Position numbers and translations under genes: made by a program
Shown here: piece by piece, positions 1 through 64,000 of the stretch
Layout: each line of letters starts with the position of its first letter
How positions within the stretch are numbered: the first letter of the stretch is position 1
The notes under the pieces: generated by a model
What the model saw: only the letters and a program-made list of their open reading frames with translations
The model's database searches: none
What the model was told of the DNA's origin: nothing
Assembly: GCA_947493535.1 (NCBI GenBank)
Contig: CANLRK010000008.1
Location: 1-64,000 of the forward strand
From: an uncultured Flavobacteriaceae bacterium
GTDB lineage: Bacteria > Bacteroidota > Bacteroidia > Flavobacteriales > Flavobacteriaceae
Direction: 5' to 3'
DNA length: 64,000 bases

Positions 1-1676
1 ATAGCATTTGGTAAACTTTGTAAGGCTGTCTCTCCTTCACAAAATTCGATAAGTCCATTTGTGCCAGGATTTGGTAGATTAGTAATTGTAACTTCTACTA
101 CTGCTTGAGACTCTTGGCAAGAAGGAGTTGCAGCAAAAGTATATGTAAACTCATAAATTCCATCATTAACCCCACTAAAATCAACAGCGCTAGGATTAGA
201 TAAGTTAACCCCTGAAGGTATTGCGCTTACCTCATTCCAAATCCCACCTGTATCAGCAAACTCACCAGTTACTGGGTGTACACCCAAATTACCAAATAAA
301 TCTTTTAATTCTGAATCTCCTTCACAAAGTTCAATGACTGCATCCGTACCAGCAAAAGAAATATTATCAATAGTAACTGTAACAGTTGCTTGAGTATCTG
401 GACAACTACCTATGCCAGATAATGAATAGGTGAAATTATAAACACCGTCAATAACTGCACTAAAATCTACTGCAGTTGGGTTTGATAAATCTACCCCTGA
501 ACTATCATCATCACTCCAAGTACCACCTGAATCTGGCGTACCATTTAGGGCTGCTTCAAGATTTTGAAGTGCAGGCTCTGTTTCACAAAATCCTAAAACA
601 CCATCAGCTCCTGCAGATAATAAGTTAGAAATTGTTACCGTGGCAGTAGCACTTACTGCTGGGCAGCCATTGTTTGCAGGTATATTGTAGGTGTAGTTAT
701 AAACTCCATCAGATAAACCACTAAAATCGATTGCAGATGGGTTTGATAAATCTACACCAGAACCATCATCATCATTCCAAGTTCCTGTTCCTCCTCCATC
801 ATCATGCGGACCTATTACAGCTTCCAAATCTTGCAAAGCTGTTTCTTGTTCACAAAATTCTAATCCACCTGAAACTCCTGGATTATAAACAGTTCCAAAT
901 GTTACATTATTAATAATTACATCATCTCCAGCATTAGTTACAATTGTAGCTATATAAGCTCCAGACAATACATCAACTGCTCCATCTCCATCTATATCTG
1001 TAGGAATTTGCAAGGTTGCAGAAGTTGCTCCATTAATAGGAACAGCTCCAGTACCATCGTCAAACTCCCAGCTATAACTAGTTCCATTTGTAGCAGTTAC
1101 ATCAAAATCATAGGTATCGTTTTCACAAACATATATATTTTCAACAATAGAACAATCTGTTGCTCCTGCTCCACCACTACCTTCATTTGTCTGTTCTAGA
1201 TTTATAAAGCCAGATGAACCATCATAGTTGGTAATTAATAGTATATAAATTTCGCCTACTTGAGCGTTATTAATGGTAAAGTTTTCTATAGCTGCAATTG
1301 AATAACTACAATCAACCGTATTTGCAGCTGTTAAATCATTACAATAATCATCACCCAAAGCAAAAGGACCGTAGCAAATAAAATCAACATCAAGTCCGGT
1401 ACCATTAAAATCAGCCTGAGTATTTTGTTCAATGGTAAACTGCAAATTCCCTGCCTGACCTATTTGTAAATAAAACCATGCAGGATTAGGCTCCGAACCT
1501 AAACATCCATAATTAGGTCCAGCTTCTGCACTTGAGCCATCTGATGTGTTTTCAAAAATAAATCCACCACCCGCACATGCTGGGTCAGCTTCAGCACAAG
1601 AAGAACCTTGTGAAAAAGTAAGGTTACCACTTAATAATAGAAAAAAACTTACTATAAATATTTTTTTAAATATCAT
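1..1676 (-). CDS. Large secreted repeat protein, N-terminal part (cut by window edge)
   Basis: The frame is open from an ATG at 1676 to the left edge, giving about 558 residues with no stop. Residues 1-22 form a signal peptide ending LTFSQ. Residues 24-260 contain a conserved-looking beta-rich region (AWFYLQIGQAG, ICYGPF) and a PKD-like segment. From about residue 264 a unit of roughly 88-93 residues repeats at least three and a half times, each with FCE, TW(S/N)DDD or TWNE, LSNP(S/T)A(V/I)DFSG and DG(V/I)YxFTY. Such repeats are typical of long flavobacterial surface adhesins exported by the type IX system, but the C-terminal sorting domain would lie outside the window, so that route is inference. 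It follows the 107-residue secreted protein by 11 bp and is probably co-transcribed with it. Confidence 0.85.
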   Translation of the reverse strand, partial: MIFKKIFIVSFFLLLSGNLTFSQGSSCAEADPACAGGGFIFENTSDGSSAEAGPNYGCLGSEPNPAWFYLQIGQAGNLQFTIEQNTQADFNGTGLDVDFICYGPFALGDDYCNDLTAANTVDCSYSIAAIENFTINNAQVGEIYILLITNYDGSSGFINLEQTNEGSGGAGATDCSIVENIYVCENDTYDFDVTATNGTSYSWEFDDGTGAVPINGATSATLQIPTDIDGDGAVDVLSGAYIATIVTNAGDDVIINNVTFGTVYNPGVSGGLEFCEQETALQDLEAVIGPHDDGGGTGTWNDDDGSGVDLSNPSAIDFSGLSDGVYNYTYNIPANNGCPAVSATATVTISNLLSAGADGVLGFCETEPALQNLEAALNGTPDSGGTWSDDDSSGVDLSNPTAVDFSAVIDGVYNFTYSLSGIGSCPDTQATVTVTIDNISFAGTDAVIELCEGDSELKDLFGNLGVHPVTGEFADTGGIWNEVSAIPSGVNLSNPSAVDFSGVNDGIYEFTYTFAATPSCQESQAVVEVTITNLPNPGTNGLIEFCEGETALQSLPNA

Positions 1677-1687
1677 AAAAATTGCTT

Positions 1688-2011
1688 TTAATATTTTAAT
1701 GATTTTGTAATTTCGGTAGTATACAACACCTCATTTTTAGCATTTATTACCTTTACTGTGTATGTTTTATTTTGTGGTAAGTCTTTTAAATCTATTTTGT
1801 AAAAACCTTTATTAGCTTCATTAAAACTCACTGTTTTTATTTTTTTTTTACCTTCAAAAAAGCAAATATTTAAATCTGTTTTCTCTTTCAAGTCTACTTG
1901 TAAAGCAACTGTGTTTTTAAAATTTTCAGGTTCGATTTTAATATTTCCAGAGTTTTGTGCAAAAGCAAAACTTCCAAATAAAAAGGCTAAAGCCCATAAA
2001 TTATTTTTCAT
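1688..2011 (-). CDS. Small secreted protein, unknown function
   Basis: This is a 107-residue protein with a clear signal peptide (residues 1-18, ending FAFA before Q19). The mature part is about 88 residues, rich in alternating hydrophobic residues and lysines, and reads like one immunoglobulin-like beta sandwich; the segment LPQNKTYTVKVINAKNEVLY resembles the strands of secretion-domain or DUF3244-type folds. No catalytic motif is visible. It is the first gene of an apparent two-gene operon with the large repeat protein, so it may be an accessory or chaperone of that protein. This role is inference only. Confidence 0.7.
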   Translation of the reverse strand: MKNNLWALAFLFGSFAFAQNSGNIKIEPENFKNTVALQVDLKEKTDLNICFFEGKKKIKTVSFNEANKGFYKIDLKDLPQNKTYTVKVINAKNEVLYTTEITKSLKY

Positions 2012-2138
2012 TTTTGATTAATTTTTAATGTTACAAAGATAGATTATTAAATTTACTATATAAATATTCTATTCACTATATCAATAAAACTCGCAAAACT
2101 ATAATCTCCCTACCCCTATATTTAATATAAAATTCACT

Positions 2139-2146
2139 TATTTTTG
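2139..2146 (+). promoter_or_regulatory. -7 promoter element for mutS2
   Basis: TATTTTTG matches the Bacteroidetes -7 consensus TAnnTTTG exactly and would place the transcript start about 12 nt before the mutS2 ATG. No good -33 TTTG is seen. Confidence 0.55.
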
Positions 2147-2164
2147 TAAGCATAAATTTATTGC

Positions 2165-4333
2165 ATGATTACGGTAACAGAAAAAACTTTACAAGATTTA
2201 GAGTTTCAAACGGTCTTGACACAAATAGAAGCATTAACTACCACAGAATTAGGGCGTGTTGCTGTTGCCAATATAGCTCCCTTTTCTAATAAAGAGTTAC
2301 TTTTTGATTCTTTGGCTCAAACAAATGAATACTTATCTTCTTTTGAAAATGAAAACCGAATTCCTAATCATCATTTTGAAGCTATAACAAATGAAATTAA
2401 ACACCTTACCATTGAAAATTATTTTTTAGAGATCGATAGCTTTAAAAAAATTAAAAGCTTAGCCGTTACTACTAACGATTTACTCTACTTTTTCAAAAAC
2501 TTTAATGAATATTACCCAACACTTTTAGCCAGTAGCAACACTATTGAGTTTACTAAAGCTATACCAATGGCTATTGACAATGTTATTAACAGATTTGGCG
2601 AGATAAAAGATGACGCTTCTACTGAATTAGCTATTATACGTAGACAACTAAAAGGCTTACAAGGTAAAATTAATCAAAGCTTCGTTACAGCATTATCTCA
2701 TTTTAATAGCTTAGGGTATTTAGATGATATAAAAGAAACAGTAATTGAAAATAGACGTGTATTGGCAGTAACTGCGATGCATAGAAAAAAAGTAAAAGGA
2801 TCATTATTAGGAAATTCAAAAACTGGAAGCATTGCCTATATTGAACCTCAAGCTACTTTACAACTAACGAGAGAACTTCAAGACTTACAATACAAAGAAC
2901 GAGAGGAAGTAGTTAAAATTTTAAAACAATTAACTACTGTTATTGCTAATTTCCGTCCATTATTAATTCAATATCAAGATTATTTAACGCAAATAGATGT
3001 AATTGCTGCCAAAGCAAACTATGCTAAACAGTTAAATGCAATACTTCCTGAAATTGTTGAAACTCGTGAGCTATACATACGAGATGCTTATCATCCATTA
3101 TTATTTCTAACCAATAAAGAAAAACAAGAAAAAACCCACTCACAAACCATAGAACTTAACACTAATAACAGAATTATTGTTATTTCTGGTCCTAATGCTG
3201 GTGGAAAAAGTATCACTTTAAAAACAATTGGACTATTGCAGGTAATGCTACAATCTGGTTTACTAATACCAGTGCATGAACGTACTAAAATGTGTTTGTT
3301 TGAAAAGATACTTACAGATATTGGCGACAATCAATCTATTGAAAATCATTTATCAACGTATAGCTACCGATTAAAAAACATGAATAGGTTTTTGAAAAAA
3401 TGTAATGATAAAACTCTATTTTTAATCGATGAGTTTGGTACGGGTTCGGATCCGGAATTAGGAGGAGCTTTAGCCGAAGCATTTTTAGAAGTTTTTTATG
3501 AGCGTGAAGCTTTTGGTGTAATTACTACCCACTATGCCAATCTAAAAATATTAGCCGATGAATTACCTGAAATGACTAATGCTAATATGATGTTTGACAA
3601 CAAAACGTTGGAACCTACCTATCAACTAGCACTAGGGCAACCTGGAAGTTCATTTACTTTTGAGGTGGCTCAAAAAAACGGGATTCCTTATAGTTTAATT
3701 AATAAAGCAAAAAAGAAAGTTGAACGCGGTAAAGTACGTTTTGATAAAACCATTGCTAAACTACAGAAAGAACGTTCTAAGTTAGAGAAAACCTCTAAAA
3801 CCTTATCTACAGAAGAACAAAAAAAGCGTTTAGAAACAGAAAAACTTGAAAAAATAAATTCTAGAATTCAAGAGAAACTAGAAAGCTATCAGCAGTTGTA
3901 TGATGCAAATCAAAAAATTATAAGTATTGGTGAACGTGTAGATAAATTAGCTGAATCTTACTTTAACAACAAACAAAAGAAAAAGCTTATTGGCGAATTT
4001 CTTAAACTCGTAGAAGTAGAAAACTCTAAACGAAAAAAAATAACTAAAAAGCAGAAAACGATTCAGCAAAAAAAAGTAGCCATTGTCAAAAAAGAAGTAA
4101 CAGAAAAAGTTGCTGTAATACGAGAAAAGAAACAAGAAGAAAAAAAGAAAGCTGCACTGCAGCCTTCTAAACCTAAGCACAAATTAAAAGTTGGCGATAG
4201 AGTTAGGCTAATAGATAGTAAAGCTGTTGGTGATTTAGAAAAAATTGAAAAAACAAAAGCCTTTGTTAACTACGGTATTTTTACTTCAGAATGTAAACTA
4301 GATCAATTAGAATTGGTACAGCGTAAAAAATAA
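2165..4333 (+). CDS. mutS2: MutS2 family ATPase (recombination suppression / ribosome rescue)
   Basis: The 722-residue protein has the MutS2 layout: a core/lever region (1-290), the MutS-type ATPase with Walker A GPNAGGKS at about 342-349 and Walker B/signature LIDEFGTGSDPELGGALAEA at about 420-440, then a long Lys/Glu-rich coiled coil (about 500-670) and a KOW-like end (KLKVGDRVRLID). Family members suppress recombination and, in Bacillus, split collided ribosomes. The C-terminal Smr nuclease domain of the Bacillus protein is absent; the reading frame ends soon after the KOW-like segment. The gene appears to be the first of a two-gene unit with the DCC protein, which starts 5 bp after its stop codon. 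Confidence 0.95.
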   Translation: MITVTEKTLQDLEFQTVLTQIEALTTTELGRVAVANIAPFSNKELLFDSLAQTNEYLSSFENENRIPNHHFEAITNEIKHLTIENYFLEIDSFKKIKSLAVTTNDLLYFFKNFNEYYPTLLASSNTIEFTKAIPMAIDNVINRFGEIKDDASTELAIIRRQLKGLQGKINQSFVTALSHFNSLGYLDDIKETVIENRRVLAVTAMHRKKVKGSLLGNSKTGSIAYIEPQATLQLTRELQDLQYKEREEVVKILKQLTTVIANFRPLLIQYQDYLTQIDVIAAKANYAKQLNAILPEIVETRELYIRDAYHPLLFLTNKEKQEKTHSQTIELNTNNRIIVISGPNAGGKSITLKTIGLLQVMLQSGLLIPVHERTKMCLFEKILTDIGDNQSIENHLSTYSYRLKNMNRFLKKCNDKTLFLIDEFGTGSDPELGGALAEAFLEVFYEREAFGVITTHYANLKILADELPEMTNANMMFDNKTLEPTYQLALGQPGSSFTFEVAQKNGIPYSLINKAKKKVERGKVRFDKTIAKLQKERSKLEKTSKTLSTEEQKKRLETEKLEKINSRIQEKLESYQQLYDANQKIISIGERVDKLAESYFNNKQKKKLIGEFLKLVEVENSKRKKITKKQKTIQQKKVAIVKKEVTEKVAVIREKKQEEKKKAALQPSKPKHKLKVGDRVRLIDSKAVGDLEKIEKTKAFVNYGIFTSECKLDQLELVQRKK

Positions 4334-4337
4334 CACC

Positions 4338-4757
4338 ATGCTCGAAAAACTTCCTAAAAATAAAAAAATCATTCTTTTTGATGGAGTATGTAACCTATGT
4401 AACAGCTCTATTAATTATGTTATTGATAAGGACAAGAAAGATGTTTTTAGATTTGTTGCATTACAATCAGATTTAGGGAAAGAAATTCAGTTGTATTTGG
4501 GTATTGATTCAAAAAATATTGATTCAATTATTTTATATCATGCACCATATGCTTACTATACAAAAGCAAATGCAGCTTTACAAATAATGAAAGAGTTTGG
4601 TGGTGTATGGACACTTATGCAAGTTTTTTCTATACTTCCACAGGTAATCACTAATACTATTTATGATTTTGTTGCTAAAAACAGATATACTTGGTTTGGG
4701 AAAAAAGCTAATTGTAGAGTTCCGACACCAGATTTAAAAGAAAAATTTTTGGCATAA
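4338..4757 (+). CDS. DCC family (DUF393) thiol-disulfide oxidoreductase-like protein
   Basis: A 139-residue protein beginning with the DUF393 signature: ILFDGVCNLCN at about 12-22 contains DxxCxLC, the hallmark of the DCC family. These small proteins are predicted thioredoxin-fold oxidoreductases, and few have a known substrate. Length is normal for the family. It follows mutS2 by 4 bp and ends at an intrinsic terminator, so it is probably expressed from the mutS2 promoter. Confidence 0.9.
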   Translation: MLEKLPKNKKIILFDGVCNLCNSSINYVIDKDKKDVFRFVALQSDLGKEIQLYLGIDSKNIDSIILYHAPYAYYTKANAALQIMKEFGGVWTLMQVFSILPQVITNTIYDFVAKNRYTWFGKKANCRVPTPDLKEKFLA

Positions 4758-4759
4758 AA

Positions 4760-4790
4760 AAAGAGTTACATCGTTATGATATAACTCTTT
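4760..4790 (+). terminator. Intrinsic terminator after the DCC gene
   Basis: AAAGAGTTA pairs with TAACTCTTT around a short loop, just after the stop codon at 4757. The hairpin lies between convergent genes and could serve both. Confidence 0.6.
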
Positions 4791-4813
4791 ATATATGGTT
4801 AACTCAAGTTACT

Positions 4814-5626
4814 TTATTGATTCCCTAAAATAATTGGCATTCCTGTTTTACCTGAACCAATTAATACAACTTTACTGTTTGGTGATTCTGATAGTTTTAA
4901 TGTTGCTTCTATTCCTTTTTCCTGTAGAATTTTATCAGTTAATGAAGCACTTAATATTTTATTTGCTGCAGCTTTACCTTCTGCATCAATACGTTGTCTT
5001 TCAGCTTCTTTTTTAGCTTTCTCTAATCTAAACTCATATTCTAATGATTCTTGCTCTTGTTTTAGCTTACGTTCTATAGCTTCTTTAATTTTTGGTGGTA
5101 AAGAAACATCTTGCACTAAAACTCTATTTACTTGAATGTACTGATCTTTTACTTCATTACGAACTTCTTCTAAAATCTCTTTCTGAATTACATCTCTCTT
5201 ACTTGAGTATAATTGCTCAGGGGTATACCTTCCTACTACACTTCTGGCTGCTGCGCTTATTGCTGGCGCCAAAATACTTCTTACATAATCTTTACCTTTT
5301 TCTTTATGCAATAAGCCTAACTTACTTTCTATTGGTTGAAACCAAACTGTTCCATCTACATCTACTTCTAAACCGTTTACAGAAAGTACACTCATTTTAT
5401 CTGAAACAGATTGTTGACGTACTTTATATATAATCATATCATTCCAAGGGGCTACTACATGAAAGCCTTCTGAATAAGTATTTTCTGTATCTATACCGCC
5501 TCCAAAGCGCTTAAACATTACTCCTGCCTCACCTCCATCAATAGTAACTGCAGTTTTTAATAATAAAATAATCCCTACAACAACTAAAAATATTATAGGC
5601 AATCCTAGTTTTGGTAACTTGTCCAT
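4814..5626 (-). CDS. SPFH/prohibitin-family membrane protein
   Basis: 270 residues. A single N-terminal membrane segment (about 8-26, FLVVVGIILLL) is followed by an SPFH/Band-7 domain (GGEAGVMFKRFGGG through about residue 195) and a charged coiled coil (EKAKKEAERQRIDAEGKAAA). The end has a conserved-looking Gly/Ile tail (VVLIGSGKTGMPIILGNQ). Prohibitin-like proteins form membrane-associated oligomers that organise lipid domains or regulate membrane proteases; nothing here names a partner. It is the last gene of an apparent fabG-VWA-SPFH operon, 10 bp after the VWA gene. Confidence 0.9.
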   Translation of the reverse strand: MDKLPKLGLPIIFLVVVGIILLLKTAVTIDGGEAGVMFKRFGGGIDTENTYSEGFHVVAPWNDMIIYKVRQQSVSDKMSVLSVNGLEVDVDGTVWFQPIESKLGLLHKEKGKDYVRSILAPAISAAARSVVGRYTPEQLYSSKRDVIQKEILEEVRNEVKDQYIQVNRVLVQDVSLPPKIKEAIERKLKQEQESLEYEFRLEKAKKEAERQRIDAEGKAAANKILSASLTDKILQEKGIEATLKLSESPNSKVVLIGSGKTGMPIILGNQ

Positions 5627-5636
5627 TGTTTTAAAT

Positions 5637-7652
5637 TTAAATTAGTCCTTTATATTTTCTTAATAACCACTCAAAAGTAAGCAATCCTATGAGGATAGCG
5701 AGTAAAACTTTCCATTTTATTATGGGAGTAGTGCTTAAAATTACTTTCTGAATTGGCTTATAATTTTTATTATTTTTTAACTCTGTAAATAATTTTTCAT
5801 ATTGATTTAAATAATACAGATTGGTATTATTAGTCAGTTGTGATAATTTAGTAATGTTTGGGTTAACAAACTGAGCTTCTATATCAAAATCTATGATTTC
5901 AAAATCGCCTGATTTTTTTATTCCATTAGCAACAACCTCATAGGTATAGTTTCCTGCAGGTAAACTGCTCAAATTAAGTTCATAACTATTCTTTTTAAAA
6001 AGAAAATCATAACTATAACTTTTATTTAAAGTAGTATTTGTTAACTCAGCAGCAACAGAAGCATCAGGATTTAACACATAATTTTTATCAAAAAATTGTG
6101 TGTTAATTTTTGCTTCACCTAACAAAAATGAATCCTTAACATCCACAGCCAGTCGCTCTTTTTTAGTGTTTGCAGCTAAATATTGCACTAGTCTACCCAA
6201 ATAAGCATCAAAAACTTCAAAAGATTGTGTATTTAAAAAACTTTGTGCACGCCATTTCCAAATTCCTTCTCCTGACAATAGAGCTTCTCTTTTACCTACT
6301 CTTTCAAAAAAGGCTAAAAGAGGGGTGTTAGTTGCTATTCCATTTATATTTTGAGTTAAAAGAGAAAAAGCACTTGTATCAAACACTGTTGTTCCGTATA
6401 TATCTACTAAAGGCGGATAAGTATTTATTTGTAATTCTGGTACTTGAAATAAATTAAAGTTACTATTTACACTTGCTAAGTATTCTTGCGATTGATTAAT
6501 AACTTGACGTTTAAAAGTATTTTGAATACTGTTTAAAAAATTCCAATCTGTTTGAAGCCCTACCACAGTAATGTAGTTTTTATCAAATTTATCAAGCTCT
6601 GTATATACTTGTTTAAATGCTATGGTTGGCTGATAAATTATTAGCAACTGATATTCATTATAATCAACTATTTCAGTAGGTTTTACTATAGTTACTTTTC
6701 GTTGTTTATTACTTTCTATAGCCTTTTTAAACATTCCTATATCAGGATGATTAATAGCACTAACTATTAAAACATTGGTACGCTCATCGATAACTTGTAC
6801 ACTAAAGTTACGTGTGTTATTACTTACATTATCTTCATTAGTTAAAGGTGCTACCCTTACACTATATTTTTGCTTACCAATTTGAGTTGCTGGCAAGTTA
6901 AACTCTAAAACTTGTGTAGTTGTATCGGTATTAAATGTTATTTGTTTTGTGTGAATTACTGAATTACCTTTAACTAATGTAAGTAATTGTGAAACCTCTT
7001 TCTCTCCGTTGTATTGTACTGTTATTTCTACAGGAAATTCGTTTCCTAAAAAAGAATACTTGTTATGATGTATATCCGTAATTTGAATGTCTGGCTTTTG
7101 TATAGAATCGCCAACAACAACGGAATAAATAGGTTGTTTATAACTTAAAGCACTAACAACATAATCTTGACCAAAGGTTTGATTTCCATCGGTAATAAGT
7201 ATTGTAGGTGCAGATGTTTCTTTATAAACTTCTTTTAAAGTAGAAAAAACCTTCGAAAGATTAGTTTGTTTTTCTGTAAAATCAACCTCTTGTAATAAAG
7301 GTGTTATTGAACTCCCAAAACTATAATAATCGATATTAAATTGTTCTGATAATTGAGATTTTCCTAAAGCGGATAAAAAAGCTTTTACGCGCTCTTGTTC
7401 TTTCAGAAAACTAACTGATGAAGAATTATCAACAGCTACAACAAGATTTGGTTTTACATTAGTTATAGTTTTCTTTTTTATTTTAGGGTTTACTAACAAA
7501 AGCCCTAAAATAAATAAACTTAAAAAACGTAAAAAGGCAAAAACAAACTTACTTTTAGTAGTTGTTTTTGCCTTATATAAATACTGAATAGCAGCCACTG
7601 CAAAAGCCAAAAAAGCTATAATTATAATATATACTACAGTTGTGCTAGTCAT
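5637..7652 (-). CDS. VWA-domain membrane protein
   Basis: 671 residues. The N-terminus carries two hydrophobic helices (about 5-25 and 37-58), then a von Willebrand A domain with the MIDAS start DNSSS (about residue 75) and a second acidic loop LITDGNQTFG. The middle is beta-rich and the last 25 residues contain another membrane helix (VLLAILIGLLTFEWLL) followed by RKY, so the large domain probably faces the periplasm. It resembles BatA-like aerotolerance proteins and glutamine-amidotransferase-like VWA proteins common in Bacteroidetes, but no substrate is indicated. Its ATG is 3 nt after the fabG stop, indicating tight coupling. Confidence 0.85.
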   Translation of the reverse strand: MTSTTVVYIIIIAFLAFAVAAIQYLYKAKTTTKSKFVFAFLRFLSLFILGLLLVNPKIKKKTITNVKPNLVVAVDNSSSVSFLKEQERVKAFLSALGKSQLSEQFNIDYYSFGSSITPLLQEVDFTEKQTNLSKVFSTLKEVYKETSAPTILITDGNQTFGQDYVVSALSYKQPIYSVVVGDSIQKPDIQITDIHHNKYSFLGNEFPVEITVQYNGEKEVSQLLTLVKGNSVIHTKQITFNTDTTTQVLEFNLPATQIGKQKYSVRVAPLTNEDNVSNNTRNFSVQVIDERTNVLIVSAINHPDIGMFKKAIESNKQRKVTIVKPTEIVDYNEYQLLIIYQPTIAFKQVYTELDKFDKNYITVVGLQTDWNFLNSIQNTFKRQVINQSQEYLASVNSNFNLFQVPELQINTYPPLVDIYGTTVFDTSAFSLLTQNINGIATNTPLLAFFERVGKREALLSGEGIWKWRAQSFLNTQSFEVFDAYLGRLVQYLAANTKKERLAVDVKDSFLLGEAKINTQFFDKNYVLNPDASVAAELTNTTLNKSYSYDFLFKKNSYELNLSSLPAGNYTYEVVANGIKKSGDFEIIDFDIEAQFVNPNITKLSQLTNNTNLYYLNQYEKLFTELKNNKNYKPIQKVILSTTPIIKWKVLLAILIGLLTFEWLLRKYKGLI

Positions 7653-7655
7653 GTA

Positions 7656-8402
7656 TTAAGTTAGCATTCCTCCATCTACATGCAATACTTGTCCTGTTAC
7701 ATAAGCACTCATATTACTTGCTAAAAACACACAAGCATTAGCCACATCTTCTGGAGTTCCTCCTCTTTTTAAAGGAATAGAATCTCTCCAGCCTTGAATA
7801 GCTTCAGGATTTAATTTTTCTGTCATTTCAGTTTCTATAAAACCAGGAGCAATTGCATTACAACGGATATTTCTAGATCCTAACTCTAATGCTACAGATT
7901 TAGTAAAACCAATAATACCAGCTTTTGATGCTGCATAGTTAGTTTGTCCGGCGTTTCCTTTTACACCAACAACAGAACTCATATTGATAATTGATCCTTG
8001 GCGCTGTTTTAGCATAGTACGCTGTACAGCTTTAGTCATGTTAAAAACCGACTTTAAATTTACTTCTATTACTTTATCAAAGTCTTCTTCAGAAATACGC
8101 ATCAATAAGTTATCTTTAGTGATACCAGCATTATTTATTAAAACATCAATACTATCAAATTCTTTTATAACTTCTGCAACTAAATCTTGAGCATCTTGAA
8201 AACTTGCTGCATTAGATTTATATGCCTTAGCTTTTACACCAAGCTCTTTCAATTCTTGCTCTAAAGCTAAAGCTGGTGCTTCAGATGAGCTATAGGTGAA
8301 TGCTACATTTGATCCGTTTTTAGCAAAAGTACGAGCAATTTCATTTCCTATACCTCTACTAGCTCCAGTAATAATAACTGTTTTACCGTTTAAAAGTTTC
8401 AT
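7656..8402 (-). CDS. fabG: 3-oxoacyl-[acyl-carrier-protein] reductase
   Basis: 248 residues with all classic short-chain dehydrogenase motifs: TGASRGIG cofactor loop near the N-terminus, NNAG at about 88-91, the catalytic Ser in INMSSVVG, YAASKAG with the Tyr-Lys pair at about 155-159, and the FabG ending VTGQVLHVDGGM. It would reduce beta-ketoacyl-ACP with NADPH in type II fatty acid synthesis. It heads an operon with the VWA and SPFH genes, and an exact -7 element lies upstream at 8438-8445. Confidence 0.95.
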   Translation of the reverse strand: MKLLNGKTVIITGASRGIGNEIARTFAKNGSNVAFTYSSSEAPALALEQELKELGVKAKAYKSNAASFQDAQDLVAEVIKEFDSIDVLINNAGITKDNLLMRISEEDFDKVIEVNLKSVFNMTKAVQRTMLKQRQGSIINMSSVVGVKGNAGQTNYAASKAGIIGFTKSVALELGSRNIRCNAIAPGFIETEMTEKLNPEAIQGWRDSIPLKRGGTPEDVANACVFLASNMSAYVTGQVLHVDGGMLT

Positions 8403-8437
8403 ATATGTATACTTTTCTCTTTGAGTTAATTTTAAAT

Positions 8438-8445
8438 CAAATATA
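8438..8445 (-). promoter_or_regulatory. -7 promoter element for the fabG operon
   Basis: On the minus strand this reads TATATTTG, an exact TAnnTTTG match, about 30 nt before the fabG ATG. Confidence 0.5.
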
Positions 8446-8559
8446 TAGTATTTCGATTAATACTCTAATATGTTTATACGATAATATTGTATTAAAAATA
8501 GTTTATTAATTATTACACCTCAAAAGCATATTGTTTCACCACAAGTATCTGCTGTTTTT

Positions 8560-8590
8560 TTTGTAAATTTAAGTAAGATTATTATATTCG
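8560..8590 (+). promoter_or_regulatory. Promoter of the YqaA/DUF3817 gene pair
   Basis: A TTTG at 8560-8563 is separated by 19 bp from TATATTCG (8583-8590), a one-mismatch -7 element. This spacing fits the Bacteroidetes -33/-7 pattern and leaves a leader of about 30 nt before 8626. Confidence 0.45.
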
Positions 8591-8625
8591 TTTCCCCCGA
8601 AAACCAACCTAAAGAAATTTATGTT

Positions 8626-9246
8626 ATGAAATCAGCACCAAGAGTTCAGAAAAAATCACGAGCCAGATTACTACATCAATATTATACTTACACGGGGTTC
8701 TATTCATTTATTGGTAATAGTTTAAAAAAAGCAATATTACCTGTTTTACTAGTAGTTACGGGACTTATTTTATTCAACAAATATGTTTATAACATAAATG
8801 ATGCATTACAAAGTATTACTGAAACTTTCTCAACTACAGGTATCTTAATTACTTTTTTTGCTTCTGAATCTTTTCTAGGCTTAATTCCACCTGAAATCTT
8901 TATTGCTTGGTCAAAAAAAACTAGTGCTCCAGTAATGAATTTAGCCATATTGGCTACCTTATCGTACCTAGGAGGAATAGTTTCTTTTTTTATTGGTAAA
9001 GCTTCTTTACGTATTCCTTCTGTAAAAGATTATTTAGAAGTTAAATTGGCTAAAAGTTTAAAAAACACAAGTAAATGGGGCGGATTTTTAATAATAGTTG
9101 GAGCTTTATTACCTATTCCTTTTTCCGTTACTTGTATGGCAGCTGGTATGATAAAATATCCGTTTAAAGGGGTATTACTATATGGTTCATTACGTTTTGT
9201 TCGTTTTGCAATATATGCTTTAGCAATTTTTAATATGGTTAGTTAA
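8626..9246 (+). CDS. YqaA/DedA-like VTT-domain membrane protein
   Basis: 206 residues with about five hydrophobic segments. The central region (ESFLGLIPPEIFIAW, LGGIVSFFIGKAS, GALLPIPFSVTCMAAG) matches the VTT/SNARE-associated domain of the YqaA branch of the DedA superfamily, in which some members flip polyprenyl-phosphate or phospholipid carriers. Function in this branch is not established. The N-terminus is basic (KKSRARLLHQYY) and cytoplasmic by the positive-inside rule. The next gene starts 12 bp downstream. Confidence 0.8.
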   Translation: MKSAPRVQKKSRARLLHQYYTYTGFYSFIGNSLKKAILPVLLVVTGLILFNKYVYNINDALQSITETFSTTGILITFFASESFLGLIPPEIFIAWSKKTSAPVMNLAILATLSYLGGIVSFFIGKASLRIPSVKDYLEVKLAKSLKNTSKWGGFLIIVGALLPIPFSVTCMAAGMIKYPFKGVLLYGSLRFVRFAIYALAIFNMVS

Positions 9247-9258
9247 TATATATAAGAT

Positions 9259-9537
9259 ATGATTAAAATTTTTAGAGGAATTAGCTTATTAGAAGGATTA
9301 TCCTTATTAGCGCTATTATTTATAGCTATGCCTATTAAATATATTTGGGAAAACCCTTATTATGTTAAAACAATTGGTATGGCTCATGGATTATTATTTA
9401 TAGCTTACGTATTATTTGCTATAATGACCAAGTTTGAATTAAATTGGAAATCAAAAACATTACTAATTGTTTTTGCCGCTTCAGTAATTCCTTTTGGCAC
9501 TTTTTATATCGATAAGAAATACCTTTCAGGAAAATAA
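9259..9537 (+). CDS. DUF3817 family membrane protein
   Basis: 92 residues with three hydrophobic segments. FRGISLLEGLSLLALLF at the start, the basic-rich loop after PIKYIW and GMAHGLLFIAYVLF are the recognisable DUF3817 pattern. The family is widespread, small and integral to the membrane, with no known activity. It appears co-transcribed with the VTT-domain gene and ends at a strong terminator. Confidence 0.85.
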   Translation: MIKIFRGISLLEGLSLLALLFIAMPIKYIWENPYYVKTIGMAHGLLFIAYVLFAIMTKFELNWKSKTLLIVFAASVIPFGTFYIDKKYLSGK

Positions 9538-9578
9538 ATAAAAGCGCTTTATGAATTTCATAAGGCGCTTTTATTTAT
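9535..9578. terminator. Bidirectional intrinsic terminator
   Basis: A long, nearly perfect inverted repeat (core AAAGCGC/GCGCTTT with ATAAA arms extending each side) sits between convergent genes ending at 9537 and 9596. A- and T-rich flanks allow termination in both directions. Confidence 0.75.
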
Positions 9579-9595
9579 ATCTTCTAAATTACTTC

Positions 9596-11134
9596 CTATT
9601 CAGAATCTTCTTCGGAAACTTGTGGTTCAGGACGTTCAAATAATTTTAAATACGCTGCTCCTAAATAATTTATACTATCACTTGCTATAAAGGATTGATA
9701 CCCTGTTTCAGCTACAGCTATACCCGCAGTGCTTCCATGAAGAAAAACACCAAACAATGCTGCTTCTAATGTTGAATATCCTTGTGCTATTAACCCTGTA
9801 ATTACACCAGTTAATACATCTCCTGACCCTGCTGTTGCTAAAGCTGGATTACCTGAAGTATTTATATATAAATCTTTCTGGTATACCGTAATCGTTATAG
9901 CATCTTTAATAACTAAAACAACATCATTATTTACCGAAAACGCTTTCGCTTTTTCAAGCATGTCAAAATCATTTTCCCATTTCCCCAATAAGCGCTCTAA
10001 CTCTTTTTTGTGCGGTGTAAGTACACTTTTTGGGGGAATCAATTTTAGCATGTTGCTGTTTTTAGATATACAGTTTAATGCATCTGCATCAATAACTAAA
10101 GGCAAGGTGTTTTCTTTAAAAAAGGATTCTAATGCTCCACTTGTTTCTTGAGCAGTACCTAAGCCCATTCCTACTCCTACAACATTAAATTGTCCGTTAG
10201 GATTCATAGCTTCTATAACTTTCTCATTCACGCATGTTTGCACCATAACTTCTGGTATCGTTGATTGTAAAATAGTTATTCCACATGAAGGAACATAAGC
10301 AGTTACCAAACCTGCCCCAGCTTTTAAAGCTGCTTTACTTGATAAAGATACAGCACCCATTTTACCATAGCTACCTCCTATTATTAAAGCATGACCATGA
10401 GTGAATTTATTACTAAACTTTTCTCTAACTTTATACATAGGTAATACTTCATGCTTGCTTATCAGCTGTGGTGAATCATGAGAAAATAAAGCTTTCTGAT
10501 CTAAACCTATATCTAGCACTTCCCATTGCTCTGTAAAAACTGCTGTTTCGGGTAAAAAAAAGGCAAGCTTCGGACTTTGAAATGATAATGTATAATTTAC
10601 TTTTAATACGTGTGATAAATCTACCGCATGTTCCGCGAGTAATCCAGAAGGAATATCAATAGCTAATTTAAAAGTTGATAAAGTATTTAAGTAAGTAAAT
10701 AAATTATTAACTAAATCACTAGTATCTCTATTTAAACCAATACCAAATATGGCATCAATAATAATATCATCTTTACCTATTTCTTTTGGATAGTCATCAG
10801 CATTATTAATTAATACTGGCCATGATTTTAAGCTTTTTACTTTATCATAATTCTTTAAAAAAGCATCCGTTCTTTTTTTACTAAAATTAACCACATAATT
10901 ATCAATATTATAACCATTAATAATTAAATGTTTCGCTAGTGATAAACCTACTGCTCCATTATTTCCTATACCATTAAAAATATGTATTTTAACTTGAGAA
11001 CCTTGCATACGCCTGTGCATCCAGTTAAATACTTGTAATCCTGCTCGTTCTATGAGATCTAATTCAGATATATTTTGTTGAGTAATAGTCTGTTGATGTA
11101 CACTATATAATTGTTCTGCGGTTAATACTTTCAT
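9596..11134 (-). CDS. nnr: Bifunctional NAD(P)HX epimerase / ADP-dependent dehydratase
   Basis: 512 residues, the normal length for the fused Nnr repair enzyme. The N-terminal half (1-220) is the YjeF_N epimerase domain (FNGIGNNGAVGLSLAKHL, IIDAIFGIGLNR), which interconverts R- and S-NAD(P)HX. The C-terminal half (about 225-500) is a ribokinase-like dehydratase with GGSYGKMGA near its start and the catalytic AGSGDVLTG at about 433-441, using ADP to dehydrate S-NAD(P)HX back to NAD(P)H. The last residues are acidic (SEEDSE). It is monocistronic, with a -7 element at 11167-11174. Confidence 0.95.
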   Translation of the reverse strand: MKVLTAEQLYSVHQQTITQQNISELDLIERAGLQVFNWMHRRMQGSQVKIHIFNGIGNNGAVGLSLAKHLIINGYNIDNYVVNFSKKRTDAFLKNYDKVKSLKSWPVLINNADDYPKEIGKDDIIIDAIFGIGLNRDTSDLVNNLFTYLNTLSTFKLAIDIPSGLLAEHAVDLSHVLKVNYTLSFQSPKLAFFLPETAVFTEQWEVLDIGLDQKALFSHDSPQLISKHEVLPMYKVREKFSNKFTHGHALIIGGSYGKMGAVSLSSKAALKAGAGLVTAYVPSCGITILQSTIPEVMVQTCVNEKVIEAMNPNGQFNVVGVGMGLGTAQETSGALESFFKENTLPLVIDADALNCISKNSNMLKLIPPKSVLTPHKKELERLLGKWENDFDMLEKAKAFSVNNDVVLVIKDAITITVYQKDLYINTSGNPALATAGSGDVLTGVITGLIAQGYSTLEAALFGVFLHGSTAGIAVAETGYQSFIASDSINYLGAAYLKLFERPEPQVSEEDSE

Positions 11135-11166
11135 AACGCTAGTAAAGCTCTAATTAATTACTTGAT

Positions 11167-11174
11167 CAAAGATA
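11167..11174 (-). promoter_or_regulatory. -7 promoter element for nnr
   Basis: Minus strand TATCTTTG, an exact consensus match, about 33 nt before the nnr ATG. Confidence 0.5.
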
Positions 11175-11325
11175 TTAAAATGATTAGTAACCTAATCATA
11201 GTTTTTAATTTAAAAATTGATTTTAAAATATAAGTTCTTCTGTAGTGTTAATACTAAATATAGTTTGTGTTTCGCTACATTTTAAATAAATTAGCGCTTA
11301 TAATTATTTTTTGACAAAAAAACAC

Positions 11326-12408
11326 ATGAAAAATACTGCATTATCACATATACACGAAGCTCTAGGAGCTAAAATGGTTCCGTTTGCTGGCTATAATATG
11401 CCTGTACAATATGAAGGGGTTAACATTGAACATGAAATAGTTAGAACAGGTGTTGGTGTTTTTGATGTTTCTCATATGGGAGAATTTCACTTAAAAGGGG
11501 AAAATGCTTTAGCTTTAATCCAGAAAATTGGATCAAACGACACCTCAAAAATTGTTGTTGGGCAAGCGCAATACTCATGTATGCCAAATAACGATGGTGG
11601 TATTGTTGATGATTTAATCATCTATCGTATTGCTGAAGAAGAATATATGTTAGTAGTTAACGCTTCTAATATTGAAAAAGACTGGAACTGGATTACACAA
11701 CATAATGACTTAGGTGTTGAAATGGAAAATAAAAGTGAAGATTATTCACTTTTAGCCATTCAAGGTCCTAAAGCTGCTGAAGCTATGCAATCTTTAACGG
11801 ATATAGATTTGGTAACCATGAAATATTACACCTTTGAAATTGGGCAGTTTGCAGGAGTTAATAATGTTATTGTTTCTGCTACTGGTTATACAGGTTCAGG
11901 TGGTTTCGAAATCTATTTCAAAAATGATGATGCAGAAACTATATGGAATGAAGTTTTTAAAGCTGGAGCTGCTTTTAATATTAAACCTATAGGCTTAGCT
12001 GCAAGAGACACTTTACGCTTAGAAATGGGGTATTGCCTATATGGTAATGATATTAATGATACAACATCACCCATTGAAGCTGGTTTAGGATGGATTACCA
12101 AATTCACTAAAGATTTCGTAAATGCTGAAGCCTTAAAAAAACAAAAAGAACACGGACCCGAGAAGCGATTAATTGCTTTTGAATTAGATGAAAGAGGAAT
12201 TCCTCGCCAAGATTATGACATTGTTGATAGCGAAGGTAAAAAAATTGGTGTAGTTACCTCAGGAACCATGTCACCATCTCTAGGTAAAGGTATTGGTTTA
12301 GGTTATGTTCCAACTATTTTTAAAGATGTAGGAAGCAAAATATACATTCAAATACGTAAAAAACAAATACCTGCAACGGTAGTCAAATTACCTTTTTACA
12401 AAAAATAA
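11326..12408 (+). CDS. gcvT: Aminomethyltransferase (glycine cleavage system T protein)
   Basis: 360 residues from the ATG at 11326. A TTG at 11311 is in frame, but the family normally begins with the [22 protein letters not shown] segment, which starts at this ATG. The protein contains the GcvT folate-binding core ([47 protein letters not shown]). It releases ammonia from the aminomethyl-lipoyl H protein and passes the one-carbon unit to tetrahydrofolate. The other gcv genes are not in this window; glyA, which shares the folate pool, lies 40 kb away. yebC follows after 29 bp. Confidence 0.95.
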
Positions 12409-12437
12409 TAACGAAAATTTTATAAATACAAGTATAG

Positions 12438-13172
12438 ATGGGAAGAGCATTTGAATTTAGGAAAGCACGAAAAATGAAGCGTTGGTCAGCAATGTCAAAA
12501 GCGTTTACTCGCATAGGGAAAGACATTGTAATGGCTGTAAAAGAAGGTGGTCCTGACCCTGATACAAACGCCCGTTTAAGAGCAGTTATACAGAATGCCA
12601 AAGCTGTAAATATGCCTAAAGACAACATAGAGCGTGCTATAAAAAAAGCCTCTGATAAAGACACTAGTAACTATAAAGAAGTGTTATTTGAGGGTTATGC
12701 GCCACATGGTATTGCTGTTATTGTAGAAACAGCTACTGATAATAATAATAGATCGGTTGCTAATATCAGAAGTTATTTTAATAAATGTAACGGTAGTTTA
12801 GGTACTCAAGGTTCCGTAGAATTTATGTTTGACCATAAATGTAATTTTAAAATTAAAGACACTGGGTATGATTTAGAGGAACTTGAGCTTGAGTTTATTG
12901 ATTTTGGTGTTGAAGAGATTTTTGCAGAAGACCCAGATGAAGATGATGCTGAACCAACAAAATCAATTATAATGTACGCGCCTTTTAATAGTTTTGGAAA
13001 TATTCAAAAGGAATTAGAAGCACGAGAAATGGAAATTTTATCTTCTGGTTTTGAACGTATTCCACAAGTTACTAAAGAGCTTAATGAGGAAGAACAAGCA
13101 GATGTTGAAAAACTTTTAGAAAAAATAGAAGAAGATGATGATGTACAAAACGTTTATCATACCATGGCTTAA
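12438..13172 (+). CDS. yebC: YebC/PmpR-family regulator / translation factor
   Basis: 244 residues with the family N-terminus (MGRAFEFRKARK, then WSAMSKAFTRIGKDI) and the conserved GGPDPDTNARLRAVIQNAKA and MPKDNIERAIKKA segments. The C-terminal lobe is acidic. Members were first described as transcription regulators, and more recent work links some to relief of ribosome stalling on proline-rich stretches; which applies here cannot be told from sequence. It lies 29 bp after gcvT and ends at a strong terminator. Confidence 0.93.
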   Translation: MGRAFEFRKARKMKRWSAMSKAFTRIGKDIVMAVKEGGPDPDTNARLRAVIQNAKAVNMPKDNIERAIKKASDKDTSNYKEVLFEGYAPHGIAVIVETATDNNNRSVANIRSYFNKCNGSLGTQGSVEFMFDHKCNFKIKDTGYDLEELELEFIDFGVEEIFAEDPDEDDAEPTKSIIMYAPFNSFGNIQKELEAREMEILSSGFERIPQVTKELNEEEQADVEKLLEKIEEDDDVQNVYHTMA

Positions 13173-13192
13173 ATAAGCTTTTTAAAAATATT

Positions 13193-13224
13193 TAACGGCC
13201 TTAGCAAATTTTGTTAAGGCCGTT
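13193..13224 (+). terminator. Intrinsic terminator after yebC
   Basis: TAACGGCCTTA pairs with TAAGGCCGTTA around a loop of about ten bases, starting 20 nt after the yebC stop. Confidence 0.75.
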
Positions 13225-13289
13225 ACTATTTTATATCACTAAAATTAGTGATGTCATTTCATCATTAATAGGGAAAAAATGTTTTTATG

Positions 13290-13297
13290 TAACTTTG
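13290..13297 (+). promoter_or_regulatory. -7 promoter element for the 116-residue protein
   Basis: TAACTTTG, an exact consensus match, about 53 nt upstream of the ATG at 13351. A second, weaker TATCTTTA at 13339 is too near the ATG for a normal leader. Confidence 0.4.
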
Positions 13298-13350
13298 AGA
13301 TATAAACTTAAGTAATTAAGATGCACGTTAACTTGGTTTATCTTTAAATT

Positions 13351-13701
13351 ATGAAAACTTACGATCAGATTTTAATCGATTATATTAAAATTGATGATAC
13401 TGCTGTTAAAAACATTATTATTGATTTGTTTGTAGATAGTGAGAACAATTCGTTATCAAATTTTATCGAAACAATCTTAACAAAATGTGGGATATCTTCA
13501 ATAAATACAATGGTTGTACAAGGAAATAAATGGGATGTTTATATGAGTTTTACGGATAATAATATTTTTTATGAACAAACTGGAGTTTTAGAACTTGTAG
13601 ATAAACCTGTAACAAAACAAGAAGCAGATAGAATACTAGCCAATAAATTAATCCAACTTCTTGATACTGTTAATTTTTACGATTTTAAATCTAGAATTTA
13701 A
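13351..13701 (+). CDS. Conserved-looking hypothetical protein
   Basis: 116 residues, no signal peptide or membrane segment. It is acidic and mixed alpha/beta in appearance (LIDYIKIDDTAVKNIIIDLF; WDVYMSFTDNNIFYEQTG), without any motif I recognise. It has its own promoter element upstream and an intrinsic terminator immediately downstream, which supports a real single-gene transcript. Confidence 0.65.
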   Translation: MKTYDQILIDYIKIDDTAVKNIIIDLFVDSENNSLSNFIETILTKCGISSINTMVVQGNKWDVYMSFTDNNIFYEQTGVLELVDKPVTKQEADRILANKLIQLLDTVNFYDFKSRI

Positions 13702-13707
13702 CACTAA

Positions 13708-13735
13708 AAAAGCTCCATAAATTTTATGGAGCTTT
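13708..13735. terminator. Intrinsic terminator between convergent genes
   Basis: AAAGCTCCATAAA pairs with TTTATGGAGCTTT; A and T runs on both sides suit both the plus-strand gene ending at 13701 and the minus-strand gene ending at 13763. Confidence 0.75.
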
Positions 13736-13762
13736 AAACTTTTAAACTATAATCAAGTTACT

Positions 13763-15016
13763 TTAATTAGTTAAACTATTAGCCAACTCAAGCTCTTTAA
13801 CAGCTATTTTTACTGCCAAACAAACAATATGCATTGCTTCTTCTATCTCTTCTACTGTAGGACATGAAGGAGCTAAACGAATATTACTATCGTTTGGATC
13901 TTTTTTATAAGGAAATGTAGCGCCAGCATTAGTTAACTTAACTCCAGCCTCTGCTGCTAATGACACGATACGCTTAGCTGTTCCCTTTGGAGCATTAAAA
14001 CTAATGAAGTACCCTCCTTTTGGTTTAGTCCATGTAGCTAAACTAGTTTCTCCTAACTCTTCATCTAATACTTTTAATGTCATATCGAAGCGTGGTTTTA
14101 ACAATCTAGCATGACGTTCCATATGCGCATGTACATCATCCATAGATTTAAAAAAACGTGTATGCCTTACTTGATTTAATTTATCTGGTCCAATAGTAGA
14201 ATAAAATAAATGATTTCGATACCAATCCATGTTCGCAACACTACCTCCTACTGCGCTTACACCCGAGCCTGCAAAAGTAATTTTAGAAGTTGAACCAAAA
14301 ATGAACGGTCTATTTTCGTTACCTGCTTGCTTACAAGCTTCTAATATATTTTTTAGAGTATCTTTTTCAGATGATAAATGATGTACAGTATAGGCATTAT
14401 CCCAAAAAATTCTAAAATCTTTAGCAGCTGTTTTCATTGTACTTAAACGTAGAACAATTTCATCAGAACATGTAAGTCCTGTTGGATTACCATATTTAGG
14501 TACAATCCAAATTCCTTTTATACTTGAATCATTTGATACTAATTGTTCTATTTCATCTATATTAGGTCCTTCCGAAGTGTAAGAAGTTGTAATCATTTCA
14601 ATTCCGAAATGCTCACAAATACTAAAATGTCTATCATACCCAGGTGAAGGGCATATAAACTTTACTTTTGTTTTCCCCCAAGGCAAGTCACCGTCTGGAA
14701 CACCATGAGTAATTGCACGTGAAACAATATCGTGCATTAAGGTTAATGATGAATTACCACCAACCACAACTTCTTGGATACTGGTAACTTCTAAAAAATC
14801 TTTAAAAAATTCTTTTGCCTCTGGGATTCCATCTAAACCACCATAATTACGCGTATCAGTATTTGCTATTGTTGCATAATCTGTTGCTGTTACTGTGTTT
14901 AGCAGGTAATTAGATAAATTAAGTTGTTCAGTACTTGGTTTGCCTCTAGACATGTCCAAGTTTAAGCTTTTTACTTTATAAGTTTCAAATTTAGTTAGTA
15001 ATTGTTCGAGTGTCAT
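13763..15016 (-). CDS. Aspartate aminotransferase, class Ic type
   Basis: 417 residues. The N-terminus LNLDMSRGKPSTEQL, TRNYGGLDGIPEAKEFF and the FICPSPGYDRHF segment match the PF12897 group (Corynebacterium AspT type), a fold-type I PLP transaminase set distinct from the usual class Ia/Ib enzymes. The PLP lysine is expected in FGSTSKITFAGSG (about residue 246). The probable reaction is transfer between aspartate and 2-oxoglutarate. It lies 12 bp downstream of asnA in the same direction, so aspartate supply and its amidation to asparagine may be co-expressed. Confidence 0.85.
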   Translation of the reverse strand: MTLEQLLTKFETYKVKSLNLDMSRGKPSTEQLNLSNYLLNTVTATDYATIANTDTRNYGGLDGIPEAKEFFKDFLEVTSIQEVVVGGNSSLTLMHDIVSRAITHGVPDGDLPWGKTKVKFICPSPGYDRHFSICEHFGIEMITTSYTSEGPNIDEIEQLVSNDSSIKGIWIVPKYGNPTGLTCSDEIVLRLSTMKTAAKDFRIFWDNAYTVHHLSSEKDTLKNILEACKQAGNENRPFIFGSTSKITFAGSGVSAVGGSVANMDWYRNHLFYSTIGPDKLNQVRHTRFFKSMDDVHAHMERHARLLKPRFDMTLKVLDEELGETSLATWTKPKGGYFISFNAPKGTAKRIVSLAAEAGVKLTNAGATFPYKKDPNDSNIRLAPSCPTVEEIEEAMHIVCLAVKIAVKELELANSLTN

Positions 15017-15028
15017 TTTGTTGTGTGT

Positions 15029-15985
15029 TTAGTATGCTGCAAAGATAGGTTGTACCGCTGAAATCTCCTCTATTTTATTTACAAACATTACTACTCTACT
15101 CTGTCCTATACCTCCTCCTATTGTATAGGGTAACTCTCCATTCAATAAGGCCTTATGAAACGGAAAATCTTTTCTTTGTTGTTGTCCTGTAAGTTCAAGC
15201 TGATGCAATAATGCTAATTCATCTACACGAACTCCCATAGAACTAATCTCTAAGCTTTTTTTCCGTACATCATCCCATACAATTACATCTGCATTTAAAC
15301 CAAAATATCCTTTACTATTTTTAGAAGTCCAATCATCATAGTCTGGTGCACGTAAATCATGTGCTTCTCCTGAAGATAATTGCCCGCCAATACCAATCAA
15401 TAATACAGCTCCATACTGTTTAGCTATAGCATGCTCACGTTCTTTAGCAGATAAATCAGGATACAGACCTAATAACTCTTCTGTGTATATTATAGCTAAA
15501 GTTTCTGGTAAAGTACTTTTACGCCCTTTTATTTTCGCTACCATTTTATCTGTTGCTTTCAAAGCTTTATATACGGCTGTTCCGTGTGCAATTAGGGTTT
15601 CAGTATTTCTTTCTTCTTTAGTGATTACTTTTTCCCAGTCCCATTGATCTACCAAATGAGAATGTATTGTAGACAGCTCTTCATCTGCACGTATGGCTTT
15701 CATATCTGTAACTATACCTTCACCTTGTTGAGCTTTTAATTCTCCTAAGTACCATCTTTTCCATTTAGCTAAGGAATGCACAATTTCATGAGAAACACCT
15801 CCCAAACTAAAGGTTACAGGACGCTCAACACCATTTAAATTATCATTCAACCCTGAGTTTTCAGCTACAAAAAGTGGCGCATTTACCTTTGTTAAATTTA
15901 AGTTTTCCATCAATTTATTTTCAAATAACTGTTTTGAAATTGTTATCATTTGCTCACTTTTTAAACTTCTAACTCTTGATTTCAT
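15029..15985 (-). CDS. asnA: Aspartate--ammonia ligase (asparagine synthetase A)
   Basis: 318 residues, slightly shorter than the 330-residue Escherichia enzyme. Family blocks are clear: EVVHSLAKWKRW-like VHSLAKWKRWYLGE, HLVDQWDWEKVI, HDLRAPDYDDW, SSMGVRV and the final GGGIGQSR. The fold is that of class II aminoacyl-tRNA synthetases; it makes asparagine from aspartate, ammonia and ATP. The ATG at 15985 retains the KSEQMITISKQLF helix that aligns with the Escherichia N-terminus. Divergent from an AsnC/Lrp regulator; a -7 element TAGTTTTG lies at 16014-16021. Confidence 0.95.
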   Translation of the reverse strand: MKSRVRSLKSEQMITISKQLFENKLMENLNLTKVNAPLFVAENSGLNDNLNGVERPVTFSLGGVSHEIVHSLAKWKRWYLGELKAQQGEGIVTDMKAIRADEELSTIHSHLVDQWDWEKVITKEERNTETLIAHGTAVYKALKATDKMVAKIKGRKSTLPETLAIIYTEELLGLYPDLSAKEREHAIAKQYGAVLLIGIGGQLSSGEAHDLRAPDYDDWTSKNSKGYFGLNADVIVWDDVRKKSLEISSMGVRVDELALLHQLELTGQQQRKDFPFHKALLNGELPYTIGGGIGQSRVVMFVNKIEEISAVQPIFAAY

Positions 15986-16013
15986 ATTATTAATTTTTAA
16001 AATATTATTAAGA

Positions 16014-16021
16014 CAAAACTA
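16014..16021 (-). promoter_or_regulatory. -7 promoter element for asnA
   Basis: Minus strand TAGTTTTG is an exact TAnnTTTG match, about 29 nt before the asnA ATG. Confidence 0.55.
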
Positions 16022-16030
16022 TTTAAATAA

Positions 16031-16064
16031 AATATTTAAAAATCAGTTTTAATTTAAAAATATT
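16031..16064. promoter_or_regulatory. Candidate AsnC/Lrp operator in the divergent region
   Basis: AATATTTAAA and TTTAAAAATATT form an imperfect inverted repeat between the two divergent -7 elements. Lrp-family operators are AT-rich and degenerate, so this is only a positional candidate. Confidence 0.25.
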
Positions 16065-16116
16065 AAGGATAGATAAAAATCACTTTAAAAAAAACAATTA
16101 AACATAATTTTTACTT

Positions 16117-16124
16117 TAAATTTG
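16117..16124 (+). promoter_or_regulatory. -7 promoter element for the AsnC/Lrp gene
   Basis: TAAATTTG, exact consensus, 19 nt before the ATG at 16144. Confidence 0.55.
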
Positions 16125-16143
16125 AAATCTAGTTAATATAATC

Positions 16144-16605
16144 ATGCCTATGAACTTTATTTTAGATAGCACCGACAAAAAAATATTAAAGCACCTTATT
16201 AAAGACGCACGAATAAAAGTAGTTGATATTGCCAGTTATTTGGGAGTTACTAGTGCTGCCATACACCAAAGAATTGGAAAAATTAAACGTAGTGGAATCA
16301 TACAAGAATTTACTTTACGTTTAGATGAAAAAAAATTAGGATATACTACCTGTGCTTTTATTGGTGTTTTTTTAGATAAAAATAGTAACTATAATGAGAT
16401 AATATTAAAACTAAAAAAAATTGAAGAGGTTGTAGAAGCTCATTATACCACGGGAGAATATGGTTTATTTGTAAAAGTATATACTAAAGATAATGACCAT
16501 TTAATGAAAGTTTTAAACGGAAAAATAAAACAAATAAAAGAAGTTACCCGAACCGAAACTTTTATTTCTTTAGAAGAGCCCATAACACGCTCAATTTCTT
16601 TTTAA
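16144..16605 (+). CDS. Lrp/AsnC-family transcriptional regulator
   Basis: 153 residues. Residues 5-60 form the AsnC-type winged HTH (LDSTDKKILKHLIKDARIKVVDIASYLGVTSAAIHQRIGKI), followed by the RAM/Lrp ligand-binding domain (GVFLDK, VVEAHYTTGEYGLFVKVYTKD). The HTH sequence SAAIHQRIGKIKRSGII is very close to bacterial AsnC. The gene is divergent from asnA, the same arrangement as asnC-asnA in Escherichia coli, where AsnC activates asnA when asparagine is scarce. The same role here is inferred from position. A second in-frame ATG lies two codons in. Confidence 0.9.
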   Translation: MPMNFILDSTDKKILKHLIKDARIKVVDIASYLGVTSAAIHQRIGKIKRSGIIQEFTLRLDEKKLGYTTCAFIGVFLDKNSNYNEIILKLKKIEEVVEAHYTTGEYGLFVKVYTKDNDHLMKVLNGKIKQIKEVTRTETFISLEEPITRSISF

Positions 16606-16689
16606 GAAAACTTTACATATATGTCTGTAGTGTTTAATTGATAAATATGTAAATTAGTTCGCATATTTAAGTAATTATTCAAAAATAAT

Positions 16690-17100
16690 ATGAGTGAATT
16701 TTCAGTAGAATTTACAGTAAGAGATTATGAACTTGATATGCAAGGCATTGTAAACAACGCTGTATATCAAAATTATTTAGAACATGCACGTCATGAATTT
16801 TTGCATTATCATGGTATAGATTTTGCTCAATTAACTGAGAGAGGTATTATTCTAGTAGTCAAAAATATCTCAATGGACTTTAAAAAATCATTGCGTAGCA
16901 GAGATAAGTTTAAGGTTGTTATTGATGCTTATAAAGAAGGGCACTTGAAAATAGTTTTTAAGCAAACAATTATAAATTTATCGGACAATACTATAGCATT
17001 AAAGGCTAAAGTTACAGGAGTGTGTTTAGTTAACGGAAAGCTTGTTAAACCAACTTCTGTAAAAGAGATTGCAAATTTTATACAATCAGAAGAGCTTTAA
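16690..17100 (+). CDS. Acyl-CoA thioesterase, 4HBT hotdog fold
   Basis: 136 residues with the YbgC/4-hydroxybenzoyl-CoA thioesterase motif: RDYELDMQGIVNNAVYQNYLEHAR, where the Asp before MQG is the usual catalytic acid. KDF-type strand pairs follow (ISMDFKKSLRSRDKF). It would hydrolyse a medium or short acyl-CoA or acyl-ACP in the cytoplasm. The substrate cannot be told. It lies 27 bp before the 495-residue surface protein and may be co-transcribed. Confidence 0.88.
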   Translation: MSEFSVEFTVRDYELDMQGIVNNAVYQNYLEHARHEFLHYHGIDFAQLTERGIILVVKNISMDFKKSLRSRDKFKVVIDAYKEGHLKIVFKQTIINLSDNTIALKAKVTGVCLVNGKLVKPTSVKEIANFIQSEEL

Positions 17101-17127
17101 TATATTATTCATTAAAAATGCAATACC

Positions 17128-18615
17128 ATGCGTAAAAAACTTCAATTATTATGTAGCTTTCTGGTAATAGGCGTAACTTACATTCAAGCCCAAACTATTT
17201 CAGGAAAAATTATAGATGAAGAAACCCAAGCCCCACTTCCATATACTACAATAAAGTATGGTGAAAACAATGGAGCTATTAGTAATGAAGAAGGCGACTT
17301 TAATATTACATTAACTAAACAATATACCGAAAAAGACTCTGTATATTTTTCTTCTATTGGTTATGCCACAAAAGCACTCCCTTTAGGAAAAGATATTGAT
17401 ACGTTAATAGTTTTAAAACCCGAAGCTGTTGAGTTATCAAGTGTATACTTAACAAATGAAAAACTAACTGCCGATGAAATTATTGATCGCGTTGAAGAAA
17501 ACTTAACGAAAAATTACAACAAGGATTATACGAAAAATCGATTTTTCATGCGCGAATCGTTCAATCAATATTATAAAAAACTAAACTTTCAGTATAAAAA
17601 ATCAAGTATTAAAGAAATTACTAAAGGGTTAATTGATAGTATGATTAGCACTATACCCAAACGTACGGCATTTCATAACGAAACTTTAGGCGACTTTTAT
17701 GCTAAAAAAGACGAAGCAAATAATAAAGTAACTATTCTTAAAACTTCTAAACTCTATAATAAAAACCAAGAAGTATCTTTTGAAGGCTTACAAGACAAGT
17801 TTATGGAAGTACTTAATAAGAATGTAAAAAAAGACTCCTATTTAAAAATTAAATCTGGACTTTTTGGAACCAAAGTTAGTGTAGACTCTATAGTAAATAC
17901 TGCAAAAAACAGTGAAGAAATAAAAGATAATTACGAGCAAAACAATTACTTTTTTTCCCGAAAAAAAAGCCTAACAGCAATGGTAAATCGATTATTTTAT
18001 GAAGAAGATTCAGAAGTAAACGTAATTCACAAATCAAATAGGTACGATTTTGTATTAGAAGACTATGTATTCATTGAAGATAATTTTTGCTATGTTATTG
18101 CCTTTACCCCTGGTAGGTTTGAAGATTTAGGAGGAAAATTATATATAAACACTGAAGATTTTGCCGTATTGCGTATTGATTATAAAAACACAGGATTAAT
18201 TTATGACAAAGTCTTTAATATGCTAGGAGTTAACATAAATCATATGACATTTAAAGGAACTATGATTTTTAGTAAAAGTACCGATAATACCTATAGGTTA
18301 AAATATGTGAGTCATATTAACGGCAGATCATTTAAGCTAGACAGACCTTTAACAGTTATAGAAAAAAACAAGCATGTTAAAGGGCGTAGAAAACAAAATG
18401 AACTTAAACTTCAAATGCAGTTTAACATCATAGATTTAAACAAAAAAGAATTAATTGTATTTGATAACAAGAAAGTTACTAACCACGAGTATAACGCAAT
18501 TAAAGAAACAAAAAAAGTAGATGTAAAATATTTTTCTAGTTACAATGCCGATTTCTGGAAAGGTTATAATATTATTGAACCTAACCAAGCAATAAAAGAG
18601 TTTACAGCATTTTAA
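17128..18615 (+). CDS. CarbopepD_reg_2 domain surface protein
   Basis: 495 residues. A signal peptide (1-21, ending YIQAQ) precedes a carboxypeptidase-regulatory-like Ig domain (TISGKIIDEETQAPLPYTTIKYGENNGAISNEEGDF, about 23-105). The rest, about 390 residues, is beta-rich with scattered lysines and the block VIAFTPGRFEDLGGKLYINTEDFAVLRIDY, a pattern of Bacteroidetes outer-membrane-associated DUF5686-like proteins, though much shorter and without an evident barrel. Function is unknown. Confidence 0.75.
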   Translation: MRKKLQLLCSFLVIGVTYIQAQTISGKIIDEETQAPLPYTTIKYGENNGAISNEEGDFNITLTKQYTEKDSVYFSSIGYATKALPLGKDIDTLIVLKPEAVELSSVYLTNEKLTADEIIDRVEENLTKNYNKDYTKNRFFMRESFNQYYKKLNFQYKKSSIKEITKGLIDSMISTIPKRTAFHNETLGDFYAKKDEANNKVTILKTSKLYNKNQEVSFEGLQDKFMEVLNKNVKKDSYLKIKSGLFGTKVSVDSIVNTAKNSEEIKDNYEQNNYFFSRKKSLTAMVNRLFYEEDSEVNVIHKSNRYDFVLEDYVFIEDNFCYVIAFTPGRFEDLGGKLYINTEDFAVLRIDYKNTGLIYDKVFNMLGVNINHMTFKGTMIFSKSTDNTYRLKYVSHINGRSFKLDRPLTVIEKNKHVKGRRKQNELKLQMQFNIIDLNKKELIVFDNKKVTNHEYNAIKETKKVDVKYFSSYNADFWKGYNIIEPNQAIKEFTAF

Positions 18616-18620
18616 TACTT

Positions 18621-19151
18621 TTATGAGTATTCTGGAACTTTACCTACTACTCCATCAAAAAAGCTATACATAAAATTAAAATCGGCTTCTTTATCTTCTG
18701 TAGGATAAAAAGGGGCTGATATTTTATGTTGTTTTTTACCAAAATCAAAAGCCACCATTACAATAGGTACATTGGCTGCTTTAGCAATGTAGTAAAACCC
18801 TGTTTTCCACTTATCAACTTTTTTACGTGTACCTTCTGGAGCTATATTTAACCGAAATTCATCTGTTTTTTTAAATAACTCTGCATAAGCTTCTACTTTA
18901 TTTTGACCTTCGGTTCTATCTATAGAATACCCTCCTACTCTTCGCAAATACCAACCTAAGGGCCAAACAAACAACTCCTTTTTAGCTACAAAATTAATAC
19001 GCGTTTTAGTTATGCTTCGCAAAAGTAACCCCATAGGAAAATCATGCCAATGAGTATGTGGCGCTGCAATAACAACATATTTTTTTAACTCTTTAGGAAA
19101 CTCTCCAACTATCCTCCATTTTAAAAGTTTAAAGTAGATAAATTTATACAT
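18621..19151 (-). CDS. 1-acyl-glycerol-3-phosphate acyltransferase-like protein
   Basis: 176 residues, short for PlsC but with both catalytic blocks: HTHWHD (HX4D) at about residues 32-37, and APEGTR (EGTR motif) at about 106-111. FVAKKELFVWPLGWYLRRVGGYSIDR is the intervening membrane-contact region. It would esterify a lysophospholipid or a related lipid at the inner membrane. In Bacteroidetes this short form is common. It shares a divergent region with the methyltransferase-like gene at 19240. Confidence 0.85.
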   Translation of the reverse strand: MYKFIYFKLLKWRIVGEFPKELKKYVVIAAPHTHWHDFPMGLLLRSITKTRINFVAKKELFVWPLGWYLRRVGGYSIDRTEGQNKVEAYAELFKKTDEFRLNIAPEGTRKKVDKWKTGFYYIAKAANVPIVMVAFDFGKKQHKISAPFYPTEDKEADFNFMYSFFDGVVGKVPEYS

Positions 19152-19212
19152 AAATTATTTTTTATTGAGGAAAATGACCCCACAAAGCTACATCATTTTA
19201 CAATATAATAGT

Positions 19213-19220
19213 TATTTTTG
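19213..19220 (+). promoter_or_regulatory. -7 promoter element that decides the start of the next gene
   Basis: TATTTTTG, exact TAnnTTTG. It lies downstream of an in-frame TTG at 19165 and 19 nt upstream of the ATG at 19240, so translation is more likely to begin at 19240. Confidence 0.45.
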
Positions 19221-19239
19221 GAATGCTATTACTACAATT

Positions 19240-19902
19240 ATGAATTTCCTTAAAATACTAGCTAGCTACATTTACCCAATTACCATAAAAAGCATACCAT
19301 CTGAAAGGTCTGGTGTTATTGAACTTACTTTAGTGAATGGAAGGTTAGTAATGGATTCTAAAAGTGCTAATTACAGCTATGGCAGTCTGCAAAAAGTACT
19401 AAAAAAAGGATTACAATTTATAGGAAGTAGTCGTTTGCACACTTTTAATTCTATATTGGTATTAGGGGTTGCGGGTGGCAGTGTAATTAAAACACTACGT
19501 GAAGATTTTAAACTTTCTGCATCAATTACTGGTGTTGAAATTGATGGAGAAATACTTGATCTTGCAAATACCTATTTCCAACTAAATAAAATAGAAAAGT
19601 TACATCTTATAAAAGCAGATGCTTTTACTTATATAAAAAGCTGTCAAAAAAAATTTGATTTAATTATTGTTGATATTTTTAACGATTCCCAAATGAGTGC
19701 TCAATTATTTGATATATTATTTTGGAAAGACATACATAGAACTCTAAATAAGAACGGGGTATGCTTATTCAACTCCATAATACATTCTAAAGAAAATCAA
19801 GTAAGAAACCTAGAGCTTACTAAACAATTAGAAAAATTATTTACGAAAACTGAAACGCTTAAAACACATCAAATTAACGAGCTATTTTTATTAAGTAAAT
19901 AA
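19240..19902 (+). CDS. Spermidine synthase-like SAM-dependent methyltransferase fold protein
   Basis: 220 residues from the ATG at 19240. The Rossmann core is visible: ILVLGVAGGSVIKTL (motif I), ITGVEIDGEILDLANTYF (motif II, acidic residue for the cofactor ribose) and FDLIIVDIFND (motif IV). This pattern is that of spermidine synthase/methyltransferase-like proteins. True spermidine synthases have a GGGDG loop, here replaced by GVAGGS, so the polyamine activity is doubtful. An upstream in-frame TTG at 19165 would add 25 residues, but the -7 element in between argues against it. Confidence 0.75.
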   Translation: MNFLKILASYIYPITIKSIPSERSGVIELTLVNGRLVMDSKSANYSYGSLQKVLKKGLQFIGSSRLHTFNSILVLGVAGGSVIKTLREDFKLSASITGVEIDGEILDLANTYFQLNKIEKLHLIKADAFTYIKSCQKKFDLIIVDIFNDSQMSAQLFDILFWKDIHRTLNKNGVCLFNSIIHSKENQVRNLELTKQLEKLFTKTETLKTHQINELFLLSK

Positions 19903-19919
19903 AATATTTACTTAATAAA
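19887..19919. terminator. Bidirectional hairpin overlapping two stop codons
   Basis: A perfect 15-bp inverted repeat (TATTTACTTAATAAA and its complement) with an AAA loop contains the stop codons of both convergent genes, ending at 19902 and 19908. Confidence 0.6.
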
Positions 19920-20636
19920 CTCTTTATTTGCCTTTACTAAATCTTCTGGGGTATCTATACCAATAGAAACATGTTTAGTTTCAACCATTTTTATAGTTTT
20001 ATTATATGCTAAGTAACGTATGCATTCAATTTTCTCACTAGCCTCTAAGTATTCCATATCCATTTTAGTAAATTCTAACAAAGCGCTTTTTCTAAAAGCG
20101 TATATACCTTGATGCTTAAAATATTTAGTGGTGCTTTTTTCGCGTGGAAAAGGAATTGGAGATCTTGAAAAGTACAACGCAAAATTATTTGTATCAACAA
20201 TCACCTTTACATTATTTGGATTATTAATCTCATTAAGGTCAGTTATTTGATGCATTATAGAGGCCAAGTCAATGTTTTTATCATCATCATTTTTAAAAAC
20301 CCTTAGCAAATCGGCTAAAGCATCTTTATGTACGTTTGGTTCATCACCTTGTACATTAACTACGATATCACAATCAATGGATGCTACAGCTTCTGCTATA
20401 CGGTCACTACCACATTCATGCTCAGCTATACTCATAATTGCTTTTCCGCCCTGCTGTGTTACCTCATTAAAAATAATTTCCGAATCGGTTACAACATACA
20501 CTTCCTCAAACAAACCTGTATTTACAGCATTAATATAGGTACGCATTATAACAGTCTCCCCAGCTAAATCTTTCATTAATTTACCAGGAAACCTTGATGC
20601 TTCATAACGCGCTGGAATCATAGCTATTATTTTCAT
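19908..20636 (-). CDS. kdsB: 3-deoxy-manno-octulosonate cytidylyltransferase
   Basis: 242 residues. [18 protein letters not shown] at the N-terminus is the CTP-binding signature of KdsB, followed by [29 protein letters not shown] and [13 protein letters not shown]. It activates Kdo to CMP-Kdo for lipopolysaccharide core assembly, indicating a Kdo-containing outer membrane. Length is normal. It is the last of the genes read leftward from 22112 (DUF4126, YdeI-like, small membrane protein, kdsB), all spaced 3-15 bp apart. Confidence 0.95.
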
Positions 20637-20651
20637 ATAACTGTTGTGATT

Positions 20652-20933
20652 TTAAATTCTTACAAATAAATACTGATTGTACCACATTGCTAATAATGAT
20701 ATTATTAATAAAATAATTGTGGTGTAAATATAATTTTTGCTAAATAACTCCTTGCCCTTTCTAAACAAAACAACTAGTGAACAGAAAAAAGCTAAAACTG
20801 AAATACCAATAACACTAAATTGTAAACTTTCTGTAAAACTATTTAATGCCTCATAGTAAACAAAAATATAGGTGACAAATATGGTTAGGGCACTTAAACC
20901 ACAACACAACGCATATAATTTATTAAAGTTCAT
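20652..20933 (-). CDS. Small membrane protein, unknown
   Basis: 93 residues with three hydrophobic helices (about 5-27, 38-60, 70-91) separated by short basic loops (RKGKE). No family recognised. It sits 3 bp downstream of the YdeI-like gene and 15 bp upstream of kdsB, which supports expression as part of the same unit. Confidence 0.65.
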   Translation of the reverse strand: MNFNKLYALCCGLSALTIFVTYIFVYYEALNSFTESLQFSVIGISVLAFFCSLVVLFRKGKELFSKNYIYTTIILLIISLLAMWYNQYLFVRI

Positions 20934-20936
20934 TGG

Positions 20937-21536
20937 CTAACATTTTTTATACTTATCATAAAGACCTTTGCCTTCATTAATCATAGGAATAATTTTTTCT
21001 AATCTTTTAAATTTAGTATTCTCTTTTTTTGCCTCATCAATATATGTAGCATACTCACGTTGCTTAGCTATTGATAAAGCATTAAATTTTTTATTAAAGA
21101 TGTTATTTCTTAACAATTGTTCTTTTAGCAATTGCGGTAATACCAGTTTTTTATTAGTTCGTGTTGGCTTTATTTCTTTACCTAATTTTTGATTTTGAAT
21201 AGCCTCCAAAATATAGGCCTTTAATAATTGCTTATCTTCAATTTTATTAGTTTCAAAACGCCATTGTCGCAAAGCTTTAGTTTTTCCTTCTTGTGCATTT
21301 GTTAATTTTTGAGCTTTATCCTGTAAAAAAACACCTTGAAAAAACCACAAGCACGCATGGTTTTTAAACGCAGCCATACCAATAACATTTTTACCATTCA
21401 TCATAAATACAGGAGCATTCCACTTGATGGTTTCTTCTAATGAACATGCCAACAAAATTTCATGAAGTTGTAAGAGTAACTCTTTCCAGTTATTATGTAA
21501 AGCTATATACTCTTCGACAGAACTTATCTTTGCCAT
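20937..21536 (-). CDS. YdeI/OmdA-family protein with DUF1801 domain
   Basis: 199 residues. The N-terminal half (about 10-115) is DUF1801-like (LEETIKWNAPVFMMNGKNVIGMAAFKNHACLWFF). The C-terminal half is an OmdA/YdeI-type segment: LKEQLLRNNIFNKKFNALSIAKQREYATYIDEAKKENTKFKRLEKIIPMI. Members have been linked to envelope stress or bacteriocin protection, but the biochemical role is unknown. It overlaps no gene and lies 3 bp after the DUF4126 gene. Confidence 0.85.
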   Translation of the reverse strand: MAKISSVEEYIALHNNWKELLLQLHEILLACSLEETIKWNAPVFMMNGKNVIGMAAFKNHACLWFFQGVFLQDKAQKLTNAQEGKTKALRQWRFETNKIEDKQLLKAYILEAIQNQKLGKEIKPTRTNKKLVLPQLLKEQLLRNNIFNKKFNALSIAKQREYATYIDEAKKENTKFKRLEKIIPMINEGKGLYDKYKKC

Positions 21537-21539
21537 AAT

Positions 21540-22112
21540 TTATCTAAGCGCGTTTCGCACTTTTTTAAAAAAGAAAAAAACTCCTATTAATAACAATACC
21601 ACAATAGCAATAGCTACTACTGGTAAAAAAATTGAAAACGCAGATAATGCTGTTGCTGTTCCAGTTTCAACAGTTGAAACTACTGGATTAGCAACACCAA
21701 CCGTAGTTGCTGTAGATGCGGCACGAGTTCCAGCTGCACTACCTTTAATTGCAGCTGCAGTTCCTCCTCCTGCAATAATAGCCAAAGACCAGGTTACTAT
21801 AGGATCTAAATTAGCCGCTGTACTAACCACAACAGCTGTGCCTGCAATAGCTGCAAGAGGTACAGCGATAGTATCTAATAAGTTATCAAATACAGGAATA
21901 TAATATGCAAATATCTCAAGTATAGTTGCAATACCTAAGGTTATTAAAGCAAAACAACTTCCTACCCATTGCCAACTATCATTTAATGGTATTATATTAA
22001 AATAAGCTGATAAACTTAAAGCAAATAATGGTAAAAAAACTCTAAACCCTACTGAGGCAGCTAAACCAACACCTAAAAAAATACTTATGAGTGTTTCAGA
22101 AAGTTCTAACAT
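21540..22112 (-). CDS. DUF4126 family membrane protein
   Basis: 190 residues. LSIFLGVGLAASVGFRVFLPLFALSLSA at the N-terminus and FDNLLDTIAVPLAAIAGTAVV in the middle match DUF4126. About five hydrophobic segments; the last (about 160-182) is followed by a basic tail FFKKVRNALR. The middle AGGGTAAAIKGSAAGTRAASTATTVGVANP is a Gly/Ala-rich re-entrant-looking stretch. Function unknown. First gene of the leftward unit ending with kdsB. Confidence 0.85.
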   Translation of the reverse strand: MLELSETLISIFLGVGLAASVGFRVFLPLFALSLSAYFNIIPLNDSWQWVGSCFALITLGIATILEIFAYYIPVFDNLLDTIAVPLAAIAGTAVVVSTAANLDPIVTWSLAIIAGGGTAAAIKGSAAGTRAASTATTVGVANPVVSTVETGTATALSAFSIFLPVVAIAIVVLLLIGVFFFFKKVRNALR

Positions 22113-22145
22113 AATAGCATTATTATTTTTTTGAAAGATACATAA

Positions 22146-23576
22146 TTAATCATCTTCAGTAAAAAAATCATTACCAAAACCTATTAAATAAAGTTTTTCT
22201 TCAGCTCTTGTTATGGCAGTATATAGCCAGCGCATATAATCTTTACTTACACCATTTGGTAAATAAGGTTGTTCTACAAAAACAGTTTTCCACTGCCCCC
22301 CTTGTGATTTATGACATGTAATAGCATAGGAAAATTTAACTTGCAAAGCATTAAAGAACTTGTTCTGCTTTATTTTCATAAATCGTTTGTATTTGGTAGT
22401 TTCATTTTCATAATCTTTCTGAACTTCTTGATACAATCTATTACTATCTTCATAAGATAATGCGGGGGTTTCTGCATTAATTGTATCAAGCAATAATACG
22501 GTTTCAATGGCTTTCATATTAGGATAATCAACCATACGTACTTTTACTTCTGCAAAACGAAAGCCATACAACTCTTTAAAATTAAAAATTTCAAGTATTT
22601 CAATAATATCACCATTAGCAATAAAGCCAGCTTCGGAACTCTCTTTTATCCAAAAATAGTTATTTTTAACCACCATCAAATAATCACCAGCATTCAGATC
22701 ATTTTCTTGAAATAAAATTCTACCACGTATTTGTTGGTTATAAATATTCGCCCGTTTATTTGAACGTACAATTATAGCTGTATCTTCCTTTCCATTATGA
22801 GAGTACGCTTGATCTATAGCATTTTGAATTTCATAACCATCTTGCAAACGAACAATGTCTGTATAATTAGTTAAGTTAAACTGAAAAGAATCAAAAAACT
22901 CACTCGCCAACTGCTCCCGAAGTATCGTAGCATTACTTAAAATACCAGAATCTTCTGCTTGACGAACAACCTCGTCTAATTCAATAAAATCTACCTCTTT
23001 ATTATAGTTAAGTGCTAATTTATTTTCGTTTAAAGCTGGACTTACGTCTAACTTAACAGGAGGTAACTGCGCAGTATCGCCAATAAACACTAGTTTACAT
23101 TTGTGACCGGAATACACATATTGCAATAAATCATCTAATAGCGAACCATTATCAAATAATTTTGAATCGGTTGTTATATCAGATATCATCGATGCTTCAT
23201 CAACTATAAACACCGTGTTTTTATGTTTATTTGGTTGTAATACAAAAGATACTCCTCCACCTCGCTGTTTCTTGGGGAAATATATTTTTTTGTGTATTGT
23301 TAAAGCTTCGCGTTTAGCATATTTAGCTATTACTTTAGCTGCCCTACCCGTTGGTGCAAGTAACACAGCACTTTTATGAGCATGCCATAAATTGTTAACC
23401 AGCGTACTTATTAATGTAGTTTTTCCAGTTCCTGCATACCCCTTTAATACAAACAATTGATCTTGATTTGTATCAAAAATAAACGAGGCTAAACGCTGTA
23501 GTACAATATCTTGCTTTAAGGTTAAAGTATATGGAAATTTTTCAGTTAATAAGTTATGGAATTCAGTGGCTGTCAT
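22146..23576 (-). CDS. RecD2-like ATP-dependent DNA helicase
   Basis: 476 residues from the ATG at 23576. Superfamily 1 motifs: Walker A GYAGTGKTTL (about 48-57), APTGRAAKV, Walker B VFIVDEASM, GDTAQLPPV, and near the C-terminus the UvrD_C_2 block SYAITCHKSQGGQWKTVFVE followed by RWLYTAITRA. It lacks the long N-terminal domain of RecD2 and fits the short AAA_30/UvrD_C_2 helicases common in Bacteroidetes, presumably 5'-3' helicases acting in repair. An in-frame TTG at 23609 is excluded by an overlapping -7 element. Confidence 0.88.
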   Translation of the reverse strand: MTATEFHNLLTEKFPYTLTLKQDIVLQRLASFIFDTNQDQLFVLKGYAGTGKTTLISTLVNNLWHAHKSAVLLAPTGRAAKVIAKYAKREALTIHKKIYFPKKQRGGGVSFVLQPNKHKNTVFIVDEASMISDITTDSKLFDNGSLLDDLLQYVYSGHKCKLVFIGDTAQLPPVKLDVSPALNENKLALNYNKEVDFIELDEVVRQAEDSGILSNATILREQLASEFFDSFQFNLTNYTDIVRLQDGYEIQNAIDQAYSHNGKEDTAIIVRSNKRANIYNQQIRGRILFQENDLNAGDYLMVVKNNYFWIKESSEAGFIANGDIIEILEIFNFKELYGFRFAEVKVRMVDYPNMKAIETVLLLDTINAETPALSYEDSNRLYQEVQKDYENETTKYKRFMKIKQNKFFNALQVKFSYAITCHKSQGGQWKTVFVEQPYLPNGVSKDYMRWLYTAITRAEEKLYLIGFGNDFFTEDD

Positions 23577-23606
23577 ACAATAAATGTCAGGGGAAATTTT
23601 GATTTT

Positions 23607-23614
23607 CAAAGATA
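23607..23614 (-). promoter_or_regulatory. -7 promoter element for the RecD-like helicase
   Basis: Minus strand TATCTTTG, exact match. It overlaps the in-frame TTG at 23609, so the transcript begins inside or after that codon and the ATG at 23576 must be the start. Confidence 0.55.
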
Positions 23615-23659
23615 GGTAGTATTTTTTCTTTTATTACTTTACTGATTGAAAAAAAAATG

Positions 23660-23667
23660 TAAATTTG
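23660..23667 (+). promoter_or_regulatory. -7 promoter element for the gene at 23698
   Basis: TAAATTTG, exact match, 30 nt before the ATG. Confidence 0.5.
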
Positions 23668-23697
23668 CGTACAAGCATTAATTAAATCTTACAAATA

Positions 23698-24426
23698 ATG
23701 ATAACATTACTTTTAATTGTATTAACCTTAGTAGCTGTTTTTGTAATAGTAAAACTAATAGATAAGTTTGTTCCTCAAAGTAAAAAGTGGATTTTTACAT
23801 TATTATTTTGGGCTATTGCTATAATAATTGGTAAAGCTCTTTATGATTCAATTATGGAGCCTATTGAGTTTAAAAAGACTAAGGAGGTACGTTATGCAGA
23901 AGTTATTGAAAGTTTGAAAGATATTAGAGATGCCGAAATAGCTCATAAAGCTGTAACTGGAAAATATAGTGGTGATTGGGATGCTTTAGTAAAGTTTATT
24001 GATACTGCTAAATATACACTTACACAACGTAGAGATTCTACTATTATTGATGTTGAATTAACTAAACGTTTTGGAGGAGTTGAAATGACAAAGGACATTG
24101 TAATTATTGATACTTTAGGTACTGCATCAGTAAAAGATTCTATCTTTAAAAACTCAACACGTTATAAAACTATGATGAATGTTCCTGGTACTAACGAGAA
24201 ATTTGAATTGAAAGCAGGTATTTTAGAAAAAGGAAACTCTAAACTACCAGTTTTCGAAGCTAAGGTTGGTAAAAAAGCTATATTAGCTGATCAGCCAGAA
24301 AATTTAGTAGCAGAAGAACTAGAGACAATTGCTGTTGACGGTGTTAATGGTGCCGAAATTAGTGTTGGTTCTATGACAGAAATTAGTACAAATGGTAACT
24401 GGCCAAGAAAATATGACGAAGAATAG
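23698..24426 (+). CDS. Membrane-anchored hypothetical protein
   Basis: 242 residues. Two hydrophobic helices at 2-20 and 30-50 anchor the protein; the rest (about 55-242) is soluble, beginning EFKKTKEVRYAEVIESLKDIRDAEIAHKAVTGKYSGDWDALVKFID, a segment resembling the N-terminal helix and loop of pilin-like or type II secretion pseudopilins. The function is not known. The C-terminus overlaps the DUF3822 gene by 14 bp, and rsmD follows, an arrangement I recall as common in Flavobacteriia. Confidence 0.75.
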   Translation: MITLLLIVLTLVAVFVIVKLIDKFVPQSKKWIFTLLFWAIAIIIGKALYDSIMEPIEFKKTKEVRYAEVIESLKDIRDAEIAHKAVTGKYSGDWDALVKFIDTAKYTLTQRRDSTIIDVELTKRFGGVEMTKDIVIIDTLGTASVKDSIFKNSTRYKTMMNVPGTNEKFELKAGILEKGNSKLPVFEAKVGKKAILADQPENLVAEELETIAVDGVNGAEISVGSMTEISTNGNWPRKYDEE

Positions 24427-25237
24427 TGGTATAAATACCCTATCAACTAAAGTATTGTCCGTTCAAGTTAGCTTGAATGGACTTTCTTTTTGTATACTAG
24501 ATTCTTCTGAAAATGTTATTCTTTTTTTACATGAATTAACATTTGACAAGTCTAAAAACCCTTTTGAAGTAGAACAAAAACTCAAAGAAGAATTTAATAA
24601 ACAACCGCTACTCCAACAAGAATTTAAAAAGGTAACTTTACTTCATCAAAACAACATTTGTACCTTTGTGCCCAAATCGTTTTATAATGAAAATAACTTG
24701 GTAGATTATTTAAAGTTTAACAATAAATTATTTGAATCTGATTTTATAGCAACAGATCTAATTGAAGTACATAATATCATGGCAGTATATGTGCCTTTTG
24801 TCAATATAAATAATTATTTTTTCGAACTATTTGGCAGTTTCGAATATCAGCATAGCAGTAGCATTTTGGTTGATAACCTACTACAACAAGCTACAGCTAT
24901 AACTACAAAACTTTACTGTAATATAGAAAATGAAACTTTTGAATTGGTTTATATAAAAAACGGCCAACTTCAGTTGTTTAATACTTTTGAATATAGTAGC
25001 AAGGAAGACTTTATATACTACATTTTATTTACCATTGAACAGCTTGAATTAAATACAGAAACAATTGATTTTATCTTTTTAGGAAATATTGGCTTGAATG
25101 ATAATTTGTATAGTATAGCGTACCAATATATACGGAATATATCATTTGGTAGTAGAAATACGCAATTTACTGTTCATGACCTTGAACAAAAACCTAAATA
25201 TGGATATAATCATTTCAGTCTTTTAACCTCTCTTTAA
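24413..25237 (+). CDS. DUF3822 family protein (actin-like fold)
   Basis: 274 residues from the ATG at 24413; an ATG seven codons upstream (24392) is also in frame but increases the overlap to 35 bp. VQVSLNGLSFCILD at the N-terminus, VYVPFVNINNYFFELFG in the middle and LLQQATAITTKLYCNIENETFELVYIKNGQLQLFNTFEY are the DUF3822 pattern, a family with an actin/PilM-like fold in Bacteroidetes. Its stop codon is directly followed by the rsmD ATG, which suggests coupled translation. Confidence 0.85.
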   Translation: MTKNSGINTLSTKVLSVQVSLNGLSFCILDSSENVILFLHELTFDKSKNPFEVEQKLKEEFNKQPLLQQEFKKVTLLHQNNICTFVPKSFYNENNLVDYLKFNNKLFESDFIATDLIEVHNIMAVYVPFVNINNYFFELFGSFEYQHSSSILVDNLLQQATAITTKLYCNIENETFELVYIKNGQLQLFNTFEYSSKEDFIYYILFTIEQLELNTETIDFIFLGNIGLNDNLYSIAYQYIRNISFGSRNTQFTVHDLEQKPKYGYNHFSLLTSL

Positions 25238-25804
25238 ATGCGAATTATCTCTGGAAAATATAAAGGCCGTAAAATAGTAGCTCCTAAAAAACTGCCTGTA
25301 CGTCCCACAACAGATCTGGCAAAAGAATCGTTATTTAACATACTTAATAATCAGTTTTATTTTGATGAGATTATTGTGTTGGATTTATTTTCTGGTACTG
25401 GTAATATTAGTTATGAGTTTGCTTCAAGAGGTTGTACTCAACTTACCGCTGTTGATGGTGATTATGGTTGCGTTAATTTTATAAAAAAAACAGCTAAAGA
25501 ATTTGATTTCAATATTACAAGTATTAAAAGTGATGTTTTTAAGTTTTTAGAGAAGACTCCTATTCAGGCAACCATTATATTTGCTGATCCTCCTTATAAT
25601 TTTTCAGATGAACAATTTGCTACTATAAGTAACTTAGTATTTACTAACAATTTATTAGAAGAATCAGGCTATTTAATTATCGAACACTCTGCTCACACTA
25701 AATTAGAGAAACTCAAAAATTTTAGTTTCTCTAAAAAATATGGAGGCTGTGTGTTTAGTTTTTTTGAACATCCAGAAGCTGATAATGAATATAACAACAA
25801 TTAG
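25238..25804 (+). CDS. rsmD: 16S rRNA (guanine966-N2)-methyltransferase
   Basis: 188 residues with RsmD signatures: MRIISGKYKGRKI at the start, PTTDLAKESLFNIL, motif I LDLFSGTGNISYEFASRG, and the catalytic ADPPYNF (about 109-115). It methylates G966 of 16S rRNA in the small subunit. Its start codon directly follows the stop of the DUF3822 gene. Confidence 0.93.
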   Translation: MRIISGKYKGRKIVAPKKLPVRPTTDLAKESLFNILNNQFYFDEIIVLDLFSGTGNISYEFASRGCTQLTAVDGDYGCVNFIKKTAKEFDFNITSIKSDVFKFLEKTPIQATIIFADPPYNFSDEQFATISNLVFTNNLLEESGYLIIEHSAHTKLEKLKNFSFSKKYGGCVFSFFEHPEADNEYNNN

Positions 25805-25831
25805 ATATTCTTTATTATTTTAAAAATATCT

Positions 25832-27265
25832 TTATTTAAAATACTTTTCTGCTAGAGTTTCACATTTATTCAAGGTGTCTTTTATATCATCAAAAGTAGT
25901 TCGTGGGTTTATTAAACACATGCGTAATACTACTTGACTTTGCAATATTGTAGTAACTAACAACGCTTCTTTAGATTTTACAATTTCTTCAGAAATGTTT
26001 TGATTTAACTGATCGAGTTCATTTTCTGATAGCTTTGAATTAATAGGATGATATCTAAAATTAATTACTGCTAAAGTTGCAGGAGAAATAACTTCCCAGT
26101 TTGAGCTTTCCCTCAACTCTGTTTCAACTTTTTCAGCTAAAGCAATATTATAATCTATAGCTTTTCTAAACGCCGATAATCCAAAGGTTTTAACAGACAT
26201 GTATAACTTTAAAGCTCTAAAACGTCTGGTTAACTGAATCCCATGATCATAAAAATTAATCTCTGATGCATTACCTTCAATATCTCTTAAATATTCTGGT
26301 TTTTCACTAAATGTACTACTCAACCATTTATGATTTCTTACCAATAAGCACCCCATTTCATAAGGTTGAAACATCCATTTATGCGGATCAATAGTCAATG
26401 AATCAGCTTTTTCAATACCGGAAAGTATTTTTTTTCCTTGTTTTGATAGTATTGCAGCTGCACCATACGCTCCATCAATGTGAAACCAAATATTTTCTTT
26501 CTTACAGATAACCGATATCTCATTTAAAGGGTCTACAGTTCCTGTATTAGTTGTTCCCGCAGAAGCAATGATGCAAAAAGGAGTTAAGCCTTCCAACTTA
26601 TCTTTTGCAATGGCGTTTTTCAATTTATTAATAGCCATTTTAAACTCTAAATCAGTAGGAATTATGCGTACTTGCTCTTTTTTAAAACCAAGTACTCTAA
26701 TTGCTTTTACATTTGACGAGTGTGCTTGATCAGACATATAAATTACAGCCTTAGAAAAATCATCGCCACAACATTGTTGCCTTGCTGTAACTAATGCTGT
26801 TAAGTTAGCCATTGAACCACCACTAGTAAATATTCCTCCCCCTTTTTTAGCAGGAAATTTAAATAGCTTTAATAGCCAATTCATAGTAACAATTTCTAAC
26901 TCAGCAGCTGCTGGAGAACCTACCCAGCCACCAGCAAATACATTGAAACCCGTTGCTAAAATATCACCGATAACACTAATATAATTACTAGGCCCTGGTA
27001 CAAATGAATATGATTTAGGATGTGTTACAATATTACTCTTTGGTAAAACATCTTTTAAAATGAAATTTAAAATTTCATTTGCATTGGTTGAATCTTCTGG
27101 GGCAGTTTCTAAAAACAGATTGTCCATTTCTGCTCTTGTAGCAGTAACAACAGGCAGCTTTTTATTTTGACTATCAAAATGATTAACTATGGCGTCAATA
27201 GCTTGGTACCCCAATTGTTTCATTTCTTCTTTACTCAATTCTAACTTATATGAATTATCTAACAT
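25832..27265 (-). CDS. Group II PLP-dependent amino acid decarboxylase
   Basis: 477 residues. Group II decarboxylase blocks are clear: PGPSNYISVIGDIL, FTSGGSMANLTALVTARQ, IASAGTTNTGTVDPL, WFHIDGAYGAAAI and the PLP-lysine motif DSLTIDPHKWMFQPYEMGCLL. Members decarboxylate aromatic amino acids, glutamate or 2,4-diaminobutyrate; the ADSLTIDPHKW pattern is closest to aromatic-L-amino-acid or diaminobutyrate decarboxylases. Substrate is not resolved. Monocistronic, with a -7 element at 27282-27289. Confidence 0.87.
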   Translation of the reverse strand: MLDNSYKLELSKEEMKQLGYQAIDAIVNHFDSQNKKLPVVTATRAEMDNLFLETAPEDSTNANEILNFILKDVLPKSNIVTHPKSYSFVPGPSNYISVIGDILATGFNVFAGGWVGSPAAAELEIVTMNWLLKLFKFPAKKGGGIFTSGGSMANLTALVTARQQCCGDDFSKAVIYMSDQAHSSNVKAIRVLGFKKEQVRIIPTDLEFKMAINKLKNAIAKDKLEGLTPFCIIASAGTTNTGTVDPLNEISVICKKENIWFHIDGAYGAAAILSKQGKKILSGIEKADSLTIDPHKWMFQPYEMGCLLVRNHKWLSSTFSEKPEYLRDIEGNASEINFYDHGIQLTRRFRALKLYMSVKTFGLSAFRKAIDYNIALAEKVETELRESSNWEVISPATLAVINFRYHPINSKLSENELDQLNQNISEEIVKSKEALLVTTILQSQVVLRMCLINPRTTFDDIKDTLNKCETLAEKYFK

Positions 27266-27281
27266 CTGCTTTAGTTTTCTA

Positions 27282-27289
27282 CAAAATTA
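27282..27289 (-). promoter_or_regulatory. -7 promoter element for the PLP decarboxylase
   Basis: Minus strand TAATTTTG, exact match, 17 nt before the ATG at 27265. Confidence 0.5.
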
Positions 27290-27312
27290 AATGAATTGCG
27301 AAAGCTGTTAAG

Positions 27313-27355
27313 TGACAATTATCATATATTAACTCAACTACTACCTTTAATTTTA
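27313..27355 (+). promoter_or_regulatory. Fnr-type box and -7 element of hemN
   Basis: TGACAATTATCA (27313-27324) matches TGAYN4RTCA. Its centre (27318.5) is 33 bp upstream of the centre of TAATTTTA (27348-27355), a one-mismatch -7 element. The predicted transcript begins near 27358, about 10 nt before the ATG at 27368. The same spacing is seen at ccoS and ccoI. Confidence 0.6.
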
Positions 27356-27367
27356 CCGTCAAAATTA

Positions 27368-28735
27368 ATGTATATGCAATCGTTAGTTCAAAAATATAAT
27401 GTGCCAGGGCCTCGCTATACCAGTTACCCTACCGTTCCTTATTGGAATAAAGAAGGTATTTCCCGTGAAAACTGGATAAAAACATTTCAATTAGCTTTTT
27501 CTAAAAGTAATCAAACAGAAGGAATTAGTTTATACATCCACTTGCCCTTCTGTGAAAGCCTATGTACTTTTTGTGCTTGCCATAAGCATATAACAAAACG
27601 TCACGAAGTTGAAGATGATTATATTAATACAGTTCTTAAAGAATGGCAACTGTATTTAGATGCTGTCTTAGAACGTCCAATAATTAAAGAAATTCATTTA
27701 GGAGGAGGAACACCTACTTTCTTTTCAAGTAATAATTTAAAACGCTTGATAGACGGTATTTTTAAGTATGCTGATAAACACCCTGAACATGAGTTTAGTT
27801 TTGAAGGACATCCAAACAATACCACAAAAGAGCAATTACTAATATTATATAATCTTGGGTTTACTAGAGTAAGCTTTGGAGTACAGGATTATGATGAAAC
27901 AGTACAGAAAGCTATTCATCGTGTTCAACCTTTAAAAAAGGTACAGCAAGTAACCACTTGGGCAAGAGAGATTGGTTATACTTCCGTTAGCCATGACTTA
28001 ATTTTTGGCTTACCTTTTCAAAACTTGGAAAAAGTTAAAAATACTATAACAATAACCAATAGCTTAAAACCTGACAGAATTGCTTTTTACAGTTATGCTC
28101 ATGTACCTTGGATTAAAGGAGTAGGACAACGTGGATTTAACGAAGCAGATTTACCCAAAGAAACAGAAAAGCGACAACTATATGAACAAGGAAAACGTTG
28201 GCTAGAACAAGCTGGATATATTGAAATTGGAATGGATCATTTTGCCTTAAAAAGCGATAGCTTATATAAAGCAACAACAGCTAAAACCCTACACAGAAAC
28301 TTTATGGGTTATACCGCAAATAAAACACAGTTAATGATAGGGCTGGGAATGTCGGCAATTAGTGACTCATGGTATGCTTTTGCTCAAAACGCTAAGACAG
28401 TTAAAGAATATACTCAACTTGTAAACGATGGCATAATTCCTATTTTCAGAGGACATGAATTAAGTAACGAAGATTTAATTATTCGTCAACACATTTTAAA
28501 TATTATGTGTCATTTTACAACTTCATGGGAACAAGAAGAAATGCAGTTTGAAGGGCTCGAAAATTACATTAAACTTCTTGATGAAATGAAACAGGATGGC
28601 TTAGTTAACATTCACAAAAACACATTAACTATACCGGAAAAAGCTAGAGCTTATGTAAGAAATATATGTATGGCTTTTGATGCACATTTACAACGCAATA
28701 AACCCAGTACAAAATTATTTTCTATGACTATTTAG
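27368..28735 (+). CDS. hemN: Oxygen-independent coproporphyrinogen III dehydrogenase
   Basis: 455 residues from the ATG at 27368, matching the usual 457. The N-terminus QKYNVPGPRYTSYPTVPYW is the HemN signature, followed by the radical-SAM CX3CX2C (CESLCTFC at about 62-69) plus a fourth Cys, GGGTPTF, and PDRIAFYSYAHVPW. It converts coproporphyrinogen III to protoporphyrinogen IX without oxygen. A TTG at 27296 is in frame, but a Fnr-type box and promoter lie between it and this ATG. Haem supply for the neighbouring cbb3 oxidase under low oxygen fits this control. Confidence 0.95.
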   Translation: MYMQSLVQKYNVPGPRYTSYPTVPYWNKEGISRENWIKTFQLAFSKSNQTEGISLYIHLPFCESLCTFCACHKHITKRHEVEDDYINTVLKEWQLYLDAVLERPIIKEIHLGGGTPTFFSSNNLKRLIDGIFKYADKHPEHEFSFEGHPNNTTKEQLLILYNLGFTRVSFGVQDYDETVQKAIHRVQPLKKVQQVTTWAREIGYTSVSHDLIFGLPFQNLEKVKNTITITNSLKPDRIAFYSYAHVPWIKGVGQRGFNEADLPKETEKRQLYEQGKRWLEQAGYIEIGMDHFALKSDSLYKATTAKTLHRNFMGYTANKTQLMIGLGMSAISDSWYAFAQNAKTVKEYTQLVNDGIIPIFRGHELSNEDLIIRQHILNIMCHFTTSWEQEEMQFEGLENYIKLLDEMKQDGLVNIHKNTLTIPEKARAYVRNICMAFDAHLQRNKPSTKLFSMTI

Positions 28736-28751
28736 TTAGCTCAAAAATCAC

Positions 28752-28792
28752 AAACAAAAGTCCTAATAATAAACTATTAGGACTTTTGTTTT
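28752..28792. terminator. Bidirectional intrinsic terminator
   Basis: CAAAAGTCCTAATA pairs with TATTAGGACTTTTG, flanked by A and T runs, between hemN (ends 28735) and the convergent CBS gene (ends 28809). Confidence 0.8.
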
Positions 28793-28808
28793 TCTTAGTA
28801 CTTTAAAA

Positions 28809-29228
28809 CTAGTATTGATCTAATAAATACATAATTAAATCGGTTGTAGTAACAATACCTACTAACTTTCCATTTTCTTCAACTGGTAATGCATGAAAAT
28901 TTTCTTTTGCTAAAATTTTAGCTACATCATAAACAGTATCCGTTGCTTGTACGCACTTCACCGTCTTTACCATTACCTGCTGCAAAGTAAACATATTGTA
29001 AACAATAGTATCTACATGATCTTCATCCTCATAAGCAGCATCAGCATAACTAATACGCAATAAATCGGTATAACTTAACATTCCAACTATTTTATCATTA
29101 TTAACAACGGGAACATGCCTTATATTATGCTTCTTAAATAACCCTTCTGCTTTTTCTAAGCTATCAGTTATATTTAATAATACTAAATTACTGGTCATGA
29201 TTTTTGAAACTGGAACTCTTTTTTTCAT
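28809..29228 (-). CDS. Tandem CBS-domain protein
   Basis: 139 residues made of two CBS domains: MTSNLVLLNITDSLEKAEGLFKKHNIRHVPVVNNDKIVGMLSYTDLL (about 11-57) and VKCVQATDTVYDVAKILAKENFHALPVEENGKLVGIVTTTDLI (about 90-135). Such stand-alone pairs bind adenine nucleotides and regulate partner proteins. It sits between hemN and the cbb3 genes but is separated from the latter by a terminator, so the link is only positional. Confidence 0.9.
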   Translation of the reverse strand: MKKRVPVSKIMTSNLVLLNITDSLEKAEGLFKKHNIRHVPVVNNDKIVGMLSYTDLLRISYADAAYEDEDHVDTIVYNMFTLQQVMVKTVKCVQATDTVYDVAKILAKENFHALPVEENGKLVGIVTTTDLIMYLLDQY

Positions 29229-29355
29229 AGTAAAAATGTTTATTCCTTATAAAGTTAAGGACTATTAATAATGAATTTTGAAGTATATTTTTTTAATTAT
29301 TTTCAGTATAAAGTTCGCAAAAAAACAGGTAATAACTTCTGATATAAGTTATCAA

Positions 29356-29379
29356 AATAACTGATAAAAATCAGTTATT
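29356..29379 (-). terminator. Terminator hairpin of the cbb3 operon
   Basis: AATAACTGAT pairs perfectly with ATCAGTTATT around an AAAA loop; it overlaps the stop codon of the last gene and is followed on the minus strand by TTTT. The loop region happens to resemble a Fnr box. Confidence 0.55.
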
Positions 29380-30082
29380 ACGGGCAATACAAAGGAGTAC
29401 TTGATAAAAACAACGAATTATCTGCTGGAGAAATAAACGGTATTCCTAAACCTAAACCTCTAAATATAAATAGCACCCCCACAACTATAACAAAAAAGGG
29501 TATTGCCTTTTGTAAACGTAATCGAAAAGTAGATGAAAATGCATCCTTCACATACAATAAAATACTTAGTAACGGTATAGTTCCTAATCCGTACAAAGTC
29601 ATATATAACACTGAGGAATATACATCATTTAATGCAACTGCACCAACCAAAGCAATGTACACCATTCCACAAGGCAAGAAACCGTTAAAAAAACCAATCA
29701 TAAAAATAGCATATAATGATTCCTTTTTAAGGTATAAACCAAGCTGCATTTTTAAGCTGTTTAATAGCTTTGTTAATGGAGAAGCAGTTGTAGTTATTGT
29801 ATGGCTAATTTTAGGGAACAGTATTAATACTATCATAATTATACCAATAATAATAGATAAATATTGCTGTACACCAGATAAAAACAGTCCTTTACCTATT
29901 ACTCCAAATAAAGCGCCTAAAATACTGTAACTTATTATACGTCCAATATGATACAATAATATCTGTAAATGCTTTTTAGTAGTATTGGTTTTACTTAGTG
30001 GTAACAACATAGCTATTGGTCCGCACATGCCTATACAGTGTAAACTACCTAAAAAACCAAGTATAAAACCTGCTAATATCAT
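29378..30082 (-). CDS. DsbD_2/UreH_2-type membrane protein of the cbb3 operon
   Basis: 234 residues with about six hydrophobic helices. The N-terminus ILGFLGSLHCIGMCGPIAMLLP carries the HCxGMCGP motif of the PF13386 sulfite-exporter/cytochrome-biogenesis transmembrane family, and NGFLPCGMVYIALVGA is its pseudo-symmetric second half. In proteobacteria and Bacteroidetes such genes follow ccoGHIS and are thought to help supply copper or thiols to the oxidase. Start is 1 bp after the ccoH stop, so it is in the same operon. Confidence 0.85.
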   Translation of the reverse strand: MILAGFILGFLGSLHCIGMCGPIAMLLPLSKTNTTKKHLQILLYHIGRIISYSILGALFGVIGKGLFLSGVQQYLSIIIGIIMIVLILFPKISHTITTTASPLTKLLNSLKMQLGLYLKKESLYAIFMIGFFNGFLPCGMVYIALVGAVALNDVYSSVLYMTLYGLGTIPLLSILLYVKDAFSSTFRLRLQKAIPFFVIVVGVLFIFRGLGLGIPFISPADNSLFLSSTPLYCP

Positions 30083-30083
30083 T

Positions 30084-30530
30084 TTATAACATTATTTCCT
30101 TTTTGTATAAATACGCTACTTTATTACTTGTAAAGTCAATTATAATGTTCCAACGACCACCAACAAGATCTTTTTTTGGTAAAAATAAGACGTTGGAAGA
30201 AATTTTTAAGGGAATTTCAATATCCAATTTCTTGTTTGATGGTCTGTATAGGAACACTTTCCCTTGAATAGTTTTTGGGTCTAAATCTTTCGGAAACTCA
30301 ATGGTAATTCCACCTTGAACATGTTCAATTTTTATAGGTTTATTTAATAGTTTCAAGTTATTTTCTTTGTCAATTTCTTGTTGATAAGCCAACTCTTTAT
30401 TGTAATATTCAGTAGCTACTAAATCATGATCATATTTTGAGTTTGTAGACATTTTTATAACAAAGAATAGAATGAATGCCATAAAAGCAATTATAGCAAC
30501 AACTATTGACGTTCCCCAGTTCATTTTCAT
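30084..30530 (-). CDS. ccoH: FixH-family cbb3 oxidase assembly protein
   Basis: 148 residues: one N-terminal membrane helix (about 5-27, WGTSIVVAIIAFMAFILFFVI) and a periplasmic beta domain (ITIEFPKDLDPKTIQGKVFLYRPSNKKLDIEIPLKI, then GRWNIIIDF). SKYDHDLVATEYYNKELAYQQEIDKE is the FixH-type loop (DYY/EYY). It is needed for assembly or stability of cbb3 oxidases. Lies 21 bp after ccoG. Confidence 0.88.
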   Translation of the reverse strand: MKMNWGTSIVVAIIAFMAFILFFVIKMSTNSKYDHDLVATEYYNKELAYQQEIDKENNLKLLNKPIKIEHVQGGITIEFPKDLDPKTIQGKVFLYRPSNKKLDIEIPLKISSNVLFLPKKDLVGGRWNIIIDFTSNKVAYLYKKEIML

Positions 30531-30551
30531 AACAATATTATTTTATTAGTT

Positions 30552-31973
30552 TTATCTAAATTTTCTTGGTCCTAAAAAATTAGTAGAAGTCGTTTCTATT
30601 TTTTTGCCGTTACTAAAAACACCTACCTTAATTTTTTCTCTGTCATTTTTCAATTCAGACTTAGGAATTTCAATAAATAAAGTTCCAGTAGCTAAGCTTT
30701 GTTTACTTAACTCTATTTCTGTAATACCAACAACTTTTATTGTTCCTTTATGCGATAGTAATTTAAATTCTAAATCAGTTATGTCGTTACTTGTTTTGTT
30801 TACTAATTTGTAAGTAAACACATTACTTATAATGTTATTCGCTTTTTTTTCATATAACTGACCTGGTAATTTTATTAAGCTAGCTTCTACATCATTTCGC
30901 AAAAATAACATTACACTTAAAACTCCTAATAGTAACAATAGTACTAATGAATATGCTTTGGTACGAGTAGTAAATATAACTTTCTCTCCTTTGCTTATGT
31001 TGTCTTCAGAATCATACCGTATTAAACCTTTTGGCAGATTAACTTTTTCCATCATAAAATCACAAGCATCAATACAAGCAGTACAGTTTACACATTCTAA
31101 TTGCGTTCCATTACGTATATCTATTCCTGTTGGGCAAACTTGTACACATTGAAAACAATCTATACAATCTCCTTTACCTGAAGCTGGTCTATCTTCATTT
31201 TTCTTAAATTTAGCACGCCCCTCTTTTTTTTCTCCTCTTACATAATCATAAGCTATATTAACCGTTTTATTATCTAATAAAACTCCTTGCAACCTACCAT
31301 AAGGACATGCAATAACACACACCTGTTCACGAAACCACGCAAATACAAAAAAGAATACTGTACTAAAAATTAATAATGCTACTAAGGCACTAATATGTGA
31401 AAAGGGCTCTACAAATACATAATGAAGCAATACATCTCCTCCAATAAAGTAAGCTAAAAACACATTTGCTATCAAAAATGAAATGGAATAAAATATTAGC
31501 CACTTCAATACTTTTTTTCGTATTTTTTCACTATTCCACGGCTGTTTATTAAGTCGTATTTGAGCACCTCTATCACCCTCAATTGCATACTCTATTTTTC
31601 TAAAAACCATTTCCATAAAAATAGTTTGTGGACAAATCCAACCACAAAATATTCTTCCAAACACCACGGTAAATAGGACTATAAACAGAACTCCTATTAT
31701 CATGGCCATTACTAATAAATGAAAATCTTGAGGCCAAAATGGAAACCCAAAAATGTTAAATTTTCTATCTAGTACATTAAACAGTAAAAATTGATTTCCG
31801 TTTACTTTTAGAAAAGGAAAAGAAAACAAACACGCTAATAACAACCAACTTAGTTGTGTTCTGTATTTATAAAATTTACCGGAAGGTTTTTTAGGAAATA
31901 TCCAATTTCGTTTTCCTTCTTCAGTAATTGTTCCAATGGAATCTCTAAATACTTCTTTTCCTTGATCTGACAT
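30552..31973 (-). CDS. ccoG: Cytochrome c oxidase accessory protein CcoG (RdxA/FixG)
   Basis: 473 residues. Five or six membrane helices with CGWICPQTIFMEMVFRKIE and CVIACPYGRLQGVLLD, two [4Fe-4S] clusters of the ferredoxin type (CIDCFQCVQVCPTGID and CVNCTACIDACDFMM, about 265-310), one more helix, and a C-terminal FixG Ig-like domain (about 375-473). CcoG is thought to reduce Cu(II) to Cu(I) for the CcoN active site. Length is normal for the family. Follows ccoP by 30 bp. Confidence 0.95.
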   Translation of the reverse strand: MSDQGKEVFRDSIGTITEEGKRNWIFPKKPSGKFYKYRTQLSWLLLACLFSFPFLKVNGNQFLLFNVLDRKFNIFGFPFWPQDFHLLVMAMIIGVLFIVLFTVVFGRIFCGWICPQTIFMEMVFRKIEYAIEGDRGAQIRLNKQPWNSEKIRKKVLKWLIFYSISFLIANVFLAYFIGGDVLLHYVFVEPFSHISALVALLIFSTVFFFVFAWFREQVCVIACPYGRLQGVLLDNKTVNIAYDYVRGEKKEGRAKFKKNEDRPASGKGDCIDCFQCVQVCPTGIDIRNGTQLECVNCTACIDACDFMMEKVNLPKGLIRYDSEDNISKGEKVIFTTRTKAYSLVLLLLLGVLSVMLFLRNDVEASLIKLPGQLYEKKANNIISNVFTYKLVNKTSNDITDLEFKLLSHKGTIKVVGITEIELSKQSLATGTLFIEIPKSELKNDREKIKVGVFSNGKKIETTSTNFLGPRKFR

Positions 31974-32003
31974 CTAATTAATTTATTGTGATATAAACAC
32001 AAA

Positions 32004-32924
32004 TTATTTCTTCATTTCTTCTTCGACAGAAGTTGTTGTCGCCTCTTCAGATTTTTTTTCTTCCCACAAATCTCCTTGAGGATCTTTTCCCTCAGCAGGA
32101 TTTGTACCCTGAAGTGTTAATATATAAGAAGCTACCTTTTGTATTTCAGATGGTTTTAATCCTTTTTTAGACCAAGCTTCCATTCCTTTTGATGGACGAC
32201 CACCTTCGGAAATAGTTTTAAATATATTTTTTATACCTCCTCCCAATATCCAATATTGATCAGTTAAGTTAGGTCCTATACTTCCTCCTCCATCTGGTTT
32301 ATGACAAACTGCACAATTTTGCACATAAATTGCCTTTCCTTCTTCTAAATCTAAAGCTTCGGTAAGAGCAGTTACGGTTGTATAATCCACCATATCCTTA
32401 GCTATTTTTTTATACTCTTCTATTTCTATACGAGCAATTTCCATTTCTTCTTCAAACTCTTCTGATTGTGTGTACCCTCCAAACACATGAAATCGTGCCA
32501 AGTAAATTACGGCAAAAACAATCGTAGCATAAAATCCCCAAACCCACCATGGTGGTAAAGAATTATCTAACTCTTTTATACCATCGTAATTGTGATTTAA
32601 TACAATTTCTTCTTCATTTTCAATAGGTGTTGCGTTAGTAGCATCTTTTAAAAACTTTGTTAACCAGGTTGGTTTTTTAGCTTGAGCAGCAAGTCTAGCT
32701 TCTCTTTCTTCTGGCGATAATAAACGCCAAACTACGCTATTAATAGCTGCAAGGCATATTTCAAAAACTATTAATAAAAATAAAATTAATAGTAATATCC
32801 ATGCTACTTCAGGATACTTAATAAATGCCGGCTGATCTCCTGAATCAATAAAATATTCAAAAATTGCAGCAGAAGCAAAAAATATTAATGGCAAACGTAT
32901 ATATGATGGAAAATATTTTTTCAT
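32004..32924 (-). CDS. ccoP: cbb3 cytochrome c oxidase subunit III (single-haem CcoP)
   Basis: 306 residues. Two N-terminal helices (about 8-60), an acidic loop, a helix at about 125-142 (PPWWVWGFYATIVFAVIYLARFHVFG), and one cytochrome c domain with CAVCH at about 202-206 and a distal Met in GMEAWSKKG. Canonical CcoP has two CXXCH motifs; only one is seen here. The C-terminus is a charged Glu/Lys/Thr tail. It lies 11 bp after ccoQ. Confidence 0.93.
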   Translation of the reverse strand: MKKYFPSYIRLPLIFFASAAIFEYFIDSGDQPAFIKYPEVAWILLLILFLLIVFEICLAAINSVVWRLLSPEEREARLAAQAKKPTWLTKFLKDATNATPIENEEEIVLNHNYDGIKELDNSLPPWWVWGFYATIVFAVIYLARFHVFGGYTQSEEFEEEMEIARIEIEEYKKIAKDMVDYTTVTALTEALDLEEGKAIYVQNCAVCHKPDGGGSIGPNLTDQYWILGGGIKNIFKTISEGGRPSKGMEAWSKKGLKPSEIQKVASYILTLQGTNPAEGKDPQGDLWEEKKSEEATTTSVEEEMKK

Positions 32925-32935
32925 GTGTTTAGTTT

Positions 32936-33103
32936 TTAGTTGTCTAATGGTAATTGACTTACTTTATCTATATATGATTTTTTTGATTTGATAACCCACC
33001 AAAATAACGCTATGAAAAAGGTGAAAAATATTAATAATGAGATGATTGGGTAAATTTCTATACCTTCAATCGTTTCCATATGGTGCTTTATAAACTTTAA
33101 CAT
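32936..33103 (-). CDS. ccoQ: cbb3 oxidase small subunit CcoQ
   Basis: A 55-residue frame from ATG 33103 to TAA 32936. It has one membrane helix (about 19-38, YPIISLLIFFTFFIALFWWV) followed by a basic turn KSKKSYIDKVSQLPLDN, the CcoQ/FixQ layout. It lies exactly where ccoQ is expected, 11 bp after ccoNO and 11 bp before ccoP. CcoQ helps stabilise the oxidase core. Confidence 0.88.
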   Translation of the reverse strand: MLKFIKHHMETIEGIEIYPIISLLIFFTFFIALFWWVIKSKKSYIDKVSQLPLDN

Positions 33104-33114
33104 AATACTAGTGT

Positions 33115-35289
33115 TTAGTTTTGAACAGTTTCTTTTACTTTAATATCTGTACCTAAGCGTTGTAAATAAGCTATTAAGGCAACAATTTCTCTTTCTTGAA
33201 GAGGTATAAATTCACTTCCTTTTTCAGCTGCTTCCTCTTTAAATGAAGTTCCTATATCGTCATTTTCTAATAAATCGTTAGCAATAGCATTAGCCTGCTT
33301 TACAATACTTGCATCTGCATTAGCAATCTCATCAGTAGTATAAGGAACTCCTAAGGCAACCATCGCTTCCATCTTACTCTTCGTTTGTGAAAAGTCTTGC
33401 TTATTAGAAATTAACCAAGGATAACGAGGCATGATTGATTTTTCTTCTATTGCCTGTGGATCATACATATGGTTAAAGTGCCATACATTAGATTTTAATC
33501 CTCCTTCACGGTGTAAGTCTGGACCAGTACGCTTAGACCCCCATAAAAATGGATGATCATACACAAATTCTCCTGCTTTTGAATATTCACCATAACGCTC
33601 AACTTCCGAACGGAATGGACGAACCATTTGTGAGTGACAAGAAACACATCCTTCTCGTATATATATATCTCTACCTTCTAACTCTAATGGTGTATATGGT
33701 TTTACACTACTTATAGTAGGTATGTTAGAATCTACCATAATAGTAGGCACTATTTGAATTACTCCTCCTATTAAAATTGCTACAGTAGCTAATATTGTTA
33801 ATTGTACCGGTTTACGCTCTAACCAAACATGAAAAGTTTCTCCTCGTAAGCGACCTTTACCAATTTTCTGTAATGCTGGTGCTTCAGCTAATTCATCTGT
33901 TACATTAGCTCCTGCTTTTATTGTTTTTACAATGTTATATAGCATTACGAAAGAACCTAATATGTAAATAGAACCACCTATTGCACGCATCCAATACATT
34001 GGCATAATTTCTACAATAGTATCAACAAAACTATATACTAATGTCCCTTCTGGAGCAAATTGTTTCCACATTTCTGCTTGTACAAACCCTGCAACATACA
34101 TTGGTAATGCATATAAAATTATACCTAAGGTCCCTAACCAGAAGTGTGTATTAGCCAATTTAGTGGAGAATAGAGAGGTTTTAAACATACGTGGCACCAA
34201 CCAATATATCATACCAAAGGCTAAAAAACCATTCCATGCTAAAGCTCCTACGTGAACGTGAGCAATAATCCAATCAGTAAAATGTGCAATTGCATTTACA
34301 TTTTTTAATGATAACATTGGCCCTTCAAATGTAGCCATACCATAACCTGTTATAGCAACTACCATAAATTTTAATACCGGATCAACACGTACTTTATCCC
34401 ATGCACCCCTTAAGGTTAATAATCCGTTAATCATCCCCCCCCATGACGGAGCAATTAACATTACTGAAAATGCAACTCCTAAGTTTTGTGCCCAATCTGG
34501 TAAAGCAGTGTATAGCAAGTGGTGTGGCCCTGCCCATATGTATATAAATATTAATGACCAAAAGTGAACTATTGATAATTTATATGAATATACCGGTCTT
34601 TCTGCTGCTTTAGGAACAAAATAATACATTAACCCTAAAAAAGGTGTTGTTAAGAAAAATGCTACTGCATTATGACCGTACCACCATTGTACTAAGGCGT
34701 CTTGAACCCCTGCATATACAGAATAACTTTTCATAAATGAAACAGGTAATTCTAAACTATTGAAAACATGTAATACTGTTACTGTTACAAAGGTTCCTAA
34801 ATAAAACCATATAGCTACATATAAATGGCGTTCTCTTCTTTTTAAGATTGTCCAAATCATATTCACTCCAAAAGCAACCCAAACTAAAGCTATAGCAATA
34901 TCAATAGGCCATTCCAACTCAGCATACTCTTTACTAGAGGTGTATCCTAAAGGTAAAGTTATTGCTGCTGCTACAATTATAGCTTGCCAACCCCAAAAGT
35001 TAAACTTACTCAAAAAGTCACTCGCCATTCTTGTTTTTAACAAGCGCTGTAAAGAATAGTATACACCTGCAAAAATTGCATTACCTACAAAGGCAAAAAT
35101 TACTGCATTAGTATGCAAAGGTCTTAATCTACCAAAACTTAACCACGATATCCCATCGGTTAAATTAGGAAAGATAAACATTAGTGCTAGTAACAACCCA
35201 ACACTCATACCTACTAACCCCCATAAAATAGTGGCATAGATAAAATTCTTTACAATTTTGTTGTCATAATAAAATTGTTGTAGTTCCAT
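33115..35289 (-). CDS. ccoNO: Fused cbb3 oxidase subunits I and II (CcoNO)
   Basis: 724 residues from the ATG at 35289, chosen because it lies 4 bp after the ccoS stop; an in-frame codon at 35325 would overlap ccoS. Residues 1-about 480 are CcoN: twelve helices with the haem and CuB region (RPLHTNAVIFAFVGNAIFAG, QWWYGHNAVAFFLTTPFLGLMYYF, HVHVGALAWNG). Residues about 520-724 are CcoO, with CVSCHSQMVRPF at about 547 and a haem Met. Fused CcoNO is usual in Bacteroidetes. Catalyses oxygen reduction at high affinity in the inner membrane. Confidence 0.96.
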   Translation of the reverse strand: MELQQFYYDNKIVKNFIYATILWGLVGMSVGLLLALMFIFPNLTDGISWLSFGRLRPLHTNAVIFAFVGNAIFAGVYYSLQRLLKTRMASDFLSKFNFWGWQAIIVAAAITLPLGYTSSKEYAELEWPIDIAIALVWVAFGVNMIWTILKRRERHLYVAIWFYLGTFVTVTVLHVFNSLELPVSFMKSYSVYAGVQDALVQWWYGHNAVAFFLTTPFLGLMYYFVPKAAERPVYSYKLSIVHFWSLIFIYIWAGPHHLLYTALPDWAQNLGVAFSVMLIAPSWGGMINGLLTLRGAWDKVRVDPVLKFMVVAITGYGMATFEGPMLSLKNVNAIAHFTDWIIAHVHVGALAWNGFLAFGMIYWLVPRMFKTSLFSTKLANTHFWLGTLGIILYALPMYVAGFVQAEMWKQFAPEGTLVYSFVDTIVEIMPMYWMRAIGGSIYILGSFVMLYNIVKTIKAGANVTDELAEAPALQKIGKGRLRGETFHVWLERKPVQLTILATVAILIGGVIQIVPTIMVDSNIPTISSVKPYTPLELEGRDIYIREGCVSCHSQMVRPFRSEVERYGEYSKAGEFVYDHPFLWGSKRTGPDLHREGGLKSNVWHFNHMYDPQAIEEKSIMPRYPWLISNKQDFSQTKSKMEAMVALGVPYTTDEIANADASIVKQANAIANDLLENDDIGTSFKEEAAEKGSEFIPLQEREIVALIAYLQRLGTDIKVKETVQN

Positions 35290-35293
35290 AAAG

Positions 35294-35467
35294 TTATGAT
35301 TTGTTTTTTTTAGGAGATGGTTCAACTACTTCATCATCAAAAAGCATTCGTACAGAAGGGGTGTATGAATCGTCATACTGCCCACGTTTTACAGCTATAA
35401 CAAAAGCTATAAAAAACATAACTGCTACAATAATACTTATGGTGATTAAAACGTATATCACTCCCAT
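35294..35467 (-). CDS. ccoS: cbb3 oxidase maturation protein CcoS
   Basis: 57 residues, ATG at 35467, TAA at 35294. One N-terminal helix (MGVIYVLITISIIVAVMFF) followed by FIAFVIAVKRGQYDDSYTPS, the CcoS hallmark (GQFDD/GQYDD). CcoS is needed for cofactor insertion in cbb3 oxidases. It is the first gene after the Fnr-type promoter at 35488-35530, so it heads the transcript ccoS-NO-Q-P-G-H-DsbD_2. Confidence 0.9.
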   Translation of the reverse strand: MGVIYVLITISIIVAVMFFIAFVIAVKRGQYDDSYTPSVRMLFDDEVVEPSPKKNKS

Positions 35468-35487
35468 ATCTTAATTTTTACCTTATA

Positions 35488-35530
35488 CAAAGGTATTTCT
35501 AAGGAGTTTTTTAAACTATGATAAATGTCA
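35488..35530 (-). promoter_or_regulatory. Fnr-type box and -7 element of the cbb3 operon
   Basis: TGATAAATGTCA (35519-35530) matches TGAYN4RTCA; its centre (35524.5) is exactly 33 bp upstream of the centre of the minus-strand -7 element TACCTTTG (35488-35495, exact consensus). The predicted start is near 35484, about 17 nt before the ccoS ATG. Confidence 0.7.
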
Positions 35531-35554
35531 TGTTTAAGAAATAGTTTTATAAAA

Positions 35555-37927
35555 TTATCTTAAATATTTTCGAATCATGCTATTAGATAGTACTGTAACA
35601 AAAACCACCACGCTTATTGAGCTTAACGGCATTAGAATTGCAGCTATTATAGGAGATAATTGCCCTGTTACAGCAAAAGATAACCCCACTATATTATATA
35701 AAAAAGATAAAATAAAACTGGTTATAATTATATTTTTTGTCTGTTTACCAATTGCTAATAATTCAGGTATTTTTTTTAATTTAGACGCATCAATTATAGC
35801 ATCACAAGCTGGAGAAAACACATTAACGTTTTCAGCAATAACAATTCCTACATCACTTTGTGCCAAAGCACCTGAGTCGTTTAAACCATCACCAACCATT
35901 AAAACCTGTTCATTTTTTTCTTGCAAGTTTTTAATATAGTTTAGTTTATCCACAGGCTTTTGATTAAACTTTAATGCTGTTTGTTTTGGTAACATCTTTT
36001 CTAAATATTTTCTTTCACCATCATTGTCACCAGAAAGTACTACAAGTTTATAGTTTGCAGCTAATTTTTCGAATACTGAAATTACCCCCTTTCTATATTG
36101 ATTTTTAAATACATACTTCCCTTTAACAGTTTCGTTTATTGAAATATACACATTGGTTTCGTTTATGTTACCAGCTGTAGCACCAACAAATACTGCCGAC
36201 CCTATCTTGTAATTAATATCATTTATTGTAGCTTGAATACCTTTACCTATAATTTCTTTAAAATTAATTAGTGTCTTTTTTTCTGCATCAATTTTTAAAT
36301 GATCATATAGTATTCTACTTAATGGGTGGTTCGAAGCTCTTAATGTTTGTTTAACCCCAATCAATTCTTCTTCTGTAAGTTGAGTTCCTTTATATATTAT
36401 ATCACTCTCTTCACGCTGAGTAAGTGTACCTGTTTTATCAAAAACTACTGTTGTAATTTTTGGTAACAACTCTACAACCATTGCGTTTTTAAAATACATT
36501 TTTTGCTTTCCAAGTAAACGCAATACATTTCCTAATGTAAATGGTGCTGACAAAGCTAAGGCACAAGGGCAAGCTACAATCAAAACTGCTGACACTGAAT
36601 TTATAACACTATTTTTATCTACTACAAACCAATAAATTGCAGTTATAATACTAATTAATAAGATTATTAGTGTAAAGTACTTACTAATTGCGTTTGTTAT
36701 TGTTTCTAATTTTTCTTGCTTATTTATAGAAAACACATCATTACTCCATAGTTGTGTTAAATAACTTTGTGACATGCTTTTAGACACCTCTACTTCTATT
36801 GCTCCTTTAGTCTGTTTCCCTCCAGCAAAAAGTAATTCTCCAGATTTTTTTCTAACCGGATTTGCTTCCCCTGTAACAAAACTATAATCAATATAACCTT
36901 CACCCTTTATCAATATGGCATCTACAGGTAATAATTCTTCATTACGAATTAATAGGCGATCTCCTTTTTTTACTTTATGCACAGGCTCGGCTACTTCTTC
37001 TCCATCAACTAATTTTGTTATTGCAATTGGGAAATAGGATTTGTAATCGCGTTCAAATGATAAAAAATCGTATGTTTTTTGTTGAAAAAACTTCCCTAAA
37101 AGTAAAAAGAATACTAACCCACAAAGACTATCTAAAAACCCTTGACCTGTATCTGTAATAATTTCATATACACTACGAGTAAACAATATTAATATTCCTA
37201 AAGCAATAGGTACATCTATATTTACTATTTTATGTTTTAATCCTTTATATGCAGCTAAAAAATAATCTTGTGAAGCATAAAAAACCACCGGCAATGAAAA
37301 TATTAACATAATTTGACGAAAGAATGGCTTATACATATTTAACCAAAACTCATCAATTTCAAAATACTCAGGAAACGATAAAAACATGACGTTTCCAAAA
37401 GCAAAACCTGCAGTTACTAACTTAAAAAGAAGCGAATAATCTTTTTTACTAGTTGATTTCTTAGAATCATCTAAACTAATGTAAGGATCATAGCCTATGC
37501 TACATAACAGTACTACTACTTCTTGCAAAGTAATGAACTCTTTTTTGTAGGTGATTCTAACTGATTTTTTTGAAAAATTAACCTGTGAAGTAACAATGTT
37601 TACATTTAATTTATTCAAGTTTTCTAACACCCAAATACAAGAGCTACAATGTATATGAGGTATATATAGTGTAACCATTTGAATACTATCATCTTCAAAC
37701 TCTAATAAACTATCAATAACCGATTTGTTATCTAAATAACTATAGTTATTTTTTATTTTTTCTGGATTCTTACCAGGGCTTGATTCTATTGTATAGTATT
37801 TACTAAGGTTATTCTGATTTAAAATTTCATAAACAGTTTTACAACCATTACAGCAAAACTGTTTCTTATCAAAATTAATATAAACCTTACTCGTATCGCC
37901 ACAATGAAAACAATGTTGCTCTTTCAT
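35555..37927 (-). CDS. ccoI: Copper-translocating P-type ATPase of cbb3 biogenesis
   Basis: 790 residues. The N-terminus has a Cys-rich treble-clef-like segment (HCFHCG, FCCNGCKTVYEIL), then an HMA domain with HCSSC at about 92-96. Eight helices, the metal-site CPCALA at about 450, phosphorylation motif DKTGTLT at about 496, and GDGLNDSGAL at the hinge. This is the FixI/CcoI (CtpA) layout. It exports Cu(I) for loading of CuB in CcoN. Divergent from the Fnr-like gene and preceded by a Fnr box. Confidence 0.93.
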   Translation of the reverse strand: MKEQHCFHCGDTSKVYINFDKKQFCCNGCKTVYEILNQNNLSKYYTIESSPGKNPEKIKNNYSYLDNKSVIDSLLEFEDDSIQMVTLYIPHIHCSSCIWVLENLNKLNVNIVTSQVNFSKKSVRITYKKEFITLQEVVVLLCSIGYDPYISLDDSKKSTSKKDYSLLFKLVTAGFAFGNVMFLSFPEYFEIDEFWLNMYKPFFRQIMLIFSLPVVFYASQDYFLAAYKGLKHKIVNIDVPIALGILILFTRSVYEIITDTGQGFLDSLCGLVFFLLLGKFFQQKTYDFLSFERDYKSYFPIAITKLVDGEEVAEPVHKVKKGDRLLIRNEELLPVDAILIKGEGYIDYSFVTGEANPVRKKSGELLFAGGKQTKGAIEVEVSKSMSQSYLTQLWSNDVFSINKQEKLETITNAISKYFTLIILLISIITAIYWFVVDKNSVINSVSAVLIVACPCALALSAPFTLGNVLRLLGKQKMYFKNAMVVELLPKITTVVFDKTGTLTQREESDIIYKGTQLTEEELIGVKQTLRASNHPLSRILYDHLKIDAEKKTLINFKEIIGKGIQATINDINYKIGSAVFVGATAGNINETNVYISINETVKGKYVFKNQYRKGVISVFEKLAANYKLVVLSGDNDGERKYLEKMLPKQTALKFNQKPVDKLNYIKNLQEKNEQVLMVGDGLNDSGALAQSDVGIVIAENVNVFSPACDAIIDASKLKKIPELLAIGKQTKNIIITSFILSFLYNIVGLSFAVTGQLSPIIAAILMPLSSISVVVFVTVLSNSMIRKYLR

Positions 37928-37946
37928 ATCTTATTTTTACCGAATA

Positions 37947-37989
37947 CAAATTTCGATATATACCTCTCTCTGTACAATGATATTTATCA
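37947..37989 (-). promoter_or_regulatory. Fnr-type box and -7 element of ccoI
   Basis: TGATATTTATCA (37978-37989) is an exact TGATN4ATCA palindrome; its centre (37983.5) is 33 bp from the centre of minus-strand GAAATTTG (37947-37954, one mismatch to TAnnTTTG). The predicted start near 37943 leaves about 15 nt before the ATG at 37927. Confidence 0.6.
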
Positions 37990-37998
37990 TAAAATAAA

Positions 37999-38006
37999 TA
38001 CCTTTG
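37999..38006 (+). promoter_or_regulatory. -7 element of the Fnr-like gene, beside the Fnr box
   Basis: TACCTTTG, exact consensus, begins 10 nt after the Fnr box at 37978-37989. The box therefore lies over the -33 to -20 region of this promoter, a position that would block transcription. Confidence 0.5.
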
Positions 38007-38024
38007 TTGTAATATATATTTTCT

Positions 38025-38711
38025 ATGGGAAAGTGTCAACAATGTATAATTCGTCATTTCAATAGTTTTAAATCATTAACTACCGAAGAATTGACATGCA
38101 TATCAAATTCAAAGACAGAGGTTAACTTTAAAAAAGGGCAAGTTGTTTTTACCGAAGGTTCTTCTATAAATGGTGTTTTTTGTGTGAAATCTGGAAAATG
38201 TAAACTTTCTAAGCTAAATAGTAACGGTAAAGAGCAAATTGTACGATTTGTAAAAGGAGGCGATGTTTTAGGTTACCGTTCTGTAATTGTTAATGAGCCT
38301 GTAACACTTACAGTTACTGCTTTAGATGAAATGAAAGCTTGTTTTATACCTAAAGCTGAAATTTTTGATGCACTGGATAAAAATCCAAAGTTTATAATGG
38401 ATATGATGAAAACAGCATGTTCAGACTTAAAAGATGCTAACATGACGCTTTCAAAAATGGCGCAAAAAAATGTGCGTGAACGTTTAGCAGACGCATTATT
38501 GTTTTTACAAGAAACATTTGATGTTAATGAAGAAGGTTATATTGACATACAATTAAGTCGCGAAGAAATTTCAAGTATTATTGGTACAGCAACAGAATCT
38601 GCCATTAGGCTATTATCTGAGTTCAAAAAAGACGGACTCATAAACCTAAAAGGAAAAAACATTCAAATAATTAACACGCAGAAATTAAAAAATATTTCTG
38701 AAGGGTTTTAA
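38025..38711 (+). CDS. Fnr-like Crp-family transcriptional regulator
   Basis: 228 residues: cNMP-like sensor (about 20-130), dimer helix, C-terminal HTH (LSREEISSIIGTATESAIRLLSEFKKDG). Compared with E. coli FNR from memory, C4 and C7 align with C20 and C23 and C106 (MKACFIP) with C122, but the residue matching C29 is Asn13. FNR recognition residues E209 and R213 are kept (ESAIR), whereas S212 is Ile. The gene is divergent from ccoI with a shared Fnr-type box between them, which suggests it controls the cbb3 genes and itself. Confidence 0.9.
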   Translation: MGKCQQCIIRHFNSFKSLTTEELTCISNSKTEVNFKKGQVVFTEGSSINGVFCVKSGKCKLSKLNSNGKEQIVRFVKGGDVLGYRSVIVNEPVTLTVTALDEMKACFIPKAEIFDALDKNPKFIMDMMKTACSDLKDANMTLSKMAQKNVRERLADALLFLQETFDVNEEGYIDIQLSREEISSIIGTATESAIRLLSEFKKDGLINLKGKNIQIINTQKLKNISEGF

Positions 38712-38714
38712 TAT

Positions 38715-38750
38715 AGCCCCAACTATATTTAAAATATAACTGGGGCTTTT
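38715..38750. terminator. Terminator between the Fnr-like gene and the polyamine operon
   Basis: AGCCCCA pairs with TGGGGCT around a long AT palindromic inner stem (TATATTTAAAATATA), followed by TTTT. It starts 4 nt after the stop at 38711. Confidence 0.65.
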
Positions 38751-38755
38751 ATTAT

Positions 38756-39040
38756 TTAATCGTCATCAAAACTAATATCAGATGCTTCACTGTCCATATT
38801 ATAGTCAGTACCATCCTCGTCATCATCAATAAAATTTTGCAAAGCTTGCTCTAGCTTTACTCCCACTTTAACCAAATAAATAGCTTCTTCGGTACGTATT
38901 TCTACAGCTTCAACGGTTTCGTTTTTGCTATTTTTAAACGTGATTACATCTTCCTCATTAATTCCTGACGGATATTCTTCTGCTAATAAATTTAAAATAT
39001 CTGAAGTTAATTTCTTATAATCTACAATTACTCTTTTCAT
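38756..39040 (-). CDS. Acidic hypothetical protein of the polyamine operon
   Basis: 94 residues. Residues 1-60 form a compact alpha/beta unit (VDYKKLTSDILNLLAEEYPSGINEEDVITFKNSKNETVEAVEIRTEEAIYLVKVG); the C-terminal 25 residues are almost all Asp, Glu and Ser, an acidic tail. No family recognised. Its start lies 4 bp after the stop of the deoxyhypusine-synthase-like gene, so it is the last gene of that operon. Acidic tails can bind polyamines or basic proteins, but that is speculation. Confidence 0.7.
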   Translation of the reverse strand: MKRVIVDYKKLTSDILNLLAEEYPSGINEEDVITFKNSKNETVEAVEIRTEEAIYLVKVGVKLEQALQNFIDDDEDGTDYNMDSEASDISFDDD

Positions 39041-39044
39041 ACAA

Positions 39045-40013
39045 TTACATTTTTAATAGATACGCAAAAATTAATGGTGCCACTATGGTAGCATCTGATT
39101 CTATAATAAATTTAGGGGTTTCAATACCTAGTTTCCCCCAAGTTATTTTTTCATTCGGAACCGCTCCAGAATATGATCCATAACTAGTTGTTGAATCGGA
39201 TATTTGGCAAAAGTAGCTCCAAAATGGTGTGTCCGTTCTTTCCATATCTTGATATAACATAGGCACTACACAAATAGGAAAGTCACCAGCTATCCCACCT
39301 CCTATCTGAAAGAAACCTATTCCATTGTCAGAATTTTCAGTATACCAATCAGCTAAAAAAGTCATGTATTCAATTCCTGATTTCATGGTAGAGGCTTTTA
39401 ACTCACCTTTAAGCACATAAGAAGCAAAAATATTTCCCATGGTACTATCTTCCCAACCTGGTACTACAATTGGCAGATTTGCTTGAGCAGCCGCCATCAT
39501 CCAAGAATTTTTAACATCAATTTCATAATGCTCTTCTAAAACACCTGAAAGTAATAGCTTATACATAAATTCATGCGGAAACATACGTTCATTATTCTCT
39601 TCAGCTTTTTTCCAAATTGCAAAAATATGTTTTTGTAACCGTCTAAATGCCTCCTCTTCTGGTATACAAGTATCGGTTACTCTATTTAATCCTTTTTCTA
39701 ATAAATCCCATTCATCTTCTGGAGTTAAATCTCTATAATTTGGAACTCTTTTGTAATGAGAATGAGCTACTAGATTCATAATATCTTCTTCAAGGTTAGC
39801 TCCTGTACAAGAAATGATATGCACTTTATCTTGACGTATCATTTCAGCAAAAATCTTACCTATTTCAGCTGTACTCATTGCACCTGCTAAAGATACTAAC
39901 ATTTTTGCGCCACTATTCAATTGTGCTTCATACCCTTTTGCGGCATCAACTACTGAGGCAGCGTTAAAGTGTAAAAAGTATTTTTCTATAAATTCTGTAA
40001 TTGGCTTATTCAT
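39045..40013 (-). CDS. Deoxyhypusine synthase-like enzyme
   Basis: 322 residues. The fold is clear: MLVSLAGAMSTAEIGKIFAEMIRQDKV, ISCTGANLEEDI, FFQIGGGIAGDFPIC and, near the end, ITWGKLG followed by KFIIESDATIVAPLIFAYLL. Human DHS residues W327 and K329, the latter forming the butylimine intermediate, match WGK here. The human HH pair after GGG (with H288) is absent. Bacteria have no eIF5A, and related bacterial enzymes act on polyamines (homospermidine-type reactions). Position in the arginine decarboxylase/agmatinase operon supports a polyamine substrate. Confidence 0.88.
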   Translation of the reverse strand: MNKPITEFIEKYFLHFNAASVVDAAKGYEAQLNSGAKMLVSLAGAMSTAEIGKIFAEMIRQDKVHIISCTGANLEEDIMNLVAHSHYKRVPNYRDLTPEDEWDLLEKGLNRVTDTCIPEEEAFRRLQKHIFAIWKKAEENNERMFPHEFMYKLLLSGVLEEHYEIDVKNSWMMAAAQANLPIVVPGWEDSTMGNIFASYVLKGELKASTMKSGIEYMTFLADWYTENSDNGIGFFQIGGGIAGDFPICVVPMLYQDMERTDTPFWSYFCQISDSTTSYGSYSGAVPNEKITWGKLGIETPKFIIESDATIVAPLIFAYLLKM

Positions 40014-40015
40014 TG

Positions 40016-40783
40016 TTAACTAATTTTTTCAATAATTACGTGTACTACTTCAAATAATATTAAGATGATAATAATCCACTCTAACATGCTACTATATTTA
40101 TGTTGAAGCATATCATTAAATAAATCTAAATTTTCTTTAATTACGTTTAAATTATATTGTATTCCGTGATGACGGTTTACTATATCTAATTCACTTTTAA
40201 TTTTATTATCCAAGGCCGATAGATTTTCATTAGACCATGCTAAATCTGGCGAATCAAAAATAAACAGGTTTTCTGCAATGCTATTTTTAAGGTTCATTGT
40301 TTTACCAATAAACACTAGCATTTTCTTTTTTGATAAATTAATTTTTCCTTTTTGTTCTAACTGTTTAGCATAAATTAATGTATTTTCATGTAACGTTGCT
40401 GTAGTGTTTAAATAATACATTAGCGCTACCGACTGTGCTAAATTTAGCATGATTATATGTGCCACATCTAAAGTTAGCTCTTGTACTTTAATTCTATCAA
40501 AATCTACCTCTATAGACTCTGCCAGTTCTATTGCATATACCTCAGAAGGTAGTTTCGTTTTTTCACCTGCCTTTAGTATTTGCGAAACGTTGTTTATTTG
40601 TTGTTCCGAACAATTTAAAAACACAACACTTCCATAGTCCTTTAAATAAAGGTAAGCTTCTTTATCAAACTCATAAAGCAGAAAAGAGGGTTCCCTTTTT
40701 AATAGCGAAAAAGAAACTGAACTACGAAAAGATTTTAAATCAATTCGTTTGCCTAAATGATATGCTTGAACAGAATACTGCAT
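40016..40783 (-). CDS. DUF155 (RMD1/YagE-like) protein with C-terminal membrane helix
   Basis: 255 residues. The central part (FDKEAYLYLKDYGSVVFLNCSEQQIN; LAQSVALMYYLN; KKKMLVFIGKTMNLKNSIAENLFIFDSPDLAWSN) is the DUF155/RMD1 pattern, and residues about 232-250 (MLEWIIIILILFEVVHVII) form the single membrane helix typical of the family. Yeast and human members are mitochondrial; bacterial function is unknown. It lies 2 bp before the DHS-like gene and 7 bp after agmatinase. A role in the polyamine pathway is suggested only by position. Confidence 0.85.
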   Translation of the reverse strand: MQYSVQAYHLGKRIDLKSFRSSVSFSLLKREPSFLLYEFDKEAYLYLKDYGSVVFLNCSEQQINNVSQILKAGEKTKLPSEVYAIELAESIEVDFDRIKVQELTLDVAHIIMLNLAQSVALMYYLNTTATLHENTLIYAKQLEQKGKINLSKKKMLVFIGKTMNLKNSIAENLFIFDSPDLAWSNENLSALDNKIKSELDIVNRHHGIQYNLNVIKENLDLFNDMLQHKYSSMLEWIIIILILFEVVHVIIEKIS

Positions 40784-40790
40784 AATACCA

Positions 40791-41726
40791 CTAAAAATCT
40801 TCTGCTTCTTTTTTTAGTTTTGACAGTTTACTAAAAGGAGTTTCCTCAGTAATCTCTTCAGTATCATAAGCATCATCATTAGACATAAACTTATAACTAA
40901 GCATTTTATAGTATAGTTTTGCCGCTAAGAAATCAGATGATTTTTCTAAAGAATTTGGACATAGCTCTACAATATCAAACCCCACAACATTTTTAGCTTC
41001 GAATACTTTCTTTAAAAATTCTAAGGTCTCATACCAAAACAACCCTCCTGGCTCTGGTGTTCCTGTTGAGGGTAAAATAGATGGATCAAAGGCATCCAAA
41101 TCAAATGTTATAAATACATTTGATGTAAGTTGATCTATCACATCGTCCATCCAATAATCATTGGTAGCCATATCATGTGCGAAAAATGTTTTTTCAGTAT
41201 TCATCACAGTTTTTTCAGTAACGTCCATGCTTCTAATACCAACTTGTACCAAATTGGTAGTTTGACTTGCTTCATAGACCGCACAAGCATGATTACATGT
41301 TGTACCTTCATACGACTTTCTTAAATCGGCATGTGCATCTATATGCAATACCGTTAAATTATCAAAACATTCGTTAAAAGCTCTTATTGTACCTATAGAT
41401 ACTGAATGTTCACCTCCAAAAATTGTAACAAACTTATTTTTATTGATATATTTTTTAGTAGCTTGATGTACAGCATCAACCATTGCTTCTGGCGAAGTGT
41501 TTTCGGTAACAGCATCAGCTAAAAACACCCCATTTTTATACACTTCGGTATCGGTTTCTATATCATATAATTCCATATTTTCAGAAGCGTTTAAAAAAGC
41601 TTCTGGACCTTTATCAGCTCCTTTTTGCCAAGTACTTGTACCATCATAAGGCACAGGAATTACTACAATTTTTGCAGTTTCTAGTTTTGCATAAGTATCT
41701 GGTATACCTGCGTAATTCTTATTCAT
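40791..41726 (-). CDS. speB: Agmatinase
   Basis: 311 residues of the ureohydrolase family. Metal-binding blocks are all present: FGGEHSVSIG, HIDAHADLRKSYEG and TFDLDAFDPSILPSTGTPEPGG. The substrate loop HADLRKSYEGTTCNHACAVY fits agmatinase rather than arginase. It hydrolyses agmatine to putrescine and urea. It overlaps speA by 8 bp, indicating coupled translation, and the pair forms the arginine route to putrescine. Confidence 0.93.
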   Translation of the reverse strand: MNKNYAGIPDTYAKLETAKIVVIPVPYDGTSTWQKGADKGPEAFLNASENMELYDIETDTEVYKNGVFLADAVTENTSPEAMVDAVHQATKKYINKNKFVTIFGGEHSVSIGTIRAFNECFDNLTVLHIDAHADLRKSYEGTTCNHACAVYEASQTTNLVQVGIRSMDVTEKTVMNTEKTFFAHDMATNDYWMDDVIDQLTSNVFITFDLDAFDPSILPSTGTPEPGGLFWYETLEFLKKVFEAKNVVGFDIVELCPNSLEKSSDFLAAKLYYKMLSYKFMSNDDAYDTEEITEETPFSKLSKLKKEAEDF

Positions 41727-43116
41727 AACCTAATATCTTTAAAAAGTCGTTATACGTTTGTTTCTCTTTATAAACGGTGGTTGTTAAGGTACCGTCATCA
41801 TTTTTATTAATTAATATATGTTTTGGTTGTGGTATTAAACAGTGCTGCAAACCGCCATAACCACCTATACTTTCTTGATAGGCTCCTGTATTAAAAAAGC
41901 CTATATACAATGGTTTTTCTTTGTTATACTTTGGTAAATAAATAGCATTAATATGCTGTTCAGAATTATAATAATCATCACTATCACATGTTAAGCCTCC
42001 TAATAAAACTCTTTCATATGTATCTTCCCAACGGTTTATTGGCAGCATTATAAAACGTTTGTTTATAGCCCAACTGTCTGGTAATGTAGTTATGAATGAT
42101 GAATCTATCATGTTCCAACTTTCCCTATCATTTTGCTTTTTTTGATAAAGCACTTTATAGATATTAGCACTACTTTCCCCAACAGTAAAACTTCCAAACT
42201 CGGTAAAAATATGTGGTACAGGCACCTCGGCTTCATCACAAGCCAACTTGATCTGATTAATTATTTCATCTACCATGTAAGCATAATCATAATCAAAGGC
42301 TAACGATGTTTTTATAGGAAAACCTCCACCAATATTCAAACTATCTAAGGTTGGACAAATTCGTTTTAAATCGATATATACTTTTAAGCATTTGTTTAAT
42401 TCATTCCAGTAATATGCGTTATCTTTTATACCTGTGTTGATAAAAAAGTGTAGCATTTTTAAATCTACTTTTGAGTTGTTTTTAACCTCGTTTCTATAAA
42501 AGTTTAAAATGTTTTTATAACCTATACCTAGCCTTGAGGTATAAAATTCAAACTTCGGCTCTTCTTCAGAAGCTATTCGAATTCCTACTTTAAACTTCTT
42601 TTTAGTTCCTGAGGTTAATAATGGTAACTCTTCATAATTATCAATTATCGGAATACAGTTTTTATGTCCAGAATTAATTAAATTGATAATATTTTGCACA
42701 TAAGCATCACGCTTAAATCCGTTACAAATAACATAGGTTTTACTATTTATTTTTCCTGATTTAATTAAGCTATCAACTATATTCAAATCAAATGCTGATG
42801 AAGTTTCTATATGAATATCATTTGATAAAGCCTCATCTAACACATGTTTAAAATGTGAGCTTTTTGTACAATAGGAATAATGATATTTACCTTTGTACTT
42901 ATGCTTTTTCATTGCAGCTTTAAACCATGATTTAGCCAACTGAATGTTTTCAGAAATTTTTGGTAAATAGGTTAATTTTAATGGTGTACCATGCTCCTGA
43001 ATCAGTTGCATTAAATCAAGTTCATGAAACAATAATTGTTTACGATTGTTAATAGTGAATTCCTCCTGAGGAAAATCAAATGTTTGGTGTATTAAATCAA
43101 TATATTTAGTGTTCAT
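41719..43116 (-). CDS. speA: Arginine decarboxylase, alanine-racemase fold
   Basis: 465 residues from the ATG at 43116 (an in-frame TTG at 43125 is less likely). Fold-type III PLP enzyme: PLP lysine in YHYSYCTKSSHFKHVLDEA, glycine loop SLNIGGGFPIK, and the GLTCDSDDYY segment near the C-terminus. This is a shorter Bacteroidetes-type biosynthetic arginine decarboxylase, without the inserted domains of Escherichia SpeA (about 660 residues). The next gene is agmatinase, which supports agmatine as product. It heads a five-gene operon. Confidence 0.9.
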   Translation of the reverse strand: MNTKYIDLIHQTFDFPQEEFTINNRKQLLFHELDLMQLIQEHGTPLKLTYLPKISENIQLAKSWFKAAMKKHKYKGKYHYSYCTKSSHFKHVLDEALSNDIHIETSSAFDLNIVDSLIKSGKINSKTYVICNGFKRDAYVQNIINLINSGHKNCIPIIDNYEELPLLTSGTKKKFKVGIRIASEEEPKFEFYTSRLGIGYKNILNFYRNEVKNNSKVDLKMLHFFINTGIKDNAYYWNELNKCLKVYIDLKRICPTLDSLNIGGGFPIKTSLAFDYDYAYMVDEIINQIKLACDEAEVPVPHIFTEFGSFTVGESSANIYKVLYQKKQNDRESWNMIDSSFITTLPDSWAINKRFIMLPINRWEDTYERVLLGGLTCDSDDYYNSEQHINAIYLPKYNKEKPLYIGFFNTGAYQESIGGYGGLQHCLIPQPKHILINKNDDGTLTTTVYKEKQTYNDFLKILGYE

Positions 43117-43445
43117 TTTATTCAAATTAAAGGTGTTCTAACTTGCAACCAACGCATTGGGTTGCTAACATCTAATTTGAATTGAACTCAAACTCGTAGT
43201 TCTAAATATACATTACGTAGCCTAATTACTTGTAACGGGCTTACTATTATTGGTAGCACTCTTACCAAAAAACCATTTTTTTTATAGCAACCAACAATTT
43301 TTACACAAGCACGAAAATGCTTTAGTTGATGTTGATTAATATATACAAAGAAAGACATGGCAATTTAAAGTTAATGATAAGTTTATATATTAACCGTACA
43401 GTTTCTTTCTATATTACTGTACTTTTTATTGTTGTTATATTGTTG
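43117..43445. other. 329-bp gap upstream of speA: leader with hairpin
   Basis: No gene found. A bulged hairpin (GCAACC with GGTTGC, 43145-43165) lies 29 nt before the speA ATG and could be in the speA leader. Near 43396-43422 GTACAGT pairs with ACTGTAC, followed by TTTTT on the plus strand. At 43427-43462 a short tandem repeat of ATATTGTTGTT occurs three times, the last copy overlapping the stop of the TerB-like gene. No exact TAnnTTTG element was found for speA. Confidence 0.4.
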
Positions 43446-43877
43446 TTATATTGTTGTTTTACCTAATATAAAGTTATAGTACTCAAAATCAATTCCTGTT
43501 TCAAATATTTTTATTGACTTTTTTACTATTTCACTAGCTTTATCTGAAGTAAACCCTAAACCTATAGCATAACGATTAATAAGTTTATTTTCTTGTTCAT
43601 CTATGCTATGATCGCTATAAATTATTTTGAATAAATCAAATAAATGCTCTAACCTATCTTCATATGAGCTATATGATACTAAAGGATATTTTGTTGGATT
43701 TTCAATTATTAAATCATACTCATCATCTCGAATATCTAGTTTCTTAGCAAAACGGTTTACCAACTTCATTTCAGCCTCATTCAACTCACCATCTGCAAGT
43801 GCTAATGTAACTATAGCGGCAAAATGTGCTACATTATTTCTGTGTTCACTTGATTGGTATAAATCTAAAATTCCCAT
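43446..43877 (-). CDS. TerB-like protein
   Basis: 143 residues of alpha-helical character. Two acidic EF-hand-like loops, LALADGELNEAEMKLVNRFAKKL (about 26-48) and IYSDHSIDEQENKLINRYA (about 90-108), are the metal-binding TerB/DUF533-type motif. Function in the cell is unknown; no other tellurite-resistance genes are in the window. The gene appears monocistronic. Confidence 0.87.
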   Translation of the reverse strand: MGILDLYQSSEHRNNVAHFAAIVTLALADGELNEAEMKLVNRFAKKLDIRDDEYDLIIENPTKYPLVSYSSYEDRLEHLFDLFKIIYSDHSIDEQENKLINRYAIGLGFTSDKASEIVKKSIKIFETGIDFEYYNFILGKTTI

Positions 43878-43924
43878 TTTATTCTATGTTTTTATTTTGT
43901 TAGTGTAGGCGAAATTTTTAACTA

Positions 43925-44341
43925 TTATGTTGCAAAAGTTTCTTCTGGTTTTTTAAAGCTTTTAAATTCGACTTTAAATCCGTTTGGGTCTTTTATAAAA
44001 AAAGATAAATGCTCCCCTACTTTATTTTCAAAATACAATACTTCTGTTGTTATTTCTAAATCTGTTTTAAAAAGTTCAGTATATAATTTTGACCATAAAT
44101 CTATATCTACTATTACCCCGTAGTGAAATGATGGTATAATTTCATTACCTAAACGGTAATCTTTAAATTTAAATTCAAAATCACCAGACTTCGTAAATGT
44201 AATTTGGTTTCCGTATAAATTAATATCCAACCAAGTATTGGTATTTCTTCCTAACTCGGCTCCTAATATATCTACATAAAACTTTTTTGTATCCTCCAAG
44301 TTTACACAAGGAAGTGATAAATGGAATGCAAATTTTTTCAT
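43925..44341 (-). CDS. VOC-family (glyoxalase/bleomycin-resistance fold) protein
   Basis: 138 residues: two beta-alpha-beta-beta-beta modules. FHLSLPCVNLEDTKKFYVDILGAELGR at the N-terminus supplies the first metal His, and the second half has SFHYGVIVDID and a C-terminal FFIKDPNGFKVEFK with the usual Glu ligand. It could be a dioxygenase, isomerase or glyoxalase. Substrate unknown. Confidence 0.88.
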   Translation of the reverse strand: MKKFAFHLSLPCVNLEDTKKFYVDILGAELGRNTNTWLDINLYGNQITFTKSGDFEFKFKDYRLGNEIIPSFHYGVIVDIDLWSKLYTELFKTDLEITTEVLYFENKVGEHLSFFIKDPNGFKVEFKSFKKPEETFAT

Positions 44342-44410
44342 TTTAACACTTATTAAATACTATACTAATTCAGTTTAACTTTAAAGGTTAAGTAGGTTTA
44401 TTATAATAAG

Positions 44411-44605
44411 TTATATGGGGAAATTAACTAATACTACTCTACTCTTATAATGAATAGCATTATGTACTTGCTCTTGTAATTTACCTATAACAACACTAGA
44501 TGTTATGGCGGAAGTTAGCTTTAAATTCTGATGTCTCATTCGATGAGCTGTTTTTAAGTTTGACTTCCTAAGCTTAAAAACATCAGAGATATAAACACGT
44601 TTCAT
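44411..44605 (-). CDS. Small basic hypothetical protein
   Basis: 64 residues from ATG 44605; a TTG three codons upstream is also in frame. Lys/Arg/His-rich in the first half (RKSNLKTAHRMRHQNLKL), with no signal peptide. The second half ends in a hydrophobic strand VVLVNFPI. No family recognised. The basic composition would suit a nucleic-acid-binding peptide, but a chance frame cannot be excluded. Confidence 0.4.
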   Translation of the reverse strand: MKRVYISDVFKLRKSNLKTAHRMRHQNLKLTSAITSSVVIGKLQEQVHNAIHYKSRVVLVNFPI

Positions 44606-44770
44606 AATGTTCAACTAAACCCATAATTGGGCACGAATCTTAAAGTAAAAGTAGTCTTTTTTTATATACAAAAAAGAAAAAAGATTTTTTTTTAGAAAAA
44701 AAATAAAAGAATGTTGTAAAAAACTGTGTAAGACCACTAAAACACTGTATAACAACAACTTAACAAATTG
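44606..44770. other. AT-rich gap
   Basis: About 165 bp, very AT-rich with runs of T (9) and A (8) near 44685-44703. I see no gene or clear signal. Confidence 0.3.
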
Positions 44771-45577
44771 TTATTTTAATACAAATTCCATATAAAATAT
44801 AAAGAATGCCATGATGAAGATAAAATATCCAAATGCTTTTTTTAGCTTTTGTCCATCAATAAACTTACTTAGGGTGTTTCCGATAAAAATACCTATAAAC
44901 GAAATTACCGTAAAACTAGTTAGAAAACCCCAATCTATATTTATAGTAAATGCATCTCCGAGGAAAAAGCCAAATAACGATTTTACAGCTATAATAATTA
45001 ATGATGTACCTACGGCTGTTTTCATTTCCACATTAGCCAATAATACTAATGCAGGGATAATTAAAAATCCACCACCAGCACCAATCAATCCGGTAATCGC
45101 TCCAACTATAATACCTTCTATAAGAATTAAAGGATAGTTATATTGTACTTGCTTAAGGTTGGATTCATTTTGTTTTTTAGGCTTTAACATTGATATACCA
45201 GCAGGAATCATTAGTAAAGCAAACAAACCAAACATTCCCATTCGGCGGGTAAAGTCAAAATCACCTACAGAAAATAATACATCTGGTAAAATAGGAATTA
45301 TATACTTTCTAACAGTAGTAACTCCAAGTAAGGCAGGTATTCCAAATACAATAGCTGTACGCCAATCTACATACCCTCTTAAATGTTGTTTTACCCCTCC
45401 TACTAAAGCACTAAATCCAACAATAAATAAAGAATAGGCTGTGGCTGTTTTTTCTTCTATAAGAAACAGATATGCTAAAACTGGTACGGCTAAAATTGAA
45501 CCACCACCACCAATTAGTCCTAAAGTTATTCCTATTACTAAGGCACTAATGTAGCCTAAAACTTCTAATAATTCCAT
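44771..45577 (-). CDS. TauE/SafE family sulfur-compound exporter
   Basis: 268 residues with about eight hydrophobic helices in two pseudo-symmetric halves: ALVIGITLGLIGGGGSILAVPVLAYLF near the N-terminus and GIIVGAITGLIGAGGGFLIIPALVLLA in the middle, the glycine-rich repeats of the TauE/SafE family. These move sulfite, sulfoacetate or related anions out of the cell. It is preceded by a GTAACN4GTTAC palindrome and follows the Crp/Fnr gene by 74 bp. Confidence 0.9.
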   Translation of the reverse strand: MELLEVLGYISALVIGITLGLIGGGGSILAVPVLAYLFLIEEKTATAYSLFIVGFSALVGGVKQHLRGYVDWRTAIVFGIPALLGVTTVRKYIIPILPDVLFSVGDFDFTRRMGMFGLFALLMIPAGISMLKPKKQNESNLKQVQYNYPLILIEGIIVGAITGLIGAGGGFLIIPALVLLANVEMKTAVGTSLIIIAVKSLFGFFLGDAFTINIDWGFLTSFTVISFIGIFIGNTLSKFIDGQKLKKAFGYFIFIMAFFIFYMEFVLK

Positions 45578-45601
45578 TTAATATCTTGTCCTTAATTACA
45601 G

Positions 45602-45645
45602 TAAAAGTACTACTGTTTATGCGTCTATCAAGTAACATATGTTAC
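45602..45645 (-). promoter_or_regulatory. Sulfur-regulator operator and -7 element of the TauE/SafE gene
   Basis: GTAACATATGTTAC (45632-45645) is a perfect palindrome; its centre (45638.5) is exactly 33 bp from the centre of minus-strand TACTTTTA (45602-45609, one mismatch to TAnnTTTG). Predicted start near 45598, about 21 nt before the ATG. Confidence 0.6.
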
Positions 45646-45651
45646 CTATGT

Positions 45652-46284
45652 TTACAAGGCTATTATTTTTATATAATTACGATGTAATTTTATTTTACCT
45701 TGATTTTCTAGTTTTTTTAATAACCTAGATATCACAACTCGTGAAGTATGTAACTCATACGCTATTTCTTGATGAGTACTTTTAACAATATCCTCTTTAG
45801 TAATGCTAACTTTATCTTTAAGATACTTTAGTAAACGCTCATCCATTTTTAAAAAAGCGATACTATCTATTGTAGTAAGCATTTCCATCAATCTACCATG
45901 ATAACTTTCAAAAACAAAATTTCGCCAACTTTTGTACTTCCCTGTCCACTCTTCCATTTTCTGAATAGGAATCATGATAAGTTTAGTATTTAATTCAGTT
46001 ACTGCTTTAACTTCACTTTTTTTATTCCCTAAACAACAAGATAATGTCATGGCACAAGTATCTCCTTTTTCTAAAAAGTACAACAGTAATTCATCACCAT
46101 TATCATCTTCTCTTAATATTTTAATAGCCCCCTCTAATAGCAATGGCATAGATCGTATATACTGGCCTGTATCCATTATTTGAACTCCTTCATCAAACTC
46201 TTTAAGCACACCTATTTGGCTTATTTCCTCCAAAAGCTCTTGCTCAAATAAGTAACCGTAATGTTGTTTTAATTCTTGATTCAT
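45652..46284 (-). CDS. Crp/Fnr-family regulator of the sulfur cluster
   Basis: 210 residues: cNMP-like sensor (1-about 120), dimer helix and C-terminal HTH (HQEIAYELHTSRVVISRLLKKLENQGKI). Cysteines C77, C83 and C84 lie in GDTCAMTLSCCLGNK, near the sensor pocket. No N-terminal CxxC exists, so it is not an FNR-type iron-sulfur protein. In the recognition helix the FNR glutamate is replaced by Val (RVVISR), with Ser and Arg retained. Neighbours are sulfur transporters with GTAACN4GTTAC sites. A thiol or persulfide sensor is a reasonable inference, not shown. Confidence 0.88.
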   Translation of the reverse strand: MNQELKQHYGYLFEQELLEEISQIGVLKEFDEGVQIMDTGQYIRSMPLLLEGAIKILREDDNGDELLLYFLEKGDTCAMTLSCCLGNKKSEVKAVTELNTKLIMIPIQKMEEWTGKYKSWRNFVFESYHGRLMEMLTTIDSIAFLKMDERLLKYLKDKVSITKEDIVKSTHQEIAYELHTSRVVISRLLKKLENQGKIKLHRNYIKIIAL

Positions 46285-46329
46285 GGGTTAAAAATAATGT
46301 AATTTTAATAGTTATATATAGAAAGAATT

Positions 46330-46743
46330 CTAATGTGGTAATTTATTTTTTAATAAGCCATAAAACCATGTTCCTAACAAAGCACCAATAATAACTATTA
46401 CAATAGGTAAAAAGCCTGCTCCTACAAGAGTAAACATAGGCCCTGGGCAAGCACCAGCTAATGCCCAGCCTAAACCAAAAATAATCCCACCTATTAAGTA
46501 ACGCGCCACACTACGATCTTTATCTATAAAACGAATTGGATTACCGTCTATAGTTTTCACATTCAATCTTTTAATTAATTGCACCATAATAACGCCAAAC
46601 ACAAGCGAGGAACCAATAATACCATACATATGAAATGACTTAAACTGAAACATCTCATATATTCTAAACCATGATGCTGCTTCTGATTTTAGCATTACAA
46701 CACCAAAGAAAATGCCTATTAATAAATATAGTATACCTCTCAT
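46330..46743 (-). CDS. YeeE/YedE family transporter, second half
   Basis: 137 residues with four helices. FGLGWALAGACPGPMFTLVGAGF carries the conserved Cys of the YeeE/YedE (TsuA) family, in which thiosulfate passes along cysteines. In this split form two separate small proteins are predicted to supply the two halves of one transporter. It starts 2 bp after the stop of its partner and 45 bp before the regulator. Confidence 0.88.
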   Translation of the reverse strand: MRGILYLLIGIFFGVVMLKSEAASWFRIYEMFQFKSFHMYGIIGSSLVFGVIMVQLIKRLNVKTIDGNPIRFIDKDRSVARYLIGGIIFGLGWALAGACPGPMFTLVGAGFLPIVIVIIGALLGTWFYGLLKNKLPH

Positions 46744-46745
46744 AA

Positions 46746-47303
46746 TTAAAATAGTATTGGAAATATTAAATGAATCATTATCAACCCACCTATAAAAAAC
46801 CCGACAACGGCTATTAATGATGGAAGCTGTAAATTACTTAATCCAGAAATTGCATGACCAGAAGTACACCCACCAGCATAACGAGCACCAAAACCAACTA
46901 AAAGGCCACCAATTAAAAGTAATACTATACTTTTCGGGTTACTCAATATGTCATTACCATATAATTCAGTAGGTAAATAACTAGTTCCTGCACTTTTAAA
47001 ACCTAAATCTTGTAATTCATTAACTACTTCAGAATTAAGTAACGGAGCCACATCACCAGACATAAAATTTACAGCTAAAAAACCACCTATGGCTGCCCCA
47101 AGTATAACTACTAAATTCCAGCGATCATTTCTCCAATCAAAACAAAAGAAATCACAAGTTTTGTCAGCGCCAAAAGCTGCACATAAAGTTCGTAAGTTCG
47201 AAGACATTCCAAATTTTTTCCCTATAAATAACAACATAAACATTGTTAAAGTTATCAGAGGACCGGCTATATACCAAGGAATGGGTTGTTGTATGATATC
47301 CAT
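46746..47303 (-). CDS. YeeE/YedE family transporter, first half
   Basis: 185 residues from the ATG at 47303. An in-frame TTG at 47324 lies inside the -7 element (TATGTTTG), so it cannot be the start. About five helices. GFGARYAGGCTSGHAISGLSNLQLPSLIAVVGFFIGG is the conserved Cys-containing YeeE block; two further cysteines occur in TCDFFCFDW. Expected to import thiosulfate or a related sulfur species. Heads the operon yeeE1-yeeE2-crp/fnr, with tauE probably following under its own promoter as well. Confidence 0.88.
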   Translation of the reverse strand: MDIIQQPIPWYIAGPLITLTMFMLLFIGKKFGMSSNLRTLCAAFGADKTCDFFCFDWRNDRWNLVVILGAAIGGFLAVNFMSGDVAPLLNSEVVNELQDLGFKSAGTSYLPTELYGNDILSNPKSIVLLLIGGLLVGFGARYAGGCTSGHAISGLSNLQLPSLIAVVGFFIGGLIMIHLIFPILF

Positions 47304-47321
47304 AATATTTTTTTTACAATG

Positions 47322-47365
47322 CAAACATAGCTCCTAAAAAAAGCTTTGGAAGTAACTTTTGATAC
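47322..47365 (-). promoter_or_regulatory. Sulfur-regulator operator and -7 element of the YeeE operon
   Basis: GTAACTTTTGATAC (47352-47365) matches GTAACN4GTTAC with one mismatch; its centre (47358.5) is exactly 33 bp from the centre of minus-strand TATGTTTG (47322-47329, exact consensus). Predicted start near 47318, about 15 nt before the ATG at 47303. Confidence 0.65.
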
Positions 47366-47393
47366 ATAATAATTATTACAAATAGTCCGTAAT

Positions 47394-47469
47394 AAAAAAA
47401 GAGTAAACCCATTTGTAATGAGTTTACTCTTTTAAAGTATGTAATAACCATTTTGGGGCATAGTTATGA
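47394..47469 (-). ncRNA. Candidate small RNA with its own operator-controlled promoter
   Basis: A -7 element (TAAATTTG, 47472-47479) preceded by a perfect palindrome would start a transcript near 47468. About 75 nt further on, AAAGAGTAAACTCATT pairs with AATGGGTTTACTCTTT (one G-U pair) around ACA, followed by seven T (47394-47432), a typical intrinsic terminator. The 5' part has an unpaired CCCC and a weak hairpin (ATAAC/GTTAT). Only a nine-codon frame (ATG at 47462) is present. The alternative is a leader attenuator for yeeE, but yeeE has its own promoter downstream. Confidence 0.4.
47398..47433 (-). terminator. Intrinsic terminator of the candidate small RNA
   Basis: A 16-bp stem with a 3-base loop followed by TTTTTTT on the minus strand. 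It lies between rnpB and the YeeE promoter. Confidence 0.7.
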
Positions 47470-47471
47470 TT

Positions 47472-47519
47472 CAAATTTATAACTAATTAATCATTAGTTA
47501 AGTAACAATTGTTACTTAA
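47472..47519 (-). promoter_or_regulatory. Sulfur-regulator operator and -7 element without a protein gene
   Basis: A perfect 22-bp palindrome (47498-47519) with core GTAACAATTGTTAC (47502-47515); its centre (47508.5) is exactly 33 bp from the centre of minus-strand TAAATTTG (47472-47479, exact consensus). This is the strongest of the three GTAACN4GTTAC sites, yet the first thing downstream is a terminator. Confidence 0.6.
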
Positions 47520-47538
47520 GAGGTAAATATTAAAAAAT

Positions 47539-47836
47539 AAGCAGGCAATAAGCCGGATTCTGTACCTAAAAAGGCCCTTATCATTTATCTAGTACTATAA
47601 TTACTTATAGCATCAAACCGTTTACCCTCCAACATTGGGCGTACAGCCCTCAAACGCTGGTATACATAACGTTGCACCACATAGAGTTTACCTGATTTCA
47701 CTACAGCATTACCTGTACATACTTTCTGTTGCACTTGTCCGCGTCTCACGACGGACGGGCATTACCCGCTATATTGTACTATGGTGTCCGGACTTTCCTC
47801 TCTTCTTTTCAGAACAGCGATAAGGTAGCCTGCTTA
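47539..47836 (-). ncRNA. rnpB: RNase P RNA
   Basis: On the minus strand the bacterial class A RNase P RNA signatures are present: GAGGAAAGTCCGGAC near the 5' end, and the AGAATCCGGCTTA tail near the 3' end. P1 is formed by AAGCAGGC (47835-47828) and GCCTGCTT (47546-47539), followed by TTATTTTTTA, so the RNA can end at its own stem plus U-run. It is the catalytic RNA that matures tRNA 5' ends. An overlapping plus-strand frame at 47635 is a chance ORF. Confidence 0.95.
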
Positions 47837-47914
47837 GCGCAAAAATACATTTAAAATGTTAATAACTACACGGAAAATTATTAATTCTTAAATCAATAAT
47901 CACGTTTGAATTTT

Positions 47915-47922
47915 TATATTTG
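47915..47922 (+). promoter_or_regulatory. -7 promoter element for dnaX
   Basis: TATATTTG, exact match, 18 nt before the ATG. Confidence 0.5.
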
Positions 47923-47940
47923 TGAAGCTAATTTTTTTCA

Positions 47941-49626
47941 ATGGAACACTTTGTAGTATCAGCTAGAAAATACCGCCCAAAAACATTTAATGATGTTGTT
48001 GGTCAACAAGCTATTACCAATACTTTATTAAATGCTATTGAAAACAATCACTTGGCACAAGCCTTATTATTTTGTGGTCCCAGAGGAGTTGGAAAAACTT
48101 CTTGTGCCAGAATATTAGCCAAAAAAATTAATCATCAAGAAGGTCATGATGATAAAAATGAAGATTTTGCCTTTAATGTTTTTGAATTAGATGCTGCTTC
48201 TAACAATTCTGTTGATGATATACGTAGCTTGATAGATCAGGTTCGTATACCACCACAAGTTGGAAGCTATAAAGTATATATTATTGATGAGGTACACATG
48301 TTATCTCAAGCAGCCTTTAATGCCTTTTTAAAAACTTTAGAGGAACCACCTAAGCATGCTATATTCATTTTAGCTACTACAGAAAAACATAAAATAATAC
48401 CTACAATATTATCACGTTGTCAGATTTTTGATTTCAAGCGTATAACTGTAAAAGACACTGCTAAATATCTAGCTTATATTGCCGAAGAACAAGGAATTAC
48501 TGCTGAAGATGATGCCTTACATATTATAGCTCAAAAAGCAGATGGTGCTATGCGTGACGCTTTATCTATTTTTGATCGGGTGGTAAGTTTTTCGGGTAAA
48601 AATCTTACACGACAAGCCGTAACCGAAAACTTAAATGTTCTTGATTACGACACCTATTTTAAAGCTACCAATTTAATTCTTGAAAATAATATTCCTGAAT
48701 TACTACTATTATTTAATGACTGTTTATCAAAAGGGTTTGATGGACATCATTTTATAGCTGGTTTGGCGTCGCACTTTAGAGATTTGTTAGTATGTAAAAA
48801 CCAAAGTACTATACAATTACTTGAAGTAGGTAGCAATGCTCAACAGCACTATGCAGAGCAATCACAAAAAACGAGCCTTCCTTTTTTACTTGAAGGTATA
48901 GAAAAAGCCAATCAATGTGATTTAAGCTACAAAACCAGTAAAAACCAACGCTTACTTGTTGAACTTTGCTTAATGCAATTGGCCTCTATCACTTTTGATG
49001 GAGAAAAAAAAAAGTCTAAAAACTTTATAGTTCCAGCTACATTTTTTGTTACTACACAAGCTAAAAAATCTACAGTAGTTCAAGAGCCTACACCAAAACT
49101 AGAAAAGCCTAAGTTTGTAGCTCCCCCCTTACCTAAACCTCCTATAACTACCCCTAAAAAAGGAAAAGTATCAGGTTTATCATTAGCTAGTGTTAGAAAA
49201 AAACAAGAGTTTTTAAAAGAAAAGCAAGCTGAAGAAACACAACATATAGAGTTACCTACGGAAGATTTTAAAACGGAAGATTTAATTACCTACTGGCGCG
49301 AATATGTTACTGCTTTAGAGCAAAAGGGAGAAAAAATTATTGCTTCAATATTAAATATCAAAGACCTTAATGTACAAGGAACCGTTATACATATTGAATT
49401 ACCTAACGAAACCATGAAAATAGATGTAGAGCGTGCACAACACGCTTTACTAGCTAATTTAAGAAAACGCTTAAGTAACTACGATATAACTATTCAGACT
49501 ACGGTAAATGAAGAAATTCAAAAAAAATACATTTTTTCAGCTACTGATACTTATGAAAAATTTAAAGAGATTAACCCTGTAATTGATTTATTACGTCGGG
49601 AGTTTAATTTAGATATAAAAAACTAA
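47941..49626 (+). CDS. dnaX: DNA polymerase III subunit gamma/tau
   Basis: 561 residues. Starts SARKYRPKTFNDVVGQQAITNTLLNAI; Walker A GPRGVGKTSCARILA, Walker B IIDEVHMLSQAAFNAFLKTLEEPP, sensor IFILATTEKHKIIPTILSRCQ. The zinc-binding cysteines usual between Walker A and VFELDAASNNSVDDIR are missing and replaced by a charged loop (EGHDDKNEDFAF), which I recall as common in Flavobacteriia. The C-terminal part is Pro/Lys-rich then folded. Loads the sliding clamp in replication. miaE follows after 4 bp. Confidence 0.93.
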   Translation: MEHFVVSARKYRPKTFNDVVGQQAITNTLLNAIENNHLAQALLFCGPRGVGKTSCARILAKKINHQEGHDDKNEDFAFNVFELDAASNNSVDDIRSLIDQVRIPPQVGSYKVYIIDEVHMLSQAAFNAFLKTLEEPPKHAIFILATTEKHKIIPTILSRCQIFDFKRITVKDTAKYLAYIAEEQGITAEDDALHIIAQKADGAMRDALSIFDRVVSFSGKNLTRQAVTENLNVLDYDTYFKATNLILENNIPELLLLFNDCLSKGFDGHHFIAGLASHFRDLLVCKNQSTIQLLEVGSNAQQHYAEQSQKTSLPFLLEGIEKANQCDLSYKTSKNQRLLVELCLMQLASITFDGEKKKSKNFIVPATFFVTTQAKKSTVVQEPTPKLEKPKFVAPPLPKPPITTPKKGKVSGLSLASVRKKQEFLKEKQAEETQHIELPTEDFKTEDLITYWREYVTALEQKGEKIIASILNIKDLNVQGTVIHIELPNETMKIDVERAQHALLANLRKRLSNYDITIQTTVNEEIQKKYIFSATDTYEKFKEINPVIDLLRREFNLDIKN

Positions 49627-49630
49627 CACT

Positions 49631-50215
49631 ATGCTAGGTTTAAAATTACCAACCGACCCGCGTTGGGTAAATATTGTTGAAAAGAATATTTCTGAAATAC
49701 TTACTGATCATGCTTTTTGCGAACAAAAAGCAGCCAGCACAGCCATTTCCTTAATGGTTAGTTTTCCTGAATATACCGATTTGGTGCAGGAAATGATTGC
49801 TTTAGTGAAAGAAGAAATAAGCCATTTTAAAATGGTGCACGACCTAATTTTAGAACGTGGAGAAGTATTAGGAAGAGACCGCAAAGACGAATATGTGTTA
49901 CAATTATTAAAGTTTTTCCCGAAAGGTGGTAGCAGAAGCACTCAATTGGTGCACCGTTTGCTCTATGCTGCGTTAATAGAAGCGCGAAGTTGTGAGCGTT
50001 TCCGTTTACTTTCAGAAGAGTTACAAGATAAAAAACTCGCTCAGTTTTACCGTAAATTAATGGTTAGTGAAGCCAACCACTATACCATGTTTTTAGGTTT
50101 TGCACGAAAATATGGCGATACCATTGATGAGGTAAACAAAAAATGGCAAGACCTTTTAGAATACGAAGCCAACATTATGAAAGATTTAGGCAACAAAGAA
50201 ACTGTTCACGGATAA
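49631..50215 (+). CDS. miaE: tRNA-(ms2io6A)-hydroxylase
   Basis: 194 residues, ferritin-like di-iron protein. Ligand motifs: VKEEISHFKMVHDLI (ExxH), an acidic residue in IEARSCERFRLL, and SEANHYTMFLGFA (ExxH). It hydroxylates the isopentenyl side chain of ms2i6A37 in tRNAs using oxygen. Start 4 bp after dnaX suggests co-transcription. A perfect palindrome follows the stop. Confidence 0.93.
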   Translation: MLGLKLPTDPRWVNIVEKNISEILTDHAFCEQKAASTAISLMVSFPEYTDLVQEMIALVKEEISHFKMVHDLILERGEVLGRDRKDEYVLQLLKFFPKGGSRSTQLVHRLLYAALIEARSCERFRLLSEELQDKKLAQFYRKLMVSEANHYTMFLGFARKYGDTIDEVNKKWQDLLEYEANIMKDLGNKETVHG

Positions 50216-50239
50216 ATAAACACAATTGTGTTTATTTAT
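50212..50239. terminator. Palindromic terminator after miaE
   Basis: A perfect 28-bp palindrome (centre AACACAATTGTGTT) beginning in the miaE stop codon. No unpaired loop, so formation as a terminator requires opening of the central bases. Confidence 0.45.
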
Positions 50240-50241
50240 TA

Positions 50242-50251
50242 GTTAGCAAAC
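50242..50251 (+). repeat. Left boundary motif of a cassette-like segment
   Basis: GTTAGCAAAC is the exact reverse complement of GTTTGCTAAC, which begins the attC-like repeat at 50831-50840. The two together bracket one lipoprotein gene. Confidence 0.45.
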
Positions 50252-50265
50252 ATTAAAACCAATCT

Positions 50266-50829
50266 ATGAAAGGAATTTACTTAACAATCATACTTTCTAT
50301 TTTTTTGAGTTGTTCTTCATCTCAAAAGGCAATTAAGGAAACAAAATGCCCTAAAATTTACAAAAATAAGTTTACGGAAATTTTGAATGAAAAATACATT
50401 ACTGTAAACGGAAAAGACACTACAAAAATTAATGAAATCAGATATGAATGCGTTTATTCTGCTTTGTACACACACAAAGTAATGTATGATAAATATGGGA
50501 AATGGGATAAGGAAATTTTCCCAAGTAATAGAAATCACCCAATACTAATGTGGAATAATATTGACCTCTTTTCAAACGGAAAAAAATATACTGTTCTAAC
50601 AAACGGACTTGAGGAATGGAAACATATTTATGCATCGGTTATGATATTAGATGAAAAAGAAAGAGACGTTTTAACGGAACAGACTGAAGAAAAAATTGCT
50701 CTGACAAATTTCTTTGGTGATTTAATTAAAAACCATAATCACGAAAAGAAAGATTTTTATGAAGTCTATTGGAAAATGGTTGACCCAAAACGTTGGGAGC
50801 AAATTAAACAATACCAAAACAATAAATAA
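50266..50829 (+). CDS. Lipoprotein, unknown function, cassette-like
   Basis: 187 residues. Signal II peptide with lipobox LSCS (Cys16), then a Lys/Glu-rich soluble domain (ECVYSALYTHKVMYDKYGKWDKEIFP; EEWKHIYASVMILDEKERDVL). No family recognised. Codon use and aa content (KNE-rich) match the surroundings. It is bracketed by GTTAGCAAAC on the left and an attC-like repeat on the right, the layout of an integron-type cassette. Confidence 0.75.
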   Translation: MKGIYLTIILSIFLSCSSSQKAIKETKCPKIYKNKFTEILNEKYITVNGKDTTKINEIRYECVYSALYTHKVMYDKYGKWDKEIFPSNRNHPILMWNNIDLFSNGKKYTVLTNGLEEWKHIYASVMILDEKERDVLTEQTEEKIALTNFFGDLIKNHNHEKKDFYEVYWKMVDPKRWEQIKQYQNNK

Positions 50830-50830
50830 C

Positions 50831-50965
50831 GTTTGCTAACACAGTATATAAGCTATGGCTTGGTCAGTCTACACTTGGAAAATCCTGCGGATTTTCCAAA
50901 GATAGTTTATATTTGAAGAGGTCTGTGCCGAGACACGCCACAGCTCATATACAAACCGTTATCTA
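50831..50965. repeat. attC-like repeat with nested inverted repeats
   Basis: Outer arms: GTTTGCTAAC (50831-50840) and CAAACCGTTATC (about 50952-50963). Next inner: TATATAAGCTATGGC (50845-50859) pairs, with two mismatches, with GCCACAGCTCATATA (50937-50951). Innermost: TTGGAAAATCC (50875-50885) pairs perfectly with GGATTTTCCAA (50889-50899) around TGC. I recall closely similar elements near cassette-like hypothetical genes in other Bacteroidetes, but this could not be checked. No integrase is in the window. Confidence 0.65.
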
Positions 50966-51070
50966 CAAATTAAAGAATAAAGAATTCCAGTTTAAATATA
51001 AAAATTATCTACATTTACATAACCACATCATAAACAGCACGTTACCTGCAATTTTAGAATAACAGAAATT

Positions 51071-51574
51071 ATGAGCAATTATTTAAATAACTTTGGAAGA
51101 TCTTTATTTGGAATCATAATAGTTTTAATATTTCTGTCATGTAAAAATCGACAAAGTACAACAGCAGAAATTGACAGCGTTTTTAAAGATTCAATTTTTG
51201 AAATAGAAATCAAAAAAACGATTGAAGACTTGTACAAGGTTTATTCAAAATCTGACCTTCAATGGGTTGATTTTTATAAAGATAAATATACTATTGTTTC
51301 TGGAAATGGAGCCATTAAAACTATAGATAGAGATTCATTAAGAGCCTATTGGGAAAAAATGTATAAGAAATATAACGTTATACTGAACAACAGAGGAAAG
51401 CCAACATTAAGTGTGTCAGGAAATCAAGCTTTTCACTACAATACATTCGACGAAATTTTAATAAATAAAACAACAAATGACACAATTGAAAATATTGGAA
51501 CTTGGGTTGTTTTGTGGAAAAAACAGAATGACGATTCTTGGAAAATAGAGTTTGAAACTTATAATGCTAAATAA
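51071..51574 (+). CDS. Lipoprotein with SnoaL/DUF4440-like domain
   Basis: 167 residues. A long N-region (MSNYLNNFGRSLFG) precedes a lipobox LSCK (Cys25 approx). The mature protein resembles an NTF2/SnoaL-like fold: EIKKTIEDLYKVYSKSDLQWVDFYKD, YWEKMYKKYNVILNNRGKPTLSVSGNQAFHYN and WVVLWKKQNDDSWKIEFETYNAK, as in DUF4440 proteins. Activity unknown. The gene lies directly after the attC-like repeat, so it may be a second cassette, but no second repeat follows its stop. Confidence 0.75.
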   Translation: MSNYLNNFGRSLFGIIIVLIFLSCKNRQSTTAEIDSVFKDSIFEIEIKKTIEDLYKVYSKSDLQWVDFYKDKYTIVSGNGAIKTIDRDSLRAYWEKMYKKYNVILNNRGKPTLSVSGNQAFHYNTFDEILINKTTNDTIENIGTWVVLWKKQNDDSWKIEFETYNAK

Positions 51575-51648
51575 AAACTGCGAATTAGCTATGACAAAAT
51601 CCACTCAGAATTGCTAAATATAGTGTTTCATCAAAAACCTGATATAAA

Positions 51649-51677
51649 AAAAGCCACTCGGAAAAGAAGTGGCTTTT
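51649..51677. terminator. Bidirectional intrinsic terminator
   Basis: AAAAGCCACT pairs with AGTGGCTTTT around a 9-base loop, between the lipoprotein gene and the convergent glyA. Confidence 0.75.
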
Positions 51678-51695
51678 ATTATTTGTTTTTAAATG

Positions 51696-52967
51696 TTAAG
51701 CAAATAACGGTAAATCACTCATTAAAGCATTTACTTTTATAGCTACATTTTCAAGTATAGTTTCATCTTCCCAATTGGTAATAACTTCATCTATTAAAGC
51801 TATTATCTTTTCCATATCATTTTCTTTCATACCTCGGGTAGTAATTGCCGCCGAACCTATACGAATACCACTAGTTACAAAAGGTGATTTATCATCAAAA
51901 GGCACCATGTTTTTATTTACTGTAATATCTGCTTTTACTAAAGCAAGCTCAGCATCTTTACCTGTAATATTTTTATTGCGTAAGTCAATAAGCATCATAT
52001 GGTTATCCGTACCTTCAGAAATTACTTTATAACCTCTAGCTACTAATGCAGCTGCCATAGCTTTAGCATTTTTTTGTACTTGCAACATGTAGTGCATATA
52101 GTCATCTGATAGTGCTTCACCAAAAGCTATAGCTTTAGCAGCTATAATATGCTCTAACGGACCACCTTGATTTCCTGGAAAAACAGCCGAATCTAATAAA
52201 GAAGACATCATACGTACTTTACCAGATTTTAAGGTAATTCCAAATGGATTTTCAAAATCTTTACCCATCATAATCATTCCTCCTCTTGGTCCGCGTAATG
52301 TTTTATGAGTTGTGGTAGTTACAACGTGACAATGTGGTAATGGATCGTTTAAAATTCCTTTAGCAATTAACCCTGCAGGATGAGAAATATCAGCCATTAA
52401 AATCGCACCTACTTTATCTGCAATAACTCTAAAACGTTTAAAATCGATATCTCTTGAATATGCAGAAGCTCCAGCGATAATTAATTTAGGTTGCTCTTCA
52501 ATTGCTTTAGCTTCAATCTTATCATAGTCAAGCATTCCTGTAGCCTCTTCTACCCCATAAAATACAGGGTTGTATAATCTTCCTGAAAAGTTAACTGGTG
52601 AACCGTGTGTTAAGTGCCCTCCGTGTGATAAATCAAACCCTAAAATTTTATCTCCAGGCTTTAAACATGCAAAAAACACTGCAGTATTCGCTTGAGATCC
52701 TGAATGAGGCTGTACATTAACATATTCAGCACCAAACAATGCTTTAGCTCTATCAATAGCAAGTTGTTCTACCTCATCTACAACCTCACAGCCACCATAA
52801 TAACGTTTTCCTGGGTACCCTTCGGCATATTTATTGGTAAGTACAGAACCAGCTGCTTCCATAACTTGTTCACTTACAAAGTTCTCAGAAGCTATCAGCT
52901 CTAAACCGTGTATTTGTCTGTCTTTTTCTTCTTGAATTAATTCAAAAATTTGTTCGTCGCGTTGCAT
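51696..52967 (-). CDS. glyA: Serine hydroxymethyltransferase
   Basis: 423 residues with the GlyA signatures: [55 protein letters not shown], the [10 protein letters not shown] block and the PLP lysine in [16 protein letters not shown] (about K222). It converts serine and tetrahydrofolate to glycine and methylene-THF. Divergent from the fumarylacetoacetase gene; -7 element at 52993-53000. Confidence 0.97.
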
Positions 52968-52992
52968 ATTTGTTGTGATTAATAATAATGGC

Positions 52993-53000
52993 CAAAAGTA
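52993..53000 (-). promoter_or_regulatory. -7 promoter element for glyA
   Basis: Minus strand TACTTTTG, exact match, 26 nt before the ATG. Confidence 0.55.
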
Positions 53001-53043
53001 TAAAAATCATTAGTTTTTATAAGCAGAAAAACAAAAAATTATG

Positions 53044-53051
53044 TAGCTTTG
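53044..53051 (+). promoter_or_regulatory. -7 promoter element for the fumarylacetoacetase gene
   Basis: TAGCTTTG, exact match, 37 nt before the ATG at 53089. Confidence 0.55.
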
Positions 53052-53088
53052 ACTATTACTTTTTTTATAAAAAACATAAAACGATATA

Positions 53089-54369
53089 ATGAATATTACA
53101 GCAAATAACCCAAACAGAATAAGTTGGTTAACAGTTAATGCAGATTCGCATTTCCCTATACAAAACATTCCTTTTGGTGTATTTATAACTAAAGATGATA
53201 TTATAACTATTGGTACACGTATTGGTGATTATGCTATTGATTTAGGAGCCTTACACCAATTAGGCTATTTTGAAGGAATACCACTTACTGATGATATTTT
53301 TCTTCAAGACACACTAAATGACTTTATTGCTGATGGGAGAAAAACATGGCGATTAGTCAGAAATAGAATTGCAGAGATTTTTGATACTAAAAATGGAAGT
53401 TTAAGAGATAACCCTGTACATAAGGACAAAGTTATTTTTAGAATGGAAGATGTTGAAATGCAATTACCCGTAGAAATTGGTGACTATACTGATTTTTATT
53501 CTAGTATAGAACATGCTACAAATGTAGGTACTATGTTTCGCGATCCTAACAATGCCTTATTACCAAATTGGTTACATATTCCTGTAGGATATCACGGAAG
53601 AAGTTCTTCAATAATTCCATCTGGAGTACCTGTACACCGTCCTATGGGACAAACCTTACCTGCAGGAAGTGAATCTCCTGTTTTTGGTCCTTCAAAATTA
53701 GTAGACTTTGAGCTGGAAACTGCCTTTATTACTACTGCAGCAAATCATTTAGGAGAACCTATACCTGTAGATGAAGCCGAAGAATATATTTTCGGAATGG
53801 TTGTTTTTAACGACTGGAGCGCACGTGACATACAAAAATGGGAATATGTACCTTTAGGACCTTTTTTAGCTAAAAACTTTGCTTCATCGATATCACCTTG
53901 GATAGTTACTTTAGATGCTCTAGAACCTTACCGTTGTGAAGGTCCAAAACCTTTGAAACCTCAGTTAGAATACTTGCAGTATACTGGCAAGAAAAGTTTT
54001 GATATTAAATTAGAAGTTGCTTTACAGCCAGAAAACGGAGTTCCTACTACCGTATGTAAATCAAACTTCAAATATATGTACTGGAATATGTCGCAGCAAT
54101 TAGCACATCATACTGTTAATGGTTGCCCTGTAAACTCAGGTGATATGATGGGTTCAGGTACTATTTCAGGAAAAACTCCTGATTCTTATGGTTCAATGTT
54201 AGAGCTTACATGGCGTGGTGAGAAACCTCTTACATTAAGCGATGGAACAGAGCGAAAATTTATTAATGATAATGATACTGTAATCATGACAGGATATTGT
54301 GATAATGGAGTTACAAAAATTGGTTTTGGAGAAGTATCAACAAAATTATTGCCAGTCTGGAAAAAATAA
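53089..54369 (+). CDS. fahA: Fumarylacetoacetase
   Basis: 426 residues, the length of the eukaryote-type enzyme. Metal and substrate motifs are present: DFYSSIEHATNVGTMFRDPN (with the metal Asp and catalytic His region), PVGYHGRSSSIIPSG, VDFELETAFI, FNDWSARDIQKWEYVPLGPFLAKNFASSISPW and GDMMGSGTISG. It cleaves fumarylacetoacetate to fumarate and acetoacetate, the last step of tyrosine degradation. The other genes of the pathway are not in the window. Confidence 0.95.
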   Translation: MNITANNPNRISWLTVNADSHFPIQNIPFGVFITKDDIITIGTRIGDYAIDLGALHQLGYFEGIPLTDDIFLQDTLNDFIADGRKTWRLVRNRIAEIFDTKNGSLRDNPVHKDKVIFRMEDVEMQLPVEIGDYTDFYSSIEHATNVGTMFRDPNNALLPNWLHIPVGYHGRSSSIIPSGVPVHRPMGQTLPAGSESPVFGPSKLVDFELETAFITTAANHLGEPIPVDEAEEYIFGMVVFNDWSARDIQKWEYVPLGPFLAKNFASSISPWIVTLDALEPYRCEGPKPLKPQLEYLQYTGKKSFDIKLEVALQPENGVPTTVCKSNFKYMYWNMSQQLAHHTVNGCPVNSGDMMGSGTISGKTPDSYGSMLELTWRGEKPLTLSDGTERKFINDNDTVIMTGYCDNGVTKIGFGEVSTKLLPVWKK

Positions 54370-54423
54370 TATACTTGTGAAGAACTGGTATTTAATACTA
54401 TATTATTAATATTTGTATATTTG

Positions 54424-54449
54424 AGCCGCTGTAAAGCGGCTTATTTTTT
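54424..54449 (+). terminator. Terminator after fahA
   Basis: AGCCGCT and AGCGGCT form a perfect 7-bp stem with a GTAA tetraloop, followed by TTATTTTTT. Confidence 0.75.
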
Positions 54450-54501
54450 GCCCTTTGGCATAGCATTTGGTAATTAATATTATCATTAAAAAAACAACCC
54501 T

Positions 54502-55686
54502 ATGAAGAAACTATTACTTATTTGCTTCTCAATTTTCTTAATTGCAGCATGTAGTTCTGTAAAAAAAACAGAAGAAGCTTTAAACTCTGGTAATTATAAT
54601 CAAGCAATAAATATTGCATTAAAAAACTTACGTACAAATAAAGATAAGAAAAGTAAACAGGCTTATATTTTAATGCTTGAACAAGCTTATGCTAAGGCTA
54701 ATCAACGTGATTTGGAGCGTATACAATTTCTTAATAGAGCTAACAATGAGGCTCAATTAGAAGAAGTGTATAATATCTACCAGCAACTTAATGAACGTCA
54801 GGAACGAGTCAAACCAGTGCTTCCATTATATATTATGGATGAAAACAGAAATGCTCAATTTAATTTTACTAATTACAATACTAAAATAATAGATACGCGT
54901 AACAAATTATCTGCTTACTTATATAAAAATGCCAATGAGCTAATGAGCTCTACTAGTAAGTTTGGTTTCCGTCAAGCCTATGACGACTTTACCTATTTAG
55001 ACAAAATTAACCCGAACTATAAAAACACAAGAAGCTTAATTGAAGAAGCTCATATGAGAGGGACAGATTTTGTTATCGTTGATATTAAAAATGAAACTGA
55101 TAAAGTTATTCCTAAAAAATTAGAAGAAGATCTGCTAAACTTTGGAACTTATGGTTTAAATGATTTATGGACGGTATATCACAATAATAGAATTAAAAAT
55201 CATAAGTATGATTTTAGTATGAATATTAATTTAAGAGAAATTAATATTTCACCTGAGCAAATTAAGGAACGACAAATTGTTCGTGAAAAACAAATTCCAG
55301 ACGGGAAAAAAACTTTACTAGATGATAATGGTAATGTGGTAAAAGATAGCTTAGGTAATCCTATTAAAGTAGATAAATTTAAAACTATTGTATGTAATGT
55401 TCATGAATTTACACAGTTTAAAGCTGTACAAGTAACAGGTCAAGTATTTTATAAAGATTTAGTTACCAAACAATTGATAGACACTTTTCCTTTAGAGAGT
55501 GAGTATGTGTTTGAGCATATATACGCTACATATAACGGGGATAGAAATGCCTTAGACGATATGTATTTAGGCTTAATCAATAAAAGAGTGGTACCATTCC
55601 CTAGTAATGAACAAATGATTTTTGATTCTGGAGAGGACTTAAAAGCTAAACTCAAAAGTATTATTACCAATCAACATTTTAGGTAA
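54502..55686 (+). CDS. Lipoprotein with TPR-like N-terminal part
   Basis: 394 residues. Lipobox LIAACSS (Cys17) followed by helices that look TPR-like (EEALNSGNYNQAINIALKNLRTNKDKKSKQAYILMLEQAYAKA, then IYQQLNERQERVKPVLPLYIMDENR). The second half is beta-rich. This pattern is familiar in flavobacterial outer membrane lipoproteins, but no function is known. It stands alone, with terminators on both sides. Confidence 0.8.
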   Translation: MKKLLLICFSIFLIAACSSVKKTEEALNSGNYNQAINIALKNLRTNKDKKSKQAYILMLEQAYAKANQRDLERIQFLNRANNEAQLEEVYNIYQQLNERQERVKPVLPLYIMDENRNAQFNFTNYNTKIIDTRNKLSAYLYKNANELMSSTSKFGFRQAYDDFTYLDKINPNYKNTRSLIEEAHMRGTDFVIVDIKNETDKVIPKKLEEDLLNFGTYGLNDLWTVYHNNRIKNHKYDFSMNINLREINISPEQIKERQIVREKQIPDGKKTLLDDNGNVVKDSLGNPIKVDKFKTIVCNVHEFTQFKAVQVTGQVFYKDLVTKQLIDTFPLESEYVFEHIYATYNGDRNALDDMYLGLINKRVVPFPSNEQMIFDSGEDLKAKLKSIITNQHFR

Positions 55687-55688
55687 AT

Positions 55689-55719
55689 AAAAAAGGCGAA
55701 CTTTAAGTTCGCCTTTTTT
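55689..55719. terminator. Bidirectional intrinsic terminator
   Basis: A perfect stem of 15 bases per side (core GGCGAAC/GTTCGCC), flanked by A6 and T6, between the lipoprotein gene and convergent ytxJ. Confidence 0.8.
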
Positions 55720-55737
55720 ATTTGTTATGATAATTTT

Positions 55738-56127
55738 CTATACCAACGCTAAAATCTTATCTGCTTGTATAGCATAATGTGATGCATTATAAACAGCCTC
55801 ACCATCTTTAATCACCAATACCTGTGGAGATTGGTGTAATACTTGAAACTTATACCCTACTTCATCAGAAACCGATCGGTAATTCAATAAATCTAAATAA
55901 TATAAATCTGCATCTTCTTCAGGTACGGCATAATTTCTTACAAATTTATTCATAGAAATACTACTAATACTACAACGTGTAGAATGCTTAAATATAATTT
56001 GTGGTTTTTCGTATGATTTTTTAATTATCTCTTCAAGCTGTTGCTCAGAGGTAAGAAATATCCACGGTAATACTTTTTCCTCTTTTTCATTAACAGTGCT
56101 TCCAAATAATTTATCTAACAATCCCAT
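55738..56127 (-). CDS. ytxJ: YtxJ-family bacilliredoxin-like protein
   Basis: 129 residues with a thioredoxin-like fold. FKHSTRCSISSISMNKF carries the single active-site Cys of the YtxJ/monothiol bacilliredoxin family, and YKFQVLHQSPQVLVIKDGEAVYNASH supplies the cis-Pro loop (SPQ). In bacillithiol-making bacteria these remove bacillithiol from proteins. No bshABC genes are in the window, so bacillithiol use in this strain is inference. Divergent from clpB. Confidence 0.9.
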   Translation of the reverse strand: MGLLDKLFGSTVNEKEEKVLPWIFLTSEQQLEEIIKKSYEKPQIIFKHSTRCSISSISMNKFVRNYAVPEEDADLYYLDLLNYRSVSDEVGYKFQVLHQSPQVLVIKDGEAVYNASHYAIQADKILALV

Positions 56128-56182
56128 AGTATAATTTTTACTTTGCTATAGTCCAAAAATAACTCTAATCCTTACAAAAAAC

Positions 56183-56225
56183 GTCAAAATGACTGTTAAA
56201 TTTAGCCTAAAACAGTCAAAATGGC
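56183..56225. promoter_or_regulatory. Two GTCAAAATG repeats upstream of clpB
   Basis: GTCAAAATGAC (56183-56193, a GTCA-N3-TGAC palindrome) and GTCAAAATGGC (56215-56225) have centres 32 bp apart, about three helical turns. They lie 61-103 nt before the clpB ATG and could be operators of a heat-shock regulator; no CIRCE element is seen. Confidence 0.4.
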
Positions 56226-56285
56226 TACTTTTTAAATTGGACTAGAAATTGATATTTACCTTATGTAACATTAAAAATAGTTATT

Positions 56286-58865
56286 ATGAATTTTAATAAT
56301 TTTACTATAAAATCACAAGAAGTCATTCAACAAGCGCAATTAATTGCACAAGAAAATGAACACCAAGAAATACAAAACGAACATTTATTTAAAGCAATTT
56401 TAGCTGTCGATGAAAATGTAACTCCGTATTTATTAAAAAAACTCAATGTAAATGTTCAATTATTTGAACAGCTTTTAGACAGCCAACTAAAAAGCTATGC
56501 AAAAGTTAGCGGAGGAAATTTACAGTTATCTCGCAACACTGCTTCCACTTTAAATGATGCAAGTATTATTGCTAAAAAAATGAATGATGAATTTGTAACT
56601 CTAGAGCATATTATCATTGCTATTTTTAAATCGAAAAGTAAAGTTTCACAAATTTTAAAAGATCAAGGAGTTAGCTTGAAGGCTTTAGAAAGTGCTATTA
56701 CAGAATTGCGTAAGGGTGAACGTGTTACTTCGCAATCTGCTGAAGATAATTATAACTCTCTTAATAAATATGCACTAAATTTAAACGAATTAGCAGAAAC
56801 AGGTAAACTAGACCCTGTAATTGGGAGAGATGAAGAAATACGACGTATACTTCAAATTTTATCACGTCGTAGCAAAAATAACCCTATGCTAGTTGGTGAA
56901 CCAGGTGTTGGTAAAACAGCCATTGCCGAAGGGTTAGCACATCGAATCATTCAAGGGGATATTCCTGAAAATTTAAAAGATAAAGTAATTTATTCCTTAG
57001 ATATGGGTGCTCTAATTGCTGGTGCTAAATATAAAGGAGAATTTGAAGAGCGTTTAAAAGCAGTTATTAAAGAAGTAATCTCTTCTGATGGAAATATTGT
57101 TTTATTTATTGACGAGATACATACTTTAGTAGGCGCTGGTGGTGGCCAAGGAGCTATGGATGCGGCTAATATTTTAAAACCTGCATTGGCCAGAGGTGAA
57201 TTACGTGCAATTGGAGCCACTACTCTAGATGAATATCAAAAATATTTTGAAAAAGATAAAGCATTGGAACGCCGATTTCAAAAAATTACCGTTGATGAAC
57301 CAGATACTGAAAGTGCCATTTCTATTTTAAGAGGAATTAAAGAGAAGTATGAAACACACCATAAAGTTCAAATAAAAGACGAAGCGATTATTGCCGCTGT
57401 AAAACTATCACAACGCTACATTACCAACAGGTTTTTACCCGATAAAGCCATTGATTTAATTGACGAAGCTGCCTCAAAATTACGAATGGAAATGAACTCT
57501 AAACCGGAAGAATTAGATGTGCTTGACCGTAAAATAATGCAGTTAGAAATTGAAGTTGAAGCTATTAAACGTGAAAATGATAAAGAAAAACTGAAAGCAT
57601 TACATCATGAATTAGCCAATTTAAAAGATGAGCGTAATGTTATTAGTGCCAAATGGGAAAATGAAAAATCTATTGTTGATGAAGTACAAGCTACCAAAGA
57701 AACTATTGAACAATATAAACTAGAAGCAGAAAGAGCCGAAAGAGATGGAAATTATGGTGCCGTGGCAGAATTACGTTATGGTAAAATTAAGCAAGCTCAA
57801 GAAAAACTTGAAAAACTCAAGGTTACACTTGAAAAGCAACAAGAAAACGCTTTAATAAAAGAAGAAGTTACTACTGATGATGTTGCAGAAATTGTAGCTA
57901 AATGGACTGGTATACCAGTAAGTAAAATGTTGCAATCAGAACGAGAAAAGTTATTGCAACTAGAAGCAGAACTACATAAAAGAGTTGTAGGTCAAAATGA
58001 AGCCATTGAAGCAGTTTCAGATGCTATACGCCGTTCAAGAGCAGGCTTGCAAGACCCTAAAAAACCCATTGGCTCCTTCTTGTTTTTAGGAACTACTGGA
58101 GTGGGTAAAACTGAGCTTGCAAAATCTTTAGCCCATTATCTTTTTGACGATGAAAATGCTATGACAAGAATTGATATGAGTGAGTATCAAGAAAAACACG
58201 CTGTTAGTAGATTAGTTGGTGCACCTCCAGGATATGTTGGTTATGACGAAGGTGGTCAGTTAACCGAAGCTGTGCGCCAGCGTCCGTATTCAGTAGTATT
58301 GTTAGATGAAATTGAGAAAGCACATCCAGATACATTTAATATATTATTACAGGTATTAGACGAAGGTAGACTAACAGATAATAAAGGTAGAGTTGCCGAT
58401 TTTAAAAACACAATTATTATAATGACTTCTAATATGGGAAGTCAGTTAATAGAAGATAAGTTTACAAGCATACCTGATATTGATACCGCCACCGAAGTTG
58501 CTAAAACAGAAGTTATTGGTTTATTAAAACAAACAGTTAGACCAGAGTTTATAAACCGTATTGATGATATTGTACTGTTCACTCCATTAGGAAAAGCTGC
58601 CATTGAAAAAATTGTACGCTTACAACTAAATTGGGTGAAAAAGCTGGTTAGCGAACAACATATTACCTTAGAAGCAACAGATGAAGCTATAGTATTACTT
58701 GCAGAAAAAGGTTTTGACCCACAATTTGGGGCACGACCAGTAAAACGTGTTATACAGCGAATGGTTTTAAATAAGCTATCAAAAGAAATACTAGCTGGAA
58801 ATGTAACCACAAATAGTAGTATTTTATTAGATGCATTTGATAATGAACTCGTTTTTAGAAACTAA
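56286..58865 (+). CDS. clpB: ATP-dependent protein disaggregase ClpB
   Basis: 859 residues, usual length. The Clp-N repeats (1-150), first AAA+ module with Walker [10 protein letters not shown] (about 205) and [12 protein letters not shown], the long coiled-coil M domain (about 400-530, [25 protein letters not shown]), and the second AAA+ with Walker A GTTGVGKT (about 602) and [12 protein letters not shown]-terminal [16 protein letters not shown] is typical. Works with DnaK to refold aggregated proteins. Two repeats upstream may be heat-shock operators. Confidence 0.97.
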
Positions 58866-58871
58866 AATAGT

Positions 58872-58902
58872 AAAAGCCTCATCTATAATGATGAGGCTTT
58901 TT
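58872..58902. terminator. Bidirectional intrinsic terminator
   Basis: AAAAGCCTCATC pairs with GATGAGGCTTTT around TATAAT, followed by T5, between clpB and the convergent surface protein gene. Confidence 0.8.
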
Positions 58903-58943
58903 ATTACAACATTCTTAAACCAATAATATTGTAACACCCGAAA

Positions 58944-60905
58944 CTATTCCTTTTTTTCTATTAGCAATTTATTTACTAATGCTTTTAATTGTTGTATTTC
59001 TTCTTGCTGTTCTTGCATTCCTTTAACTAATACTGGTATTATTTGATAAAGTTTTATTCCTTTAGGATTATCATACACTACATGTTTTCGTGTATTAGAT
59101 TCATCTAATGAAACCCAATCAGATGTTTTAACTGCTTCTGGGATAACTCTTAGTAATTCATCCGCATAAAAACCTAACTTTTCTTCTTTTAAATTGTCAG
59201 GTATTTTTGTACCTCCAATTTTATCTACATCCTCTATATAAGCTACAGGGTTTAACTGTAAAATTTCTTTTAAACCTTTCATTTTTAAGCTTGAAGCTGA
59301 CCTTCCATTTGACTGCACAATTGGGTAAGTAGCCGTTGGAGTTATAAAATCGTCAGCATATACATCATCCCATCTTCTCGTTACTCCAGAAAATGGGTCT
59401 GCACCTAAATCTGCACCTAAGTCTGACATTGGACTTAACCCACTACCTTCATAAAACAACTCATTAGTTCCATCAACAATATACTCTATTGATCCTAAAG
59501 CAATAGCTGTTCCTCCTGAAGCTCCATTATGTGCCCCTAAAACAAAGTCTTTAGTATATGGGCCTCCACTATAAGTATCAGAAAACGATTGTCCATCATC
59601 ACTATCTACAAATGCAGTACCTCCAAAATTGATATAATCTTCATCTACTTCTGTTTGGAAAATAATTTTATTATTTCCATTTAAAGTCATTTCTCCTGTA
59701 AATCCTGAAGTACCGTTACCATTAATTACAAAATCGTTATCTCCAATATTAATCGTTGTATCTTTAATTAAATCACCTCCTAATTGTGCTGTTGATCCAG
59801 TAAGAGTCAATCCGTTATTAAATGTATATGTGCCCCCTCCTCCTGTTGGAAGTGTTATTGTATTTCCGTTTGAAATTGTTAAATCATTACCCGAAATACT
59901 TAAGGTTTGATTATCGGTTCCTCCAGTTGCTGGTTCCCAAGTTGCATTTCCATCAGCATCTGAAGTTAATACATACCCATCTTGTTGTTGCCCGTCTTCC
60001 AAACGAAACACATAAGTTCCTCCTGTACCTAAACTAGTTTCTGTTACCAGTACGTTATCTAATGTAGCTCCATAAGCAAAACTTCCTGTGTATTCAAAGC
60101 GAAGAGAATATGTTGTGCTAGGTGTAACTACAACATTTCCGGTAAAAGAACTATCGGTTGTTGTTGACGATGCTGTATCTATTAAAAGAATATCTGCTCC
60201 TACCTGTGATGTTCCATCATGTAAATACACTCTAAATGAATCTGCTCCTGAAGAATATTCTCTTAAAAGATAATCGAACGAAATATCCACACTCGTATTT
60301 GTTGGTGTAAATGACATTACTAGTGTTGCATCTTGATCACATCCTGAATCATCTGCGTCTATATATAAATAGTTACCAGTACAATTTGCACATACATATC
60401 CTGCAGGTGCTGAATTGTTCACCTCCCAACCTGAAGTAGTTGTGCATGATGCATCTGGAGTGAAGTTTTGTACAACTGTATAGCTTGTAAAATCTTCATT
60501 AATCAACTCTACAGTACCTCCTGAACCACCTGGAGAGGCAGTACCAGTTATGTGAAATTTTGCCGTTGGTGATGTGTTTCCAACTGCCACATTTCCTGTA
60601 TTTGCATTGTACATATCATTACCAGATATTGTCCAATCGTTATCAACTCCTCCAAATGGCACCCATGCTGTACCATTAAAGTAATAAAACCCCGGAGTAT
60701 TATCTGTTTGATAAATTAATAATCCTGTTGCAGGACTAGCTATTGCATCTCTGTTTGTTTGAGTCATTCTAGGAGTTAATACACCTTGTGTTGTAGAGGA
60801 CATTTCTAAAATAGAACTGCTGTCTGGTGTTGTTGTACCTATACCAACTTGTGCAAAAACACCTATTGTATATAACGTAAATAAAATTGTAAATAAATTT
60901 TTCAT
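58944..60905 (-). CDS. Secreted surface protein with S74-like C-terminal part
   Basis: 653 residues from ATG 60905; an open frame extends 28 codons upstream but a promoter lies there. Signal peptide MKNLFTILFTLYTIGVFAQ, then VGIGTTTPDSSSILEMSSTTQGVLTPRMT, a start common in Bacteroidetes tail-fibre-like proteins. Residues about 120-310 look like a jelly-roll (choice-of-anchor) domain; then Gly/Asn-rich beta repeats. The last 130 residues (PVAYIEDVDKIGG; EEKLGFYADELLRVIPEAV; coiled coil GMQEQQEEIQQLKALVNKL) resemble the intramolecular chaperone of endosialidase (Peptidase_S74). Probably a trimeric surface fibre. Confidence 0.8.
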   Translation of the reverse strand: MKNLFTILFTLYTIGVFAQVGIGTTTPDSSSILEMSSTTQGVLTPRMTQTNRDAIASPATGLLIYQTDNTPGFYYFNGTAWVPFGGVDNDWTISGNDMYNANTGNVAVGNTSPTAKFHITGTASPGGSGGTVELINEDFTSYTVVQNFTPDASCTTTSGWEVNNSAPAGYVCANCTGNYLYIDADDSGCDQDATLVMSFTPTNTSVDISFDYLLREYSSGADSFRVYLHDGTSQVGADILLIDTASSTTTDSSFTGNVVVTPSTTYSLRFEYTGSFAYGATLDNVLVTETSLGTGGTYVFRLEDGQQQDGYVLTSDADGNATWEPATGGTDNQTLSISGNDLTISNGNTITLPTGGGGTYTFNNGLTLTGSTAQLGGDLIKDTTINIGDNDFVINGNGTSGFTGEMTLNGNNKIIFQTEVDEDYINFGGTAFVDSDDGQSFSDTYSGGPYTKDFVLGAHNGASGGTAIALGSIEYIVDGTNELFYEGSGLSPMSDLGADLGADPFSGVTRRWDDVYADDFITPTATYPIVQSNGRSASSLKMKGLKEILQLNPVAYIEDVDKIGGTKIPDNLKEEKLGFYADELLRVIPEAVKTSDWVSLDESNTRKHVVYDNPKGIKLYQIIPVLVKGMQEQQEEIQQLKALVNKLLIEKKE

Positions 60906-60932
60906 GTTTCGGGTATTTATTTTTTCAATTCT

Positions 60933-60940
60933 CAAAACTA
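60933..60940 (-). promoter_or_regulatory. -7 promoter element for the surface protein gene
   Basis: Minus strand TAGTTTTG, exact match, 28 nt before the ATG at 60905. Confidence 0.55.
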
Positions 60941-60961
60941 ATTTTAAAACCCAAACACAGT

Positions 60962-61027
60962 GTATCGATTTAATACATACTCGTATCAATTTAGGTAAAA
61001 AAGCGTACTGATTTACGGAATTAGTAC
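60962..61027. promoter_or_regulatory. Three direct repeats, likely AraC-type half-sites
   Basis: GTATCGATTTA (60962-60972), GTATCAATTTA (60983-60993) and GTACTGATTTA (61005-61015) are spaced by 21 and 22 bp. GAATTAGTAC (61018-61027) is an inverted copy. Relative to the predicted surface-protein start near 60930, the repeat centres lie at about -38, -59 and -80, positions typical of AraC-family activators. Confidence 0.6.
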
Positions 61028-61124
61028 ACTTATACGGCTTTTTAAGCTAAAAAAATAGCTATAGGTTTTCCTAAATAAATAGTATATTTATAAACCAATC
61101 AAAACTTTATTGCCTCAAAAAAGT

Positions 61125-62210
61125 ATGGATTTATTACTACTGTTCACTCCTTTAATTATAACAATTCTTTTAAGTATAAAATTTATAATTTATCCTTATA
61201 AAAAATCTATTACAATAAAACTTTTAGGTGTTTTTTTTATGTTTTTTTCCATTGCATTGTTTGCAATACTCTTTCAATATACTAGAACAATAAATACCTC
61301 ATTAAATAATTATTTCTTCATTTTAGAACTAATGTTTTATCCTGTTATGCTTTCATTACCTAGTTTGGTATTTTTTTATATTATTTCATTAACCGATTAT
61401 GTTAGTAATTATAACTCAATTTGGAAAATTTTACCCCATTTTTATATACCTATACAATCTTTGTTATTTAATAGTTACCCTTATATAAATAGCTCCAACA
61501 AAAATTTAGAAATTATACAACACCTAGATTATACTAATTTTTTTAGTTTAAAAGTTATTTTTATAATTCTTAATGTAATTTACTTAATAAAGTCTCTCTC
61601 CATATATAAAAAACATCGTTTAAAAGTTGCTCAAGTACTTTCGTATGATAAGGGGATAAGAATGAATTGGATATATCTTTTCATTATGGGGTATTTACTT
61701 TTTATTTTATGCTTTTTTATACTCAGCCCTAACTCATCTCCCTATGTGGTTTATATTCCACTTTTATTATTAATTACATATCTTTTTTACCAAAGAAACA
61801 ATCAAAATATTTTAAGTCTGGAAAACACCTCGAAAGAGAATGAAACTATATTTAAGTCTAGTAATACAGAATTCAATTTATTAAGTGAAAAATTAATACA
61901 ATACATGACTAACGAAAAACCTTTCCTAAAAAAAGATTTAACTTTATATGAATTAGCCAAAATGTTAAAAACTAACTCTAGCTATTTATCAACTACAATT
62001 AATTCAGTTTTCAATAATAGTTTTGTTTCTTTTATAAATAATTATAGAATAAATTATGCTAAAAAATTATTAACTAATTCTAATTATAAAGAATATACCA
62101 TTGAGGCTATTAGTGAAGAAGTTGGTTTTAATTCAAAATCTGCTTTTAATAGAGCATTTAAAAAAAATACTAGTATTACTCCTTCTGAGTACAGAAAAAG
62201 AAACAATTAA
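61125..62210 (+). CDS. Membrane-anchored AraC-family regulator, first paralog
   Basis: 361 residues from ATG 61125; a TTG at 61110 is less likely. Residues 1-230 have about seven hydrophobic helices; the last 100 residues are the AraC HTH pair (LTLYELAKMLKTNSSYLSTTIN; TIEAISEEVGFNSKSAFNRAFKKNTSITPSEYRKR). The 7TM-plus-AraC layout is common in Flavobacteriia and implies signal sensing in the membrane with DNA binding at the cytoplasmic side. It overlaps nothing and is followed 2 bp later by a paralog. Divergent from the surface protein. Confidence 0.87.
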   Translation: MDLLLLFTPLIITILLSIKFIIYPYKKSITIKLLGVFFMFFSIALFAILFQYTRTINTSLNNYFFILELMFYPVMLSLPSLVFFYIISLTDYVSNYNSIWKILPHFYIPIQSLLFNSYPYINSSNKNLEIIQHLDYTNFFSLKVIFIILNVIYLIKSLSIYKKHRLKVAQVLSYDKGIRMNWIYLFIMGYLLFILCFFILSPNSSPYVVYIPLLLLITYLFYQRNNQNILSLENTSKENETIFKSSNTEFNLLSEKLIQYMTNEKPFLKKDLTLYELAKMLKTNSSYLSTTINSVFNNSFVSFINNYRINYAKKLLTNSNYKEYTIEAISEEVGFNSKSAFNRAFKKNTSITPSEYRKRNN

Positions 62211-62212
62211 TT

Positions 62213-63328
62213 ATGACGACATTAGCCACCTTATTAGCTCCTTTAATTATTGCTTTACTGGTTGTGATTTTTATTGGGTTTTCTAAAATAAAAACCGACT
62301 CCAATAAAGTATTAATGTGGTATTTTTTATTGTTTAGTTTTACATTGTTTTTTATGCTTATAGTTTCCTATTCTGTTAAGCATAACATACAAAATAAGCT
62401 CATCAATTTATCGTCTTTATTATTTTATGTGGTTCTACTTGCAATACCTTCTACCTTTTATTTATATGTAACATCACTGTCTGATATTTCTGAAATAAAA
62501 AATAAAACACCACACTATTATATTCCAACTGCTCTTTTAGTAATTAACTGTTTGGCTTTTGTTTATTTAAGTTATGGTAATGATACTAATTCATTTATCT
62601 TCACTACTGCAGAAAATGTAATGAATTATACTAATTTTATTGCGCTGCTATTCATTTACCCACTATTAAATATATTCTATATATATAAATCTATAAGTAT
62701 CTACCTTAAGCATAAAAAAGAAATAAACAATGTTTTCTCTTATAACGAGGGAATTAATCTAAAATGGATGCAACATTATATTATAGGATATGTATTTTTT
62801 ATAATATGTGTGTATAGTATTCAACTTGATATCTTTTCTACAAATATCAAAATTCCTATTAGTATTTTTATGACCATATATCTTGCATATATTGGTTATA
62901 AAGGAATAAATCAATTGAAAATCACATTTTCTGATAATGACAATCAAGAAGAAGAAAGTATCATAATTGAAAGTACAAATTCAACTAATAAAATTTTAAA
63001 ACAAGACATAATAGCTATTATGGAACAGGAATCTTTATATTTAAAAACAGATTTAACTATCCATCAACTATCAAAAAAAGTAAACTCAAATAGCAAGTCC
63101 GTATCTTATTTATTGAACAATGAGTTTAATAAAAACTTTGTCACATTTGTAAATGAATATAGAATTCAAAAAGCAAAGCTTTTATTAACCAATCCAGAGT
63201 TTAAAAATTATACTATAGAAGCTATTAGTCAGGAAGTTGGTTTCAATTCGAAATCTGCTTTTAATAGAGCTTTCAAACAAATAACTAAAGTCACACCTAG
63301 CCAATATAAATCAAAAAAAGACTCATAA
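62213..63328 (+). CDS. Membrane-anchored AraC-family regulator, second paralog
   Basis: 371 residues with the same layout as its neighbour: seven hydrophobic helices (1-about 235) and a C-terminal AraC domain (LTIHQLSKKVNSNSKSVSYLLN; TIEAISQEVGFNSKSAFNRAFKQITKVTPSQYKSK). The second HTH is nearly identical in the two (GFNSKSAFNRAFK) whereas the membrane parts differ, as expected after a tandem duplication followed by divergence of the sensor. Both could act as homo- or heterodimers on the repeats upstream. Confidence 0.87.
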   Translation: MTTLATLLAPLIIALLVVIFIGFSKIKTDSNKVLMWYFLLFSFTLFFMLIVSYSVKHNIQNKLINLSSLLFYVVLLAIPSTFYLYVTSLSDISEIKNKTPHYYIPTALLVINCLAFVYLSYGNDTNSFIFTTAENVMNYTNFIALLFIYPLLNIFYIYKSISIYLKHKKEINNVFSYNEGINLKWMQHYIIGYVFFIICVYSIQLDIFSTNIKIPISIFMTIYLAYIGYKGINQLKITFSDNDNQEEESIIIESTNSTNKILKQDIIAIMEQESLYLKTDLTIHQLSKKVNSNSKSVSYLLNNEFNKNFVTFVNEYRIQKAKLLLTNPEFKNYTIEAISQEVGFNSKSAFNRAFKQITKVTPSQYKSKKDS

Positions 63329-63330
63329 AA

Positions 63331-63357
63331 AAAGCTGTTAACTAAGTTAACAGCTTT
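63331..63357. terminator. Bidirectional terminator
   Basis: AAAGCTGTTAA pairs with TTAACAGCTTT around CTAAG, just after the stop at 63328 and before the convergent gene ending at 63383. Confidence 0.7.
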
Positions 63358-63382
63358 CATGTTTTATTTACTTAAAGGAAAA

Positions 63383-63775
63383 TTAAGCCTTTTTAGCACA
63401 TGCTTTCTTTTCTTTAGAGCATGATTTTTTAGATTTTGAACATGCCTTTACAGATTTACCTCCGTTTGCATCACTTGACTTTTCAGCACCTGATACAGTT
63501 TTTGAGCTACATGCTTTTTTCTCTTTAGCGCTACATTCTTTCTTAGACATAGAACATGCCTTAGCAGATTTACCCGCATGAGCTTCTACTGATTTCTCAG
63601 TACCAGCTACAGCCTTTGCTTTACTAGCACAACAAGCTTTTTTAGCTGTACATGCCTTTTTTGTTACAACTTCTGTTTTAGTTTCTTTAACGGTTACAGT
63701 TTCTGTTTTTTCTTGCGCATTAGAGAAGGCAACAAAAAATAAACCGAATACCATTGCTAACATTACTTTTTTCAT
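63383..63775 (-). CDS. Secreted Cys/Lys-rich repeat protein
   Basis: 130 residues from ATG 63775 (a TTG three codons upstream is in frame). Signal peptide MKKVMLAMVFGLFFVAFSNA|Q. The mature part is low-complexity Lys/Ala/Ser/Cys: a segment of KACTAKKACCASK, then two tandem units of about 35 residues, each GxEKSxxAxxGKSxKACSxSKKxCSxxEKKAC. Cysteines are spaced mostly four to seven apart, each beside lysines. It might bind a metal or thiol ligand, or form disulfides. No family recognised. Confidence 0.8.
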   Translation of the reverse strand: MKKVMLAMVFGLFFVAFSNAQEKTETVTVKETKTEVVTKKACTAKKACCASKAKAVAGTEKSVEAHAGKSAKACSMSKKECSAKEKKACSSKTVSGAEKSSDANGGKSVKACSKSKKSCSKEKKACAKKA

Positions 63776-63862
63776 ATCTTTCAAATTTTGTGGTTATACT
63801 GATTTTGGGTAAATATATTACTTTTTACTCAAATCCAACTATATAAAAATGTTAATTATCTC

Positions 63863-64000
63863 CTAAATATTTTGTTTTTTCGCCTTTTTACTTCCCTCGT
63901 ACATTTCATATTTTACTAAACGAGACTCAAGCTTACCATTAAATAATTTTATTTTTCTTGAAGGACGTAAGCCTACTGATTTTAGTGCTTCTAGATTTGA
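63863..64000 (-). CDS. C-terminal end of an unidentified gene (cut by window edge)
   Basis: The frame is open from the right edge to a TAG at 63863, giving 45 residues. The visible end has LEALKSVGLRPSRKIKLF and ESRLVKYEMYEGSKKAKKQNI, basic and without a recognised motif. It may be the C-terminus of an RNA- or nucleotide-binding enzyme, but I cannot name it. Confidence 0.55.
   Translation of the reverse strand, partial: SNLEALKSVGLRPSRKIKLFNGKLESRLVKYEMYEGSKKAKKQNI

Follow-up and report, generated by a model that had tools for sequence, protein, structure and literature searches.

Relation to described systems

Dedicated persulfide sensors in the literature that we found are the CsoR-type CstR, the ArsR-type SqrR/BigR and the sigma54-dependent FisR; BigR is a SqrR homologue of the ArsR family, according to the available part of PMC9774590. 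In A. baumannii, persulfide dioxygenase, SQR, TauE and CydAB are induced by sulfide, a yeeE-yedE-pdo2 operon is present, and Crp has been reported to be persulfidated (available part of PMC7315123). The flavobacterial locus analyzed here shares gene content with the FisR/BigR regulons of that organism, whose regulators, as far as the same source extends, are a sigma54 activator and BigR (PMC7315123). Its two half-size yeeE genes resemble the split YeeE proteins PmpA and PmpB, with a cysteine in the matching motif of each half (correspondence judged by eye), while the regulator of the PmpA/PmpB systems differs from the one here (available sections of PMC11582611). The S. aureus cst operon (CstR, CstB, SQR, TauE) contains the same kit, namely TauE and an MBL-rhodanese persulfide dioxygenase, with SQR found in relatives of our locus. 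However, cst is controlled by a CsoR-type repressor, whereas a Crp/Fnr-family regulator and a predicted -41.5 operator are present here, and YeeE/PmpAB, DUF983 and peroxiredoxin are additional.

The regulator has the fold and the predicted class II geometry of E. coli CRP and FNR, but it lacks a four-cysteine cluster motif, and its half-site is GTAAC instead of TGTGA or TTGAT. A sequence relative is NtcA of the cyanobacteria (2xgx, E 4.5e-10), which shares the Crp/Fnr fold and whose helix RVTVTR aligns with RVVISR of the regulator. NtcA senses 2-oxoglutarate and uses its site, GTAN8TAC, at -41.5; the outer bases and this position are the same as those of the operator described below, but in NtcA no cysteine stands opposite C77, C83 or C84 of the regulator.

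Marine waters are rich in flavobacteria, and no description of flavobacterial sulfide sensing was found in the literature searched. The search, for which subscription papers were mostly out of reach, also found no report of the regulon proposed here. Judging from the comparisons below, this cluster is very probably the control locus of a sulfide/persulfide-detoxification regulon that is widespread among Flavobacteriaceae, with the Crp/Fnr protein as a class II activator. If true, such an activator would differ in fold and mechanism from the persulfide sensors named above and would represent a new way of sensing sulfide stress.

Operators and promoter geometry

The following features were identified in the window, the 64,000-nt stretch of DNA that was analyzed.

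44771..45577, minus strand: tauE, TauE/SafE-family permease of 268 aa (Pfam TauE, E 1.4e-38), with its own site and -7 box upstream
45602..45609, minus strand: tauE -7 box TACTTTTA, one mismatch to TAnnTTTG; predicted transcription start ~45597
45632..45645, no strand assigned: tauE operator GTAACATATGTTAC, a perfect GTAACN4GTTAC
45652..46284, minus strand: Crp/Fnr-family regulator of 210 aa (Pfam HTH_Crp_2 and cNMP_binding)
46330..46743, minus strand: second yeeE, PmpB-like (GACPGP motif, C99; Pfam Sulf_transp, E 1.1e-9)
46746..47303, minus strand: first yeeE, PmpA-like (AGGCTSGH motif, C146; Pfam Sulf_transp, E 6.8e-16)
47322..47329, minus strand: pmpA -7 box TATGTTTG; predicted transcription start ~47317
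47352..47365, no strand assigned: pmpA-pmpB-crp operator GTAACTTTTGATAC (minus-strand reading GTATCAAAAGTTAC), one mismatch
47472..47479, minus strand: "gene-less" promoter -7 box TAAATTTG; predicted transcription start ~47467
47502..47515, no strand assigned: operator GTAACAATTGTTAC of the "gene-less" promoter, a perfect palindrome
47534..47836, minus strand: rnpB, RNase P RNA class A (Rfam RF00010, 206.6 bits), the upstream neighbour, outside the regulon

As the original prediction had proposed, GTAACN4GTTAC sites precede tauE, the yeeE pair and a promoter that it called gene-less, two of them perfect and one with a single mismatch, and the centre-to-centre distance from palindrome to -7 box is 33 bp. 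Read on the minus strand, the spacer between palindrome and box is 22 bp at all three sites. The -7 box of Bacteroidetes is unlike that of other bacteria. In F. psychrophilum it lies at -12 to -5, and the start positions 45597, 47317 and 47467 were inferred from this location (available part of PMC9723704). Because the spacer is 22 bp and the box occupies -12 to -5 (PMC9723704), the palindrome centre is predicted to lie at -41.5, the operator position of a class II activator-dependent promoter.

The ATG at 47303 was taken as the start of pmpA, since transcription is predicted to begin only downstream of the TTG at 47324. Matches of NCBIfam TsuA to the yeeE genes were weak (pmpA to model positions 268-328 and pmpB to 6-103), and their scores of 43.6 and 23.6 bits were below the curated TsuA cut-off of 400; the pair is of the split-gene PmpAB type. 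The same one-mismatch variant of the operator stands upstream of pmpA in G060 and L166 with a spacer of 22, but in L165 and L167 the spacer is 21, which counts against our explanation.

Chance expectation

Palindrome, spacing and box with at most one mismatch occurred together 3 times in the window, compared with a mean of 0.003 (maximum 1) in 300 dinucleotide shuffles. A genome-wide search, which the original prediction had proposed as a check, returned 7 such composites and 0 in the control, the box being written TANNTTTR. The palindrome alone, with at most one mismatch, showed no more than a modest excess in the window (7 vs 2.19 expected), and it was rejected as evidence because its genome-wide count was near chance (106 vs 95 in the reversed control). 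The composite with up to three mismatches was also dropped, as it showed no enrichment (53 vs 59). The discriminating feature is palindrome, spacing and box jointly, with at most one mismatch.

Perfect palindromes at L002 and L004 in the same genome were set aside for want of a -7 box at the spacing, and that of L002 sits within an open frame; C3:251684 (L022), with two mismatches, was omitted as possibly due to chance. In three other genomes of the genus, one-mismatch composites numbered 4 vs 3 in the control (G060), 8 vs 2 and 14 vs 0. The G060 count speaks against the explanation that we favor.

Distribution of the site in Flavobacteriaceae

The exact composite site was found 252 times, compared with 3 in the reversed control, and in 86 of the 120 family genomes sampled. 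When genomes were grouped by their regulator, with a close orthologue defined by a best E of at most 1.6e-74 and group limits chosen after the values were known, the exact site was present in 71/72 with a close, 13/23 with an intermediate and 1/8 with a distant regulator and in 1/17 with none, as raw genome counts that ignore shared descent. Two of these figures count against our explanation: 10 of the 23 intermediate genomes are without the exact site, and one genome has the site but no regulator. In addition, five of 18 intermediate loci (L111, L112, L118, L120 and L128) contained no site near the regulator even when two mismatches were allowed.

A different DNA-binding protein might read the palindrome, the Crp/Fnr neighbour being incidental; the single regulator-free genome with a site would fit. 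We regard this as highly improbable, as the site tracks the regulator (71/72 with a close orthologue vs 2/25 with a distant one or none) and a spaced 14-bp palindrome at -41.5 is a Crp/Fnr type of site. Moreover, a search of the genome returned five cNMP-domain proteins, of which the regulator alone has SRVVISR and the other four carry different helices. Comparison of sequences strongly supports the neighbouring Crp/Fnr protein as the regulator of the regulon.

The arrangement of the site was examined in 40 loci of relatives, where 88 palindromes had a 4-bp gap, compared with at most 3 at any other gap from 0 to 11. A box with no more than one mismatch stood at spacer 22 for 80 of the 88 palindromes and in 36/40 loci; the next best spacer accounted for 9/176 orientations. 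In a second set, the best 80 of 589 loci, with which 7 of the 40 loci share sequence, the box was at 22 for 158/172 palindromes and for at least one in 76/80 loci, with 160 oriented matches at spacer 22 and 15 or fewer at any other. This fixed spacing bears on whether the regulator might be a repressor that blocks polymerase until it is released by a sulfur species, as the dedicated persulfide sensors CstR and SqrR are repressors (available part of PMC9774590). The position of a repressor site would be less constrained. A box at fixed spacing for 80/88 palindromes places the predicted centre at -41.5, the position of a class II activator, and makes repression improbable. Under class II activation, the rigid spacing would also offer a clean model for activator-dependent promoters in Bacteroidetes.

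Predicted target genes

Overlapping loci yielded 135 sites, of which 131 had an assigned gene and 4 did not; the 131 reduced to 119 unique sites. The target of each site was set by a mechanical rule, which took the longest frame beginning no more than 260 bases away, and targets were identified by scanning one representative from each of 10/24 clusters, the TauE and PmpA types by Pfam. The 119 sites precede 36 MBL-rhodanese or rhodanese, 26 TauE, 9 PmpA, 7 SQR-like, 6 peroxiredoxin, 5 DUF983, 3 CydA, 3 SulP and 3 cytochrome c genes, and 2 precede the regulator gene itself. BpPRF and ETHE1 are among the PDB relatives of the MBL-rhodanese, whose best kin are 3tp9 and 3r2u (the latter presumably CstB), and solved SQRs are among those of one SQR-like target protein.

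In the genome of the window, sites elsewhere precede genes for a persulfide dioxygenase-rhodanese (CstB-like), a DUF983 protein and a di-haem cytochrome c peroxidase, and those of relatives add SQR, peroxiredoxin and cytochrome bd. Two observations count against our explanation: a cytochrome c peroxidase is a target in the window's own genome alone, and a single query, which by itself carries little weight, found no SQR there. By predicted function, the downstream genes have one common theme, sulfide/persulfide clearance, and, judged by site position, persulfide dioxygenase, SQR and TauE genes would be under its control, as expected of the persulfide-sensing class of regulators. Sites, spacing, gene content and co-occurrence are shown by this comparison, and a separate sulfur regulon with its own operator and fixed promoter geometry, as originally predicted, has strong comparative support from family genomes, loci and downstream genes.

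In the model that we propose, a Crp/Fnr dimer would most likely occupy GTAACN4GTTAC, centred at -41.5, and recruit the housekeeping polymerase by class II activation. The dimer would turn on pmpAB, whose products would import a sulfur species, and tauE for sulfite/thiosulfate export. Read-through from pmpAB would carry transcription into the regulator's own gene (autoregulation), and the three genes elsewhere in the genome would likewise be activated.

The regulator and its signal

The regulator matched Pfam PF00027 and PF13545 above cut-off, placing it in the Crp/Fnr superfamily, and a Foldseek search with its structure model returned CRP-family structures as top matches. Scores against the curated CRP (NF008732, 52.5 bits vs 266) and NtcA (TIGR03697, 41.4 bits vs 244.95) models were below cut-off. 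Inspection of the sequence bore out the originally noted C77, C83 and C84, which are its sole cysteines, compared with four for the [4Fe-4S] cluster of FNR, and no FNR operator (TTGATN4ATCAA, at most one mismatch) was found between 43864 and 48736.

Among 63 aligned regulator sequences, C77 was retained in 63, C83 in 56 and C84 in 58. The regulators of L114, L118 and L128, which lie beside YeeE genes, keep C77 but not C83 or C84, which counts against our explanation. Alignment A1, the input to the structure model and to further searches, contains 47 of the 63 sequences; its "invariant" cysteines are no independent evidence because sequences without C83 or C84 are absent from it.

Thiol or persulfide sensing by the regulator is plausible because its sole cysteines are mostly conserved and its predicted targets handle sulfide and persulfide. 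Sensing would probably proceed via C77, C83 and C84, which occupy what was once the phosphate-binding cassette and would be persulfidated or bridged as sulfane sulfur rises. The residues that bind phosphate in CRP are presumably lost at regulator positions 78-79. Crp/Fnr proteins commonly bind small ligands, which favors a different signal for the same regulon and operator: a small molecule or haem gas (NO, CO) bound in the pocket, or else thiosulfate or sulfite. The three relatives with C77 alone point the same way, and the cytochrome bd, cytochrome c and di-haem peroxidase targets of some genomes would also fit NO or low oxygen. Such a signal nevertheless seems unlikely, as the three sole cysteines are mostly conserved and the commonest targets handle persulfide and sulfite. 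In A. baumannii, sulfide induces cytochrome bd as well (available part of PMC7315123). Tentatively, and with less than even confidence, we suggest that the protein represents a Crp/Fnr subfamily whose cassette cysteines sense sulfane sulfur directly, that it is the master activator of sulfide/persulfide defence in Flavobacteriaceae, and that a sulfur-induced small RNA is added here. For further work, the proposed regulon would provide an operator at hand, named targets and three cysteines as sites for mutation.

Recognition helix and half-site

The recognition helix reads SRVVISRLLK, and its Glu has been lost as originally claimed. The further claim that this loss explains the half-site was upheld in part only. 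GTAAC prevails at close Val-helix loci (162 A vs 6 G half-sites), and GTGAC is favored at Glu-helix loci (8 G vs 4 A). In the intermediate Val group, however, both forms occur (6 A vs 8 G), and the new half-site was not attributed to the Glu-to-Val switch alone. The 20 extra loci used for this comparison comprised 14 with a Glu helix, 3 with a Val helix, in which no box-linked site was found, and 3 (L289-L291) that did not match the pattern and were dropped.

A candidate short RNA at the "gene-less" promoter

The site and box of the "gene-less" promoter are present as predicted, but they lead into a 75-nt segment that ends in a terminator-like hairpin.

47393..47467, minus strand: candidate 75-nt RNA with two hairpins and a nine-codon ORF (fold computed)
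47397..47433, minus strand: terminator-like hairpin with a T run and a stem of 17 bp; no other such site in 44600-48000

This promoter is better seen as serving a short, terminated transcript or a leader. The finding of one hairpin is by itself no evidence because shuffles of the 3.4-kb region contain 1.4 such sites on average; the evidence is the strength of the fold (47393-47466, MFE -23.3 kcal/mol, z -5.9). A search of the 120 family genomes for the RNA gave only short partial matches, in nine other genomes (E 2.3e-4 to 0.008), and the two of these that were inspected (L158, L159) contain no perfect palindrome. No composite, allowing up to three palindrome mismatches and one box mismatch, was present within 900 bases of rnpB in G060 and G120, and rnpB was not found in G121.

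It is possible, if somewhat doubtful, that the promoter at 47502 instead belongs to pmpA, as an additional promoter farther upstream whose leader contains an attenuator (47397-47433), and that there is no RNA gene. It points at pmpA with the hairpin between them, and the nine-codon ORF precedes the hairpin on its 5' side; however, a site and box belonging to pmpA itself stand downstream of the hairpin.

An operator and -7 box at fixed spacing

A sequence search of the window found the three GTAACN4GTTAC palindromes of the sulfur-transport cluster at the positions originally predicted, two of them perfect and one with one mismatch. Exactly 22 bp past each one, read on the minus strand, comes a Bacteroidetes -7 box (TAnnTTTG).

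Minus-strand promoters, with transcription starts predicted from the box position
Before tauE (44771-45577): box TACTTTTA, 22 bp past the palindrome; start 45597
Before the first yeeE gene, pmpA (46746-47303): box TATGTTTG, 22 bp past the palindrome; start 47317
No gene after (gene-less promoter): box TAAATTTG, 22 bp past the palindrome; start 47467

Position -41.5 is that of class II activators (CRP and FNR). According to an excerpt of a study of Flavobacterium psychrophilum, the housekeeping box TAnnTTTG sits at -12 to -5 (PMC9723704), and with a 22-bp spacer the palindrome would therefore lie at -48 to -35, centred at -41.5.

When palindrome, spacer and box were searched as one composite pattern (16 fixed bases, at most one mismatch), the window gave 3 sites, whereas 300 dinucleotide shuffles averaged 0.003. 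The palindrome without the box is weak evidence: its genome-wide count at one mismatch is 106, versus 95 in the reversed control. The genome-wide search proposed with the original prediction recovered the composite (up to one mismatch) six times in the 2.3-Mb genome, at the three window sites and at three loci elsewhere:

L001: ahead of an MBL-fold and rhodanese protein
L018: ahead of a DUF983-like protein, clustering with the Pfam-scanned DUF983 representative
L003: ahead of a di-haem cytochrome c peroxidase

With the last box base written as R, this genome held 7 composites versus none in the control, and three other genomes of the genus held 4 versus 3, 8 versus 2 and 14 versus 0.

Conservation of the site with the regulator

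Among 120 family genomes, sampled from a larger group, 103 matched the cluster's Crp/Fnr regulator (45652-46284, minus strand) at E <=1e-20, and 86 carried the exact composite site (252 sites versus 3 reversed-pattern matches). Site presence tracks regulator presence: the exact site occurred in 71/72 genomes with a close orthologue, 13/23 with an intermediate one, 1/8 with a distant one and 1/17 with none, in classes drawn after the values were seen and in counts that ignore shared descent. At phylum scale, the regulator model matched 74 of 198 genomes and the exact site occurred in 17, with no control matches listed.

In 40 relatives' loci, 88 palindromes had the 4-bp gap versus at most 3 for any other gap from 0 to 11; 80 of these 88, spread over 36 loci, had a box at spacer 22, whereas every other spacer had one in 9 or fewer of 176 orientations. 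A further set of 80 named loci, the best of 589 found, takes in Polaribacter, Bizionia, Maribacter, Cellulophaga, Aquimarina and Dokdonia, and 7 of the 40 share sequence with it. Of its 172 palindromes, 158 had the box at 22, with at least one such palindrome in 76 loci. The pmpA site of two Polaribacter loci had spacer 21. YeeE genes adjoined the regulator in all 18 intermediate loci examined (L111-L128); a site at the same spacing, often degenerate, was seen in 13 and none was found in 5. This comparison across relatives gives good support to a separate sulfur regulon with its own GTAACN4GTTAC operator and the shared promoter geometry, as originally proposed.

Genes behind the sites

The 131 site-gene pairs (119 unique) were named from a Pfam scan of one representative from each of 10 of the 24 target clusters, with other members named by cluster and the TauE and YeeE names resting on the window's own proteins. 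Commonest among the unique pairs were MBL-rhodanese or single rhodanese (36) and TauE (26), followed by PmpA-like YeeE (9), SQR-like proteins (7), 1-Cys peroxiredoxin (6) and DUF983 (5); cytochrome bd subunit I, fatty acid hydroxylase, cytochrome c, SulP and an outer-membrane efflux protein had 3 each, the regulator itself 2, and remaining types were rarer. The own-genome MBL-rhodanese protein has solved MBL-rhodanese proteins, the BpPRF fusion and ETHE1 as sequence kin, and one SQR-like target is kin to solved sulfide-quinone reductases. DUF983-like genes recurred at L018, L082, L085 and L137 and in genome G121, and the same operator and box preceded fatty acid hydroxylase-like genes at L081, L090 and L151.

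The targets resemble the genes of the sulfide response in Acinetobacter baumannii, in which, according to an excerpt of PMC7315123, FisR governs persulfide dioxygenase, SQR and TauE, BigR governs yeeE-yedE-pdo2, and cytochrome bd is induced. The window's two yeeE genes resemble, cysteines included, the split PmpA/PmpB type described in part of PMC11582611. The response is known in kind, as sulfide and persulfide detoxification; what is new is its predicted placement under a Crp/Fnr-type regulator, for which we found no report in the literature searched.

The regulator and its half-site

The regulator, a Crp/Fnr protein of 210 residues, would bind the operator and activate these targets. It scored under the curated cut-offs of the CRP, NtcA and FNR models; its closest solved sequences were 3dv8 and NtcA, and its RVVISR aligns with the NtcA helix RVTVTR. 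None of the other four cNMP-domain proteins found in this genome carries the RVVISR helix.

The regulator has just three cysteines, C77, C83 and C84, conserved in 63, 56 and 58 of 63 aligned sequences, respectively. In the AlphaFold model (mean pLDDT 88, ~75 over residues 71-90) they lie in a loop and short helix past strand 65-71, which we take to be the place of the CRP phosphate-binding cassette. We hypothesize that the regulator senses a thiol or persulfide. Relatives with adjoining YeeE genes at L114, L118 and L128 keep C77 and lack C83 and C84, which calls for caution on cysteine sensing and makes them natural tests of which cysteine matters. More distant Crp/Fnr paralogues at L129 and L130 (43-45% identity) have C77 and one later cysteine; the queries used found no sulfur genes nearby.

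Loss of the Glu that reads TGA had been proposed to explain the GTAAC half-site. Close Val-helix loci had 162 A versus 6 G half-sites and Glu-helix loci leaned to G (8 versus 4 A), in line with this proposal, whereas the intermediate Val-helix group was mixed (6 A versus 8 G), suggesting that this residue is at most a partial cause of half-site choice. A second, FNR-like Crp/Fnr protein (L295, window 38121-38384, plus strand), with several cysteines and helix GTATESAIRLLSEF, is possibly the Fnr used for comparison in the original prediction. The sole perfect TTGATN4ATCAA in the window is at 23463-23476.

The gene-less promoter

Directly upstream of the gene-less promoter (operator 47502-47515, box 47472-47479) lies rnpB, whose mature end has a T run of its own. 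Two hairpins are predicted in the sequence past 47467 (MFE -23.3 kcal/mol, z -5.9; none of the shuffles was equally stable), and the candidate RNA (47393-47467, minus strand) ends at a terminator-like site, the only one listed between 44600 and 48000, where shuffles average 1.4. A small RNA is one possible product of this promoter; another is a pmpA leader with an attenuator. The candidate RNA was not found in relatives, suggesting that it is either recent or without function. A nine-codon ORF (MPQNGYYIL) lies within it, upstream of the terminator-like hairpin.
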